This document shows positions 1 to 50,058 of a stretch of 50,058 nucleotides of DNA, one piece after another. Each line of letters starts with the position of its first letter. The stretch's first letter is position 1. A program made the translations under genes and the position numbers. Below the pieces are notes generated by a model. That model searched no databases. It saw nothing but the letters and a program-made list of their open reading frames with translations, and had not been told where the DNA came from. The stretch spans positions 1 through 50,058 of IMG/VR virus record IMGVR_UViG_3300037502_000391, one strand, 5' to 3'. The DNA comes from a virus.

Positions 1-194
1 CTATTCTTTTTGACAAACCCACACTACAAGCACATAGCACCTCAGGTGGCGATGGCATACATGCCACATTACCCACTGAATTGGGAATCATCATTGCAGA
101 CCATACTGTAATGGACCCAAAAGACCAACAGGAAGTCGATTTTATCCGTCAATTAGACAAGTCCGTAGAAGTCTATTCCAGTAAGATTCTGTAA
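1..194 (+). CDS. C-terminal fragment of an unidentified protein
   Basis: An open frame enters from the left edge (first full codon at 3) and stops at TAA 192-194, giving about 63 residues. The fragment has a Gly/Asp/His stretch (SGGDGIHAT), a hydrophobic ELGIII segment and an acidic central part. I do not recognise the family. It is followed by a hairpin and the first of the repeated sigma70 promoters, so it ends the preceding transcription unit. Codon use looks like that of its neighbours. Confidence 0.6.
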   Translation, partial: ILFDKPTLQAHSTSGGDGIHATLPTELGIIIADHTVMDPKDQQEVDFIRQLDKSVEVYSSKIL

Positions 195-210
195 GTTGTT
201 GATTTTAAAC

Positions 211-232
211 GCCTTTTTTTCTGTAAAAAGGC
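211..232 (+). other. stem-loop abutting the -35 box
   Basis: GCCTTTTT (211-218) pairs with AAAAAGGC (225-232) around a 6-base loop, ending exactly where TTGACA begins. It lacks a following T-run, so it is not a textbook terminator. Similar hairpins occupy the same place before two of the three sister promoters downstream. Confidence 0.5.
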
Positions 233-261
233 TTGACAAATAATCAGTTTGGGCATACAAT
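233..261 (+). promoter_or_regulatory. sigma70 promoter, repeat module 1
   Basis: TTGACA 233-238, 17-base spacer, TACAAT 256-261. It lies 62 bases from TTGACA to the ATG at 295. A CGGAG ribosome site follows at 284-288. First of four related promoter-leader modules. Confidence 0.85.
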
Positions 262-294
262 ACATGTATTGACACTGAGAAAACGGAGATCGAT

Positions 295-552
295 ATGAAC
301 GCACTTCAAGCATACGTAGACCAGAAGAATCGTTGGAACGCTCTTTTCAAGGGCGAACAATATGAAATCCAAACTGCTAAAGGTCGTCAACGTGTTGCTG
401 ACAGTTTGGACGCTGACCTTAGCCCTGAAAATATTACATGCGACGGTGAGTTGCCCCGTAGTCAGGTTCAGGCCCGTTATAAGCAGTTGACTTCCGCGGC
501 CCGTGATTTGCAAAAGTTGGATCCTTCTATCAAGTTTTACGAATTCTCCTAA
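295..552 (+). CDS. small hypothetical protein (85 aa)
   Basis: 85 residues, charged and soluble, with no membrane segment and no motif I recognise. The start is fixed by CGGAG at 284-288, seven bases before ATG 295. It forms its own transcription unit behind the strong promoter at 233-261, as expected of small early proteins that modify the host, but nothing in the sequence shows its role. The next promoter begins six bases after its stop. Confidence 0.75.
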   Translation: MNALQAYVDQKNRWNALFKGEQYEIQTAKGRQRVADSLDADLSPENITCDGELPRSQVQARYKQLTSAARDLQKLDPSIKFYEFS

Positions 553-558
553 AAAGGC

Positions 559-587
559 TTGACAATAAATGGATTTGGGCATATAAT
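559..587 (+). promoter_or_regulatory. sigma70 promoter, repeat module 2
   Basis: TTGACA 559-564, 17-base spacer, TATAAT 582-587: a near-consensus promoter. The 71 bases from 559 to 629 differ from 1325-1395 at only seven positions, including the leader and the first codons of the gene. Confidence 0.9.
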
Positions 588-619
588 AGAGGCTTAGACA
601 GTCAAACAACGGAGCAGAT

Positions 620-1087
620 ATGAAGATCGTTATCACTACTCAAATCCGCGAAAATTACGGTGACGCTACTAACCCCTACTGGAAGTTCAAAGGTGGCGAC
701 ACTTATGTTGTTCCCAATCTGTCGGTCGCTCAAACCCTACAGGTTAAAGAACGTGGTATCCCTACTCTCAGGGCATTGATCGAAACCCGCACTCAGGGTT
801 TCGAGGAGTATGTCGTTGACTGGAGTATCCTCGATGATGACGCTACTGTGTGCGAACCTTGGGAGACCCCGTTCAATCTGTACTGGGAGCAAGGTCGTTG
901 GGTAGCACGCCGTACTGTAGAGAACGGTGAGTATGGTTATATGCGTAGTGATGTTGCTAGCAAGACCGAAGGGTATGACATGCTCATGGCTGGTGACCGT
1001 GAGAATTATGTTGCGACCTATACTATGCGCAACGGTGACGTTGTTGATAGTAAGGATGTGGAAACTTATCTGAATAAGGCGGCTTGA
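620..1087 (+). CDS. conserved phage protein of unknown function (155 aa)
   Basis: 155 residues starting MKIVITTQ with an ENYG motif near residue 11 and a YWKFKGG segment near 22; this N-terminal pattern recurs in uncharacterised phage proteins. Acidic, no transmembrane segment, no catalytic signature seen. ATG 620 follows CGGAG at 611-615. Driven by the module-2 promoter. Its TGA (1085-1087) lies two bases before the ATG of the next gene, so the two are probably translated in tandem. Function unknown. Confidence 0.8.
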   Translation: MKIVITTQIRENYGDATNPYWKFKGGDTYVVPNLSVAQTLQVKERGIPTLRALIETRTQGFEEYVVDWSILDDDATVCEPWETPFNLYWEQGRWVARRTVENGEYGYMRSDVASKTEGYDMLMAGDRENYVATYTMRNGDVVDSKDVETYLNKAA

Positions 1088-1089
1088 TT

Positions 1090-1293
1090 ATGGGCTACAG
1101 GGTTCTCTCAGAGTTGGAACGCAAATGGCAACCCCGGAAGGGATTGGAAGGTCCCTTTTTCTACCCCAGCGGTAGGGTCCTCTACTATGATGTGAAAGAG
1201 GGTAAGTACTACGATCCTACTACGGATTTTTATGTACCCCATGACGAGGCCTCTGCTCTCAAGGACCAAGTGTTCGCCGCGCTAAGTCGTTGA
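1090..1293 (+). CDS. small hypothetical protein (67 aa)
   Basis: 67 residues from ATG 1090; the open frame can be extended to a TTG at 1084, but that would overlap the upstream stop and adds only two residues, so ATG is preferred. Rich in Tyr, Lys and Asp (GKYYDPTTDFYVP), probably a compact soluble protein. Co-transcribed with the gene ending at 1087. No family recognised. Confidence 0.7.
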   Translation: MGYRVLSELERKWQPRKGLEGPFFYPSGRVLYYDVKEGKYYDPTTDFYVPHDEASALKDQVFAALSR

Positions 1294-1302
1294 TTTATAT
1301 AG

Positions 1303-1324
1303 GCTTTTTTCTATGGAAAAAGGC
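1303..1324 (+). other. stem-loop abutting the -35 box
   Basis: GCTTTTTTC (1303-1311) pairs with GAAAAAGGC (1316-1324) with one G-T wobble and a TATG loop. It ends one base before TTGACA at 1325, matching the arrangement at 211-232. Confidence 0.5.
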
Positions 1325-1353
1325 TTGACAATAAATGGATTTGGGTCTATAAT
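1325..1353 (+). promoter_or_regulatory. sigma70 promoter, repeat module 3
   Basis: TTGACA 1325-1330, 17-base spacer, TATAAT 1348-1353. The distance to the ATG (61 bases) is identical to module 2, as are the CGGAG site and the first codons. Confidence 0.9.
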
Positions 1354-1385
1354 AGAGACTTAGACAGTTAGATAACGGAGCAAAT

Positions 1386-1562
1386 ATGAAGATCGAAACA
1401 GCAATCGCCCAACTTCAAAAGGAACAGGAATTTCTCGGCATTGGTTTGCTGGAACTCCTTCAGGACATTCAAAAGAACGGATTCATGGTTTACAGTAACA
1501 AGACTATGATAGCCTACACCGTGTTCATGCAAGAGGGCGCAAAAATGTTTGCGCCGGCTTGA
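1386..1562 (+). CDS. small conserved phage protein (58 aa)
   Basis: 58 residues, MKIETAIAQLQKEQ at the start, then a leucine-rich helix (LLELLQDIQKNG) and a C-terminal EGAKMFAPA. ATG 1386 follows CGGAG at 1377-1381. It resembles small uncharacterised proteins of other phages; no function is assigned. Its 3' end is unusual: codons 51-57 form an 8-bp hairpin (1536-1555), and its TGA stop (1560-1562) lies inside the TTGACA box of the next promoter, so terminator-like hairpin, stop codon and promoter are stacked in about 30 bases. Confidence 0.75.
   Translation: MKIETAIAQLQKEQEFLGIGLLELLQDIQKNGFMVYSNKTMIAYTVFMQEGAKMFAPA
1536..1555 (+). other. coding-region hairpin before module 4
   Basis: GGCGCAAA (1536-1543) pairs perfectly with TTTGCGCC (1548-1555) around AATG. 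It lies in the last codons of the 58-residue gene and three bases before TTGACA. Without a T-run it may act as a 3' mRNA stabiliser rather than a terminator. Confidence 0.6.
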
Positions 1563-1587
1563 CAATAAATCGGATTGGCTATATAAT
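1559..1587 (+). promoter_or_regulatory. sigma70 promoter, repeat module 4
   Basis: TTGACA 1559-1564, 17-base spacer, TATAAT 1582-1587. It overlaps the stop codon of the upstream gene and drives the AAA+ ATPase gene starting 64 bases from the -35 box. Confidence 0.9.
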
Positions 1588-1622
1588 ACGTAGTATTGAA
1601 ACTAACACACAGGACTAATTAC

Positions 1623-2660
1623 ATGTCAACGATTCTTGTTAAATTTGGTGAGTATCGCAACAAGCCAGTTGTGAATCAGTCTTTTACTCTGATCAAGGGT
1701 TTTCAGACTGGTAAAAAAGGTAACTATGTCACTGTAAAAAATGAGGGCCAATTCCCCATCGCTATCGATGTGGTAAAGGTTAAGGTGGACAGTATTAACG
1801 ATATTGAATTTAAAGAAGGGGAGCCAGTTTTGTCACAGACAGTAGAATTTAAGAAAGCGCCGGCAGTACAGGAAACTGATGAGCAGGCAATGGATCGCAT
1901 CGGCACACGTTTTGCGATTCTTGATGAAATGAGCCGTGCATGTATCAACGGCGATATCCGTGCTATGATTGTGTCAGGCCCCCCGGGTGTTGGCAAGTCG
2001 TTTGGTGTAGAACAGCAATTGGAAAAGGCAGTCATGTTTGACAAGATTGCCGGCAAGCGTATTCGCTATGAAATTGTCAAAGGTGCTATGACTGCACTGG
2101 GCCTCTATGCTCAATTGTACAAGTATAGTGATGCTAAGAACGTGCTAGTGTTCGATGACTGCGACAGTGTTTTTGGTGATGAGTTGTCATTGAACATTCT
2201 CAAGGCTGCACTTGATAGTGGCAAGCGCCGCAAGATTTGCTGGAACAGCGATAGCAGCCTGCTTCGCCGTGAAGGTATCCCTGACAGTTTCGAATTTAAG
2301 GGTTCGGCAATCTTCATTACTAACTTGAAGTTTGAGAATGTCAAGTCTAAGAAGATGCAGGACCATCTTGAGGCTCTTCAGTCACGTTGTCACTTTTTGG
2401 ATCTGACTGTTGATAGCGAACGTGACAAGATGTTGCGTATCAAGCAGGTTCATCGTGATAGCACTGACACTGGCGGTCTGTTCAAAGACTATGATTTCAC
2501 TGAAGAGCAGGCTAATGATGTATTGAACTTCATGTGGGACAAGAAGGCAAAGTTGCGTGAGTTGTCACTGCGTATGGCCCTCAAGATTGCAGACCTTGTG
2601 AAAGTGTCCGAATCTAACTGGAAGATGCTTGCTGAGAATACTGTTATGCGTCAACGCTAA
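1623..2660 (+). CDS. AAA+ family ATPase
   Basis: 345 residues from ATG 1623; an in-frame TTG at 1596 lies too close to the -10 box to be the start. A beta-rich N-terminal region of about 90 residues precedes a P-loop ATPase core: Walker A GPPGVGKS at 119-126, Walker B VLVFDDCD near 174-181, and a sensor-like IFITN near 226-230. The C-terminal part is helical (lid). AAA+ proteins couple ATP hydrolysis to remodelling of proteins or nucleic acids. It does not look like clamp-loader gp44, which has a different Walker A context. It is the last gene before a strong terminator. The substrate cannot be told from the sequence. Confidence 0.85.
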   Translation: MSTILVKFGEYRNKPVVNQSFTLIKGFQTGKKGNYVTVKNEGQFPIAIDVVKVKVDSINDIEFKEGEPVLSQTVEFKKAPAVQETDEQAMDRIGTRFAILDEMSRACINGDIRAMIVSGPPGVGKSFGVEQQLEKAVMFDKIAGKRIRYEIVKGAMTALGLYAQLYKYSDAKNVLVFDDCDSVFGDELSLNILKAALDSGKRRKICWNSDSSLLRREGIPDSFEFKGSAIFITNLKFENVKSKKMQDHLEALQSRCHFLDLTVDSERDKMLRIKQVHRDSTDTGGLFKDYDFTEEQANDVLNFMWDKKAKLRELSLRMALKIADLVKVSESNWKMLAENTVMRQR

Positions 2661-2679
2661 CAGTTGATTCAAACAACAA

Positions 2680-2705
2680 AAAGGGGACTTAGGTCCCCTT
2701 TTTTT
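2680..2705 (+). terminator. rho-independent terminator after the AAA+ gene
   Basis: AAAGGGGAC (2680-2688), TTAG loop, GTCCCC plus a run of seven T to 2705. The loop is closed as C(TTAG)G, a form that recurs in this window. Confidence 0.9.
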
Positions 2706-2715
2706 GCCTTTATAC

Positions 2716-2744
2716 TTGCATTTGTTTTCTATAATTGTTATTAT
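2716..2744 (+). promoter_or_regulatory. sigma70-type promoter, leaderless
   Basis: TTGCAT 2716-2721, 17-base spacer, TATTAT 2739-2744. The ATG at 2751 follows the -10 box by six bases, so transcription would start at the start codon. The -35 region resembles the promoter at 39297-39325. Confidence 0.5.
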
Positions 2745-2750
2745 TATAGG

Positions 2751-3764
2751 ATGTTGAAATTATCATCCAAAGAACAGTTGTTACATTACTTTTTAAGTAG
2801 TGCCATTAAACTTAGCACTTACGACCAAAAGTTTTTACACAATTTAGAATACTTGATTGCCAAATTTCATAGGGTCACTACTAACCAAAAAACATTATTT
2901 GAAAAATTAATAAGCAAGTACGCTAAACAGTTTACTAAATTTGGATTAGACAAGGAAGAATTGAAAGAACTGCCGTGGAACACATTGATAGTAGAAAGCA
3001 TTCCTGAATTCACAGGCGCACAAGTGTCCTTGGTTGGTGACAAATTGATATTGAAGGTTCCTTTTAATAAACATTTCATTTCTGATTTTAGAAGCATAGA
3101 GAATAATTCATTCGAATGGAATCGTGATGATAAGAAATATATCAGTTTACTATCTACTAATGCTTTGAAAATTGCACACACATTGCTTCCTAAATATTTC
3201 AAAACTGTATCCTATAGTATTGAAATTATGGAATTACTAAATCAAGTGTTACCCCTTGAGGCAGAAATTTGGAATCCAACATATGTAAGAAAGAATGGAA
3301 AATATTTGATAGCAGGTATCAATAGTTTCTTATACGATCATATAAAAGATTATGTTTTTAGTAACGATCCAAAAATGTTATTTGAATTATCACAATATGG
3401 TGTTAAGATAGATAGTTCAGTAACAGAAGGTGATCCTAAAAAAATATTTGCTTCAGAGTATAATACGATTATAGACCTAGATAATTTACCTACTATAATA
3501 TCATGGTTAAAAGAGTTAGGAGTCGATGTAGTATATTTTGGGAGAGGACTTGGTAATTCAAATACCCGAAAGGAGATTACCACTATGGTTGAGTCACTAA
3601 ATATATCTGTCAATGCGAATCCTAAATTCTTTACGGATAATAAGTATACAACTCCTGTGATGCTGAAACTAACAGACACCTCAGATTACCTACCTTATAA
3701 TCCAAACTCAAGGATAACCAAATATATTAAATTACAAATTTCTAGACCGGTGGATATAAAATGA
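2751..3764 (+). CDS. HARP-like domain protein upstream of UvsW
   Basis: 337 residues from ATG 2751; in-frame codons reaching back to 2664 overlap the terminator and are rejected. The N-terminal half is helical (TTNQKTLFEKLISKY near 43-57). Around residues 100-150 there is a segment (VPFNKHFISDFRSI, then a charged stretch and KYISLL) resembling the HARP domain that binds branched DNA in SMARCAL1-type helicases. The C-terminal half is predicted alpha/beta without a catalytic motif I can name. It overlaps the UvsW start by four bases (ATGA), suggesting a functional partnership in fork remodelling. The HARP assignment is inference from pattern only. Confidence 0.7.
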   Translation: MLKLSSKEQLLHYFLSSAIKLSTYDQKFLHNLEYLIAKFHRVTTNQKTLFEKLISKYAKQFTKFGLDKEELKELPWNTLIVESIPEFTGAQVSLVGDKLILKVPFNKHFISDFRSIENNSFEWNRDDKKYISLLSTNALKIAHTLLPKYFKTVSYSIEIMELLNQVLPLEAEIWNPTYVRKNGKYLIAGINSFLYDHIKDYVFSNDPKMLFELSQYGVKIDSSVTEGDPKKIFASEYNTIIDLDNLPTIISWLKELGVDVVYFGRGLGNSNTRKEITTMVESLNISVNANPKFFTDNKYTTPVMLKLTDTSDYLPYNPNSRITKYIKLQISRPVDIK

Positions 3765-5215
3765 GAGAAGCAAAAATAGTAATCAAAGACGAGGTCAATG
3801 TAAAAATTGAAGGTCTAGAATTAGATGCACGTAAAGCATGCATGAAGAAGTTTGAATACGATGTACCTGGGGCAAGATATTTACCTAGCGTAAAACTTGG
3901 ACGTTGGAATGGTAAGGTAAGTTTCTTTAGTTTAGGTGGCAGTAGTTATATTAATTTATTAGCAGATATTATCCCTATACTAGAGAAGTACGATTACGAC
4001 ATATCACTACACGATATGCGTGAATACCAAACAACATTCAATTTCACGCAAGTGTCCGAGGACTCATTCGCTGATAAGTGTTGGCCCAAAGATCATGTTA
4101 TGGCAGGTCAACCAATTAAGTTGCGTGATTATCAGGTAGAAATTGTTAATAACTTTTTAGCCAATCCGCAGAGTTTGCAAGAAGTTGCTACTGGCGCCGG
4201 CAAGACTATTATGACTGCGGCACTATCTAAAAGTATAGAAGCATATGGTCGTAGCATTGTGATCGTACCCAATAAGAGTTTGGTAACACAAACTGAAGCA
4301 GACTATATCAATATGGGATTAGATGTAGGTGTGTACTTTGGTGATCGCAAAGAGTTTGGTAAGACACATACTATATGCACATGGCAAAGTCTAAACAACT
4401 TATTAAAGAATACAAAGTCAGGTGACGCCGAAGTATCAATAGGTGAGTTTATTGAAAACGTAGTTTGCCTTATTGTTGACGAGGTTCACATGGCAAAGGC
4501 TGATGCACTTAAAACATTGTTGACCGGTGTATTCAGCCATGTGCCCATTCGCTGGGGACTAACAGGAACTATACCTAAGGCAGAGTTTGAAAAAATCGCA
4601 TTATTAGTAAGTTTAGGTCCTGTAATTAATAAACTAAGTGCTAGTGAATTACAAGATAAAGGTGTACTAGCACAATGTCACGTAAACATTGTTCAGTTAA
4701 AAGATGGGGTAGAATTTAGTAACTATCAGAGTGAATTAAAACACCTACTTGAAAATGAAAAACGCTTAGATAAAATTGCACAGTTGGTTGACAAGATTAA
4801 GGATAGTGGTAATACATTGGTGTTGGTTGATCGTGTAAACGCAGGTCGTGAACTTATCAATAGGTTACCTGATAGTGTATTCATTAGTGGAGAAACAAAA
4901 CTCACAGAAAGAAAAGAAGAGTATGATGAAGTTAAGACTAGTGCTAACAAGATTATTGTGGCGACTTATGGTGTGGCCAGTGTGGGTATTAATATCCCTA
5001 GGATTTTTAATTTGGTTCTTTTGGAACCCGGAAAGAGCTTTGTCAGAGTTATACAAAGCATTGGGCGAGGTATTAGAAAGGCTGAAGATAAGGACCATGT
5101 AGAGATTTGGGACATTACAAGTGACTGTAAGTTTGCCAAACGACATTTAACACAAAGAAAAGCATATTACAAAGAAGCAAACTATCCATTTAGTTTAGAA
5201 AAACTTGACTACTAA
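3761..5215 (+). CDS. uvsW: UvsW-like SF2 recombination helicase
   Basis: 484 residues, close to T4 UvsW (503). Superfamily 2 motifs in order: Q-like region LRDYQ near 126, motif I ATGAGKT at 143-149, motif II DEVH at 240-243, motif III LTGT near 268, and motif VI QSIGRGIRK near 443-451. The N-terminal 100 residues match the small DNA-binding domain in front of the T4 enzyme core. UvsW unwinds R-loops and branch-migrates recombination intermediates, moving T4 from origin-dependent to recombination-dependent replication. It is translationally coupled to the HARP-like gene upstream. The next promoter lies within its last codons. Confidence 0.93.
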   Translation: MREAKIVIKDEVNVKIEGLELDARKACMKKFEYDVPGARYLPSVKLGRWNGKVSFFSLGGSSYINLLADIIPILEKYDYDISLHDMREYQTTFNFTQVSEDSFADKCWPKDHVMAGQPIKLRDYQVEIVNNFLANPQSLQEVATGAGKTIMTAALSKSIEAYGRSIVIVPNKSLVTQTEADYINMGLDVGVYFGDRKEFGKTHTICTWQSLNNLLKNTKSGDAEVSIGEFIENVVCLIVDEVHMAKADALKTLLTGVFSHVPIRWGLTGTIPKAEFEKIALLVSLGPVINKLSASELQDKGVLAQCHVNIVQLKDGVEFSNYQSELKHLLENEKRLDKIAQLVDKIKDSGNTLVLVDRVNAGRELINRLPDSVFISGETKLTERKEEYDEVKTSANKIIVATYGVASVGINIPRIFNLVLLEPGKSFVRVIQSIGRGIRKAEDKDHVEIWDITSDCKFAKRHLTQRKAYYKEANYPFSLEKLDY

Positions 5216-5233
5216 GAATAAACCTGATAGAAT
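5205..5233 (+). promoter_or_regulatory. sigma70-type promoter of the 5.2-13.7 kb operon, leaderless
   Basis: TTGACT 5205-5210, 17-base spacer, TAGAAT 5228-5233, overlapping the end of uvsW. The first ATG of the operon (5240) lies exactly six bases after the -10 box, where transcription should begin. Confidence 0.6.
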
Positions 5234-5239
5234 AAACAT

Positions 5240-5740
5240 ATGAGAATATTAACCTTAGACAATATACACTATAACTTAGAAACGTTACCGGAAGAGATTG
5301 ACGACCTTCGTTTCGCTATAATGGATAACAGTAATCCGCAGAACGTAGATTATCATTATATCCCATTAATCTTTTTAGAAAGTTTCAGTAGCCCTGCACT
5401 AGTATTAAGGATAGGTGATCGTTCAATTAAGATGCCGGTAGACTGGCAAGTATTGATTGGTGAAAAGGATCATGGGGACTTAGAAACATTACCATTATCT
5501 AGTTTGAACGATAGAGGCTTTAGTGTATTTGAATTTAATCCATTGAGCAGTTTTAATCCTAGTTTCTTACCAATAGAGATTATGGATATCTACCATGATG
5601 TTACTTGGTATGCGCCCCGATTACGTAACGGACAATTTTTAGCAGTACCCATCGACGATGGTCCTAAGCCCAGATGTGTTTACTTTGTAAAAGAGATTAG
5701 TAGAAACTGTGAAATCGTAGATTATAGTCAGGTATTTTAA
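5240..5740 (+). CDS. conserved hypothetical protein (166 aa)
   Basis: 166 residues, acidic and aromatic-rich, with segments MPVDWQVLIGE (about 74-84) and DDGPKPRCVYFVKEISR near the C-terminus that I associate with uncharacterised proteins of T4-like aquatic phages. No transmembrane segment, no recognisable catalytic site. First gene of the long operon, starting without a leader behind the promoter at 5205-5233. The next ATG follows its TAA after one base. Confidence 0.75.
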   Translation: MRILTLDNIHYNLETLPEEIDDLRFAIMDNSNPQNVDYHYIPLIFLESFSSPALVLRIGDRSIKMPVDWQVLIGEKDHGDLETLPLSSLNDRGFSVFEFNPLSSFNPSFLPIEIMDIYHDVTWYAPRLRNGQFLAVPIDDGPKPRCVYFVKEISRNCEIVDYSQVF

Positions 5741-5741
5741 C

Positions 5742-6146
5742 ATGTTAGACTGTTTAATTTTAGGTGATAGTATAGCAGTAGGCACACAAATGCACTACAA
5801 AGAATGTTCTATTGTAGGCAAAGGTGGCATTAACAGTTGGCAGTTTAATAGAAATTACGAAGGTGAATTCTATTCAAATACTGTTATAATCAGTTTAGGT
5901 AGTAATGATCATATGGGTGTCAGAACTAAAAAAGAGTTAGAAAAACTTAGAGCAAGAGTCGTAGCAAAGACTAAAGTGTATTGGATACTACCTGCTAATA
6001 AAGAAAACATTAGACAGATTGTTACTGAGGTTGCAAACAATAACGGTGATGTTGTTATTCCAATTAAGCACTTACAACCTGATAACATACATCCTAGCAG
6101 TCGTGGTTATAAAGACATAGTGAATCAAATTAACAATGGCAACTAA
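5742..6146 (+). CDS. SGNH/GDSL-type hydrolase (small)
   Basis: 134 residues with the blocks of the SGNH fold: GDS at residues 8-10 (block I, catalytic Ser), a Gly-rich turn near 28-31, GSND near 52-55 (block III) and DNIHPSSRGY near 113-122 (block V, catalytic Asp and His). Members are esterases/lipases or acetyl-hydrolases acting on small esters or glycans. It is shorter than typical family members, about 180-200 residues, but keeps all motifs. One of four SGNH-like proteins in this window. It overlaps the next gene by 11 bases. Substrate unknown. Confidence 0.8.
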   Translation: MLDCLILGDSIAVGTQMHYKECSIVGKGGINSWQFNRNYEGEFYSNTVIISLGSNDHMGVRTKKELEKLRARVVAKTKVYWILPANKENIRQIVTEVANNNGDVVIPIKHLQPDNIHPSSRGYKDIVNQINNGN

Positions 6147-6729
6147 AACTAAAACTCCACAGGACGAAAAGTTTACTGACGTAGACTTCCCGCTATTTGA
6201 GGCTATCAACGCTATTGACAACAAAGACTATGGCTACTATGATAGACTTACCCCTGAGCAACAAAAGAAGTTTGTCCCGTGGATGTTGTTGCATTATGCA
6301 AGTACGGTAAAATCAAGCACAGCATTACAACAGTTTCACTTGTTAAGTACTCAAGAATTTGCGAACAAACATATGTTCAATGAAAACGTAAGCAATCATC
6401 CTAAACTACAGTGGATGATGTTATGTGCCGCAGGATTAGGACAAGGTAAGCAGTTTCATCCTTGGATACCTCAAATTAGAGAACGTGTTAGTAAATTAAA
6501 AGACAAGGCAACAGTTAAAGACGTTAAGGAGTATTACGGCAAGATATATCCTAAAGAGTCTGAGGCTACGCATAAAGAATTAGCAGAGGCTTTTGTGAAA
6601 GAACAATCACGTAAAGTTTACTTGGCAGAGAAATTCCCCAATTTAAAATTTGATGAAATTGAGATATTGAATGGCATCGTTAGCAATAGTGAAATCGAAC
6701 AACACGAAAAAGACAGCGGTAACTGGTAA
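6136..6729 (+). CDS. 62: gp62-like sliding-clamp loader small subunit
   Basis: 197 residues against 187 for T4 gp62. An N-terminal FPLFEAINAIDNKD segment, a helical middle with FVPWML near 46-51, a conserved HPKLQWMM near 87-94, and GKQFHPWIP near 104-112 match the pattern of gp62 in cyanophage-type T4-like viruses. gp62 joins gp44 to form the clamp loader that places gp45 on primer-template DNA. gp44 and gp45 are not in this window, so they must lie elsewhere. The assignment rests on pattern and on the replication context; alternative: another helical replication accessory protein. Confidence 0.6.
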   Translation: MATKTKTPQDEKFTDVDFPLFEAINAIDNKDYGYYDRLTPEQQKKFVPWMLLHYASTVKSSTALQQFHLLSTQEFANKHMFNENVSNHPKLQWMMLCAAGLGQGKQFHPWIPQIRERVSKLKDKATVKDVKEYYGKIYPKESEATHKELAEAFVKEQSRKVYLAEKFPNLKFDEIEILNGIVSNSEIEQHEKDSGNW

Positions 6730-7399
6730 CTTTGGTTGCGAGTTTTGTGGACGTACATTTCTACGTGAGTCCACGGTCTTTAATCATATATGTGAGTCTA
6801 AACGTAGATGGCAAGATAAAGATAAACAGGGTAATCGCATAGGCTTTCAATCTTGGTTGCAGTTCTATACAAAGAATACTGCTACAAAAAAGAAACGTGA
6901 TTATACAGACTTTATTAAAAGTTCTTATTACATTGCTTTTGTTAAGTTTGGAACTTATTGTGCTGACGTAGGTGTTGTCAATGTTAGTAGGTATATTGAT
7001 TGGCTATTAAACAATAAAATTAAAATTGATAATTGGGCTAGTGACACATCTTATACAAAGTTTCTTGTAAGTTATTTGCGTGAAGAAGATGCAATGGATG
7101 CTATTGCACGTAGTTTAGAAACATTGATAGACATGACACCCACTGAAAAGATTTCTACTAAAGATATATTAAGATACGGCAATCGTAATAGAATTTGTTA
7201 CGCTATTACTACAGGTAAAATTAGCCCATGGATATTATATCATAGCGAAAGTGGTAAAAAGTTTTTAGATGAGTTAGATGAAACACAGGTTAAGATGATC
7301 GTAGAGTATATTAATCCTGAGTTGTGGGCAGTTAAGTTTAAGCGCAATCCAGAAGTAGTTAATGAGGTTAAAAAATTATTAAATGAAACAGGATACTGA
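6671..7399 (+). CDS. C2HC zinc-finger protein, unknown function
   Basis: 242 residues from ATG 6671, overlapping the gp62-like gene by 59 bases, an unusually long overlap. Near the N-terminus C23-x2-C26-x12-H39-x-C41 forms a C2HC zinc finger of the DNA-binding type (GRTFLRESTVFNHI in between). The rest is helical with no enzymatic motif. Proteins with this layout occur next to replication genes of aquatic T4-like phages, but I know of no assigned role. Binding to replication or promoter DNA is plausible. The next gene starts inside its last codons. Confidence 0.75.
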   Translation: MASLAIVKSNNTKKTAVTGNFGCEFCGRTFLRESTVFNHICESKRRWQDKDKQGNRIGFQSWLQFYTKNTATKKKRDYTDFIKSSYYIAFVKFGTYCADVGVVNVSRYIDWLLNNKIKIDNWASDTSYTKFLVSYLREEDAMDAIARSLETLIDMTPTEKISTKDILRYGNRNRICYAITTGKISPWILYHSESGKKFLDELDETQVKMIVEYINPELWAVKFKRNPEVVNEVKKLLNETGY

Positions 7400-7592
7400 A
7401 TTTAAACATGCAGTAAGAATTGATTGGAAGCATGGGGACACTATTAGTAAGTGGGATGAAAAATGTGTCTATGCATTAGAGACATTTGGACTACCGGGAG
7501 ATAAGTTTATCACACACCCCAATGAAGATTACATGGAGTTTATTTTCAAAGAAGAACGTGATGCAATATTCTTTAGTCTAGCATGTCAATGA
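7383..7592 (+). CDS. small W-motif family protein, copy A (69 aa)
   Basis: 69 residues. The C-terminal segment FKEERDAIFFSLACQ has the family pattern: a beta strand (F-x-F), an acidic turn, then a helix with a DA-x-x-F-x-L core ending next to the stop. Here the usual Trp is Cys. N-terminal VRIDWKHGD and a central helix with ETFGLPGD fit the strand-helix-strand layout of the other copies. The last codons overlap the next gene's first ATG by ten bases. Unknown function; related copies lie at 7912, 8136, 8544, 8750, 11192 and 12427. Confidence 0.7.
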   Translation: MKQDTEFKHAVRIDWKHGDTISKWDEKCVYALETFGLPGDKFITHPNEDYMEFIFKEERDAIFFSLACQ

Positions 7593-7933
7593 GTCCATTC
7601 ATCATACAAGAAACACCTAAAGGTTGGACAGTAACATGGCCAACTGATAAGTTTGTTCCTATACATACACGTGATGGATTTGATAAGTTGTTAAGATTTT
7701 TATTTGAGAAATGTAAGGTAGACATTGCTAGATTAATGATACAAAGACTTGACGGTTGGGATATATTATATATTGATAGTATTAATTTTTATCAAAATTA
7801 TCAAAGTTATTTGGCCGATGCAATACAAAGGCGTCATGTTGTCTTAGGCGTAATTGCTAGCACAAAAGAAGAAGCAGATAAAATAGCAGAATGTTTGGAT
7901 AAACAATTAGTATGGAGCATACTGAAAGATTAA
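7583..7933 (+). CDS. small hypothetical protein in the W-motif cluster (116 aa)
   Basis: 116 residues, starting MSMSPFIIQETPKGW. Two in-frame ATGs (7583 and 7589) overlap the upstream stop; the second forms an ATGA junction. It ends in a helix with STKEEADKIAECLDKQLVWSILKD, which resembles the other cluster members less clearly. No membrane segment or catalytic motif. It overlaps the next gene by 22 bases. It may be a distant member of the same family; low certainty. Confidence 0.65.
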   Translation: MSMSPFIIQETPKGWTVTWPTDKFVPIHTRDGFDKLLRFLFEKCKVDIARLMIQRLDGWDILYIDSINFYQNYQSYLADAIQRRHVVLGVIASTKEEADKIAECLDKQLVWSILKD

Positions 7934-8145
7934 ATTTCGAGTATTGGGATAATTCAAGTTGGCATCTAGTAGTTGTAGATTTGATAAATGATGACCATGA
8001 GAAATATTTTGCAATACTAGATTGGTTACGTGACAACGTTGATATGCCTTATCGTCATGCACGTTGGCGTTGGTATGAGTCATACGCTGAAGTAAAGTTT
8101 AGATATGAACGTGATTGTATTATGTTTAAGTTGAGATGGCAATGA
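7912..8145 (+). CDS. small W-motif family protein, copy B (77 aa)
   Basis: 77 residues. An N-terminal strand (WHLVVVDL), a helix with WLRDNVDMP, a hairpin rich in Trp, Arg and Tyr (HARWRWYESYAEVKF), and the family C-terminus RYERDCIMFKLRWQ. Layout beta-alpha-beta-beta-alpha as in the neighbours. The last TGG-CAA-TGA contains the start of the next gene (10-base overlap). Unknown function; the basic aromatic surface would suit nucleic-acid or protein binding, but that is a guess. Confidence 0.7.
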   Translation: MEHTERLNFEYWDNSSWHLVVVDLINDDHEKYFAILDWLRDNVDMPYRHARWRWYESYAEVKFRYERDCIMFKLRWQ

Positions 8146-8543
8146 ATATTTGGGATATGGCCAAATACGAAGTTAAGAAACTATTTAAGATCAAGGGCAA
8201 GCACTATAATGATTATATGCCTTGTGGACTTAACATCATAGAGAAACTATGGTGGTGGTTAGTTCCCGGTGTTATTGTCAAAGTGAAATGGCCTAAAGGT
8301 AAGATAACGGTAGATCATAATGACCCAAGATGGGTCGATCTTGGTGGTGCTGTTTATGTAGAGTTAGATAGTGCGGACCCAAATGACTTTTATCGCCCTT
8401 GGATGGAAGCAAATGTTGGTAAACAAAAATTAGATTGGGACTGGGGCTTTGTTGGTAACGATGTTAGCGAAAATACGTTGACCATAAAGATTAGACAAAG
8501 CAAAGCCAAATATGCTACAATGATAGTATTGAATTGGGCGTAA
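8136..8543 (+). CDS. small W-motif family protein, copy C (135 aa)
   Basis: 135 residues, the longest of the cluster. ATG 8136 and ATG 8142 are both in frame and overlap the previous stop. A hydrophobic WWWLVPGVIVKV stretch near 38-49 is too short and interrupted to be a confident transmembrane helix. The C-terminus LTIKIRQSKAKYATMIVLNWA is a diverged version of the family tail and ends W-A-stop. The next gene begins directly after its TAA (TAAATG). Confidence 0.65.
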   Translation: MAMNIWDMAKYEVKKLFKIKGKHYNDYMPCGLNIIEKLWWWLVPGVIVKVKWPKGKITVDHNDPRWVDLGGAVYVELDSADPNDFYRPWMEANVGKQKLDWDWGFVGNDVSENTLTIKIRQSKAKYATMIVLNWA

Positions 8544-8759
8544 ATGATTGAATGTGTAATAGAGATATCACATATCAATGAGATGTATGATATACTAAAG
8601 ATTATTGACGAGTGGAAGTTAGTAAGAAATGCAGACTACACGTTTGCATATGAACAACCCACTTATGATAATCAATACAATTTACTAACTGCTAAACAAG
8701 TACGATTAAATTTTGTAGATGAAAAATATGCAATATGGCTTAAATTAAAATGGGAATGA
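8544..8759 (+). CDS. small W-motif family protein, copy D (71 aa)
   Basis: 71 residues with a strand-helix start (CVIEISHINEMYDILKIIDEW) and the family tail LNFVDEKYAIWLKLKWE. ATG 8544 immediately follows the previous stop. Its final TGG-GAA-TGA overlaps the next gene by ten bases, which again has two in-frame ATGs. Unknown function. Confidence 0.7.
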   Translation: MIECVIEISHINEMYDILKIIDEWKLVRNADYTFAYEQPTYDNQYNLLTAKQVRLNFVDEKYAIWLKLKWE

Positions 8760-9133
8760 CTACAGTGATTAAAAAACGAATACTATCAGCGTCAAGAATA
8801 ACAACTAAGCCTTTAAGGATGGATAGTCCTGTAAGATTTAAATTTGTAAAGTTGGATGCACGTTATACAGGATACCCTAGTTTCAAATATATGATTGAGG
8901 TGATATCATTACACAGAGGTCCAAAAATTAAGGGCTTTAACGAAATACGTGATTGGTGTATAGAGACTTGGGGAATGAGTATAGAACGTGAACAATACTT
9001 GTATATGCAAGACATGGATCCACTGGGCATAAAGTTGAACCCTGCTTGGTGCTGGCATACTGAGGATCATAAGATGAATATATACTTGCGTGATGAAGCA
9101 GAAAAAGTTTGGGCTGAATTAAGATGGAAGTAA
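8750..9133 (+). CDS. small W-motif family protein, copy E (127 aa)
   Basis: 127 residues. After a basic N-terminal tail of about 40 residues comes the family layout: strand YMIEVISLHRG, helix with EIRDWCIETWGM, a central hairpin, and the C-terminus MNIYLRDEAEKVWAELRWK. The W-C pair in the helix followed by a WG or FG turn is shared with the copy at 11192. Its last codons TGG-AAG-TAA overlap the start of the radical SAM fusion by ten bases, tying the two together translationally. Confidence 0.7.
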   Translation: MGMTTVIKKRILSASRITTKPLRMDSPVRFKFVKLDARYTGYPSFKYMIEVISLHRGPKIKGFNEIRDWCIETWGMSIEREQYLYMQDMDPLGIKLNPAWCWHTEDHKMNIYLRDEAEKVWAELRWK

Positions 9134-11202
9134 AGAAACCTATATACTGTTCCTTAGCATTTGGATCAGCATCCATAAACTCTTTTGGAGAGTATATTCC
9201 TTGTTGTAATATTAGGACCGACAAATGGAAGATGTACAAGGACGGACACTATGATTATGGTGTAGTGGGTAAGGATCCTCATATAAGAATCAACGCTTCT
9301 AATTTAATGGAAGTAAGACAGAAACTTATAAATGGAGAATGGCCTGAGGCATGTTATAATTGCAAAGAAGCAGAAAACAACGGTGTTGGTTCTATGCGCA
9401 CCATATGGAATAAAACTTTAGAAAAATTTGATATCCCTTTAAATGAGTCTATCAATCCAAATGATGTAAAATATCTTGACCTTACATTTAGCACTAAGTG
9501 TAACAGTAAATGTATGACATGCAGTTCCTCTCTTAGTGATTTTTGGGAATCTGAGTGGGACGCTATTTGGCGTATTCGTCCTGAACAACAACTAAGACCT
9601 GCTCACGGGAATGTAGTAAATCGAATATGCATTGATAGTAATACAACACGAAAAATTGTGAATGATTTCCCTAATGTAGAATTCATAAGTTTTGTGGGGG
9701 GCGAACCTACAATATCAGATGAACATACCGAGTTTTTAAAATTATTAGTAGAAAACGGTAGAAGCAGTAAGATTAAAATAAGTTATGTGACTAATTTAAC
9801 AGGAATCACAGATGAGTTAATTAGTTTATGGAAGCAATTTAAAGCAGTACATCTGAGTGTCAGCATCGACGGATATCAAAGAGTCAATGAATATATTAGA
9901 TATCCATTTAAGTGGACTAAGATTGAAAGCAATCTTAGAATGTTGCTTAGTATGATGCAAGAAAGTTTTCCAGAAGATACAATGCAACCTCCTACATTCA
10001 CAGTTGGTTTAAGTTGTACAGTAAGTTTGTTCAATGCTATACAATGTATGGATTTGTTTGAATTTTGGCTTAAGACTGCTCTCTCATATAGAAAACCAAA
10101 CAATGACGGTACATTAGCACATATGGCAGGGTGCTTTGTAAATAGAGTTTCACACCCTCAATATAGTTTAGTAAGTTTACTTTCTCTAAAATATAGATCC
10201 GCTGGTATCGAAAAGGGTAAAAAGATTTTAGAATTTGTAGACTCTTATTTAAAAGATCATCCAGATGAAAGAATAGATTTTGGATTTATTGAGTCTGTAA
10301 AATTAGTTATTAAATGGTTAGAAGAACCACAGATTATCAATTCAACATTCTTATCTCAATCTAAACATTTTATAACTGAATCTGATTCTTTTAGAAACAG
10401 GCATTTAAAGTATTATATACCTGAACTATGGGAAGAATTAGAAAGTATTTGGAAGGCAGGAATTATTCCAGGGGATTATTACGTACCAGGGTTGATTATG
10501 AATACTGTAAAAAATGAACTAGTAGATGGTTCAGGTTATGTAGTAACAGACAATATTATATCCAATGAACTTATTAATAAGGTAATATCAAAACTTCCCG
10601 CATGCTATCCTGTACGTGCTAGTAGCAGAGATAAAAAGTATGCAGAGCGTGATGATATAAAGACATTACCTGACATAAGTGTTTGGTGGAGTCAAACTGT
10701 TATGGATTGGCCTGAAGTTCAGGAAATTGCTAAAATTGTAGGAGAACAAGTTAAAAAATATTTACCTTCAGCAGAGTTTTATGCTAGTGATATTGTAACT
10801 ATTGATTCAGGCTCAACTTGGTTTAATCCACATGTAGATACTCCTCATAGATTTAGAAAATGGAATTACAACAGAAATTTGTTAGGGGTGCAAGTCATTG
10901 TAGCATTGCATGATATGGATAGAGATAGTGCTAGTACAGGCATCGTACCCCATAGTCAAAAGTTAGACTATGATATTAATTTATGCTATCGAGGTCACTA
11001 TAATGAATGGTTCTTGAAAAATGTGATGCAGCCAACATTACCCAAAGGTTGCGTATTGTTGTATAATTGCAGGTTATTACATAGCAGTATGCCCAATCCT
11101 TTAGATTGGCCTCGCCCAGCCCTCTTGCTAAATTATTTGGATTCAAGTATAATTGAAGAAGTAACTAAAATAGATAATGTATGGACAAGTAATGGCAAAT
11201 AA
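9124..11202 (+). CDS. radical SAM (twitch-type) - 2OG-Fe(II) oxygenase fusion
   Basis: 692 residues. N-terminal half: GEYIPCCNIR near 22-31, the 4Fe-4S/SAM motif C126-x3-C130-x2-C133, GGEP at 192-195 (SAM amino-group binding) and VSIDG near 243 are those of a radical SAM enzyme of the twitch-domain type found in aquatic phages. A helical linker spans about 330-460. C-terminal half (about 460-685): a PhyH-like double-stranded beta helix with H570-x-D572, distal H653 and a following Arg in RPALLL for 2-oxoglutarate. Both halves keep their metal ligands, so two oxidative activities sit on one chain. It is flanked by small W-motif proteins, which could be substrates. Substrate not known; the fusion is open throughout without frameshift. 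Confidence 0.88.
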   Translation: MEVKKPIYCSLAFGSASINSFGEYIPCCNIRTDKWKMYKDGHYDYGVVGKDPHIRINASNLMEVRQKLINGEWPEACYNCKEAENNGVGSMRTIWNKTLEKFDIPLNESINPNDVKYLDLTFSTKCNSKCMTCSSSLSDFWESEWDAIWRIRPEQQLRPAHGNVVNRICIDSNTTRKIVNDFPNVEFISFVGGEPTISDEHTEFLKLLVENGRSSKIKISYVTNLTGITDELISLWKQFKAVHLSVSIDGYQRVNEYIRYPFKWTKIESNLRMLLSMMQESFPEDTMQPPTFTVGLSCTVSLFNAIQCMDLFEFWLKTALSYRKPNNDGTLAHMAGCFVNRVSHPQYSLVSLLSLKYRSAGIEKGKKILEFVDSYLKDHPDERIDFGFIESVKLVIKWLEEPQIINSTFLSQSKHFITESDSFRNRHLKYYIPELWEELESIWKAGIIPGDYYVPGLIMNTVKNELVDGSGYVVTDNIISNELINKVISKLPACYPVRASSRDKKYAERDDIKTLPDISVWWSQTVMDWPEVQEIAKIVGEQVKKYLPSAEFYASDIVTIDSGSTWFNPHVDTPHRFRKWNYNRNLLGVQVIVALHDMDRDSASTGIVPHSQKLDYDINLCYRGHYNEWFLKNVMQPTLPKGCVLLYNCRLLHSSMPNPLDWPRPALLLNYLDSSIIEEVTKIDNVWTSNGK

Positions 11203-11446
11203 TTTTCCTAGTTTAGGTAACTTTCATCCTGTAATTGAATATGTAGATGTAGTACAAAAAAATCCACGTGATACACCAGGAGTGACATTTACAATAAAAG
11301 GTAACCCCAAAGAAGTTATAAGTTGGTGTCGTAGAAACTTTGGTGATCGTGGTGATGGCTGGGACTTTATGGGTGGCAATAAACATGTTCAAATAACATT
11401 GTGGTCTAGTAGATTAATTACAATGTGGGAACTGTGGCAGAACTAA
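11192..11446 (+). CDS. small W-motif family protein, copy F (84 aa)
   Basis: 84 residues from ATG 11192, which has GGAC upstream at 11183-11189 and overlaps the oxygenase stop by 11 bases; an in-frame ATG at 11177 would add five residues but has no ribosome site. It shows the full family layout: strand GVTFTIKG, helix VISWCRRNFGDRGDGWDF, and tail VQITLWSSRLITMWELWQN. The downstream exonuclease gene starts one base after its stop. Confidence 0.7.
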   Translation: MANNFPSLGNFHPVIEYVDVVQKNPRDTPGVTFTIKGNPKEVISWCRRNFGDRGDGWDFMGGNKHVQITLWSSRLITMWELWQN

Positions 11447-11447
11447 T

Positions 11448-11996
11448 ATGGCAAATGATGTAATGATTGACATGGAGACACTAGATACGTCTCCGTACTG
11501 TGTCATATTGACAATAGGCGCAGTAAGATTTGATCCTAAAGGTACTGGCGTAATACAGAAGTTAGAATTGCGCCCCACCATTGAAGAGCAAACTGAAACA
11601 TACAATAGGGTGATTAACGATGATACTTTACGCTGGTGGTCTGAGCAGAGCCCTGAGGCACTGGAAGAAGCATTGGGAGACAGGGGACGCACATCATTTA
11701 GAGAGTGCATGGAGACCCTTTATAAGTTTTGTTGGAACCGCCGTGCTGTTTGGAGCAATGGTGCTTCATTTGATGTGGTTGTTGCTGAGACAGCCTTTAG
11801 ACAGGTACTCAATGATAAGCCTAATCCTATTCCTTGGCCTTTTTACACTATTAGAGATACTAGGACTTTATACGAAATTGCGGGAGTTAAACTCAAAGAC
11901 GGAGGACATGTCACAAGTCACAAAGCCGTCGAAGATGCGGAACGACAAGCAATAGTAGTACAAGAGGCTTACAAAAAATTAGGATTAGTAAAATGA
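11448..11996 (+). CDS. DEDDh 3'-5' exonuclease (Rv2179c-like)
   Basis: 182 residues with the DEDDh signature: D8-x-E10 (MIDMET), D109 in NGASFDV, and H158 with D163 in SHKAVEDA. These ligate the two metal ions that hydrolyse the 3' terminal nucleotide of DNA or RNA. The compact size and the WWSEQSPEA segment near 63-71 match the Rv2179c-type 3'-5' exoribonuclease domain, also related to T4 DexA. It may degrade host RNA or DNA ends to supply nucleotides. It overlaps the next gene by four bases (ATGA). Confidence 0.85.
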   Translation: MANDVMIDMETLDTSPYCVILTIGAVRFDPKGTGVIQKLELRPTIEEQTETYNRVINDDTLRWWSEQSPEALEEALGDRGRTSFRECMETLYKFCWNRRAVWSNGASFDVVVAETAFRQVLNDKPNPIPWPFYTIRDTRTLYEIAGVKLKDGGHVTSHKAVEDAERQAIVVQEAYKKLGLVK

Positions 11997-12430
11997 AAAA
12001 ACTTTGCAGACGTAAAGTTTTCATTCGTCAAAAAGATTTCTATGAGCAATTAGAGAAGCAAGCATATGCATGTGGATATACTAATGCTTATTGGAAACCT
12101 ATATCTTTACAAGAAGTTGAAAAAGAAATAATATTACTAATATTGAAAGACGAGTTACAGTCGGGAAGTGAATTTTTTATATCTACCAGAGAATTAAAGT
12201 CATACGCTAATCCATTTAAGAAATGGGATTTAGGTAACTTAGAAAAGTCTGCTAGGATTTATATATCATACGCCAAAACTAGAAAAAATTTGTATCATGA
12301 AAAATACTCTCATTGGTCATGGAAATATGACACCGATACTGATCGTATCTATATAAGATATCGTGTTGATCAACCGTGGATACCAATGGGCATTGGGGTG
12401 TTAGAGCGAGAATATGAACTTAACAAATGA
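11993..12430 (+). CDS. hypothetical protein (145 aa)
   Basis: 145 residues, very basic at the N-terminus (MKKLCRRKVF) and rich in Tyr, Lys and Trp. Helical in the first half, then a beta-hairpin-like segment (KYDTDTDRIYIRYRVDQPW near 115-133). No motif recognised and no membrane segment. It overlaps both neighbours by ATGA junctions, so it is part of the same coupled operon. Confidence 0.65.
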   Translation: MKKLCRRKVFIRQKDFYEQLEKQAYACGYTNAYWKPISLQEVEKEIILLILKDELQSGSEFFISTRELKSYANPFKKWDLGNLEKSARIYISYAKTRKNLYHEKYSHWSWKYDTDTDRIYIRYRVDQPWIPMGIGVLEREYELNK

Positions 12431-12648
12431 ATGATTGGTATACTATATTAAGTCCGTCAAAACCTACTACAGGTCATCATTATCAGATAAAATGGTGCGA
12501 AGAAAGATTAGGTAAACGTTGGAGTGCTATAGATAATAGAGAAGGTATATGGTGTTGTTTTTGGGGCGGCAGAAGCATACCCGGCAAGTATAGATTTGAA
12601 TTTAAAAATGAACAGGACGCTATATTGTTTAGTTTGACATGGCTATGA
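12427..12648 (+). CDS. small W-motif family protein, copy G (73 aa)
   Basis: 73 residues. Strand HHYQIKW, helix, aromatic centre (GIWCCFWGG), then the best match to the family tail, FEFKNEQDAILFSLTWL. The final TGG-CTA-TGA overlaps the next gene by ten bases, with two in-frame ATGs (12639, 12645). This copy and copy A (7383) share the E-x-DAI-x-FSL core most closely. Unknown function. Confidence 0.72.
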   Translation: MNDWYTILSPSKPTTGHHYQIKWCEERLGKRWSAIDNREGIWCCFWGGRSIPGKYRFEFKNEQDAILFSLTWL

Positions 12649-13220
12649 AATTTCAAAGTGATATTGATATTGACGTGGGTGATAGAGATAAAGTTTTATC
12701 ATTGATAAAACATATTCCTGCCAGCATGCGTAATGTCACCCCCATACGAAAACATCCTACTGGTATCTATGTCACAGAGATTCCATATGATCCTATCAAT
12801 AATATGTCAGCACTTCATTATGAAGTTGCTGAGGATCGTGGATATTTTAAATTAGACTTGCTAAACGTTCACATATACAATCAAGTACATGATGAAAAAC
12901 ATCTTATAGAGTTGATGGGCGAACCTGATTGGACTATGCTGAATCATAGAAATATTGTAGAACAATTGATACACTTAGGCAATCAGTATGATACATTACT
13001 AAAGATGCCCGAGTCTATTAATAGTATACCCAGACTAGCAATGTTTCTTGCAGTGATTAGACCTGCAAAGAGACATTTAATTGGTAGAACATATAAAGAG
13101 ATAAATCAAACTGTGTGGGACAAAGATCACACTGGTTATAGTTTTAAGCGTAGTCATGCTGTTGCTTATGCGCAGTTAGTTGTAGTACATATGAATTTGT
13201 TGAGGGAACATGGAAATTAA
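12639..13220 (+). CDS. small protein resembling a segment of bacterial Pol III alpha
   Basis: 193 residues. FKLDLLNVHIY (70-80), DWTMLNHRNIVEQLIHL (97-113), AVIRPAKRHLIG (138-149) and YSFKRSHAVAYAQL (167-180) follow, in order, the DnaE segments known as KxDLLGL, FQLES, RPGP and FNKSHAxAYA. In DnaE these form part of palm and fingers. The catalytic Asp residues of DnaE lie outside the stretch and are not present, so it cannot be an active polymerase by itself. It might bind template or dNTP, or act on host polymerase. Two start ATGs are possible. It overlaps peptide deformylase by 11 bases. Confidence 0.65.
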   Translation: MAMKFQSDIDIDVGDRDKVLSLIKHIPASMRNVTPIRKHPTGIYVTEIPYDPINNMSALHYEVAEDRGYFKLDLLNVHIYNQVHDEKHLIELMGEPDWTMLNHRNIVEQLIHLGNQYDTLLKMPESINSIPRLAMFLAVIRPAKRHLIGRTYKEINQTVWDKDHTGYSFKRSHAVAYAQLVVVHMNLLREHGN

Positions 13221-13692
13221 ATTACTTAAAGAAGATGATCCGCAGTTAAGAGAAGTTTCAGAAGCATGGAACTTTGAAACGGATGGAGACCCTACTGAAT
13301 TAGTCAAGGCTATGACTAAAATTATGTTTGAGAGTGGTGGCATAGGATTAGCAGCCCCACAGTGCGGGGTAAAGAAACGAATATTTCTTATGGGGAACCA
13401 AGAGAAGTTAATTGTTTGTATCAATCCTGAGATACTAGAATCAAGTGGAGAGAATCGTGCCCAAGAGGGTTGTTTGAGTTTTCCTAAACTGTGGTTAACA
13501 GTTAAAAGACCAGATACTGTTAAAGTCAAATATCAACAACTATCAGGGAATATAGTAGAACAGGAGTTGGGAGAATTACCTGCTAGAGTGTTTCAGCATG
13601 AATTTGACCATCTAGATGGTGTGTGCTTTGATACTAAGGTAGCGAAGTTAGGATTACAACTAGCAAAGGAACGTAGAAAGCGTAAGGGTTAA
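13210..13692 (+). CDS. def: peptide deformylase
   Basis: 160 residues with all three motifs: GIGLAAPQ (44-51), EGCLSFP (86-92, metal ligand C88) and QHEFDHLDG (129-137, ligands H130 and H134, catalytic E131). The enzyme removes the N-formyl group from new proteins in the cytoplasm. Slightly shorter than bacterial enzymes, as usual in phages, with a basic C-terminal tail. Aquatic phages often carry it, probably to keep translation of phage or photosystem proteins going late in infection. Last gene of the operon starting at 5240; it overlaps the opposing gene by four bases. Confidence 0.95.
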   Translation: MEIKLLKEDDPQLREVSEAWNFETDGDPTELVKAMTKIMFESGGIGLAAPQCGVKKRIFLMGNQEKLIVCINPEILESSGENRAQEGCLSFPKLWLTVKRPDTVKVKYQQLSGNIVEQELGELPARVFQHEFDHLDGVCFDTKVAKLGLQLAKERRKRKG

Positions 13693-14069
13693 GGCATACG
13701 TTTTACTAACGTTATACTTCTACGTTTGGACCTTCGTTTATGTAGTTCCATCATACTACATACGGGTCCATGTATTATTTCTAAACTCTTATTATTGAAT
13801 GTTCTTAAGTAGGGCTTAAAGACCATCCATTCTTCCTTGAGGAATAAGTTTATAGGTACTAGTCTATTGCTTTCCCACCACCAAGTATCGCCTAATTCTA
13901 GAAATCTACTCTTTAAGTCATTATCAACGATTGCGCCATAGTCATATAATGATGTACAAGTATCGTCCCTATTCTGTATAATTCCTACGTAATCTTGGCT
14001 GGCATAGGAACAAATCGTAATAAAGGGGTGGTTCTCGCTTAACTTTTTAAAAAAATCGTGTGAAATCAT
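13689..14069 (-). CDS. conserved hypothetical protein, minus strand (126 aa)
   Basis: 126 residues. Motifs WWWESNRLVPINLFL (about 62-76) and the C-terminal RRSITLVKR are of a kind I associate with uncharacterised proteins in T4-like aquatic phages. Beta-rich N-terminus (FITICSYASQDYVGIIQN). It runs convergently against peptide deformylase with a 4-base overlap and has its own late-type promoter (AGTAAATA at 14078-14085). Function unknown; late expression suggests virion or assembly. Confidence 0.75.
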   Translation of the reverse strand: MISHDFFKKLSENHPFITICSYASQDYVGIIQNRDDTCTSLYDYGAIVDNDLKSRFLELGDTWWWESNRLVPINLFLKEEWMVFKPYLRTFNNKSLEIIHGPVCSMMELHKRRSKRRSITLVKRMP

Positions 14070-14077
14070 CGTTTTGT

Positions 14078-14085
14078 TATTTACT
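14078..14085 (-). promoter_or_regulatory. T4-type late promoter element
   Basis: AGTAAATA on the minus strand, eight bases before the ATG at 14069. A second, weaker ATTAAATA lies at 14091-14098. Confidence 0.45.
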
Positions 14086-14135
14086 GCTGTTATTTAATCA
14101 CCCTTTACCGAAACAAATATTTTAATAAAATATAG

Positions 14136-14143
14136 AATAAATA
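14136..14143 (+). promoter_or_regulatory. T4-type late promoter element
   Basis: AATAAATA, about 97 bases before the preferred ATG at 14240. The leader holds AAGGAG at 14149-14154 followed by an in-frame GTG at 14162, an alternative start. Confidence 0.6.
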
Positions 14144-14239
14144 TGTGTAAGGAGCCAACTTGTGTACTCTACATCAGTATTCTATTATTTTCAACGTAAC
14201 ATCGTTGTACTACTTTCAGGTAATTCGCCGAGGAAATAT

Positions 14240-14944
14240 ATGCCAGTCTATGCCAAACCCCTAACCTTACATAAGGGAGTTGATAATCAACTCCAATTTC
14301 AATTTCTTAACCAAGAGCAAAAGCCTGTAGATATTACGGGTAAAGAAATAACCTGTAGAATTATAAGTTACAACGGCACTCAAGTTTTACTAAGAAAAGC
14401 ACTTACATTGACCCTTCCATTGAATGGATTGGCCGTATTGCAATTAAATGCCGCAGACATAGAAGATATTGAGGCACAAAAATGCTATTACTCCTTAGAG
14501 ATTCCTGCAGGGCAGTTTGACTATCCTGTATTCGTAGACCAAAATGCAGGGGCACGTGGTGAGATGAATATTGTCAACAGTGTCCTCCCAGCATTCGTAC
14601 CATCTGAATCAGTTACTATTCCTACTGGCCAGCCCTTCCCTAATTTAGATGCAAACAATAGTATTAGCAATGTATTACCTAACGCTAACACCTATTATAG
14701 TAGCATAATTAACACTACAGATAATCCAATACTAACATTACAGGCTCATTACACTGAATTCAATGGTGACGTAACTATTGAAGGATCAGTAGATAACCAA
14801 GGTGGTGAGTGGTATCCTATCACTACCACAGCATATAGTAATGTTACCGACACATTTGGATATACCATAAGAGGTTATCACCCATTCGTGCGTATGGTCT
14901 TTACTAGCAACACGGGCGCAGTCACTAACATTTTGGCAAGATAA
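14240..14944 (+). CDS. baseplate/fibre-type structural protein (BppU-like N-terminus)
   Basis: 234 residues from ATG 14240, with AGGAAA at 14231-14236. The N-terminus (KPLTLHKGVDNQLQFQF, then PVDITGKEITCRII) has the beta-sandwich pattern of the N-terminal domain of baseplate upper (BppU-type) proteins. The remainder is Thr/Asn/Gly-rich beta structure, ending in a domain with GEWYPITTTAYSN typical of phage structural proteins. A GTG at 14162 with a good ribosome site could extend it by 26 residues, but that segment is hydrophobic and unlike the family. Likely part of the tail or its fibres. Confidence 0.65.
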   Translation: MPVYAKPLTLHKGVDNQLQFQFLNQEQKPVDITGKEITCRIISYNGTQVLLRKALTLTLPLNGLAVLQLNAADIEDIEAQKCYYSLEIPAGQFDYPVFVDQNAGARGEMNIVNSVLPAFVPSESVTIPTGQPFPNLDANNSISNVLPNANTYYSSIINTTDNPILTLQAHYTEFNGDVTIEGSVDNQGGEWYPITTTAYSNVTDTFGYTIRGYHPFVRMVFTSNTGAVTNILAR

Positions 14945-14958
14945 GTATCCAACATACA

Positions 14959-14986
14959 TTGATTTTACGCAGGATCATGTTATAAT
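14959..14986 (+). promoter_or_regulatory. sigma70-type promoter of the primase-helicase unit, leaderless
   Basis: TTGATT 14959-14964, 16-base spacer, TATAAT 14981-14986. Transcription would start near 14993, the second of two consecutive in-frame ATGs (14990 and 14993). Confidence 0.6.
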
Positions 14987-14989
14987 TAC

Positions 14990-15961
14990 ATGATGCTTGA
15001 TATCCTTACAGTTATCCCCGGTCGAAAGAAACATACACAAAGTGGTTGGTATAGTTTCAATGCACCGTGCTGCCACAATCGCGGGCATAAGGCTGATAAA
15101 AGACAGCGAGGTGGTATCAAGCAAGACGGTGAAAACTGGAGTTATCATTGCTTCAACTGTGGTTTTAAATGTGGCTTTATGTTAGGCAAGAGCATAACAC
15201 GAAACACAAAACAGTTTTTACAATGGTGCGGTATTGATGAGCAACAAATTAATCGTTGGAACTTAGAGAGTTTACAGCACAAAGATTTACTTGACTTTGT
15301 AAAAGTTAAAAAAGAAAAGTCTAAAGTTAAATTCAAAGAGATGCATTTGCCTGAAGGTGAAATCATCGATATATTCAACCCTGCTCATAATGTATTTGTA
15401 GAGTACCTACACAAAAGAGGTATAAAGCATAATGAATATCCTTTCTTAGTAACACCCAATGCTGAAGGTCGTCAAGCAAATAGAATTATTATACCTTTCA
15501 CATTTGAAAATAAAATAGTAGGACATACTAGTAGATATTTGGATGATCGCAAACCTAAATTCATAAACGAACAACAGCCTGGTTATGTGTTTGGTTATGA
15601 TTTACAAAGACCTGAATGGGAAGTGTGTATCTTAGTAGAAGGCATATTTGACGCATTAAGTTTAAATTGTTGCGCACTAACACATAATACGATTAATGAC
15701 GATCAGGTTGAAGTATTACGAAAATTAAATCGCAAGATTATATTTGTTCCTGACCAAGATAAGACAGGTCTCATAATTTGCGATAGAGCATTAGAATTGG
15801 GCTTTCATGTAAGTATACCCGAATGGGATAATTGTAAGGATGTTAACGATGCCGTAGTTAAATATGGGCGACTGCCTACATTACTAAGTATATTACAAAA
15901 TTCAACAAACAGTAAGATTAAAGTAGAAATGCAACGGAGGAAACTTGATAAAAGAGTTTAA
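14990..15961 (+). CDS. 61: gp61-like DNA primase
   Basis: 323 residues against 342 for T4 gp61. The zinc-binding module has C27, C28 and H33 followed by C54-x2-C57 and C61. A TOPRIM core follows, with VEGIFDALSL near 216-225 and VPDQDKTG near 253-260 carrying the acidic metal ligands. The enzyme makes the RNA primers for lagging-strand synthesis and works on the gp41 helicase, whose gene overlaps its end by 17 bases. Start ATG 14990 or 14993; there is no ribosome site, consistent with a leaderless message. Confidence 0.9.
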   Translation: MMLDILTVIPGRKKHTQSGWYSFNAPCCHNRGHKADKRQRGGIKQDGENWSYHCFNCGFKCGFMLGKSITRNTKQFLQWCGIDEQQINRWNLESLQHKDLLDFVKVKKEKSKVKFKEMHLPEGEIIDIFNPAHNVFVEYLHKRGIKHNEYPFLVTPNAEGRQANRIIIPFTFENKIVGHTSRYLDDRKPKFINEQQPGYVFGYDLQRPEWEVCILVEGIFDALSLNCCALTHNTINDDQVEVLRKLNRKIIFVPDQDKTGLIICDRALELGFHVSIPEWDNCKDVNDAVVKYGRLPTLLSILQNSTNSKIKVEMQRRKLDKRV

Positions 15962-17351
15962 TGTAGATGTGCAAACATTGTTTTTGCGCATGATGGTAAC
16001 AAACGCAGAACTATACACACGGGTCATGAACATTATGAACCCTCAAAATTTTGATAGGAAATTACGTTCGGTTGCAGAATTTATAGCAGAGCATAGTAAG
16101 AAATATAATGTGATGCCTGAGCCTGTACAAATTAAGGCAACAACAGGAATCGAAATAGAAACTATAGCAGAATTAGATGATGGACATTATGAATGGTTCT
16201 TAGAAGAATTTGAAGCATTCACTAAACGACAAGAACTTGAGAGGGCTATTCTTAAAGCAGCCGATTTGCTTGAGAAGGGCGAGTATGACCCTGTAGAGAA
16301 ACTGGTTAAAGACGCAGTACAGATTTCACTACAGCGTGATATGGGTACTGATTACTTTGCTGATCCACGTGCTAGGCTCATGGCACTAAAAAGTAACAAC
16401 GGACAAAACAGTACAGGTTGGCCTAGTATGGATCAAAAACTGTATGGTGGTTTCAATCGCGGAGAACTGCAAATTTTTGCAGGTGGTAGTGGATCAGGCA
16501 AAAGTTTGTTCATGCAGAATCTAGCAGTAAATTGGGCACAAGCAGGACTAAGCGGTGTATACATCACATTAGAACTTAGTGAAGGTCTATGTAGTATGCG
16601 TATCGATAGTATGATGACTGAAACTAGTAGCCGTGAGATTTTCAAAGACATTGATAATGTTGAAATGAAAGTTAAAATGGTTGCTAAGAAAGCAGGTAAG
16701 TTACGCATTAAGTATCTCCCTGCACAAAGCACAGTTAATGATATTAGAGCATATTGTAAAGAATTACAGATACAGACAGGCATGAAGGTAGATTTCTTGT
16801 GCATTGACTATCTTGACTTGATCATGCCAGTTAGTGCTAAAGTTAGTCCTAGCGATTTGTTTGTCAAGGACAAGTATGTATCAGAAGAATTGCGTAACTT
16901 AGCAAAGGAATTAAATGTCTTATTCGTCACAGCATCACAACTTAACAGATCAGCCGTTGAAGAAATTGAATTTGATCACAGTCATATCTCGGGTGGTATT
17001 AGTAAGATTAATACTGCGGACAATGTTTTTGGTATTTTTACTAGCCGTAGCATGCGTGAGCGTGGCCAGTATCAATTACAACTTATGAAAACACGTAGTA
17101 GTTCAGGTGTCGGTCAGAAAATAGAACTAGAATTTAACACTGAAACATTACGTATTACAGACCCTGATCCTGAAGGTCATGGTAAAAACAAACAAGTGCA
17201 GCCGTCAGCAAATGATATTATGAGTAAAATTAAAGCAACAAGCACAATAAACGATGCTGTGCAAAATACTGTAGAACCTGACACAAATCGCATTGTGGCC
17301 GACGTACAAAGCGCCAAACTTAAGTCATTATTGAATTCGTTAAAGAAATAG
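15945..17351 (+). CDS. 41: gp41-like replicative DnaB-family helicase
   Basis: 468 residues against 475 for T4 gp41. The N-terminal helical domain (1-150) is followed by a RecA-like core: Walker A GGSGSGKS at 180-187, Walker B FLCIDYLDLI near 284-293, VTASQLNRSA near 325-334 and a C-terminal arginine-finger region. It forms the hexamer that unwinds the fork and activates the primase. The start is TTG 15945, chosen because GGAGG sits at 15936-15940 and no in-frame ATG precedes the conserved N-terminus. The use of UUG may hold down expression relative to primase. Confidence 0.92.
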   Translation: MIKEFNVDVQTLFLRMMVTNAELYTRVMNIMNPQNFDRKLRSVAEFIAEHSKKYNVMPEPVQIKATTGIEIETIAELDDGHYEWFLEEFEAFTKRQELERAILKAADLLEKGEYDPVEKLVKDAVQISLQRDMGTDYFADPRARLMALKSNNGQNSTGWPSMDQKLYGGFNRGELQIFAGGSGSGKSLFMQNLAVNWAQAGLSGVYITLELSEGLCSMRIDSMMTETSSREIFKDIDNVEMKVKMVAKKAGKLRIKYLPAQSTVNDIRAYCKELQIQTGMKVDFLCIDYLDLIMPVSAKVSPSDLFVKDKYVSEELRNLAKELNVLFVTASQLNRSAVEEIEFDHSHISGGISKINTADNVFGIFTSRSMRERGQYQLQLMKTRSSSGVGQKIELEFNTETLRITDPDPEGHGKNKQVQPSANDIMSKIKATSTINDAVQNTVEPDTNRIVADVQSAKLKSLLNSLKK

Positions 17352-17367
17352 AATTGTCATCGATTTG

Positions 17368-17375
17368 ACTAAATA
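17368..17375 (+). promoter_or_regulatory. possible late promoter element
   Basis: ACTAAATA, two mismatches from TATAAATA, 21 bases before ATG 17397. Weakest of the late elements listed. Confidence 0.35.
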
Positions 17376-17396
17376 CTAATAGGATCTTAATTATAT

Positions 17397-17630
17397 ATGC
17401 AAAAGAAAACAAGAAGCCTATTGGAAGAATTAGAGTCAATAGGGTCAAACCGTGATATTAATCATGTTATTGAATCAAGGGCTCTAAATGTGATAACCAG
17501 CGCCATAAATCTTATTGAATTAATCAATAGGAAGTATGATCCTGAAAAGGCTGAATTGCTGGAAAAGAAACTTCTTAGTGCTATTAAAAGTAAAGATCAG
17601 AAACGATTTTCGAAATCCTTAAGGAAATAA
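17397..17630 (+). CDS. small conserved phage protein (77 aa)
   Basis: 77 residues, entirely helical and basic at the C-terminus. The central ESRALNVITSAINLIELI (27-44) is the recognisable part; similar short proteins occur in T4-like phages of aquatic bacteria near structural genes. The C-terminus KSKDQKRFSKSLRK could contact nucleic acid. It lies between the helicase and a long Ala/Pro-rich protein, three bases before the ATG of the latter. No function known. Confidence 0.7.
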   Translation: MQKKTRSLLEELESIGSNRDINHVIESRALNVITSAINLIELINRKYDPEKAELLEKKLLSAIKSKDQKRFSKSLRK

Positions 17631-17633
17631 CAC

Positions 17634-19079
17634 ATGAAACTAGACGAATTCAAAAAACTTGAAGAACTTAGACTAAGCAGTTTATTGGGAGATTACGGTG
17701 CCGCAGCCGTTAAAAAGATGACTGGTCAAGCAGGTGGTAAATCTGTCCAGCAACAAATGGCCCAAGATATGTTCTTAAAAGACTTTGTAGGTGATGCGGT
17801 ATCATCATTGGAAACTGCTATTGAAGGCGGTCTAGTAGATCCTAATATTAAAAGTTCAGGTGGCGCCGGTGGTGCAGCACCTGAAAAGCCAGTAGATCCT
17901 GCTTCTGTAACCCCTGAACCGGCTGCAGGTGCACCCGCAGCGCCCACAGCACCTACTGCTCAAGGCGCACCGGCAGCCACTGCGGCTCCGGCTGCAGGTG
18001 GACTACAAAAAACCGGTACAAATATGGCTACTGGTAAGTATAAGCAACAACAGCAAAGTACACAAAATTTAAACAATTATGTTAAGGGAATTTCTCAGCA
18101 GTTAGGACAAGTGCAAGATAAAGCACAAAAAGTTGCTCTTACTAAAGAACTTGTTAACTTTATGGCTGACCGTAAAGACTACCCAGAATGGGGTAATGCG
18201 TTAAAAACAGCAGAGTTTGTATTAAAGAAAAATTCTGATCCTAATTTTGCAACAGCAGCCATTCAAAAACTACGTGCCGGTCAACGCATGGATTTAAATC
18301 CTGCAGGATTGAAAGAAGGTTGGAAGATATACTATCTTAACATGTTGATTGAGGGTGCAGGCCTAACATGGAAAGATTTAGGGCTTTCAGTACTACAAGA
18401 ATCACGTACTAGAAAGTATAGAATTGTTGAAACACGTTATTTACGATTAAACAAGATTTTTGAAAGTATCGTAGAAGCAGATGCCTCAGGTAAAATGAGT
18501 ATAGGTGAATACTTAAAAACTAGATGGTATCCACAATATATGAAGGGTGTCAATTACTCACCTAATCAACAAGCAGTAGATAGTTCGATTGATGCTATTG
18601 AAGCAAGTTATAGTAAAGATAAGGGTAAGGCTGCGCTAGAAAAATTAGCACAAATGAGTTATGCTTTATCTAAGGGCAATGTACCTGCAGGAGCAGCAAA
18701 TATTGCAAATCAAGGAGCCGCCGGCGGCAGTACTGCGGCCCCTGGAACAGCGGCTACTAATGCAACTGCATCACAATCTCAATCGCAAACACAAGCCGCA
18801 ACTAGCACAGCAAGCGCCGCACAAGGTGGACAGATGAATAGTCATCAAATGGCTGAACTAGTTAAGAATACAATGGCTAAACTCAAAAGTGTTGATGCTA
18901 AGTTATATGCAGAAACATTGAAAGAGTTAACATCAGGGACACCTACACAGGGACTTGATGCTAAGGCACCTAGTGCGGCTCCAGCAGAGAAGCCAGGATT
19001 TGTTGATAGACCTGCTACAGCAGCAGAACCTGAAAAGAAGGTAGCAGAATCAAAAACTAAAATTCGTAGATTCAGATGA
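17634..19079 (+). CDS. Ala/Pro-rich low-complexity protein, probably virion-associated
   Basis: 481 residues. A short helical N-terminus is followed by an Ala/Pro/Gly linker (about 75-122), a folded helical domain (about 140-310, with a WGNALKTAEFVLKK segment), a second Ala/Ser/Thr/Gln linker (about 345-395) and a charged C-terminus. Two domains joined by flexible linkers suit a head or internal virion protein. AAGGAA at 17621-17626 serves ATG 17634. It overlaps the next gene by four bases (ATGA). I cannot assign a T4 counterpart. Confidence 0.7.
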   Translation: MKLDEFKKLEELRLSSLLGDYGAAAVKKMTGQAGGKSVQQQMAQDMFLKDFVGDAVSSLETAIEGGLVDPNIKSSGGAGGAAPEKPVDPASVTPEPAAGAPAAPTAPTAQGAPAATAAPAAGGLQKTGTNMATGKYKQQQQSTQNLNNYVKGISQQLGQVQDKAQKVALTKELVNFMADRKDYPEWGNALKTAEFVLKKNSDPNFATAAIQKLRAGQRMDLNPAGLKEGWKIYYLNMLIEGAGLTWKDLGLSVLQESRTRKYRIVETRYLRLNKIFESIVEADASGKMSIGEYLKTRWYPQYMKGVNYSPNQQAVDSSIDAIEASYSKDKGKAALEKLAQMSYALSKGNVPAGAANIANQGAAGGSTAAPGTAATNATASQSQSQTQAATSTASAAQGGQMNSHQMAELVKNTMAKLKSVDAKLYAETLKELTSGTPTQGLDAKAPSAAPAEKPGFVDRPATAAEPEKKVAESKTKIRRFR

Positions 19080-20224
19080 ACTTAGCAGAAAGCCTATCAG
19101 TATTAGCACGTAAGATTAGTGCCCTAGAAATCGTCACTGAGGATAAGGGTCACTTAGATCATCCTGAAGATTTGGTATTCTTAGGTGACTTACAGGGCGC
19201 AAATCGTGCATTAGATGCAATACAGAAAACTGTTAAGACACCTGACACAGTTACTATCAAGTGGGACGGATATCCTGCATTGATATTTGGACGTGGGGTA
19301 AACGGTAAGTTTTCCATCATGGACAAACATATGTTTAACAAGAAAGACGGTACGGGCAGACAAGTGTTTAGTCCCGAACAGTTTATTCAATACGATCAGG
19401 CACGTGGAGTAGACCGTACAGGTCTACACCAGTTGATTGCTGAAATATGGCCTGGGCTTGAGAAGGCAGATAAAGGTAAAGGATTCTATTGGGGCGACTT
19501 ATTGTTTAGTCAACCATTAGAAGAAAAAGACGGTGTATACACTTTTAGGGCTAATCCTAATGGTATTACATACACAGTGGATCCTAATAGTGAGGTTGGC
19601 AAGTTAATGGCTGATAAGACTGCTGGTATAGCAGTTCATCAATTTATTCCTGCCGACGCTGCCTCAACCGATCAAGCGACTCCGTTGAACGGAACTATAG
19701 GCAAGTTACAGAACAATAGCAATATCGCTATAGTTCCTAGTAAGATGCCTATAACTCCTAAACTTAAACTAGATGCAGGTCTAGTGAACGAAGTCAAAAA
19801 AGCAATCAACCAATATGGCGGAGCAGTACAACAATTAATGACTACTGCTCCACAAGCACGTAATACGTTTAATCAATTGTTCACTACGTATATTAATAAA
19901 CGTATAGTATCAGGTGACTTAAGCAATCTATTAGATGGATTTAAAGATTATGTTGCGTCAAGACCTATGACTGACAGCATGAGAGCAAAGATAGATAAGC
20001 ACTTTGCTGAGAATACAGAGGGTCTAATAGGCGCATTTACGATGTGGATTGCTATCTATAATCTTAAAATGAACGTAGTACAGCAATTAAATCAAGCCGC
20101 AAAGTCTAGCCCTGTTAAAGGTTACCTACAAGACGGCACTGAAACTCAAGAGGGATTTGTCGCTCAGGGTCTTAAATTTGTAGACCGTATGGGTTTTAGT
20201 CGCCAAAATTTAGCCGGCCGTTAA
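19076..20224 (+). CDS. KxDG-motif protein, possible nucleotidyltransferase/ligase fold
   Basis: 382 residues. K62-x-D64-G65 within TIKWDGYPALIFGRG is motif I of covalent nucleotidyltransferases (DNA and RNA ligases, capping enzymes), where the Lys takes AMP or GMP. FYWGDLLFS near 141-149 could be motif III/IIIa and GIAVHQFI near 184-191 lies in the right place for a later core strand; a clear motif V is not seen. The C-terminal third is helical. Related phage proteins are annotated only as a domain of unknown function. Virion-gene context would allow a packaged nucleic-acid repair function. The ligase idea is inference from motif order. Confidence 0.7.
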   Translation: MNLAESLSVLARKISALEIVTEDKGHLDHPEDLVFLGDLQGANRALDAIQKTVKTPDTVTIKWDGYPALIFGRGVNGKFSIMDKHMFNKKDGTGRQVFSPEQFIQYDQARGVDRTGLHQLIAEIWPGLEKADKGKGFYWGDLLFSQPLEEKDGVYTFRANPNGITYTVDPNSEVGKLMADKTAGIAVHQFIPADAASTDQATPLNGTIGKLQNNSNIAIVPSKMPITPKLKLDAGLVNEVKKAINQYGGAVQQLMTTAPQARNTFNQLFTTYINKRIVSGDLSNLLDGFKDYVASRPMTDSMRAKIDKHFAENTEGLIGAFTMWIAIYNLKMNVVQQLNQAAKSSPVKGYLQDGTETQEGFVAQGLKFVDRMGFSRQNLAGR

Positions 20225-20253
20225 TACCTAATCCAGCATTTTTTTGGATCAGG

Positions 20254-20261
20254 CATAAATA
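20254..20261 (+). promoter_or_regulatory. T4-type late promoter element
   Basis: CATAAATA. Predicted transcription start near 20267, where an ATG begins the 41-base leader of the gene at 20308. Confidence 0.7.
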
Positions 20262-20268
20262 ATAGTAT

Positions 20269-20284
20269 GAACCTCACGGGGTTC
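20269..20284 (+). other. 5'-terminal leader hairpin
   Basis: GAACC (20269-20273) pairs with GGTTC (20280-20284) around TCACGG, within three bases of the predicted transcript start. The AAAGGA ribosome site and ATG 20308 lie downstream and stay open. Confidence 0.45.
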
Positions 20285-20307
20285 AAACTAACTAAAGGAA
20301 AAATAAA

Positions 20308-20682
20308 ATGGCACAATTTACAAGAGTTAACGGTGATCTTAAGCCAGTTCTATGGCTTGACCAACCAGATTATACAAACACAGGTGTTAACGCTGTTTCT
20401 TCAGCACTTACTGTTCAACCACAAGGTCCAAAGTTGGACTTCTTCACGTTCACAGCAGCAGGCGCATTAACAGCAGCAGAAGTAACTCAAGCAATTCAAG
20501 TTCTTGAGCAATTAGCAACTATTCATATCTATGAGTATACTGATGCAGCAAGTGACACATTAGCAGTAGCATTGTATCCAACAGGTGCATGGACAACTGG
20601 CACAATCACAGCAGCAATGACTGCTGCGGGTGGCGGTCTAGCCGGTGGTGCAACAACTGCAACAGCAACTTTTACTAACTAA
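20308..20682 (+). CDS. small virion-type protein, Ala/Thr-rich (124 aa)
   Basis: 124 residues, acidic, with an N-terminal beta region (MAQFTRVNGDLKPVLWLD) and a C-terminus dominated by Ala, Thr and Gly (AAGGGLAGGATTATATFTN). Composition and its strong late promoter and terminator, which make it a single-gene unit, suggest an abundant virion component such as a decoration or fibre protein. No homologue recognised. AAAGGA lies upstream of ATG 20308. Confidence 0.7.
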   Translation: MAQFTRVNGDLKPVLWLDQPDYTNTGVNAVSSALTVQPQGPKLDFFTFTAAGALTAAEVTQAIQVLEQLATIHIYEYTDAASDTLAVALYPTGAWTTGTITAAMTAAGGGLAGGATTATATFTN

Positions 20683-20708
20683 TAGTTAGTTCAAGTTAAC
20701 AAACAAAG

Positions 20709-20736
20709 GCCCGAGAATTAATTCTCGGGCTTTTTT
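20709..20736 (+). terminator. rho-independent terminator
   Basis: A perfect 22-base palindrome (20709-20730; arms GCCCGAGAATT and AATTCTCGGGC) followed by six T. It ends the unit of the gene at 20308-20682. Confidence 0.92.
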
Positions 20737-20741
20737 ATTGT

Positions 20742-20749
20742 TGTAAATA
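20742..20749 (+). promoter_or_regulatory. T4-type late promoter element, leaderless
   Basis: TGTAAATA, four bases before ATG 20754, so the transcript would start at or next to the start codon. Confidence 0.6.
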
Positions 20750-20753
20750 CAGC

Positions 20754-21203
20754 ATGTCATATAGAATATGCTGTTATACCTTGTTTGATATAACTAATAC
20801 CGGTGTTCCTAATAGGTCTAAACCTCCAATGGACACGGATGCCTCTAAGTGGTTACATGATAGAAATACTCAGTGTAATTTTGACACTGTACTACAGGCT
20901 ATATCATTAAGGTCTCAACCTGAAGTTGTAATACTACCAACTAAACAAAACATAAGATTTGATGAGTTTGAAAACTTTGGATTTCTTTATCAACAAAGGG
21001 AAGAAGAAACATATCCCATGTGGAAGTTTGAGTTTGAAGTACAGCACCCCAGTGTTTTTGAAAACGGCATAGAAGAATTAGGTTCATTATACAATGATTG
21101 CGATGGAATACCCATGATAAAATGTAGTACAGAATGGGCTGAACTACCTACATTTTTAGATACATCACCCGAACTTAGGAATATATACTTTAAACTATTA
21201 TGA
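20754..21203 (+). CDS. conserved hypothetical protein (149 aa)
   Basis: 149 residues with a Cys-containing beta start (MSYRICCYTLFDITNTGV) and a helical acidic middle. The segment PKWLHDRNTQ-like (SKWLHDRNTQCNFDTVLQAISLRSQPE, about 31-57) is the kind of pattern seen in uncharacterised proteins of T4-like phages. No enzymatic motif. It starts without a leader behind a late element and overlaps the next gene by four bases. Confidence 0.7.
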   Translation: MSYRICCYTLFDITNTGVPNRSKPPMDTDASKWLHDRNTQCNFDTVLQAISLRSQPEVVILPTKQNIRFDEFENFGFLYQQREEETYPMWKFEFEVQHPSVFENGIEELGSLYNDCDGIPMIKCSTEWAELPTFLDTSPELRNIYFKLL

Positions 21204-21673
21204 AAGATCAAACTAAACTAGAAAAGTTCTTTGTTAGGGAATTGTCTTCGGACCTAATGGAAATATTCATTGTGGATTGCCCAGATGGTAGTTATGAACT
21301 TTTTAATAAGTATAGGGTTGAACCCCAACCCGAAGGGTATTTTAAAGTTATACCTCTAACTGTTTCTGAAGAGCATACTTTTTCTTCCAAGAAGAATGCT
21401 TTTACTTGGTGTGTATTTGACAAATACAAAAAGATTAAAGAAAGTAAAAGGATTGAAGAACTAGATTTACTGTTAGGTGGTATAGAAGTGTCTATGGCCC
21501 AACAGAAAAAACTACTAGCAAAAGCACCAAATTCTGAAACCAAATTAATCTATTTGGCCAAATTACAAGAGGCTAAAATTAAGAAAAGTATAATGCTTAA
21601 AGAGATTAATACTTACATAAATATATCAAGACATTGGCAGAGCAATAAGTTCACCGATAAACAACCTAAATAA
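21200..21673 (+). CDS. conserved coiled-coil protein (157 aa)
   Basis: 157 residues. A beta-rich first third (DLMEIFIVDCPDGSYELFNKYRV) precedes NAFTWCVFDKYKKIKESKRIEELD (about 76-99) and a long amphipathic helix to the C-terminus ending SRHWQSNKF. This layout recurs in T4-like aquatic phages next to virion genes, without assigned function. ATGA overlap with the gene upstream. Confidence 0.7.
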   Translation: MKDQTKLEKFFVRELSSDLMEIFIVDCPDGSYELFNKYRVEPQPEGYFKVIPLTVSEEHTFSSKKNAFTWCVFDKYKKIKESKRIEELDLLLGGIEVSMAQQKKLLAKAPNSETKLIYLAKLQEAKIKKSIMLKEINTYINISRHWQSNKFTDKQPK

Positions 21674-21684
21674 TATAGGATTCA

Positions 21685-21692
21685 GATAAATA
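21685..21692 (+). promoter_or_regulatory. T4-type late promoter element
   Basis: GATAAATA, 26 bases before ATG 21719. Confidence 0.65.
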
Positions 21693-21718
21693 CTATATCA
21701 GGACTGGAAAAACATACT

Positions 21719-22453
21719 ATGAGACTAACAGATTTAGAACACAAGAACTATGCTACTACAGCATTGAAAGAGAATTTTGAGATGAATATTGACACCTCAA
21801 GATTGGATAAAATTAAAACCAAAACAATGCTTAGTAAAGTTTCTTCATTAATGCAAGAAGCACAGAAATCACCTGAGTTTTATAAGAATCAGGCAAGTGC
21901 GCCTTACATGAAGTTAGTGTTTATGGAACAAGCATTACGTCAACACTTCCAAGAATTGATGAAAACACCTACACGTATTGTTGTAGAGAATGAAGAGGTT
22001 GAAAAATCTCAAGTTGTTCTCGCTGCACAAGATATGGTAGATACAATTCAGAAAATGCTTGAAGATGTTGGTCAAATGCAAGTTAAAGAACTTCCTGCTC
22101 TTGTTGATAGCATTGAATCTGAAATTGGCGTCACTGAAGCACAAGGTTATAATGAATTAGTAACCGGTCAATTAGATGCATTGAGCGCCGCATTAAAAGA
22201 AGCATTCACACAGATGAAGGCTGCTAGAGACACATTGACAGGCGGTGCCCCTGCTGCTGATGCGTTTGGTGCAGCCGCCGGCGGTATGCCTGCTCCTGGT
22301 GAAGAAGAAGTAGCCGTTGATGCAACTGCTACTGAAGTTGAACCAGCGGTACCCCCAATGGCAGGTGATGAAGGTGCAGCAGCCGCTCCAGCAGGACCTG
22401 CAGAAGAACCAGAAGCAGCACCAGTAGGCGGGGTAGGTCGTGCGAAGAGGTAA
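21719..22453 (+). CDS. conserved virion-type protein with acidic Ala/Pro tail (244 aa)
   Basis: 244 residues. A helical body (1-175) includes ENEEVEKSQVVLAAQDMV (about 90-107), a very conserved stretch in T4-like aquatic phages, then a flexible tail of Ala, Gly, Pro and Glu. Such proteins are usually listed as structural without a named role; a head-core or scaffold function would fit the helical body and acidic tail. It is followed two bases later by a small partner gene. Confidence 0.75.
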   Translation: MRLTDLEHKNYATTALKENFEMNIDTSRLDKIKTKTMLSKVSSLMQEAQKSPEFYKNQASAPYMKLVFMEQALRQHFQELMKTPTRIVVENEEVEKSQVVLAAQDMVDTIQKMLEDVGQMQVKELPALVDSIESEIGVTEAQGYNELVTGQLDALSAALKEAFTQMKAARDTLTGGAPAADAFGAAAGGMPAPGEEEVAVDATATEVEPAVPPMAGDEGAAAAPAGPAEEPEAAPVGGVGRAKR

Positions 22454-22455
22454 TT

Positions 22456-22785
22456 ATGCGCCTCTTCGAATTGGATCAACAAAACGCACTAGCAACTAAA
22501 ATAGTTGCAGCCACAGATCAATTAAAAACTGATTTGGATAACGGCAAGATCCAACCTAATTGGTCTTTGGATAAACTTTTAACTTATTTTCAAAATTATG
22601 ATGTTATACTTGATCCGAAAGATTTGTATAATATGATTAAACAGCCTCCACTTAATAAAGTAATATCAAATATACAAGGTGATAAGGTTGTATTTAAAGG
22701 TCAGGCAGCAACGACTGACATGCCACAAGACCAAAGTAAACAAGTGGTAGCGCAGATGGCACAATCTGCAATGCCTACCCAATAA
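22456..22785 (+). CDS. small conserved partner protein (109 aa)
   Basis: 109 residues, helical, with TDLDNGKIQPNWSLDKLLTYF (about 25-45) and ISNIQGDKVVFKG (about 72-84). It travels with the preceding protein in related phages as far as I recall, suggesting a joint role in the virion. ATG 22456 follows the previous stop by two bases. Function unknown. Confidence 0.7.
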   Translation: MRLFELDQQNALATKIVAATDQLKTDLDNGKIQPNWSLDKLLTYFQNYDVILDPKDLYNMIKQPPLNKVISNIQGDKVVFKGQAATTDMPQDQSKQVVAQMAQSAMPTQ

Positions 22786-22786
22786 T

Positions 22787-22815
22787 TTGACTTTCACTAA
22801 GAATAGTGATACACT
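22787..22815 (+). promoter_or_regulatory. sigma70-type promoter before the Fe-S carrier
   Basis: TTGACT 22787-22792, 17-base spacer, TACACT 22810-22815. The -10 box lies in a perfect inverted repeat (22800-22820). Confidence 0.65.
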
Positions 22816-22820
22816 ATTCT
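22800..22820. promoter_or_regulatory. operator-like inverted repeat over the -10 box
   Basis: AGAATAGTG (22800-22808) and CACTATTCT (22812-22820), nine-base perfect arms with a 3-base centre, covering the -10 element of the sigma70 promoter. Position and symmetry suit a dimeric repressor site; no T-run follows, so a terminator is less likely. Confidence 0.55.
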
Positions 22821-22824
22821 ATCA

Positions 22825-22832
22825 AATAAATA
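22825..22832 (+). promoter_or_regulatory. T4-type late promoter element, leaderless
   Basis: AATAAATA, five bases before ATG 22838. This gene therefore has both a sigma70-type and a late promoter. Confidence 0.65.
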
Positions 22833-22837
22833 TTTGT

Positions 22838-23164
22838 ATGATATCACTTACAGAAACCGCTGCAACCAAAATACAACAACAATTAGATAAACGTGGCAAA
22901 GGTTTAGGTATACGTGTTGGAGTAAAAACTACTGGATGTAGTGGTCTAGCATACACATTAGAATACGTTGATATTGCTCCTGTTACACGTGATCAATTTA
23001 TGTATGAATCATATGGAGTAAAAGTTTGGATTGATGGTAAGTCACATCCATATTTAAATGGGTGTACAATGGACTATCAAAAGAAAGGCCTCAATGAGGG
23101 CTTTGAATTTATAAACCCAAACGAAAAAGATCGTTGTGGGTGCGGAGAAAGTTTTAGAGTATAA
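22838..23164 (+). CDS. IscA/HesB-type Fe-S cluster carrier
   Basis: 108 residues from ATG 22838; upstream in-frame codons to 22787 are promoter sequence. C34 in TTGCSG and the pair C100, C102 in RCGCGESF are the three cluster ligands of A-type carriers. Such proteins deliver 2Fe-2S or 4Fe-4S clusters to target enzymes, and they occur in many aquatic T4-like phages. Possible clients here are the radical SAM fusion and the RecB-like nuclease two genes downstream. Double promoter with an operator-like repeat suggests expression in two phases. Confidence 0.92.
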   Translation: MISLTETAATKIQQQLDKRGKGLGIRVGVKTTGCSGLAYTLEYVDIAPVTRDQFMYESYGVKVWIDGKSHPYLNGCTMDYQKKGLNEGFEFINPNEKDRCGCGESFRV

Positions 23165-23165
23165 C

Positions 23166-23960
23166 ATGTCATTAGAGATATCGCATTTAGTCACCGCAGG
23201 ATGTAGTTATACATATTGTCAAGGTCTAGACGATCCAACAACACAAGGTTGGCCTGCATTACTAGCAAATAAATTAAATGTGCCTGTAGTAAATTTAGGT
23301 ATTAAAGGTTCCGGCAATGATTCTATCTATAGGCGATTAGTAGAATATTTTTATTTAAATAATACTACTAATTCTAAACCCTTCTTTATTGTAGCATTTT
23401 CACAAGCACTACGTAGAGAAGAATACGTTAGCGAATATAAAGGATTTAAATTCGAAGATTTTAAAACACTGGCATGCTATGGTGATGAACCAATTGAAAG
23501 AGCAATCTTTGAGCATTTGGATGATAACGGTGTATATTTTATGGAGCGTAGAAAACTATTGAATTGGCTATCAGTAATTAACTTATTCAAAGCCAACAAT
23601 ACTTCATATTTTACTACTAGTTACATGGCAGATCATAATCAATCTGTTACTATTATTAAGAACAATTACCCTGAGTTATTTTCTGCAATATATGATGATG
23701 AAAACAAGATAAAAAACTTCTACGAGTTGACCAGAGGGATGAAAGTAACACATTGTAAACATGATGGTCCTGAGGCTCAACATGTCGTAGCAAACTATTG
23801 CTATGATAAAATGATAGAAAAATATAAAGAAATTAAACCAATAAAAACCAATTTTATAGATTTAAAAACCTACGCACACCGCACAGATACATCACGACAC
23901 TCTGATGTGTGGACAACCAATGAATGGTATCAAAAAGAAATTAATAATGTACAACCCTAA
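23166..23960 (+). CDS. SGNH-like hydrolase, phage GCSYT type
   Basis: 264 residues from ATG 23166. TAGCSYTYCQGL near 9-20 is block I with the candidate catalytic Ser, WPALLANKL near 27-35 is the usual following helix and KGSGNDSIYRRL near 44-55 is block II/III-like. The terminal DxxH is not clear; HRTDTSRHSDVW near the C-terminus may supply it. It is related in layout to the proteins at 36721 and 37286. It may hydrolyse an ester on a cell-surface glycan, but the substrate is unknown. The next gene begins inside its last codons. Confidence 0.7.
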   Translation: MSLEISHLVTAGCSYTYCQGLDDPTTQGWPALLANKLNVPVVNLGIKGSGNDSIYRRLVEYFYLNNTTNSKPFFIVAFSQALRREEYVSEYKGFKFEDFKTLACYGDEPIERAIFEHLDDNGVYFMERRKLLNWLSVINLFKANNTSYFTTSYMADHNQSVTIIKNNYPELFSAIYDDENKIKNFYELTRGMKVTHCKHDGPEAQHVVANYCYDKMIEKYKEIKPIKTNFIDLKTYAHRTDTSRHSDVWTTNEWYQKEINNVQP

Positions 23961-24633
23961 TAAATTCAATTATCTAGAATTAAAAAAAGAAACAATCGAC
24001 GGATCAAGAAAGTACGTAACACCAGATGGTTTTAAAGTACCAAGTGTGACAACAATACTTGATGCAACTAAATCAGAAGAAAAGAAGCAGGCATTGCGTG
24101 AATGGCGTAAGCGAGTAGGAGAACAGCAAGCACAAGCGATTACCACTGAGGCCGCAGGGCGAGGCACTAGAATGCACAAGTGGTTAGAAAACTATGTAAA
24201 GACTGGTTCAACGGGTGAACCCGGTAGTAATCCATATAGTCTACAAAGTCATCAAATGGCTCATAGTATTATTACTCAGGGACTTAGCAAGTGTAATGAA
24301 TTTTGGGGTACGGAAGTCAGTCTATATTTTCCTGAAGTCTATGCAGGAACAACAGACTTAGTAGGTGTCCATGACGGAAGCCCCGCAATCATGGATCATA
24401 AACAAAGTAACAAACTGAAAAAGAAAGAATGGATTGATGACTATTTCATTCAGTTAGCCGCATATGCCGCAGCCCATAACGAAACGTATAAAACTGACAT
24501 ACGTAAGGGCGTTATTTTCATGTGTACCGCAGATAATGTCTACCAAGAGTTCATTATCGAAGGGGCAGAATTTGATAGTTGGACCAATGTTTGGTACCAA
24601 AGACTTGAGCAGTACTACAGCAAATTTGTATGA
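23947..24633 (+). CDS. PD-(D/E)XK exonuclease, RecB/Cas4-like
   Basis: 228 residues from ATG 23947 (an in-frame ATG at 23905 lies deep inside the upstream gene). Motifs in order: GRGTRMHKWLE with H77, GTEVSLY with E123, TTDLVG with D137, D150-x-K152 in IMDHKQ, and QLAAY at 169-173. This is the RecB-type nuclease core found in phage exonucleases. It probably degrades host DNA or processes ends for recombination. Lacks the cysteine set of Cas4, so an Fe-S cluster is not evident. Confidence 0.88.
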   Translation: MYNPNKFNYLELKKETIDGSRKYVTPDGFKVPSVTTILDATKSEEKKQALREWRKRVGEQQAQAITTEAAGRGTRMHKWLENYVKTGSTGEPGSNPYSLQSHQMAHSIITQGLSKCNEFWGTEVSLYFPEVYAGTTDLVGVHDGSPAIMDHKQSNKLKKKEWIDDYFIQLAAYAAAHNETYKTDIRKGVIFMCTADNVYQEFIIEGAEFDSWTNVWYQRLEQYYSKFV

Positions 24634-24652
24634 CCCTTTAATCTGTAAATAG

Positions 24653-24660
24653 CATAAATA
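24653..24660 (+). promoter_or_regulatory. T4-type late promoter element (tandem)
   Basis: CATAAATA at 24653-24660, directly preceded by TGTAAATA at 24644-24651. Drives the tail-fibre operon. Confidence 0.65.
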
Positions 24661-24685
24661 GATGTAATATTCTAAAAGTTACATC
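24661..24685 (+). other. leader hairpin in front of the fibre gene
   Basis: GATGTAA (24661-24667) pairs with TTACATC (24679-24685), ending two bases before ATG 24688. No ribosome site is visible, so the hairpin may control access to the start. Confidence 0.45.
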
Positions 24686-24687
24686 TT

Positions 24688-27600
24688 ATGGCTATAGTAC
24701 AGATATCAAAAATTCAGCAAAGATCGGGCAACCTAGTCGATCTCCCACAACTTGATGAAGCAGAATTCGGTTTCGCATCTGACGAAAAACGCCTGTTTAT
24801 CGGTAAAACGGAGCAAGGTCTAGAGAATATCGAAGTATTAACTTCATATTCTGAAGTTGATTTTAATCAAATCAATGGATCGTATGGTAACTTAGATATA
24901 AGTATTACCTCAAATACTGCCGCCGGCTCTAACGGACAAGTTCTTGCTTTTGATGGAAATAACTGGGTAAATCGAGGTGGAAACGCAGGTGGATTATTAA
25001 CATTTGGTGATGTATCCAATGTTAAAATTACCGGCGGTGCTATCGGATACGTATTAGAAACTGACGGTACAGGTAATTTAAGTTGGACTCCAAAGTCAAC
25101 TATTATCGCATTTATTGAAAATGCAGAATCAGTATTATTGGCTGCGAATCAAACCTATGCTACAGACACGTATAATGCGAACAGTGTAATTACAGTAGGA
25201 AATACCAGTGGATATACTTCAGGGCTAGCAATTCAATTTACAGGAACTGCTTTTGGTAATTTATCTGTTGGAAATACATTTTATGTTAGAAATGTAATTA
25301 GTAATACAGCCTTTACTATTTCAGATACTTCTAATTTAGCCGCTAATTTCACATTAACTGATGCATCTGGAAATTTAACAGTCAATCTTTTAGGAACAGT
25401 AGTAACAACTACCGAAGATAATTTCTTAATTGAAGGCGCAGAAATAACAATTACCGACGCAGTTGGTATGACTCAACTTAATGGTAATAGTTATTATATA
25501 GACATTTTAACGTCTAACACGTTTTCACTTTATTCTGATTCAGGGTTGTCAACGCCTATCGATAGTTCAGGATACAATGCATATGCGTATACTAGTGTCA
25601 CCGATACTACAGCCTCAACTAATTACGTAACAGTGGGAGATACAACATCATTCACAATTAATGATCCCATTAAATTTATAGGTACTACGTTTGGTGGAAT
25701 CTTTGCTAATCAAACTTATTATGTAGCAAATATCACTACTGCAGGGGCTCCTGGAAATATTACTATTTCAGAAACTATTGGCGGTCCAGAATTAACTTTA
25801 ACGACTGCTAGTGGTACATGTAATGTATATGCTACAGGTGGTAGAGCAATATGTGCAGTTGGCGGAAGCGGTGTTGCTAACGCAGCCGGAGCAAACTCTA
25901 CAGTACAGTTCAACAATAGTAATCTATTAGATGCTGATGCAGATTTTACTTGGAATAATAATACAGGTGGAAATCCTAAAATATTGACAGTAAACGGTAA
26001 TGCCAACGTAGGAAATCTAAATGCTACCGGGGTTGTTACCTCAACAAGATTATTTTCAAATATTGGAAGTGGTTCAGGATCTCCGTTAGTTGTAACTAGT
26101 ACTGATCGTGTAGCAAACTTAAATGTTTCATATTCAAACGTAAGTGATTTTGAAGTGGTAACAACGCAAACAACAGGTACATTTTACCCTGTGTTTGTAT
26201 CAAGCAGTTCTACAAGTAATCAGGCACTAGGTGTTAATAGTGCGTTATCATTTAATGTGTTATCAAGTAACCTGTCATTAACTGGTAACTTATCTATCAG
26301 TGCAAATGCTAATGTAGGCAATATTGGAGCATCGCAGGGTATATTCACTAGTAATATTACTGCATTGAATGCAAACTTAGGTAATTTAGCAACTGCAAAT
26401 TTTGTAACAGGAACGTTAACTACTGCAAGCAATGCACAACCAAACTTGACAAGTTTTGGTAATGGCACACAAGTCACGGTAGCAGGCAATTTAAATCCTA
26501 ATGCTAACGTTACATATAATTTAGGTAATACAACAAATAGATGGAACGCATTATATCTATCCGGTAGCACAATCTACTTAGGTAATGCAACTATCACATC
26601 AAATGCATCAGGGGTAGTAATTACTAATGCATCCGGCGGTTCATTTACTGTCGGTGGTACAAGTGCAGCCAATGGTGCTGCAATCGTTAATGGTAACAGT
26701 AGTGTTGTTGTTACTGCAAATTCAAATGTAAACATATCATCGAACGGTGTTGCTAACGTACTTGTTGTAACTAACACAGGTGCAAACATCACTGGCACTG
26801 CTAATGTGACAGGAAACGCTAATGTAGGTAACATTGGTGCAACATCAGGTGTGTTTACAGGAACCATTAGTGTTACTGGTAATGCGAACGTAGGTAACAT
26901 TGGTGCAACCTCAGGCGTGCTAACCGGCACATTAAGTGTAACTGGTAATGCTAACGTAGGTAATTTAGGTACTGCGGGATTAATAATAGCAACCGGTAAT
27001 GTTACTGGTGGTAATCTTGTAACATCAAATGCTGTGTCTGCCGCAACTGTAACAGCAACAGGTACAATCACAGGTGGTAATTTAATTACCACAGGTAATT
27101 CGAATATAGGTACACTAAGAGTTTCTGGTACAAGTAATTTAGGACCAATTAGTAATGTAACAATTACTGGTGGTAGTGCAAATCAAATATTAAAAACAAA
27201 TGGTTCCGGTACATTAAGTTGGACAGATGCAACGGGTGGTTACTATTTACATACACAGTCTAGCGCAAGTACAACTTGGACAGTTGTTCACAATTTAAAC
27301 AATCAATATGTAACCGTAGAACCAATTGATAACACAGGTAATAGTTTTGTTGGTCGTTATGATTATCCTGTTATTAACTATACAAACGCTAATGCATTAA
27401 CGTTAACATTCAGTTCAGCAGTAACTGGCTGGGCAGCAGTAGTTGGTGGTGGATTTACTTATGCAAACGTTGCGGGCAATATTACGCCAGGTGGTTTTAA
27501 TACCTACGTTCAATTTAATGATGCTGGATCAATTGCAGGTAACGGTGCATTCACATTTGATAAAACAACTGGAACACTAAACTCTACGTTGTTTGCTGGC

Positions 27601-28572
27601 AGTGGTGCAAACTTAACTAACTTAAATGCAAGCAATTTATCAACTGGAACTGTACCTAGTGCTAGACTTAGTGGTACATATACTATTACAGTGTCAGGTA
27701 GTGCTACAACAGCAGGTACAGTAACAACAGCCGCACAACCAAACATTACTAGTGTTGGCACATTATCAAGCCTAAGTGTTACTGGAAATATAAGCGGTGC
27801 TAATATAACTGGTACACATTATGGGGCAGCGACAGGATTGACAAGTATACCTGGCGCAAACGTTTCAGGTACTGTTCCAACTGCAACAACCGCCGGTACT
27901 GTAACAACAGCCGCTCAACCAAATATTACATCAGTTGGCACATTAACAGGTCTTACTGTAAGTTCCACTATAACCGGTTCAGTAAGCGGTAGCGCAGGTA
28001 CAGCGGGTACCGTAACAACGGCAGCACAACCAAACATTACGTCAGTTGGTACATTAACTGGTTTAACAGTTAATGGTACTACATCTGTAACAGGTAACAG
28101 TGCATTTACAGTAACCAATATAACATCAGGTGCTAACACTACATTAGGCTATATTACAGGTAACTGGACATTAACATCCGGTTCAAGAATGCAAGCAACA
28201 TATGCTGACTTGGCAGAATATTATAGTGCTGACGAACAATATAGTCCTGGAACAGTTTTAGAGTTTGGTGGTAGAGAAGAAGTAACTTTAGCAACCGACG
28301 CAACTACTAGAGTTGCAGGGGTTGTATCAACTGATCCGGCATACGCAATGAATGCTAAATGCCCTGGACAATATCCAGTAGCGATAGCACTACAAGGACG
28401 TGTACCGTGCAAAGTTCGTGGCAACATTAAAAAGGGTGATATGCTTGTCAGCGGTGGCGGTGGTTATGCAAGACCTACTACGACACCTAAGATAGGTACA
28501 ATCATAGGCAAAGCACTACAAGACTTTAATGGGATAGACGGCGTTATTGAAGTAGCCGTAGGAAGATTATAA
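24688..28572 (+). CDS. repeat-rich tail fibre protein (1294 aa)
   Basis: 1294 residues, very rich in Asn, Gly, Thr, Val and Ser. The N-terminal 60 residues (IVQISKIQQRSGNL, then EAEFGFASDEKRLFIG) are a virion-attachment module common to phage structural proteins. Beta-structured units follow, with a three-copy 22-residue repeat (26806-27003) and three TVTTAAQPNITSVGTL units (27712-28059). The C-terminal 120 residues (from ADLAEYYSADEQYSPGTVL) form a conserved fibre-end domain with RVAGVVSTDPAYAMN and GKALQDF. It most likely forms a trimeric fibre for host contact. Receptor specificity cannot be read. First gene of a late operon ending at the terminator near 28930. Confidence 0.85.
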   Translation: MAIVQISKIQQRSGNLVDLPQLDEAEFGFASDEKRLFIGKTEQGLENIEVLTSYSEVDFNQINGSYGNLDISITSNTAAGSNGQVLAFDGNNWVNRGGNAGGLLTFGDVSNVKITGGAIGYVLETDGTGNLSWTPKSTIIAFIENAESVLLAANQTYATDTYNANSVITVGNTSGYTSGLAIQFTGTAFGNLSVGNTFYVRNVISNTAFTISDTSNLAANFTLTDASGNLTVNLLGTVVTTTEDNFLIEGAEITITDAVGMTQLNGNSYYIDILTSNTFSLYSDSGLSTPIDSSGYNAYAYTSVTDTTASTNYVTVGDTTSFTINDPIKFIGTTFGGIFANQTYYVANITTAGAPGNITISETIGGPELTLTTASGTCNVYATGGRAICAVGGSGVANAAGANSTVQFNNSNLLDADADFTWNNNTGGNPKILTVNGNANVGNLNATGVVTSTRLFSNIGSGSGSPLVVTSTDRVANLNVSYSNVSDFEVVTTQTTGTFYPVFVSSSSTSNQALGVNSALSFNVLSSNLSLTGNLSISANANVGNIGASQGIFTSNITALNANLGNLATANFVTGTLTTASNAQPNLTSFGNGTQVTVAGNLNPNANVTYNLGNTTNRWNALYLSGSTIYLGNATITSNASGVVITNASGGSFTVGGTSAANGAAIVNGNSSVVVTANSNVNISSNGVANVLVVTNTGANITGTANVTGNANVGNIGATSGVFTGTISVTGNANVGNIGATSGVLTGTLSVTGNANVGNLGTAGLIIATGNVTGGNLVTSNAVSAATVTATGTITGGNLITTGNSNIGTLRVSGTSNLGPISNVTITGGSANQILKTNGSGTLSWTDATGGYYLHTQSSASTTWTVVHNLNNQYVTVEPIDNTGNSFVGRYDYPVINYTNANALTLTFSSAVTGWAAVVGGGFTYANVAGNITPGGFNTYVQFNDAGSIAGNGAFTFDKTTGTLNSTLFAGSGANLTNLNASNLSTGTVPSARLSGTYTITVSGSATTAGTVTTAAQPNITSVGTLSSLSVTGNISGANITGTHYGAATGLTSIPGANVSGTVPTATTAGTVTTAAQPNITSVGTLTGLTVSSTITGSVSGSAGTAGTVTTAAQPNITSVGTLTGLTVNGTTSVTGNSAFTVTNITSGANTTLGYITGNWTLTSGSRMQATYADLAEYYSADEQYSPGTVLEFGGREEVTLATDATTRVAGVVSTDPAYAMNAKCPGQYPVAIALQGRVPCKVRGNIKKGDMLVSGGGGYARPTTTPKIGTIIGKALQDFNGIDGVIEVAVGRL
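26806..27003 (+). repeat. 66-bp tandem repeat in the fibre gene, three copies
   Basis: Units start at 26806, 26872 and 26938 and encode VTGNANVGNIGATSG-type 22-residue units. The third is diverged in its second half. A related isolated unit lies near 26300. Confidence 0.8.
27712..28059 (+). repeat. dispersed repeat in the fibre gene, three copies
   Basis: Copies at about 27712-27768, 27892-27948 and 28003-28059 encode GTVTTAAQPNITSVGTL, a unit widespread in phage and giant-virus fibre proteins. Confidence 0.8.
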
Positions 28573-28584
28573 TAGGATAAGAAC

Positions 28585-28851
28585 ATGGCAGCAGCAATTT
28601 ATACACCAAGTGGATCAAGTCAATTAACAGCAGTAGCAACTACTGATAAGGTCCGTATATCAACTACTAGCAGTGCAATCGCTGTAGCGGTAGGTAATAG
28701 TTCAGTCACAGCAAATTTAACTGGATGTGAAATTATTCCAGCAAATACTGTAAACAATAGTTTTATTGTAGGTGAAGGAAATTATATTGCTTATATTTCT
28801 GTAAGCGGTACCGGAATCTTTTCGGTAACAGATTTAGGAATGCCTACTTAA
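28585..28851 (+). CDS. small virion-type protein (88 aa)
   Basis: 88 residues, Ala/Ser/Thr/Val-rich beta protein without charged clusters (SSQLTAVATTDKVRISTTSS). It follows the fibre gene in the same unit, with AGGATAAG ahead of ATG 28585, and probably caps or decorates the fibre or head. It ends 18 bases into the opposing gene. Confidence 0.65.
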   Translation: MAAAIYTPSGSSQLTAVATTDKVRISTTSSAIAVAVGNSSVTANLTGCEIIPANTVNNSFIVGEGNYIAYISVSGTGIFSVTDLGMPT

Positions 28852-29787
28852 TTCTAAAAATCTATTTCTATTGTGCTTTAACATAAAGTACTGCGAACAC
28901 CACAAGTCATATAACTCTTGTGGTGTTTTTGTATTCAGCCACTTAAAATGTTCTATAAGAGTAAGAGGGTCAGATTTATTTAATTCTGAATTTTTGTACA
29001 AATCAGCTGGAGTATATAAGTTCAGTTTTTGTAATATTTTATAGAGTTGCCCATTGCCGTTATGTACAAACGGGCGTAATCCTATTATAGGTTTCCAAGT
29101 TTTTTCGCTCAGTTGCCATGGGTCATTAGCCTCAGTTTCTGATACCAAAACTGAATAAGAATGTTGCCATACGTCTAAATCACCTAATGTAAATAAATCT
29201 TCTGGTCTTGAAAATCTCAAGTCCGATGTGTGTAAATATTGATCAGTACTACCCGTTCTTTCATCTATGATTTCAAAATTACCTTTTTGAAAAGTTACAT
29301 ATGCTCTATCTATTAAATTGTTATCAATTATCATTTTTGTAATAGTATATCTATGTGGTTTAGATTTTCTATTATACGCTAAAAATGTGTGTTTTGGGAT
29401 TTCATTTAGAGTAAGTTCATTTTCTGTATACGGGCGCATCAGCGGGGGAAATATAGAAACCCAATTATCAGGATGAAACCCTATTAATTCCATTACTGAC
29501 TTCATAGAAACTAAGTCGTGATAATTTTTACATTCAGTAAACCAATGCATTCCGTCTATTAGCCCTACTATGTATATCTTAGTAGATTTGGGCACTGCAT
29601 TTTTATTAAGCCATGGTATCAAATTTGCATCATTTGGCTCTAACCAAGTAAGATTGATGATCAGATTAGACTGATATTGACTGTTTTTCAATATGTCCTG
29701 TTTTAACTTTTCTATAAATTTCTGCTCATGTTCCCCAATAATATGAGGTTCAGCAGTATAAAAAGACCCGTAAATTTCAACTTTCAT
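28834..29787 (-). CDS. glycosyltransferase-like protein, minus strand
   Basis: 317 residues from ATG 29787 (an in-frame ATG at 29835 would place the start in the divergent leader). Alpha/beta protein beginning MKVEIYGSFY. The C-terminal SEKTWKPIIGLRPFVHNGNG matches the nucleotide-sugar end of GT10-like fucosyltransferase folds, where SEKxxK and RPF are typical. It may glycosylate fibre proteins or phage DNA, or alter the host surface. It lies on the opposite strand inside the fibre region and has its own leaderless late promoter. The family call is by motif only. Confidence 0.65.
   Translation of the reverse strand: MKVEIYGSFYTAEPHIIGEHEQKFIEKLKQDILKNSQYQSNLIINLTWLEPNDANLIPWLNKNAVPKSTKIYIVGLIDGMHWFTECKNYHDLVSMKSVMELIGFHPDNWVSIFPPLMRPYTENELTLNEIPKHTFLAYNRKSKPHRYTITKMIIDNNLIDRAYVTFQKGNFEIIDERTGSTDQYLHTSDLRFSRPEDLFTLGDLDVWQHSYSVLVSETEANDPWQLSEKTWKPIIGLRPFVHNGNGQLYKILQKLNLYTPADLYKNSELNKSDPLTLIEHFKWLNTKTPQELYDLWCSQYFMLKHNRNRFLELSRHS
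28896..28930 (+). terminator. terminator for the fibre operon, inside an opposing CDS
   Basis: AACACCACAAG (28896-28906) pairs with CTTGTGGTGTT (28917-28927) around ten bases, followed by T to 28930. The same bases encode part of the C-terminus of the minus-strand gene. Confidence 0.8.
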
Positions 29788-29791
29788 ATGG

Positions 29792-29799
29792 TATTTATT
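29792..29799 (-). promoter_or_regulatory. T4-type late promoter element, leaderless
   Basis: AATAAATA on the minus strand, four bases before ATG 29787. Confidence 0.6.
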
Positions 29800-29811
29800 T
29801 TTCGCAATAAC

Positions 29812-29819
29812 GATAAATA
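29812..29819 (+). promoter_or_regulatory. T4-type late promoter element
   Basis: GATAAATA, divergent to the element at 29792-29799. Predicted start near 29824, an ATG that opens a 16-codon leader frame (29824-29874). Confidence 0.7.
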
Positions 29820-29827
29820 TATTATGC

Positions 29828-29881
29828 ACTCTCATGGGGAGAGTCTTACGCGGTCCCCGCCGCGTAGTGAGTAGAACTCAC
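29828..29881 (+). ncRNA. structured leader with three consecutive stem-loops
   Basis: SL1 ACTCTC/GAGAGT (29828-29844), SL2 CGCGG/CCGCG (29849-29864) and SL3 GTGAG/CTCAC (29867-29881) stand side by side between the predicted transcript start and the TAGGAG ribosome site at 29888. SL2 is conspicuously GC-rich for this AT-rich genome. Possible 5' stabiliser or translational control element. Confidence 0.6.
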
Positions 29882-29899
29882 ATAACATAGGAGAAACAA

Positions 29900-30907
29900 A
29901 TGGGACGCCCATTAAAAATCGCAAAAGCCCAGGCAGTAATTACTATTACTGACACTAACGGGACAACAGAAGTAGTTACAACTAACGCAAATTTCACTAA
30001 CTTAGGTATCATAGCAGGTATGCCTTTTGTACCAGCAAGCACTGGTGGTGGTTTGACAGGTGGTACAATGTATTGGATTCTTGAAGTAATTAACTCAGGA
30101 AATAACAGTACCTTTACTGTATCTGATACTCCACTAAATGCTAACCCAACTTACGCTAAAGTTAATTTATCAACAGCAGCCGGTCTTACAATTGCAACAA
30201 CCGTTGCTCCTGTAGATGCATATTTCAATAACCCAATTGGTGGTACAGGTTATCCAGCAACCAACGCAAATACTTATTCAGTAGTAGGTGGTAATACATC
30301 AATCTATGGTAATCAAGTATTAGTAGGTGTATGTATTGGTATTGCTGGTGACGGCACTATTACAACATCAGATGCTAGTCCAAACTTAGATGGTGTTGGT
30401 ACAGACTTTGCAAACACATTGGCTGACGGTACTATCGTTTATACAAGTGAAGGTGTAATATTAGGAACAATCACTGACATTGCTAACGCTAACGCAGTGT
30501 TTGCTACATTTGCAGCCAACGCTACAGCAAACGTAACGGATGGTGCATATGTTTACGGTAATCCTGAAGCAGGCTTCATCGTTCGTCAGAAGGGTAAGCA
30601 GAAGTATCTAGTAACAGGTACAACATCAGGTTTAACAGCCGCATGTTATACAGCAAACGTTGCAAACACAGCATTGTTGCCTAACACAATGACCATTACT
30701 GCAACCTATGCTAATGCTTCAACAGTTCTTGTACAGTCACTAAGTGATCATACCGCAGAATTGTTTACAGCAACATCTGGTCCAGTTGCAACTGGTAACA
30801 TTGTATTGCAGAACGCAAATCCTGCTTACGCATCGTTCAACAGCGCCGCAGTAGCAAACGCAGCCGACGGTCAACCATACCCAATCGTTACTATTACCGG
30901 AAGTTAA
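29900..30907 (+). CDS. structural protein, beta-rich (335 aa)
   Basis: 335 residues, Ala/Thr/Asn/Gly-rich. Starts MGRPLKIAKAQAV, followed by repeated beta units. The GFIVRQKGKQKYLVTGTTSG module (about 226-245) with LSDHTAELF after it is a unit seen in phage virion proteins. TAGGAG at 29888-29893 gives a strong ribosome site behind the three-hairpin leader, which points to high late expression. Probably a head fibre, decoration or tail-fibre component; no T4 counterpart recognised. Confidence 0.75.
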   Translation: MGRPLKIAKAQAVITITDTNGTTEVVTTNANFTNLGIIAGMPFVPASTGGGLTGGTMYWILEVINSGNNSTFTVSDTPLNANPTYAKVNLSTAAGLTIATTVAPVDAYFNNPIGGTGYPATNANTYSVVGGNTSIYGNQVLVGVCIGIAGDGTITTSDASPNLDGVGTDFANTLADGTIVYTSEGVILGTITDIANANAVFATFAANATANVTDGAYVYGNPEAGFIVRQKGKQKYLVTGTTSGLTAACYTANVANTALLPNTMTITATYANASTVLVQSLSDHTAELFTATSGPVATGNIVLQNANPAYASFNSAAVANAADGQPYPIVTITGS

Positions 30908-30913
30908 TAGATC

Positions 30914-31216
30914 ATGGCACAAGTATCCTTTAAGGCTGAAACTGATATTGCAGTACTTCAAGTTCAATATAAAAATTTGGACGAGAAGGTTGATGAGGTT
31001 AAGGCTGAACTCAAAGATATTCGTGATGACATGTCTAGAAACAATGATGCCACTCATTCACTTATTAAAGAGTTTCAACAGTCAAATGTCGAAGCACACA
31101 ATAAGATGGCTAGTAAAATCTCTGCTTTGGAGAAGTGGCGTTGGATGCTTATGGGAGCCGGTGTAGTTATCGGCGCACTAGGTTATCCGGCAATAGGAAA
31201 ATTGTTAGGTCTTTAA
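30914..31216 (+). CDS. holin/XhlA-like membrane protein
   Basis: 100 residues: a long coiled coil (about 10-75, with VQYKNLDEKVDEVKAELKDI), then a single C-terminal transmembrane helix (WMLMGAGVVIGALGYPAIG, about 77-95). This is the arrangement of haemolysin XhlA-type and some holin-associated proteins. Placement after late structural genes supports a role in lysis. No lysozyme gene lies beside it, so it could instead be a virion or membrane-anchored accessory. It ends at a bidirectional terminator. Confidence 0.65.
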   Translation: MAQVSFKAETDIAVLQVQYKNLDEKVDEVKAELKDIRDDMSRNNDATHSLIKEFQQSNVEAHNKMASKISALEKWRWMLMGAGVVIGALGYPAIGKLLGL

Positions 31217-31218
31217 AA

Positions 31219-31246
31219 AGAAAAGCGGTCTTAGGACCGCTTTTCT
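31219..31246. terminator. bidirectional terminator between convergent genes
   Basis: AGAAAAGCGGTC (31219-31230) pairs with GACCGCTTTTCT (31235-31246) around TTAG. The loop contains the stop codon of the minus-strand Nudix gene. T-runs flank on both strands. Confidence 0.88.
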
Positions 31247-31638
31247 ACTAATGACTTCATCTTTTCTCTAACTACATCAAAATTGATTGTACTGAACAAT
31301 CCTGGATGAAGAGGTTTAGGATAATGTTCATCTACTACCCAAGCGTAACCGCAATGCTCTTCATTTAATTTTGGTATAAATTCTTCATTCACTGAACAGA
31401 AGAATGTATTATATGTGAAACTTCCATTGACAAATTTTTGTATGGGAATAAGTTTCCAATCTTTATTCCATAGATCAATTTCTTCCACACACTCACGTTC
31501 TAAACCTTCAAGTAGGGTCTCGTTCTTTTCTATTTTGCCACCGGGTATACTCCAAGACGGAGACTTATCAGAACGTAACAGATACAAATATCGGCAAGTT
31601 GATGTACAGTAAAAGAAAATTCCAGCGGCAGTATTCAT
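31231..31638 (-). CDS. Nudix hydrolase
   Basis: 135 residues. The Nudix box G34-x5-E40-x7-R48-E49-x2-E52-E53 is complete (GGKIEKNE ... RECVEEI). The enzymes hydrolyse a nucleoside diphosphate linked to another group, such as oxidised dNTPs, NADH, ADP-ribose or an mRNA cap. T4 encodes NudE with a comparable size. A late-type element (GATAAATC) sits five bases before its ATG. It is convergent with the XhlA-like gene. Confidence 0.9.
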   Translation of the reverse strand: MNTAAGIFFYCTSTCRYLYLLRSDKSPSWSIPGGKIEKNETLLEGLERECVEEIDLWNKDWKLIPIQKFVNGSFTYNTFFCSVNEEFIPKLNEEHCGYAWVVDEHYPKPLHPGLFSTINFDVVREKMKSLVEKRS

Positions 31639-31643
31639 ATAAT

Positions 31644-31651
31644 GATTTATC
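31644..31651 (-). promoter_or_regulatory. late promoter element, one mismatch, leaderless
   Basis: GATAAATC on the minus strand, five bases before ATG 31638. Confidence 0.5.
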
Positions 31652-31656
31652 TAAAA

Positions 31657-33033
31657 TTAAATCACTATAGAATAATCTCCCTGATCATACCAACCTTCGT
31701 ATGATTTCATCCATTGACCTTCTGTATTCACATAGCGATATTGTATACCAGTAGTTAAATTAGTAACATATTGTACAGAAGTTGCGGCTTGGCTATCAAA
31801 AGAAACTTGCCAACTACTGGTTGCACTATTGTATTGAATAATGTCGTTTGCGTTAGCAACTAAGTTTCCCCATGCAATAGTACTGGATCCATCGGATCCA
31901 ACGTTGTCTACTAATAGATAACGCACACCATTAACAGGCCCAGGCAATCCTGCATTAGGACCCGTTAACAATGGATTAATAACACTATTAACGGGTAACA
32001 GTGTATTTTGCGGTAATGTGTCAGGATCAATATTGTAAATTAATAGTCTATCATCTAATGGATCAGGTACAATGGTTCCTACGATATCGTCCTCCATATA
32101 TGGATTCTGTAACCATATTTGACTTACACCTGGTTTTATTTTACCATACGTGTTTAATAAACTACTCCAATATAAATCCGTGTTAGGAGGATTTGGATTG
32201 TCTAAGTCGGTATTAGGAGGATAGAATGCAGAATCTTGCGGTAATAACTGCAATGTATTTCCAATCAATAAAACTTTATATCCAAACGGAGTAATCTTTT
32301 GTCGTGTGCCTAATAGTAAATCATCATCTTGCATATCTTGGAAGGCTTTGCCTTTAAAGATACTAGCAATAACTTTATGAATTACACCCATCTTTTTAAG
32401 TTTGATTGAAGTACTAATCCATATAGGCATATAGAACTTCCATGTCATAACATCAATAGGGTTCCCTGTCCCTACTGGAATACTACGACTTGTAAATGTT
32501 AGTCCATCTTGAAAAACAACGCTCAATGAAGTCCAATCAATAAAGTTGTCTGTACTTTGTATTTCAAGTGCAGGGTTAAATATAGCACCTAATTGTTCTA
32601 TAATTTCTAATTTTTGATTATAGTTGGTAGTCCAAAAATCTACAGTTACACGTAACGTGTATGGTGCCGGCATCAATCTCTCAACTGTAAATGCTTGACT
32701 TTGAGTACTATCATATGTACCAGTGTCAGGGTCGTATTGTCTTTGACGCACTTGTAACTTATCTACAAATGTAGGGTCCTGTAAACGTCTTTGATCATAT
32801 TCTAGTGCTGTTATGTAGTATGTTATCAAAGGTGCGCTAGGCAAATTACTTGCGCTATTATTAGCAATGATTGTTGACGCCTGTCTACTGCTGTCACCAT
32901 ACATGACAGGCACACGCACAAGTATATCATTACCATTTGGATCTTTACCTTTGGTAACATACCAGTTACTAAATATTTTTGCAAACTGTATTAAAAATCT
33001 GCGTACTTGATTGTCATAGAAAAATTGTGCCAT
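31657..33033 (-). CDS. 15: gp15-like tail sheath stabiliser/completion protein
   Basis: 458 residues, longer than T4 gp15 (272). The N-terminus MAQFFYDNQVRRFLIQFAKIF with VRVPVMYGDSSR near 39-50 matches the gp15 start, and MPAPYTLRVTVDFWTTNYNQ near 130-149 with EQLGAIFNPALEI matches its core. The C-terminal extension of about 190 residues is Asn/Pro-rich and not found in T4. gp15 caps the tail tube and sheath and joins tail to head. It follows gp14 on the same strand with a 2-base gap. Confidence 0.85.
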   Translation of the reverse strand: MAQFFYDNQVRRFLIQFAKIFSNWYVTKGKDPNGNDILVRVPVMYGDSSRQASTIIANNSASNLPSAPLITYYITALEYDQRRLQDPTFVDKLQVRQRQYDPDTGTYDSTQSQAFTVERLMPAPYTLRVTVDFWTTNYNQKLEIIEQLGAIFNPALEIQSTDNFIDWTSLSVVFQDGLTFTSRSIPVGTGNPIDVMTWKFYMPIWISTSIKLKKMGVIHKVIASIFKGKAFQDMQDDDLLLGTRQKITPFGYKVLLIGNTLQLLPQDSAFYPPNTDLDNPNPPNTDLYWSSLLNTYGKIKPGVSQIWLQNPYMEDDIVGTIVPDPLDDRLLIYNIDPDTLPQNTLLPVNSVINPLLTGPNAGLPGPVNGVRYLLVDNVGSDGSSTIAWGNLVANANDIIQYNSATSSWQVSFDSQAATSVQYVTNLTTGIQYRYVNTEGQWMKSYEGWYDQGDYSIVI

Positions 33034-33035
33034 GT

Positions 33036-34751
33036 TTATAACTCAGGTGGTATAGGATCGGGAGCAGGCATCAGAACACTTGATAACGGTTGCGCTTCTG
33101 GTACAAACTCTGCGTTGTTATTTAGATATATTTGGTTCTCGTTGTTAATAAATCCTGATACCAATGATCTATCATCTGCTGTGAAGCCAGTGTCTGTTCT
33201 TACATTCTCGCTGATTCTAACCCAAATTTGACCATCCCAACGATATAATATTTGTGGCATGTAATCAATACGTAAGAAATAATCTCCTACTTGTGGATTC
33301 TGTGGGAAACTAATACCTGCCCCAGTAGGTAATCCATTTGGTGCCTGTCCATCGCCTGTCAAATATCCTGCAACATAGCCAAAACTCTGAGGCGTATATC
33401 TAACAATGTATTGGAATGCAGGATCGCAATCTGCACGATAGTCCATTTCTGTACTAATAGTTCCAGTAAATCCAGGCTGAGTTGGATCTTGGTCAGCCGT
33501 TGCATATGTGTTATCAGCGGTGCCATATGGGCCTGTAACAACGCCCAATGATTGTACTATAAGAGCCTTGTCACCTACGACAGGTCCTGAACCAGTGTCT
33601 GTTACTTCAGGGGGAAGTTCTACTGTTTCTAACTGAGCCTGAACAAACTTGTCTATCTTATCAGATAAATCAGCATCAGCAGTTAAGTCCCAAATACTCT
33701 TAAGTGCTTCTTTACTAATTTTTATACCTGCACTGCTAGTTTTAAACTTAGGATTTCGCATCATAACCACAGCACCTGTTGTAGTACTAGGCGCACCTTT
33801 AGAACTAGTTATAATATTATACGGTGGTGCAGGTTGACCATCTTTTCGAGATAACACGCCGTTTTCTTCATATACTCCATATGTAGGAACAATGTATAGG
33901 TCATTAAGATTGTAACCTGATTTAGGAACAATGCGTTTTGCTTCTTTAAGATTAGCATCATTAATTTCTAAATTCTTATTATAAGTACCAAGAATATCTC
34001 TAAGGTCTTGATTTGTGTCTAGTTTCCAATATTCTGCATTAGGTGGACTAATTCCTATAGGTACTTCTTTAATAGATTCATAGTTCTTATCACCAAACGA
34101 TATTACATAGCCCGGTGGATATGTTTTATTTTTATCCCACTGTCCTAAATAATTGTCTTGATTTATAGGCTCTTGTAATATCTGACTAAACTCTTGACTA
34201 TCAACAAGCGGCTCACATTTGATACGCCACAAGTGCGGGAACCATGTGGGGCTGAAGCCTTCGCTTGCATAGTTTGCGTCAGTGATTTGCATAAAGCGTT
34301 TTAATGCAACCGGAATAGTTTCTTTTAATGGGTTATAATCAAGTAAGTGAGGTAATTCAATAACATCCCCTACCATTAATTTTCTGCCTACAAGATCAAT
34401 CATATCATTGTAATGAACAGTGATGAATATGATATCATTCTGTAAGAAGAGACCAAACTGGCTTAAGTCAAAGTCCAAATTTTGTACATTATAGTGCCCT
34501 CTAAGGCGATATATGTTTGGATCATAAACCCTATCTCTATTTTCTAAAAATAATAAATCTTGTATATTTGTAGGTTCAAGTTTATCGTATTGGGGTTGAG
34601 TATAATCAACACTAGGGGTGTTAGCATTAGGACCCAAATACTTGTGAATATATAAGTCTGTACCGCCAGCAGTCAGCATTTCTGACACAGTTCGGTCTAG
34701 AAATTTGTAGTCGTTAGTCTTATTGGGACGGTATAAGGATAATCTTGGCAT
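33036..34751 (-). CDS. 14: gp14-like neck protein
   Basis: 571 residues, more than twice T4 gp14 (256). The N-terminal 230 residues carry the gp14 pattern of cyanophage-type viruses: LDRTVSEMLTAGGTDLYIHKYLG (about 18-40), QDLLFLENRDRVYDP, DLSQFGLFLQNDIIF, VGDVIELPHL and a FPHLWRIKCEP segment. The rest is an extension with beta and Pro-rich segments. gp14 with gp13 forms the neck to which the tail attaches. Leaderless late promoter; gp15 follows. Confidence 0.75.
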   Translation of the reverse strand: MPRLSLYRPNKTNDYKFLDRTVSEMLTAGGTDLYIHKYLGPNANTPSVDYTQPQYDKLEPTNIQDLLFLENRDRVYDPNIYRLRGHYNVQNLDFDLSQFGLFLQNDIIFITVHYNDMIDLVGRKLMVGDVIELPHLLDYNPLKETIPVALKRFMQITDANYASEGFSPTWFPHLWRIKCEPLVDSQEFSQILQEPINQDNYLGQWDKNKTYPPGYVISFGDKNYESIKEVPIGISPPNAEYWKLDTNQDLRDILGTYNKNLEINDANLKEAKRIVPKSGYNLNDLYIVPTYGVYEENGVLSRKDGQPAPPYNIITSSKGAPSTTTGAVVMMRNPKFKTSSAGIKISKEALKSIWDLTADADLSDKIDKFVQAQLETVELPPEVTDTGSGPVVGDKALIVQSLGVVTGPYGTADNTYATADQDPTQPGFTGTISTEMDYRADCDPAFQYIVRYTPQSFGYVAGYLTGDGQAPNGLPTGAGISFPQNPQVGDYFLRIDYMPQILYRWDGQIWVRISENVRTDTGFTADDRSLVSGFINNENQIYLNNNAEFVPEAQPLSSVLMPAPDPIPPEL

Positions 34752-34756
34752 ATAAG

Positions 34757-34764
34757 TATTTATC
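34757..34764 (-). promoter_or_regulatory. T4-type late promoter element, leaderless
   Basis: GATAAATA on the minus strand, five bases before ATG 34751 of gp14. Confidence 0.7.
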
Positions 34765-34771
34765 GTAAATA
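34764..34771 (+). promoter_or_regulatory. late promoter element, divergent
   Basis: CGTAAATA, sharing one base with the minus-strand element so that the two form a near-palindrome. Eleven bases before ATG 34783. Confidence 0.5.
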
Positions 34772-34782
34772 AACTCTATATC

Positions 34783-35472
34783 ATGCGACCATTAGAAGAT
34801 AACAACATCACTATTATTGTATTTCCGCCTGGTTGCGGGGGAAATCATTTGGCTAATCTTTTATCTCTACATGAAAAATTTCAATGTAGATTCAATTCTG
34901 ACAACTATCAGGAAGATTTATTAACTCAATATAGCCAATCACGCTTCAACTATCATATGGGACCACTGGAAAATCTACGTAATGTTGATTGGCCTGCGAC
35001 TAGAAGTTATTTTAAATCAAATATAGGTATACCTATAATATGCTCACATGCAACAGAATATTATGGATTTTTAGAATTTAAACAAAAACGTGACGTTTTT
35101 CTAGAATGGTCATCACGAAATATAATATTATTTAAATTTCCAAATGAAGAATCTATACCCTTTAAACGCTTCTATAACCTAAGGCATGGAGAAGGTGTAG
35201 GTTCAGTAATGACAATGGAAACATATAAAACTTATTATACACCTGAGGTGTTTGATTTAGACTTGAGTAAAAATAGATTTATGTTAAAATTTACAGGGTA
35301 CAAATCGTACTTAAATGATATAGTAAGGTTTGACACAGAAAAATATATGGATAAGTATGGATTTGACTATGTGCATAGTTTTTGTTTAGATACGTATGGT
35401 ATCGATTTGCCCTCCTTTGGAGAAAAACTGCATAAAATTTGGTACACAAGATTAGTTACCCAAATCTATTGA
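34783..35472 (+). CDS. P-loop protein, sulfotransferase-like
   Basis: 229 residues. IIVFPPGCGGNHLANLLSL near 10-28 resembles the 5'-phosphosulfate-binding loop of sulfotransferases (P-loop variant with GxGGN). ATEYYGFLEF and a later NRFMLKFTGY fit the alpha/beta fold. Phage proteins of this type are often listed as sulfotransferase-like, with unknown acceptors. It stands alone between divergent late promoters and a sigma70 promoter. Confidence in the enzyme class is moderate. Confidence 0.6.
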   Translation: MRPLEDNNITIIVFPPGCGGNHLANLLSLHEKFQCRFNSDNYQEDLLTQYSQSRFNYHMGPLENLRNVDWPATRSYFKSNIGIPIICSHATEYYGFLEFKQKRDVFLEWSSRNIILFKFPNEESIPFKRFYNLRHGEGVGSVMTMETYKTYYTPEVFDLDLSKNRFMLKFTGYKSYLNDIVRFDTEKYMDKYGFDYVHSFCLDTYGIDLPSFGEKLHKIWYTRLVTQIY

Positions 35473-35497
35473 CTTTTAAACCCAAACACTATATAAT
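35469..35497 (+). promoter_or_regulatory. sigma70 promoter for the 35.5-38.5 kb operon
   Basis: TTGACT 35469-35474, 17-base spacer, TATAAT 35492-35497, overlapping the end of the upstream gene. TGGAG at 35517-35521 serves ATG 35528. Confidence 0.85.
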
Positions 35498-35527
35498 ACT
35501 GAATATGATTGATTATTGGAGAATTCC

Positions 35528-36721
35528 ATGCCCCGTGTAAAGAAAGCACAACCCGTTGTTACTGAAGCAACTTTTGTCATGCCCAAAGACTTGAATCCTA
35601 GGGATCCAGACACTAAGTATATGGGCTTTGAACCCAAATTTGTCGAGCAACCCGAAAATCATAAAATTGCATTAATGGACGGGATGACTTGGTACAATCG
35701 ATTCTATGGTAAGAAAGAAGCCAAAGAGTTTATGATTAACTATTTGGAACGATCAGGTAAAAGTGATTTAGTTAAAAAGATCGGCAAGATTCCAGATAGT
35801 GAATATGTTATGTCATATGGTTGGGTAGCACGTATGGCATTGCGTGGCCTTATACTCAGTGAAAAAGAGCAAAATCAGATTCTATCTGAAGTGCAACGCC
35901 TCATCGATAAAGCAAACGAACTGTATCCTAAGACCAGTCAGACTGGTGGGAAGAAAGAGGCTGTTGTTACTAATCGACCCAACGTGCAAGAGATTATGAA
36001 GGATCGCACACGTGAGGCAGGTGGTGAACTTGAAGGTCTATACGATGACTTTATTTTGGCAGGCGCCAAAAAAGAGTTTTCTGTTAAGGTAATGGAAGAA
36101 CTTAGCAAGAAAAATGTATTGCCACAGCACATCAATATATTGATTGAGCCTTGGAAGAAACGTCAGGAAGAATATCTTGAACTTCAAAAAGGTAAGGATG
36201 CTCAGTTGAATGAGGCATATGCTCATCTTAGTAAGGCTCAAGTAAAAAATATTCTAGCGTACATTGATAAGGTTATTGCAGACCTAAACGGTTATGTTAG
36301 CGTTAAGAAGGCTAATAAGACACCACGTGCTAAGAAGCCAGTGAGTATTGAGAAGCAAGTAAGCAAACTCAAGTATCTTAAAGCCTTTAAGGATGAAGCA
36401 AACAAGTTGGATCTTGTTAGCATCCCTCCTGCAAAGTTGTATGGCGCTAGTGAGGCATGGGTTTATGACACTGCTAAACGCAAGATGCATCACTACATTG
36501 CAGACGAATATGCTAAGTGCTTCGGTGTTAAAGGTAATACGTTGCTTGGCTTTGATCAAAAGCAAAGTGAAGTTAAAACACTACGCAAGCCTGCTGAACA
36601 AATCAAGCAACTTATGGGTAGCAAGCCTGCGGCACGTAAGTACTTTAAAGACATTAAGGCTGTAAGTACTACTCCTAATGGACGCTTTAATGCAAGCATG
36701 ATTATTCTTAAGGCGTTTTAA
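35528..36721 (+). CDS. conserved phage protein of unknown function (397 aa)
   Basis: 397 residues from ATG 35528 (a TTG at 35516 overlaps the ribosome site). Charged helical protein with a basic linker (SVKKANKTPRAKKPVSIEKQ, about 258-277) and a C-terminal domain containing AWVYDTAKRKMHHYIADEY (about 310-328) and KTLRKPAEQIKQL (about 356-368). I have seen this C-terminal pattern in many T4-like aquatic phages, always without function. The basic linker suggests nucleic-acid binding. First gene of a sigma70-driven unit; its TAA shares its last A with the next ATG. Confidence 0.75.
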   Translation: MPRVKKAQPVVTEATFVMPKDLNPRDPDTKYMGFEPKFVEQPENHKIALMDGMTWYNRFYGKKEAKEFMINYLERSGKSDLVKKIGKIPDSEYVMSYGWVARMALRGLILSEKEQNQILSEVQRLIDKANELYPKTSQTGGKKEAVVTNRPNVQEIMKDRTREAGGELEGLYDDFILAGAKKEFSVKVMEELSKKNVLPQHINILIEPWKKRQEEYLELQKGKDAQLNEAYAHLSKAQVKNILAYIDKVIADLNGYVSVKKANKTPRAKKPVSIEKQVSKLKYLKAFKDEANKLDLVSIPPAKLYGASEAWVYDTAKRKMHHYIADEYAKCFGVKGNTLLGFDQKQSEVKTLRKPAEQIKQLMGSKPAARKYFKDIKAVSTTPNGRFNASMIILKAF

Positions 36722-37317
36722 TGACAAGATTAGTAGTATTTGGATGTTCTAGTTCATATGGACAAGGCTTACTTGATTGCCCTACTGGGAACGAACCTCC
36801 CAGTAGGCTGTCATGGCCTTCTATATTGGCTTCTAAATTAAATTTAGATTGTGTGAACTATAGTAAGTGCGGAGCACCTAATAAACAAATTTTATTGAAG
36901 TTATTAAATTCTGAATTAATTGAAAATGATTTGGTAGTGATACTTTGGTCGTTCGCTCATAGGGGTTACATTCTTGAAAATAGCAAAGATGCTAAACCAA
37001 TATTAGTTCAAGATAAGTACAGCGAAGAATTTTACAAAATACACACTGAATATGATATGTGCGTGGACACAGCAATCTACATGCACTATGCTAAGTTATA
37101 CTTGAATAGTAAAAATATAAAAAATTATCAATATTATTTTGATAGAACTATTCAGTTAAATGATACTTCAAGTTTAGTTCCTATTACCGCAGAATATCTA
37201 AATTACAATACATTAACTATTGATATGGCATGGGATAACATACACTTAGGCCCTAACTCACACAAAAAAATAGCAAATTATTTTTATGACAAAATTAATG
37301 TTGATAGCAGGTTGTAG
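36721..37317 (+). CDS. SGNH-like hydrolase, phage type (198 aa)
   Basis: 198 residues. VVFGCSSSYGQGLLDCP near 5-21 carries block I with the candidate Ser, SWPSILASKLNLDC near 31-44 the following helix, and WDNIHLGPNSHKKIA near 173-187 the block V Asp and His. An internal 10-bp inverted repeat lies at 36781-36807. It overlaps the next SGNH gene by 32 bases. Substrate unknown. Confidence 0.75.
   Translation: MTRLVVFGCSSSYGQGLLDCPTGNEPPSRLSWPSILASKLNLDCVNYSKCGAPNKQILLKLLNSELIENDLVVILWSFAHRGYILENSKDAKPILVQDKYSEEFYKIHTEYDMCVDTAIYMHYAKLYLNSKNIKNYQYYFDRTIQLNDTSSLVPITAEYLNYNTLTIDMAWDNIHLGPNSHKKIANYFYDKINVDSRL
36781..36807 (+). repeat. 10-bp inverted repeat inside the SGNH gene
   Basis: CCTACTGGGA (36781-36790) and TCCCAGTAGG (36798-36807) form a perfect stem with a 7-base loop near the 5' end of the coding sequence. 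Confidence 0.7.
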
Positions 37318-38029
37318 CCACACAGCCGGTAGTGAGATAGACGGGCAAACTGATAGTCCTCACAATAGACAACATAGTTATGGTAATTTATTAGCCAACA
37401 TGTTAGGCTATAAACCTATCAACATCGCAGTATCAGGATACACAAACAGCGCAATAGCACGTAGTGTCCTAGAATGGTTTTCTAATCATAATATTACGGA
37501 CTCAGAGGTTTTTGTTCTTATTGGTTGGACTGAGAGTGCTAGGATAGAAGCGCCATTCGAATATCCGACATGGCATCAAAAACTTAATGGTAAATGTGCA
37601 GACTGGTTTTCTGAATCGTCTGTTAATTTCTTGCAAATTAACGTAGCACACCAAAATTATAGTGATAGAGAAAAAGAAATACAGCAGGATTATCAAACCT
37701 TTGTGGTACGCAGAACTGAATACTTGGAAGTATCTAGTGCCAATTTAGTATTACAACTACAATATTTTTTGAAATATAAAAACATCAAGTACTTAATGGT
37801 GAATACAAACCATATGTTTTCTCACACTAACGAAAAGTATTTGGATTTTTATTTTCAAATGATTGATAAGAATAACTATTATAGATTTGATAATAATCAA
37901 TTATCTTTTTATCCTAAATATATTGATTTGGGATACACAAACAATCTTGCAAACTATGGGCATCACGGAGCAGAACCGCATAGATTATATGCAGAAGAAT
38001 TACACAAATACATAACGGAGAAACAATGA
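37286..38029 (+). CDS. SGNH-like hydrolase, phage type (247 aa)
   Basis: 247 residues. LIAGCSHTAGSEID near 6-19 is block I, SYGNLLANMLGYKPINIAVSG near 31-51 gives the helix and block II Gly, and NYGHHGAEPHRLYAEEL near 225-241 the C-terminal His block. It is a paralogue in layout of its upstream neighbour and of the gene at 23166, with low sequence identity by eye. ATGA overlap with the MazG-like gene. Confidence 0.72.
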   Translation: MTKLMLIAGCSHTAGSEIDGQTDSPHNRQHSYGNLLANMLGYKPINIAVSGYTNSAIARSVLEWFSNHNITDSEVFVLIGWTESARIEAPFEYPTWHQKLNGKCADWFSESSVNFLQINVAHQNYSDREKEIQQDYQTFVVRRTEYLEVSSANLVLQLQYFLKYKNIKYLMVNTNHMFSHTNEKYLDFYFQMIDKNNYYRFDNNQLSFYPKYIDLGYTNNLANYGHHGAEPHRLYAEELHKYITEKQ

Positions 38030-38475
38030 AACATATAGACTTACACAAGTACCAAGAATTTGTTGAGGCAGTGACTAGTAAAGAAAGTAATGATCTCACA
38101 ACATTTATGAATCGTTTAGACAGATTAGACGGTAACTACGAAGCATACGGTAGTGATGGGGAGTACATGCACGGACCTAACATCAATGTACCATTGCTAC
38201 TAACCGCTGGATTAGGATTGGGTAGTGAGGGCGGTGAGTTCCAAGAAATCATCAAAAAGATTTTCTTTCAGGGCAAACCACTCAGTGAGGAAAACGTATT
38301 CCATATGAAACGTGAGTTAGGTGATATCATGTGGTACTGGATCAATGCTTGTCGTGCGTTGAATCTAGACCCAAATGATGTTATTGCTGAAAACGTTAAT
38401 AAACTTAAAGCACGATATCCCGGTGGTGAGTTTGATGCATATTATAGTGAGAATCGTAAGGACGGAGACCTCTGA
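38026..38475 (+). CDS. MazG-like nucleotide pyrophosphohydrolase
   Basis: 149 residues. GLGSEGGEFQEIIKKIF (about 63-79) supplies the E-x-x-E metal site and RELGDIMWYWINACRAL (about 97-113) the E-x-x-D site of the all-alpha MazG fold. Phage members hydrolyse dNTPs or alarmone-like nucleotides and may help shift host metabolism or sanitise nucleotides. The C-terminus NVNKLKARYPGGEFD is characteristic of the phage branch. Last gene of the sigma70 unit; a late element follows. Confidence 0.88.
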   Translation: MKHIDLHKYQEFVEAVTSKESNDLTTFMNRLDRLDGNYEAYGSDGEYMHGPNINVPLLLTAGLGLGSEGGEFQEIIKKIFFQGKPLSEENVFHMKRELGDIMWYWINACRALNLDPNDVIAENVNKLKARYPGGEFDAYYSENRKDGDL

Positions 38476-38481
38476 TAAATA
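38474..38481 (+). promoter_or_regulatory. T4-type late promoter element
   Basis: GATAAATA overlapping the stop of the MazG-like gene, 21 bases before ATG 38503; TTAGGA follows as ribosome site. Confidence 0.7.
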
Positions 38482-38502
38482 AGCATAGTATTAGGAAATA
38501 TT

Positions 38503-39288
38503 ATGCCAACAGATATCTTATCAACTCCTACTAATTTAACGTTAACTGAACTCAAACAAGCACTGTTTGATAATATAAAATATCGTCTAGGTGACGGTAT
38601 TATTGACCTTGAATTAGACCCTGAACATTATGAGGCTGCATTTAATTATGCAATAAAGGTGTATAGACAACGTGCGCAAAACGCTACAGTAGAATCCTAT
38701 ACACTAATGACCGTTGAAAAGAATGTTGATACATATACACTTCCTAGTGAATTTATTAACGTCAGATCATTGTTTCGTAGAACAGTTGGATTAGAGACTG
38801 GTCCTAGTTCTACATCATTTGACCCATTCAGTAGTGCTATCCTTAATACCTATCTGTTAAATTATAACTATACAGGTGGCATGGCAACATACGATTTCTA
38901 CGCTGGTTATGTAGAGTTGGCAGCACGTATGTTTGGTGGATATTTAACTTACACATTTAACCCTGTCACAAAAGTACTAAAAATTGTACGTGACTTTAAA
39001 GGTAGCGGTGAACGTGTATTAATTTGGGCTGATGTGCAAAGACCAGTAGAACAATTATTACAAGATCCAGGTGCTGGAGTTTGGATTGGTGATTTTACCT
39101 TTGCTGTCCTTAAAGGGACAATAGGTGAAGCACGTGAAAAGTTTTCTTCTATTGCAGGCCCCGGTGGCGGTACAAGTCTAAATGGCGCCGCATTAAAATC
39201 TGAATCTAAAGCAGATATGGAAAGACTTATCGATGAACTAAAGAGATATGTCGATTACAGCCAACCCCTAACTTGGGTACAAGGGTAA
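38503..39288 (+). CDS. 13: gp13-like neck protein
   Basis: 261 residues against 309 in T4 gp13. LTELKQALFDNIKYRLGDGIIDLELDPEHYEAAFNYAI covers the gp13 N-terminal helix pattern (about 10-48); the mid-section has SLFRRTVGLE and the C-terminus ERLIDELKRYVDYSQP. gp13 forms the neck ring with gp14 and completes the portal vertex. Its partner gp14 is encoded on the opposite strand nearly 4 kb away, unlike the adjacent order in T4. Confidence 0.82.
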   Translation: MPTDILSTPTNLTLTELKQALFDNIKYRLGDGIIDLELDPEHYEAAFNYAIKVYRQRAQNATVESYTLMTVEKNVDTYTLPSEFINVRSLFRRTVGLETGPSSTSFDPFSSAILNTYLLNYNYTGGMATYDFYAGYVELAARMFGGYLTYTFNPVTKVLKIVRDFKGSGERVLIWADVQRPVEQLLQDPGAGVWIGDFTFAVLKGTIGEAREKFSSIAGPGGGTSLNGAALKSESKADMERLIDELKRYVDYSQPLTWVQG

Positions 39289-39296
39289 AATACTTC

Positions 39297-39325
39297 TTGC
39301 ATTGTTTTTTTATTTCCAGTATAAT
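39297..39325 (+). promoter_or_regulatory. sigma70-type promoter before dNMP kinase
   Basis: TTGCAT 39297-39302, 17-base spacer, TATAAT 39320-39325. GGGAG at 39339-39343 serves ATG 39349. Confidence 0.7.
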
Positions 39326-39348
39326 AGTAATATTAACTGGGAGATAAT

Positions 39349-39981
39349 ATGATTGTAGGGATTTCAGGCTTTATTGGTAGTGGCAAAGATACCGTTGCAG
39401 ATTATCTAATAAGATTTAAGGGATTCCAACGTATGAGTTATGCAGGCCCCTTAAAGGATGCGGTCGCTTCAATTTTTAATTGGGATCGTGAACTATTAGA
39501 AGGTAGTACAAGATATAGTAGAGAATGGCGAGACCAAGTTGACCCATGGTGGGCAGAACGTTTAGATATAAGACACTTAACTCCTAGATGGGTATTACAG
39601 CAGTGGGGTACTGAAGTTGGGCGTAGAGCATTCCACGATGACATTTGGATCGCTAGTATTGAAAATAGGCTTAAGGGTACTAGAAATAATGTGGTAATTA
39701 GCGACTGCCGTTTTCCTAATGAATTAAAATCTATAAAACGTGCAGGTGGTATTACTGTAAGAGTTTCAAGAGGTGCTAATCCAGTTTGGTATAATGCCGC
39801 TGTAGAATTCAGTAAGGGTTACTATAGTCCGGGTTATAAGGCAGCACTCAGTACGCTAGAATCACACAATGTACACGCTAGCGAATACAGTAGTGTAGGA
39901 TTGGAATACGATCATTATCTTGATAATAACGGAACAATCGATGACTTGCATAGAAAAATTGACTCAATAATCAACTTGTAA
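39349..39981 (+). CDS. 1: deoxynucleoside monophosphate kinase, gp1-like
   Basis: 210 residues against 241 for T4 gp1. The P-loop GFIGSGKDT (7-15) is followed by MSYAGPLKDAV near 29-39 and WVLQQWGTEVGRRAF near 81-95, both typical of phage dNMP kinases. VVISDCRFPNEL near 119-130 is the Walker-B-like strand. The enzyme phosphorylates dNMPs for phage DNA synthesis. It sits alone behind its own sigma70 promoter within the late region, convergent with the zinc-knuckle gene, which it overlaps by 18 bases. Confidence 0.92.
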   Translation: MIVGISGFIGSGKDTVADYLIRFKGFQRMSYAGPLKDAVASIFNWDRELLEGSTRYSREWRDQVDPWWAERLDIRHLTPRWVLQQWGTEVGRRAFHDDIWIASIENRLKGTRNNVVISDCRFPNELKSIKRAGGITVRVSRGANPVWYNAAVEFSKGYYSPGYKAALSTLESHNVHASEYSSVGLEYDHYLDNNGTIDDLHRKIDSIINL

Positions 39982-40317
39982 GTCTCCGCGTTTCCAAGTA
40001 ATTTCTTTCTTCTTTACTACCTCTACGCAGTTTAGACATATACTACGTAGATTACTATATTCAACGTTTTTCAAATTTCCATCTATGTGAAATACTGTAA
40101 TTTGTGTTGGATATAGACTTTTAAACCCACATATATCACATGTGGGTTTTTTCTTATACCCCGCCTTTTCCCAATTAAAGATGCGCGGTTTTTGTTTTGT
40201 TTTCTTTCTACCGCATTGGTCACATATACTTCTATAGTGCGTTACATTAGCACGGACATAGTTAACTGCACAAGGATTCTTGTTACAAGTTTTACATATA
40301 GGACGCTTTAATGCCAT
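39964..40317 (-). CDS. zinc-knuckle protein, minus strand (117 aa)
   Basis: 117 residues from ATG 40317 (an upstream in-frame start would lie beyond its late promoter). Three CxxC pairs: ICKTCNKNPC near 8-17, ICDQCGRKK near 31-39 and TCDICGFKS near 59-67, with a final ICLNC near 94-98. HIDG near 76-79 and the paired Cys motifs recall the treble-clef region of HNH nucleases, but the catalytic HNH is not complete. Such proteins may bind nucleic acid. Its start is leaderless behind a perfect TATAAATA. Confidence 0.75.
   Translation of the reverse strand: MALKRPICKTCNKNPCAVNYVRANVTHYRSICDQCGRKKTKQKPRIFNWEKAGYKKKPTCDICGFKSLYPTQITVFHIDGNLKNVEYSNLRSICLNCVEVVKKKEITWKRGDLQVDY
40123..40152 (+). terminator. 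terminator for dNMP kinase, inside an opposing CDS
   Basis: AAACCCACAT (40123-40132) pairs with ATGTGGGTTT (40140-40149), then T to 40152. On the other strand the same bases encode the KPTCDICGF zinc knuckle. Confidence 0.75.
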
Positions 40318-40321
40318 ACAG

Positions 40322-40329
40322 TATTTATA
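40322..40329 (-). promoter_or_regulatory. perfect T4 late promoter TATAAATA, leaderless
   Basis: TATAAATA on the minus strand, four bases before ATG 40317. The only exact consensus match in the set. Confidence 0.8.
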
Positions 40330-40370
40330 ACCTTCGAAGGTATGGTAATCCGGTGTTTTTTGGAGAAATT

Positions 40371-40378
40371 CATAAATA
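40371..40378 (+). promoter_or_regulatory. T4-type late promoter of the tail sheath gene
   Basis: CATAAATA. The predicted start near 40384 is an ATG opening a 5-codon frame (40384-40401). AAAGGA follows before ATG 40434. Confidence 0.7.
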
Positions 40379-40433
40379 ATAATATGAATCACAGGTGGTA
40401 AACCTCATAATTTTACAATAAAGGAAACATAAC

Positions 40434-43400
40434 ATGGCACTAGCATCTCCAGGCGTAGAAGTAACAATCATTGACCAAGCTCAATATCTTCCAGCGCCAA
40501 CAAACTCAATTCCATTTATTCTGTTAGCAACAGCACAGAATAAAGCAGATCCTACAAGCACTAGAGTAGCACCAGGTACAACTGCTGCTAACGCTAATAA
40601 ACTCTACAGAGTTACAAGTCAGCGTGACTTGGTTGCATTGTACGGTAATCCTTTCTTCTATACAACTTCAAATGGTACTCCTATTCAGGGTTACGAATTG
40701 AACGAGTATGGTTTGCTTGCGGCATATTCAGCATTGGGCGCAACCAATACTGTTTATACATTAAGAGCAGACATTGACTTAGCAAGTTTAGTTGGCTCAA
40801 CAGGACGCCCAACAGGTGATCCTGAAGATGGTACTTTCTGGTTAGATACTACTTCATCTACTTGGGGAGTTTATGAATTTGATGCAACTACTGGACAGTT
40901 TAGCATTCAGAGTCCTCTTATTATTACTGACACCGCTTTAATATCAGGCGGTGTACCCGTAGCATCAGTAGGACAAATTGGAGATTACGCAATAAATGCA
41001 GTTTATGCAGATAATGCTGTACCTTCTAACAGCACTGCTAAAGAATATTTTTACAAAGCATCTAATAATACTTGGGTTCCAATCGGAGGTTATGATTGGT
41101 TAGGTGCATGGCCAACAATACAGGCTACAAATTCAAACCCAACATTAACACCCGGTGATACAATCACAATTAGTTTAAGTGGTGATAATACTGCAACAAT
41201 AACAGTTCAGGCTGCTCCTAATAACTTGCTATCTGTTTTAGTTAACGATATCAATAGTTTAGATTGGACATACTTATCTGCTACAATTACCTCAGGTAAG
41301 ATGAATTTATTCAGTAAGCAGACAGGTGGAGACGGTGGATTAAATCCAACAAACCCATATCACTTAACTGTAAGTGGTACCGGAACATTGTTAAATGATT
41401 TAGGAATAGTATCTGGTACATACTATCAGCCTGGTTTAGCTTATGGAACTTCTGCACAGCAGCCATTATGGCAAGCAAGTCAGACATATCCAAGACCAAC
41501 TGGTTCTGTATGGATTAAAGTTGGCGCATCAGGTGGTGGACTTCTACCAGTAGTTTCTCAATGGAACGACTTATTAAAGGCATGGTTACCAAAGAATGTA
41601 ACATTATCACAAAGCGATTGGGCTGTAATAGGCTCAATGGACGCAACAGGTGGTAAGGCAATTCCTGCAAATTCAATTTATGCTCAGTATAATTTTAACG
41701 GTGACTATAATCAAGGTCCCGTTTACTTATGGCAAAGAGTTGCAGAAGGTCCTACTGTTGTAACAGGTACAAATAATGCGCCAAGTTTCACTAATGGTCC
41801 ATATACTGCATTAGTGCAAGTATCACTTCCTGGAAGCAACGTATTGTCCAGTGTATATACATTCAATCTTGCAGATAATACAAATGCAACAGACTTTGTA
41901 ACACAGTGGTCGGCAGCAGGCATACCATTCACAACTTGTTCTGTGACCAGTACAGGTGCATTACAATTAACACATACTGAAGGCGGTGTCATTCTTGTTA
42001 ATGATATCGTTCAAACAGGCGGAAGTAAAGGTGCATCACAGCAATTAATGAGTGCTGCTGGATTTATTCCAAATTCAACAAATGGTGTTAAGTATGGTCC
42101 TTTCTCTGTACTAACATATACACCTTCACAGTCCTCAACAACAGGCGTTGGAACAAACTTACAAATCACTGTTACAAATGATTTCCAATCATACAGTGTG
42201 AACCCAACAGTTATTCCAAACGGTGGTTCAGGTTATGTAGTTGGTGATGAAGTAACATTTACTGGCAATAACATGGGAGGTACAACTCCTGGTAATAACT
42301 TAACTGTTGTCGTAACAGCAACAGGTCTTGGTGGACAAGTATTAGAAGTAAGTTATGTTTCTGGAACAGCATCAGCAGTTCCTTATACTACATTACTAAG
42401 TAACTGGTACCCATTAACATACACCGCAAATGAAGGCGCTCCAGTGGCAGCCCCTGCAAATGGAACTAATTGGTTCTATAGTGTTGTTAATCAAGTAGAC
42501 ATTATGGTTAATTATAATGGTGCCTGGTATGGTTACAAGAATATAGGTTATGACTATAACGGTTTCCCATCAACAGCAATTCCAAACGTAACGGATCCAG
42601 ACGGTCCAATCATAAGTGCTAGTGAGCCATCACTACAAAGTGACGGCACACCATTAGTTTATGGTGATCTATGGGTTGATACATCAGATTTAGAAAACTA
42701 TCCAGTGATGTTCCGTTGGCAGTTTGTTGATGGTATCGATAAGTGGGTAAGAATTGATAATACTAATAATGTTGACCCAACAGGTATTCTCTTTGCTGAC
42801 GCACGTTGGGCAACTAACGGCACAACAAACCCAGCAGACGATCCAATTCCAAGTATTGGAAGTTTATTAGTAAGCAATTACTTAGACTTAGATGCTCCTG
42901 AGCCAACATTGTACCCAACAGGTATGTTGTTATTCAACTTACGCCGTTCAGGATATAACGTTAAACAGTATCGTGTTAATTATTTTAACAATGATAGATT
43001 CCCAGATGCAGTTCTCCCAACACAAAGAGATGCATGGGTAACTGCTAGCGGCTTACAATCAAATGGTTCACCGTTCATGGGCCGTAAGGCACAACGTAAC
43101 ATGGTTGTACAAGCAATGCGTGTAGCAATTGATACTAATACAAGTATCCGTGATGAAGATCAATTCTTCAACTTGATGGCTACACCTAACTACCCAGAAT
43201 TACAACCTAATATGGTTGTGTTGAATGCTGATCGTGGTGACACAGGCTTTATCATTGGTGATACACCAATGAGACTTGCTGACAATGCAACAGACATTCA
43301 AGCATGGGCAACTAATGCTGCAGGTGCAACAAGCACAGGTGAAGATGGTTGTGTGACACGTAGTACTTACATGGGATTGTTCTATCCAAGTGGTATTGCT

Positions 43401-44015
43401 CCAGAACCAGTTAATGGTAACTTAGTTGCTGTTCCCCCATCACATATGATGATTAGAACATTCCTAAGAAACGACACAATTGCTTATCCTTGGTTAGCAC
43501 CAGCAGGTACACGTAGAGGCTTGATTGACAATGCAACCAATATTGGTTATGTTGACAGTGCTACAGGGGAGTTTATCACTACTCGCACAAGAGTCGGTAT
43601 ACGTGACGTATTGTACACTAACTTTATTAACCCGTTAGTGTTCTTCACAGGTAATGGCTTGTTGAACTATGGTAATAAGTCAAGTTTCAATAGTCTATCA
43701 GCACTTGATAGAATTAACGTTGCAAGACTTGTTGCTTATATTCGTAGACAATTAACAATTGCAGCAAGACCGTTCGTGTTTGAACCAAACGATGCATTGA
43801 CAAGAACTGAAATTTCAGGTGTTGTAGATACATTGTTCTTAGATTTAGTTGCTAAACGTGGTGTTTACGACTATCTAGTAGTATGCGATGAGAGCAATAA
43901 TACTCCTGCAAGAATAGACCGTAACGAGTTGTGGATTGACGTAGCGATTGAGCCAGTTAAGGCTGCTGAGTTTATCTACATCCCTGTACGTATATTCAAT
44001 ACTGGAGAACTATAA
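40434..44015 (+). CDS. 18: gp18-like tail sheath protein, enlarged (1193 aa)
   Basis: 1193 residues against 659 for T4 gp18. The N-terminus MALASPGVEVTIIDQ and the strand-forming PFILLATAQNKADP are those of myovirus sheaths; the C-terminal 330 residues (GFIIGDTPMRLADNATDIQAW, MMIRTFLRNDTIAYPWLAPAG, ARLVAYIRRQLTIAARPFVFEPND) are the conserved sheath core. The extra length lies in the middle (about 120-830), made of Gly/Thr/Asn-rich beta units with repeated GTFWLDTTSSTWG-like and GDLWVDTSDLENYP-like elements. The sheath contracts to drive the tube into the cell. The insertion likely decorates the outer surface. Confidence 0.92.
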   Translation: MALASPGVEVTIIDQAQYLPAPTNSIPFILLATAQNKADPTSTRVAPGTTAANANKLYRVTSQRDLVALYGNPFFYTTSNGTPIQGYELNEYGLLAAYSALGATNTVYTLRADIDLASLVGSTGRPTGDPEDGTFWLDTTSSTWGVYEFDATTGQFSIQSPLIITDTALISGGVPVASVGQIGDYAINAVYADNAVPSNSTAKEYFYKASNNTWVPIGGYDWLGAWPTIQATNSNPTLTPGDTITISLSGDNTATITVQAAPNNLLSVLVNDINSLDWTYLSATITSGKMNLFSKQTGGDGGLNPTNPYHLTVSGTGTLLNDLGIVSGTYYQPGLAYGTSAQQPLWQASQTYPRPTGSVWIKVGASGGGLLPVVSQWNDLLKAWLPKNVTLSQSDWAVIGSMDATGGKAIPANSIYAQYNFNGDYNQGPVYLWQRVAEGPTVVTGTNNAPSFTNGPYTALVQVSLPGSNVLSSVYTFNLADNTNATDFVTQWSAAGIPFTTCSVTSTGALQLTHTEGGVILVNDIVQTGGSKGASQQLMSAAGFIPNSTNGVKYGPFSVLTYTPSQSSTTGVGTNLQITVTNDFQSYSVNPTVIPNGGSGYVVGDEVTFTGNNMGGTTPGNNLTVVVTATGLGGQVLEVSYVSGTASAVPYTTLLSNWYPLTYTANEGAPVAAPANGTNWFYSVVNQVDIMVNYNGAWYGYKNIGYDYNGFPSTAIPNVTDPDGPIISASEPSLQSDGTPLVYGDLWVDTSDLENYPVMFRWQFVDGIDKWVRIDNTNNVDPTGILFADARWATNGTTNPADDPIPSIGSLLVSNYLDLDAPEPTLYPTGMLLFNLRRSGYNVKQYRVNYFNNDRFPDAVLPTQRDAWVTASGLQSNGSPFMGRKAQRNMVVQAMRVAIDTNTSIRDEDQFFNLMATPNYPELQPNMVVLNADRGDTGFIIGDTPMRLADNATDIQAWATNAAGATSTGEDGCVTRSTYMGLFYPSGIAPEPVNGNLVAVPPSHMMIRTFLRNDTIAYPWLAPAGTRRGLIDNATNIGYVDSATGEFITTRTRVGIRDVLYTNFINPLVFFTGNGLLNYGNKSSFNSLSALDRINVARLVAYIRRQLTIAARPFVFEPNDALTRTEISGVVDTLFLDLVAKRGVYDYLVVCDESNNTPARIDRNELWIDVAIEPVKAAEFIYIPVRIFNTGEL

Positions 44016-44023
44016 GCAGTAAG

Positions 44024-44049
44024 TGATTGGGTGCTTCGGCACCCAATCA
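44024..44049 (+). other. intercistronic C(UUCG)G hairpin
   Basis: Eleven-base arms (44024-44034 and 44039-44049; GATTGGGTGC with its complement) close a TTCG loop. No T-run follows. It lies between the sheath and tube genes, like the very stable CUUCGG hairpins known in T4 mRNAs. Confidence 0.85.
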
Positions 44050-44055
44050 AAATGA

Positions 44056-44063
44056 GATAAATA
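44056..44063 (+). promoter_or_regulatory. T4-type late promoter of the tail tube gene
   Basis: GATAAATA, 21 bases before ATG 44085, with ACAGGAG as ribosome site. Confidence 0.75.
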
Positions 44064-44084
44064 AAAGATAACAGGAGATTAAAA

Positions 44085-44714
44085 ATGGCAGTAGCCTCAC
44101 AATCACTAATTAACATGTCAGTTGCAGGTTCCGATGGAGGAGCCGGCAATCAAGGCTTGTTAATGCCAAAACTACAATTCCGCTTTAGAGTGTTTTTCAG
44201 TAACTTCGGGGTAGATGCAACAGGTGGTCTTTCACTAACTAAACAAGTAATTGATTGCTCACGTCCTAACCTATCATTTGCTGAAATTCCATTGCAAGTT
44301 TATAACTCAACAATTAAACTTGCTGGTAAGCACACATGGGCTGACATGACTATTAATATTCGTGACGATGCAACCGGTGCAGTATCAAAAGCAGTCGGTC
44401 AGCAGTTACAGAAACAATTAGACTTTGTTGAACAAGCATCAGCAGCAGCCGGTAATGATTATAAGTTCCAAACTAACATTGAAATTCTTGATGGTGGTAA
44501 CGGAACCGCAGCACCAAGAGTACTTGAGGCTTGGGAACTATATGGTTGCTTCTTAAAGTCAGCAAACTATAACGCTCTTAACTATGGTACTAATGATGCT
44601 GTAACTATAGCATTATCAATTGCTTATGATAACGCAGTACAGGCTCCATTAGGATCTGGTGTTGGTTCCGCAATAGGAAGAACATTAGGCGATTTGGCAT
44701 CTGGTACTGGTTAA
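44085..44714 (+). CDS. 19: gp19-like tail tube protein
   Basis: 209 residues against 163 in T4 gp19. PKLQFRFRVFFSNFG near 27-41, FAEIPLQVYNSTIKLAGKHTWADMTINIRDD near 66-96 and ILDGGNGTAAPRVLEAWELYGCFLKSANY near 140-168 follow the gp19 fold. It polymerises into the rigid tube inside the sheath. Strong ribosome site and late promoter suit an abundant virion protein. The extra residues are a flexible Gly/Ser-rich N-terminus and a C-terminal tail. Confidence 0.92.
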   Translation: MAVASQSLINMSVAGSDGGAGNQGLLMPKLQFRFRVFFSNFGVDATGGLSLTKQVIDCSRPNLSFAEIPLQVYNSTIKLAGKHTWADMTINIRDDATGAVSKAVGQQLQKQLDFVEQASAAAGNDYKFQTNIEILDGGNGTAAPRVLEAWELYGCFLKSANYNALNYGTNDAVTIALSIAYDNAVQAPLGSGVGSAIGRTLGDLASGTG

Positions 44715-44735
44715 TAATAATCTTAGGATTATTAT
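44714..44735 (+). other. intercistronic C(UUAG)G hairpin at a start codon
   Basis: ATAATAATC (44714-44722) pairs with GATTATTAT (44727-44735) around TTAG, ending at the base before ATG 44736. It also contains the stop codon of gp19. It could lower translation of the second tube-like protein. Confidence 0.7.
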
Positions 44736-45962
44736 ATGGCACAGTTGTCAAACTTTCTTAGGGACGTTGCCGGAGGATTCTTCGGCAACGATTACCTTAG
44801 AGATTTCACTCACGCAAGTAAAACTTTTAGGACCAATCTATACCAGAATGCTCCTAAATTAAAGTTTTTATTCCATGTTTATTTTGATATCAATACCGAG
44901 GCTTATCCTGTTAGCCTCGGTACTGGTACCAACTTTGGTTTATTAGTTAAAGATGTAAAACTTCCTGCTTATAATTTTAGCACGTTACAATTAAATCAAT
45001 ATAATAGAAAACGTATAGTTCAAACTAAAATCAAATATGATCCTGTAAGTATTAATTTCCACGATGATAATGCAAGCACTATAACAAAACTTTGGGAAGC
45101 ATATTATACTTATTATTACAAAGATGGCACTAAGCCTGACATTGACTTGTTTAGAGGTGTGCGCGGCGGTGCAGTAACAGGTGGGGATTCACAATATAAC
45201 GTAAGAACTCAGTATATTAATTCTATTGGTGGAAATGATGATTGGGGTTATATAGGTGAAACTAGAGCACCAAAAGCAGATGCGGCACCCACAAAGCCTG
45301 CATTCTTTAAAACAATTAATATCTTTGGATTTTATCAACACAAATTTACAGCATACTCACTAATAAATCCTATCATAACATCATTTGCACATGACACTTA
45401 TAACTACGCAGAAGGTTCAGGTGTTATGCAAAATACAATGAGTATAGATTATGAAACAGTCGTATACAACTACGGTGCTATAGATGGTAATGCACCAAGT
45501 AATATCGTTAAGGGATTTGGTTTAGAACAAAACTATGATAGAAAACTAAGTCCTATATCTAAACCCGGTTCTAACAGTAATGTATTTGGACCAAACGGAC
45601 TACTAGAAGCAATAGGTGGTTTCTTAGAAAAAGCAAGAAATAATCAAATTACATTAGTTGATGTAATTAACATGTCTAGGTTATATTACGGTAATAAAAA
45701 TGTTAACCTACAGCAAAGTGTTAAAACTGAACTAGAACAAATCTTTATTCAATATTTAAGAGGCATACGTCCCGGTTCACCTCCAGGCTCTTACACACGA
45801 AACACTATGTTCAATTTCCCAATACCTGGCGCAACACCGAACGTATTAGGAACAGCAGGTGCAGCACCAGTAGGTGCGTTGACTCAACCAACTACTATTA
45901 GCAAAGAGCCCGTCGCAGGTAATGTGACTACAACAGCGCCAAAATCGGGAACCGGCTCTTAA
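44736..45962 (+). CDS. second tail-tube-like structural protein (408 aa)
   Basis: 408 residues. LYQNAPKLKFLFHVYFDINTEAY near 35-57 and KLPAYNFSTLQLNQYNRKRIVQTKIKYDPVSINFHDDN near 73-110 repeat the gp19 strand order, and FFKTINIFGFYQHKFTAYSLINPIITSF near 200-227 resembles the gp19 C-terminal half. The C-terminal 170 residues are an extension ending in Pro/Thr/Gly linker. T4 has two gp19 relatives at the baseplate end (gp48 and gp54), and this protein may play that part; being beside gp19 also allows a minor tube component. A hairpin covers its start. Confidence 0.65.
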   Translation: MAQLSNFLRDVAGGFFGNDYLRDFTHASKTFRTNLYQNAPKLKFLFHVYFDINTEAYPVSLGTGTNFGLLVKDVKLPAYNFSTLQLNQYNRKRIVQTKIKYDPVSINFHDDNASTITKLWEAYYTYYYKDGTKPDIDLFRGVRGGAVTGGDSQYNVRTQYINSIGGNDDWGYIGETRAPKADAAPTKPAFFKTINIFGFYQHKFTAYSLINPIITSFAHDTYNYAEGSGVMQNTMSIDYETVVYNYGAIDGNAPSNIVKGFGLEQNYDRKLSPISKPGSNSNVFGPNGLLEAIGGFLEKARNNQITLVDVINMSRLYYGNKNVNLQQSVKTELEQIFIQYLRGIRPGSPPGSYTRNTMFNFPIPGATPNVLGTAGAAPVGALTQPTTISKEPVAGNVTTTAPKSGTGS

Positions 45963-45968
45963 TCAGTT

Positions 45969-45976
45969 GATAAATA
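45969..45976 (+). promoter_or_regulatory. T4-type late promoter element, leaderless
   Basis: GATAAATA, five bases before ATG 45982. Confidence 0.7.
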
Positions 45977-45981
45977 GTGTT

Positions 45982-46344
45982 ATGGGAAAAATAATTGACA
46001 CTAGAACCGATTTGGATCAAACAGTAAGAATATTTGACGCCTTTTATTCTACTGATTTACAAGTTAATGCAAGTGAGTTTGACTTAGTATATTCATACTT
46101 TTTGGGTATATGTGAGACTAAAAACATTGCAGAAAATTTCACTGCCGCCTTTTTTAGAGTAGCACAAGAATCAGGATTGCCGGTAATTTCATTACTAGAA
46201 GCAATACAAGGTTCTAAGAATAAATTAGAAATGAATCAAACATTGTGCTACTATCTCAATGGATTCAAATCTAAAACATCACTATACGGTATTGGTATTA
46301 TACCTAAACCAAATCAAAGTGTAGCACGTAACGTAGTATTATGA
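45982..46344 (+). CDS. conserved small protein between tube and gp4 genes (120 aa)
   Basis: 120 residues from ATG 45982; a TTG at 45967 overlaps the late promoter and is rejected. Helical protein (DTRTDLDQTVRIFDAFYSTDL at the start, NLTAAFFRVAQESGLPV-like centre) with a C-terminal GIGIIPKPNQSVARN. No motif recognised. Position suggests a virion assembly role. The next ATG lies one base after its stop. Confidence 0.7.
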   Translation: MGKIIDTRTDLDQTVRIFDAFYSTDLQVNASEFDLVYSYFLGICETKNIAENFTAAFFRVAQESGLPVISLLEAIQGSKNKLEMNQTLCYYLNGFKSKTSLYGIGIIPKPNQSVARNVVL

Positions 46345-46345
46345 A

Positions 46346-46783
46346 ATGGCTAATTGGGCACAAGGTTTATTTACTCCCAAGCACCCTGAAAAATATATAG
46401 GGAAGCACAAGCCTAAGTATCGTAGTGGCTGGGAACTCACATTTATGACATTCTGTGATTCTCATAAGAACGTTCTTTATTGGGCTAGTGAAGCAATGCG
46501 TATACCTTACAAGCATCCTATTACAGGTAAACCTACAAATTATATTCCTGATTTTTTCGTTGTATATGAAAATAAGTTTGGAAAGAAAATCGCAGAAGTC
46601 GTAGAAATTAAACCTAAAAAAGAGAGCCTCATTGAGAGCAGAGTAACTAGTGCTAGAGATAGAATAGTAGTTGCAATTAATCATGCTAAATGGGCAGCAG
46701 CCATGGCTTATTGCAAACAGAACGGATACACATTTAGAGTTATAACTGAAGATGACCTTTTCTATCAAGGTAAGAAAAGGTAA
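46346..46783 (+). CDS. 4: gp4-like head completion nuclease
   Basis: 145 residues against 150 in T4 gp4. KYRSGWELTFMTFCD has E30; NYIPDFFVVY has D69; VVEIKPKKE has E87-x-K89. Together they form the PD-(D/E)XK (TnsA-like) active site of the gp4 family. In T4 gp4 (with gp50/65) acts after packaging to finish the head and protect or trim the DNA end. It lies two genes from the gp16-like gene, consistent with a packaging cluster. Confidence 0.9.
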   Translation: MANWAQGLFTPKHPEKYIGKHKPKYRSGWELTFMTFCDSHKNVLYWASEAMRIPYKHPITGKPTNYIPDFFVVYENKFGKKIAEVVEIKPKKESLIESRVTSARDRIVVAINHAKWAAAMAYCKQNGYTFRVITEDDLFYQGKKR

Positions 46784-46790
46784 ATAAATA
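46783..46790 (+). promoter_or_regulatory. T4-type late promoter element, leaderless
   Basis: AATAAATA starting in the stop codon of the gp4-like gene, five bases before ATG 46796. Confidence 0.7.
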
Positions 46791-46795
46791 CAGGT

Positions 46796-47278
46796 ATGAC
46801 TAAAAAACTGCAAGAACTATTTGAATTGCCTACTTCAGAAACTAATACTGTTGACGAGTTACAGGCCCCTTTGGTTGAGGGTATAACCAAAGAAGCCTTA
46901 AATAATTTAGAAAAAATTGAAAATGCGCTACCACAGGTTAAAGGGCTGGATGCAGCCGATACTGAAATGGATGCATTGACGGATCTTGCTACTAATAGTT
47001 ATAAAGACCTAATGGATTTAGGCATGCAAGTTGACAGTAGATTTAGTGCTGAAATATTTGGGGTGGCCGGTACTATGTTAGGTCACGCCATCACTGCTAA
47101 AACTGCTAAACTTAATAAGAAATTGAAAATGATTGAACTTCAGTTAAAGAAGGCTGCACTAGATGCTAAGTCTGCTGATAAAGATAAAGAAGTAGAAAAC
47201 GTTCCTATAGGAACAGGTCAAGCACTAGATCGCAATGAATTGCTTAAAATACTGAACGGTAAAAATCAGGAAAAATGA
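46796..47278 (+). CDS. 16: gp16-like small terminase subunit
   Basis: 160 residues against 164 for T4 gp16. A Glu-rich start, a central helical pair (LATNSYKDLMDLGMQVDSRFSAEIFGVAGTMLGHAITAKTAKLNKKLKMIELQ, about 63-115) forming the coiled-coil ring core, and a C-terminal DRNELLKILNGK (about 145-156) that in T4-like phages contacts the large subunit. It recognises DNA and regulates the gp17 motor. The gp17 gene is not within this window, unlike T4 where it is next. Confidence 0.7.
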   Translation: MTKKLQELFELPTSETNTVDELQAPLVEGITKEALNNLEKIENALPQVKGLDAADTEMDALTDLATNSYKDLMDLGMQVDSRFSAEIFGVAGTMLGHAITAKTAKLNKKLKMIELQLKKAALDAKSADKDKEVENVPIGTGQALDRNELLKILNGKNQEK

Positions 47279-47284
47279 TAAATA
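47277..47284 (+). promoter_or_regulatory. T4-type late promoter element
   Basis: GATAAATA overlapping the stop of gp16, 19 bases before ATG 47304. Confidence 0.7.
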
Positions 47285-47303
47285 TTAGACACGGGAATTT
47301 AAT

Positions 47304-47924
47304 ATGAAAAGCCTTAAACAATATATTACTGAAAGCATCAAGACTTATAACTACACCATTAAAATTGCAGGTGAAGTTGATAAGAATTGGTTAGATATGT
47401 TCAAGTACAACTTGAAGAAATTTGACCCTATTGAAATTAGTGAGCCTTCACAGACTCCTATTCAAAAAGACCCATATGGTTTTCCAAATCTTTCAAATCA
47501 ATCAGTAACTATTATTAAGGCTAATTTCAGATATCCTGCAACAGAACCAATGATTCAACAGATGGCACAATTGTTAGGATACAATGTTGACATGGTTCGT
47601 GTAGTTGATACTAAGTATAACGATAGTATCAACAAGGAAGTTGAAGGATATGAAAATCAAATGTCACATAGCCCTGTATTAACACATGAAAAGTTAGAAC
47701 AGGAAGCCGGTGCAAAAGAAGCAAGTAAGGCTTATGGTGACAGTTATCTAAAGAGCATTAAAACTCAAACTAAAGACAATAAGATGAAAATGCAATTTGA
47801 TGGTAAAAAAACCCCAAATGCATTTGACCCATTCAAACCTTATTTGGATGACAAGTCATTTCCAGATAGCCCAATGAGCAAGATTTCAAGACCGCCTAAG
47901 CCAAAGACTGGCGCAATGGCTTAA
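47304..47924 (+). CDS. conserved virion-type protein (206 aa)
   Basis: 206 residues. MKSLKQYITESIKTYNYTIKIAGEV at the start, then QTPIQKDPYGFPNLSNQSVTIIKANFRYPATEPMIQQMAQLLG (about 50-93), a strongly conserved unit in T4-like aquatic phages. A flexible Lys/Pro-rich C-terminus ends RPPKPKTGAMA. Probably a head or packaging accessory; T4 counterpart not identified. AGAGGA of the next gene overlaps its end. Confidence 0.75.
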   Translation: MKSLKQYITESIKTYNYTIKIAGEVDKNWLDMFKYNLKKFDPIEISEPSQTPIQKDPYGFPNLSNQSVTIIKANFRYPATEPMIQQMAQLLGYNVDMVRVVDTKYNDSINKEVEGYENQMSHSPVLTHEKLEQEAGAKEASKAYGDSYLKSIKTQTKDNKMKMQFDGKKTPNAFDPFKPYLDDKSFPDSPMSKISRPPKPKTGAMA

Positions 47925-47941
47925 TTTAGAGGACCAACAAA

Positions 47942-50058
47942 ATGAATTTCAAAGACATGTTAGATAAACTAAGCCTTCTTTCAGAAGCAACTAAAGAGAC
48001 TGATAAAGGGCGTGTACATAAGGCTGATCCAGGTGGATATGGCCGTAAGTATGACACCGATGAAGAAGGTGAAGAAAAGAAAGACGATAATAAAGAGCCA
48101 GCGGCAAAGCGCGGTCGTGGTCGTCCTAAGAAAGGTGCAGATGATTCAGGCGAAGTTAAAAAGTATAGCAACGCCAAAAGTCTACAAGACGTTATGATTG
48201 GTAATAAGCCAAAGAAAAGTAAAGAATTAGACAAACTTCCTGCTAAGAAACATACTCTTAAGGATTGGTTTGAAATGATGGACAAGAAAATGCTTGAAGA
48301 AGCGGCCCCAGGTCAAAGTCTTTCTGTTAAACCAATGCCTGGCGCAAGTCAATTAGTTGATCCTGCAAGTAATAAAGTTATCGCAACTGGTCCTGCTGAT
48401 AAAATTAAAGCCTTGCAAGGTAGTGTTGCTAAAGGCGAAGTAACAATGACTAGCAAAGAAGGTATGGCAGAAGAAGAAGGTGACAAGAAGTGGATTAAGG
48501 GAGCAATCAAGCATCCTGGCGCATTCACTAAGAAAGCAAAAGCACATGACATGTCAACGTCAGCATTTGCTAGTAAAGTATTAGCAAACAAAGATAAGTT
48601 TCCTGCTAAGACAGAAAAGCAAGCACAACTTGCTAAGACATTAGGTAAATTAAAAGAAGCAGATATTCCTAGCGACCAAGTTGATATGGGCGCAGGTTTA
48701 GGTGCTGGTCGTAGTCAATCAACTTTTGAAGCCAAAGAAGATAAGAAAGCCATGAAGAAAGATCATAAGGCTGAAAAGATGGGTAAGAAAGTTACTAAGG
48801 ACATGGAAAAAGTAGAAGAGGCAGCAAAGCCAGATTATATCGATTTAGATAAAGATGGCAATAAGAAAGAAACAATGAAAAAGGCTGCTGACGATAAAAA
48901 GAAAAAGAAGGTAAACGAAAGCATGCATAAACATACAGCCGCAAGACTTTTAGGTAAGGCACACGCTCTCGCTAAAGAGGGTTACAATTGCCGTTACGAA
49001 GATATGGATGAAGCACGTTGCTATCATGAGGGCTTCAAAGAAGGTCTTGATGAGTGCTACGGTGTTATGCCTGTACAGGGCTTAGTAGGTGAGACAGGGG
49101 TACCTGGCGCACCAGCAACTCCACCAGCAACAACAGGTGGTATGGCTCAGCAAGCAGCCGCACAACCTGCTATGGAAGCAGACATGGAAGAAGGCAATGC
49201 ATTTACTGGTGCATTAGCAAAAGCAGAAAAGGGTGAAAAGTTTACTGTAGGTGGTAAGACATTTACAGATACTAGTTCATTAGAAGAAGAGGGTGCATTT
49301 GCATTTGAAGCACTTGATAATCAACTTAACGCACTCTTAACAGAGAGTGAAGAAGTTACTGAAGGAATGAGCGTATCTATTAGCAAGGGTCAGCAAGGTA
49401 TGCCTGACACTGTTAGTGTATCAGCACAAGATGGTGAAGCAGAGCAACTATTGAGTTTCATTAAACAAGCCGGTTTAGGTTTGTTTGGTGACGGTGGTCC
49501 TGCAAGCAATTATGGCGCACCCGAAGGTGATTCAAGTATAGATCACGGTGGTATCAAAGTTGTTGGTGATCATGACGGTATGATGGGCTTGATGAAGAAA
49601 ATAGCCGGCATGGAGCAGGGTTCAGAAGTCCATGATTACGAAAGTGAAGAGGGTTCTGAAGAAGGACACGAAGATCATGGTCATGATGAGCCATGCGAAG
49701 CATGTGGAAGTGCTGACTGCGAATGTGATGAAAGCGCAGAAATGGTCGATGAAGTAGAAACAGATGACCAAAGACTTGAACAAGTTGCAGAAACAGACCT
49801 TGAAGAATTGAAAAAATTAGCAGGTGCTGGTCATAAAGAAGAAGTTGCTGAAGCAAATCCACCAGACAGTGGTGCCGCAGAAACTACAGCAGACGAGAAT
49901 GCTGAAGCAGAAGAAGATAAGGCTTTAGCAGCCGCGGCACAGCAAAATAAGACAACCACTGTAAATGAATGGGCAAATGATGCAGGTCAGTCGCTTGATG
50001 AGTTTAGAGAAGAGACATTCGAAGCAGACATTGATTTTATGATGAATGTCATATCAAG
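47942..50058 (+). CDS. long acidic low-complexity virion-type protein (3' partial)
   Basis: At least 705 residues, open from ATG 47942 (AGAGGA at 47928-47933) to the window end. Lys/Glu/Ala-rich linkers join short modules: KKHTLKDWFEMMDKKMLEEA (about 102-121), KHPGAFTKKAKAHDMSTSAFA (about 184-204), YIDLDKDGNKKETMKKAA with a D-x-D-x-D-G calcium-loop-like motif (about 300-317), and CEACGSADCECDE (about 586-598). Proteins of this make-up are common in T4-like aquatic phages, possibly internal head, scaffold or portal-vertex proteins. The C-terminus (FEADIDFMMNVIS) is cut by the window. Confidence 0.8.
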   Translation, partial: MNFKDMLDKLSLLSEATKETDKGRVHKADPGGYGRKYDTDEEGEEKKDDNKEPAAKRGRGRPKKGADDSGEVKKYSNAKSLQDVMIGNKPKKSKELDKLPAKKHTLKDWFEMMDKKMLEEAAPGQSLSVKPMPGASQLVDPASNKVIATGPADKIKALQGSVAKGEVTMTSKEGMAEEEGDKKWIKGAIKHPGAFTKKAKAHDMSTSAFASKVLANKDKFPAKTEKQAQLAKTLGKLKEADIPSDQVDMGAGLGAGRSQSTFEAKEDKKAMKKDHKAEKMGKKVTKDMEKVEEAAKPDYIDLDKDGNKKETMKKAADDKKKKKVNESMHKHTAARLLGKAHALAKEGYNCRYEDMDEARCYHEGFKEGLDECYGVMPVQGLVGETGVPGAPATPPATTGGMAQQAAAQPAMEADMEEGNAFTGALAKAEKGEKFTVGGKTFTDTSSLEEEGAFAFEALDNQLNALLTESEEVTEGMSVSISKGQQGMPDTVSVSAQDGEAEQLLSFIKQAGLGLFGDGGPASNYGAPEGDSSIDHGGIKVVGDHDGMMGLMKKIAGMEQGSEVHDYESEEGSEEGHEDHGHDEPCEACGSADCECDESAEMVDEVETDDQRLEQVAETDLEELKKLAGAGHKEEVAEANPPDSGAAETTADENAEAEEDKALAAAAQQNKTTTVNEWANDAGQSLDEFREETFEADIDFMMNVIS

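Follow-up and report, generated by a model that had tools for sequence, protein, structure and literature searches.

A radical SAM enzyme fused to a PhyH-type 2-oxoglutarate oxygenase at a hypervariable locus of uncultured aquatic phages

Introduction

Radical SAM (rSAM) chemistry relies on an oxygen-sensitive Fe-S cluster, whereas 2-oxoglutarate (2OG) oxygenases need O2, and the occurrence of both on one chain is therefore unexpected. The IMG/VR record IMGVR_UViG_3300037502_000391 (positions 1-50,058; this whole stretch of 50,058 nt is hereafter called the window) contains a viral gene that had been predicted to join the two. Such an rSAM-2OG fusion poses a direct mechanistic question: do both halves serve one process, and on what might they act?

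Results

Layout of the fused gene

The predicted single frame of 692 residues was confirmed, and the following features were placed in it (all on the + strand):

9124..11202, +, rSAM-2OG fusion gene, 692 aa, a single uninterrupted ATG-initiated open reading frame
9148..9363, +, N-terminal twitch-like segment, residues 9-80 (NF033640 match; cysteine conservation)
9499..9522, +, radical SAM CxxxCxxC motif, C126/C130/C133 (sequence; 71/71 alignment rows)
9697..9708, +, GGEP SAM-binding motif, residues 192-195 (GGE in 71/71 rows, P in 68/71)
10459..10521, +, interdomain linker, residues about 446-466 (low pLDDT at 454-462; position of the gene split in the relative L008)
10522..11199, +, PhyH-type 2OG oxygenase domain, residues about 467-692 (Pfam profile, fold search)
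10831..10839, +, HxD iron ligands H570 and D572 (alignment conservation)
11080..11115, +, distal His H653 to 2OG-binding Arg R664 (alignment conservation)

Both halves had been proposed to be complete, and a domain search placed NF033640, PF04055 and PF05721 above their cut-offs in the respective halves, with the metal-site residues where they had been assigned. The rSAM half matches the NCBIfam model NF033640 (N_Twi_rSAM) with 253 bits (cut-off 170) over residues 7-437 (profile positions 3-396 of 398) and Pfam Radical_SAM (PF04055) with 35.8 bits (cut-off 29.5). The motifs C126-x3-C130-x2-C133 and GGEP had been located correctly and are conserved in an alignment of 71 rows. The twitch-like segment has five further invariant cysteines (C9, C27, C28, C77, and C80), absent from the original prediction, which probably bind an auxiliary Fe-S cluster. 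The SPASM model PF13186 scores only 15.2 bits at residues 9-81, below its gathering cut-off of 21.5; we classed this segment as twitch via NF033640. By sequence, the rSAM half is related to the PDB entry 5wgg (E 9e-6). The profile match and conserved cysteines identify this half as a member of the N_Twi_rSAM family, for which SAM cleavage is predicted.

The 2OG half exceeds the PhyH (PF05721) cut-off of 22 bits, scoring 29.8 bits within the full chain and 33.3 bits when taken alone, and the same model is matched by all 31 rows of our 2OG alignment (A4). The ligand set H570-x-D572 ... H653 followed by Arg (R664) was also positioned correctly and is invariant in the alignments; every canonical 2OG domain spanning the site (79/79) has HxD, His, and Arg intact, and the rSAM cysteines are likewise intact. 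The PDB matches listed in the fold search with the full model fell on the 2OG half, and the rSAM half was compared by fold against BFVD only. For the 2OG half the search returned PhyH-fold oxygenases, the best having Z scores of about 19-20 (AndA, FtmOx1, KanJ, HygX, and AviO1, which are small-molecule oxygenases). By its triad, arginine, and fold, this half is a PhyH-type Fe(II)/2OG oxygenase with predicted turnover.

Structure prediction of the full chain by AlphaFold gave a pLDDT of 87 and a pTM of 0.66, the linker at 454-462 being of low confidence, and in BFVD the two halves matched separate models, one half those of phage rSAM proteins and the other those of phage PhyH proteins. Values of dN/dS are about 0.04-0.15 for each half and about 0.08-0.28 across the junction, indicating purifying selection in most pairs. 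The fused frame recurs in many contigs, so the fusion is not a product of chance or of assembly error; together with the selection across the junction, this rules out a sequencing or assembly artefact.

Fused, split, and swapped relatives

A virome search for the same fusion, suggested with the original prediction, revealed its recurrence in many virus contigs. The fused frame is found in L001-L006 (about 75% identity) and L014-L016 (about 62%), and a second fused set (L103, L106-L110, L112-L114, L116, L117, and L145) has about 40-44% identity in the rSAM half. The L008 version is divided at the linker into two genes that share an ATGA overlap, a two-gene layout that the original prediction had not mentioned. 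In many non-fused relatives the rSAM and 2OG genes are directly adjacent in either order and often overlap, the 2OG gene coming first in L035, L045, L046, L049, and L111. Altogether, 87 rSAM rows (including some duplicates) comprised 26 fused genes, 16 rSAM-2OG pairs, 6 2OG-rSAM pairs, 33 without a neighbouring 2OG gene, and 6 lying at the end of a contig. Not all relatives have the pair: 2OG stands alone at this position in many relatives, and rSAM occurs without 2OG in L126, L132, L136, and L138. Since each occurs alone in some relatives, neither enzyme strictly needs the other.

An AU test rejected the grouping of all fused rSAMs as one clade (p-AU 6.1e-5), which rules out a single origin of all fusions without fission and implies either two or more fusion events or repeated reversal of the fusion. 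The split pairs branch around the window's fused group in the rSAM tree, and the 2OG tree also parts this group from the second fused group. Considering the AU rejection and the position of the split pairs, two fusions appear to be a more economical account than repeated fission. The adjacency or fusion of both enzymes in uncultured aquatic phages suggests that they act as one unit.

A further arrangement was found in four relatives, whose rSAM is joined to a 2OG domain that has lost HxD and Arg, with an intact 2OG gene directly upstream:

L104:1448-3973, intact 2OG gene and rSAM fused to a degenerate 2OG domain
L105:5281-7806, the same arrangement
L115:132-2696, the same arrangement
L123:5281-7806, the same arrangement

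A comparison of the degenerate domains of L105 and L115 gave dN 0.23 and dS 1.33, so this domain is maintained by purifying selection. Retention of a metal-less 2OG domain beside an intact upstream copy supports a complex of both enzymes, and the simplest reading is that the fused degenerate domain would dock the active 2OG enzyme.

Small proteins around the fusion

The fused gene lies in an island bounded by a zinc-finger-type gene (6671-7399) and an exonuclease gene (11448-11996; PF16473). The interval is hypervariable, with gene overlaps throughout. Pseudomonas phage Paride has no such insert, its zinc-finger homologue being directly followed by a gene annotated as DNA polymerase; the window gene of this polymerase's kind is 12639-13220, beyond the island. 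A peptide deformylase gene (13210-13692; PF01327, 137.5 bits) was also observed near the island. The small genes next to the fusion are:

7383..8759, +, array of small W-motif-type genes (7383-7592, 7583-7933, 7912-8145, 8136-8543, and 8544-8759)
8750..9133, +, LDGR small protein, 127 aa, W-motif family, its end overlapping the fusion start by 10 nt
11177..11446, +, downstream W-motif protein, 89 aa, its start overlapping the fusion end by 26 nt

The array genes had no Pfam or PHROGs match. Small proteins with F-x-L-x-W-like ends are encoded in the window (7383-9133 and 11177-12648) and in L008, L039, L126, L218, and others, and these ends often overlap the start codon of the following gene (ATGG contains the W codon TGG). 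A protein similar to the 11177-11446 product sits just upstream of a stand-alone 2OG gene in L039, L040, and L043. Two further observations concern such arrays: in L043 (3168-5213) a 681-aa open reading frame with a signal-peptide-like start and protease-like sequence adjoins a W-motif/2OG array, and in L102 (7709-10799) tandem proteins of 513 and 515 aa with an rSAM-type CxxxCxxC motif (RGCVFKCKFC) lie 3' of a twitch rSAM and W-motif genes.

It had been suggested that the W-motif proteins coupled to the fusion on both sides might be its substrate. From an independent sample that used the zinc-finger gene as anchor, 50 complete intervals were obtained, of which 22 contain 2OG only, 15 neither enzyme, 7 the fusion, 5 separate rSAM and 2OG genes, and 1 rSAM only. 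Every complete interval without either enzyme has W-motif genes (15/15; median 4), and since they also fill enzyme-free loci, the family is not specifically tied to the enzymes, and a substrate role for the family as a whole is not supported. The suggestion survives only for the LDGR protein (8750-9133). After dereplication, LDGR was found in 18 of 31 enzyme-bearing intervals (thus missing from 13) and in 1 of 13 enzyme-free ones (Fisher p 0.002, a value uncorrected for shared ancestry). Of 42 distinct cases, 36 have LDGR abutting or overlapping an enzyme start, although some overlaps may be overstated, as each was taken from the earliest start codon available. LDGR accompanies both fused groups and split pairs, and it also occurs in 2OG-only phages.

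The invariant residues of LDGR are D36, R38, G41, F45, R67, G75, S77, N97, W100, and I111, and the protein contains Trp and Cys. Its predicted structure (pLDDT 79) has the order strand-strand-helix-helix-strand-strand-helix, with no confident match in the PDB, and no recognisable family was found for it. No RRE (PqqD-like) model was among the Pfam and NCBIfam domain matches. LDGR is the best candidate for a substrate or partner of the enzymes; a partner role, or mere co-inheritance, would fit just as well as a substrate role.

Phage context and Fe-S supply

The tail sheath protein of the window is nearest to those of the large myoviruses Phosso, Atu_ph07, and Paride/PA5oct. One distant gene might be relevant to cluster supply:

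22787..23164, +, A-type Fe-S carrier (PF01521, 63.6 bits), a possible cluster donor

This carrier was detected in 10 of 19 related records tested, and as it is also encoded by relatives without enzymes at this locus, it is ruled out as a specific partner. In five large relatives (L088:7258-14244, also L078, L080, L089, and L090) several rSAM genes, three of them twitch rSAMs, form a run elsewhere in the genome, and the 2OG gene has no adjacent rSAM. The L088-type run lies near genes that resemble glycosyltransferases by eye.

Discussion

Recurrent fusion, adjacent or overlapping pairs, and the pseudo-oxygenase cases together argue that both halves serve one process. Our main reading, to which we assign a probability of about 50%, is that a single substrate is tailored in two coupled steps, LDGR being the foremost candidate for this substrate or for a partner presenting it. 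The twitch-type rSAM would cleave SAM and abstract a hydrogen atom, with the assistance of an auxiliary Fe-S cluster, and the PhyH-type Fe(II)/2OG oxygenase would act in the same pathway, most likely successively on the same substrate. The fusion would fix the stoichiometry of rSAM and 2OG, while in relatives the same pair encoded by two adjacent genes would presumably form the same complex in trans. LDGR, encoded immediately upstream, would be the most likely substrate or substrate-presenting partner. In this scheme we infer complex formation, both catalytic activities, the order of steps, and the substrate. A narrower version, namely that LDGR, rSAM, and 2OG constitute a phage protein-modification system in which two successive radical modifications are made by one chain or a tight complex, is a tentative proposal that we regard as rather unlikely. 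If it were true, the LDGR system would add a new class to the post-translational modifications of phages, one that lies outside the known RiPP families.

The alternative that survives best is small-molecule tailoring, in which the halves would act sequentially on a sugar, nucleotide, lipid, or cofactor and LDGR would be a regulator or an unrelated neighbour. Solved PhyH relatives (AndA, FtmOx1, and KanJ) are mostly small-molecule enzymes, and for this reason we keep the alternative as a possible, if less favoured, explanation. The best PDB folds of the 2OG half (Z about 19-20) and the twitch rSAMs that related large phages encode elsewhere, near glycosyltransferase-like genes (by eye, in L088), point in its direction; however, the locus has no constant gene of a sugar or nucleotide pathway, whereas LDGR is the recurrent neighbour.

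It is also conceivable, but improbable, that the two are independent co-expressed enzymes carried as cargo of a hypervariable island, the fusion being an occasional by-product without functional coupling. The variability of the interval, its pervasive overlaps, the occurrence of each enzyme alone in places, and the lack of such an insert in the cultured cousin Paride are all compatible with this idea. However, the two genes are neighbours in either order and form one gene in two separate rSAM groups, purifying selection acts across the junction, and a pseudo-2OG domain is kept on the rSAM beside an intact copy. That the 2OG domain chiefly serves the rSAM as a scaffold or dimerisation module and not as a catalytic partner, as the conserved metal-less fused copies in L104/L105/L115/L123 might suggest, is very unlikely, since an intact 2OG gene lies upstream in every metal-less case and all other copies covering the site keep HxD, His, and Arg.

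Coupled two-step tailoring may be approached through the recurrent fusion, the split pairs in both orders, and the retained pseudo-oxygenase, which are natural variants for probing complex formation. LDGR also offers a concrete substrate candidate in a phage group in which almost all accessory genes are unexplained.

Comparison with known systems

Genome contig scans, which used degenerate patterns reaching fairly close relatives only, detected no cellular homologues. Among cultured phages neither the 2OG half nor LDGR had a match and the fusion was not found, the only matches being distant, rSAM-only, and nearly all in Vibrio phages; plasmids gave one weak rSAM-core match. In the accessible portion of the literature searched, which covers subscription journals little, we did not find an rSAM-2OG fusion with an LDGR neighbour. 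Both halves belong to known families, and the fusion joining them was found neither in that literature nor in cultured phages.

Prokaryotic viperin (pVip) was rejected as an identity for the rSAM half (27 of 180 bits with NCBIfam; 30 bits in PADLOC, rSAM core only), as were the cyclophane-forming RiPP maturases YhhB and XyeB (31.5 of 445 and 31 of 450 bits, far below the equivalog cut-offs). SPASM/twitch RiPP maturases (YhhB, XyeB, and others) share with our locus a weak similarity in the rSAM core and a neighbouring small protein gene, but all of them score far below their cut-offs, and no leader/core architecture is apparent here. The T4-like marine phages described by Nishimura et al. (2017, PMC5332604) encode an A-type Fe-S carrier together with as many as 12 rSAM genes; rSAM and carrier are common to them and the window, whereas the available part of their description contains no 2OG fusion or LDGR partner.

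Other likenesses are at the level of the single halves. AndA, FtmOx1, and KanJ (PhyH, PF05721) have the fold (Z about 20) and the HxD...H...R site in common with the 2OG half, but the solved PhyH enzymes have about 9-20% identity to it and are stand-alone proteins of cellular biosynthesis, while the 2OG half belongs to a phage subgroup. The rSAM half resembles N_Twi_rSAM proteins (NF033640) over residues 7-437 and in its N-terminal cysteines; however, that model spans the rSAM half only, and here a 2OG oxygenase is fused behind it.
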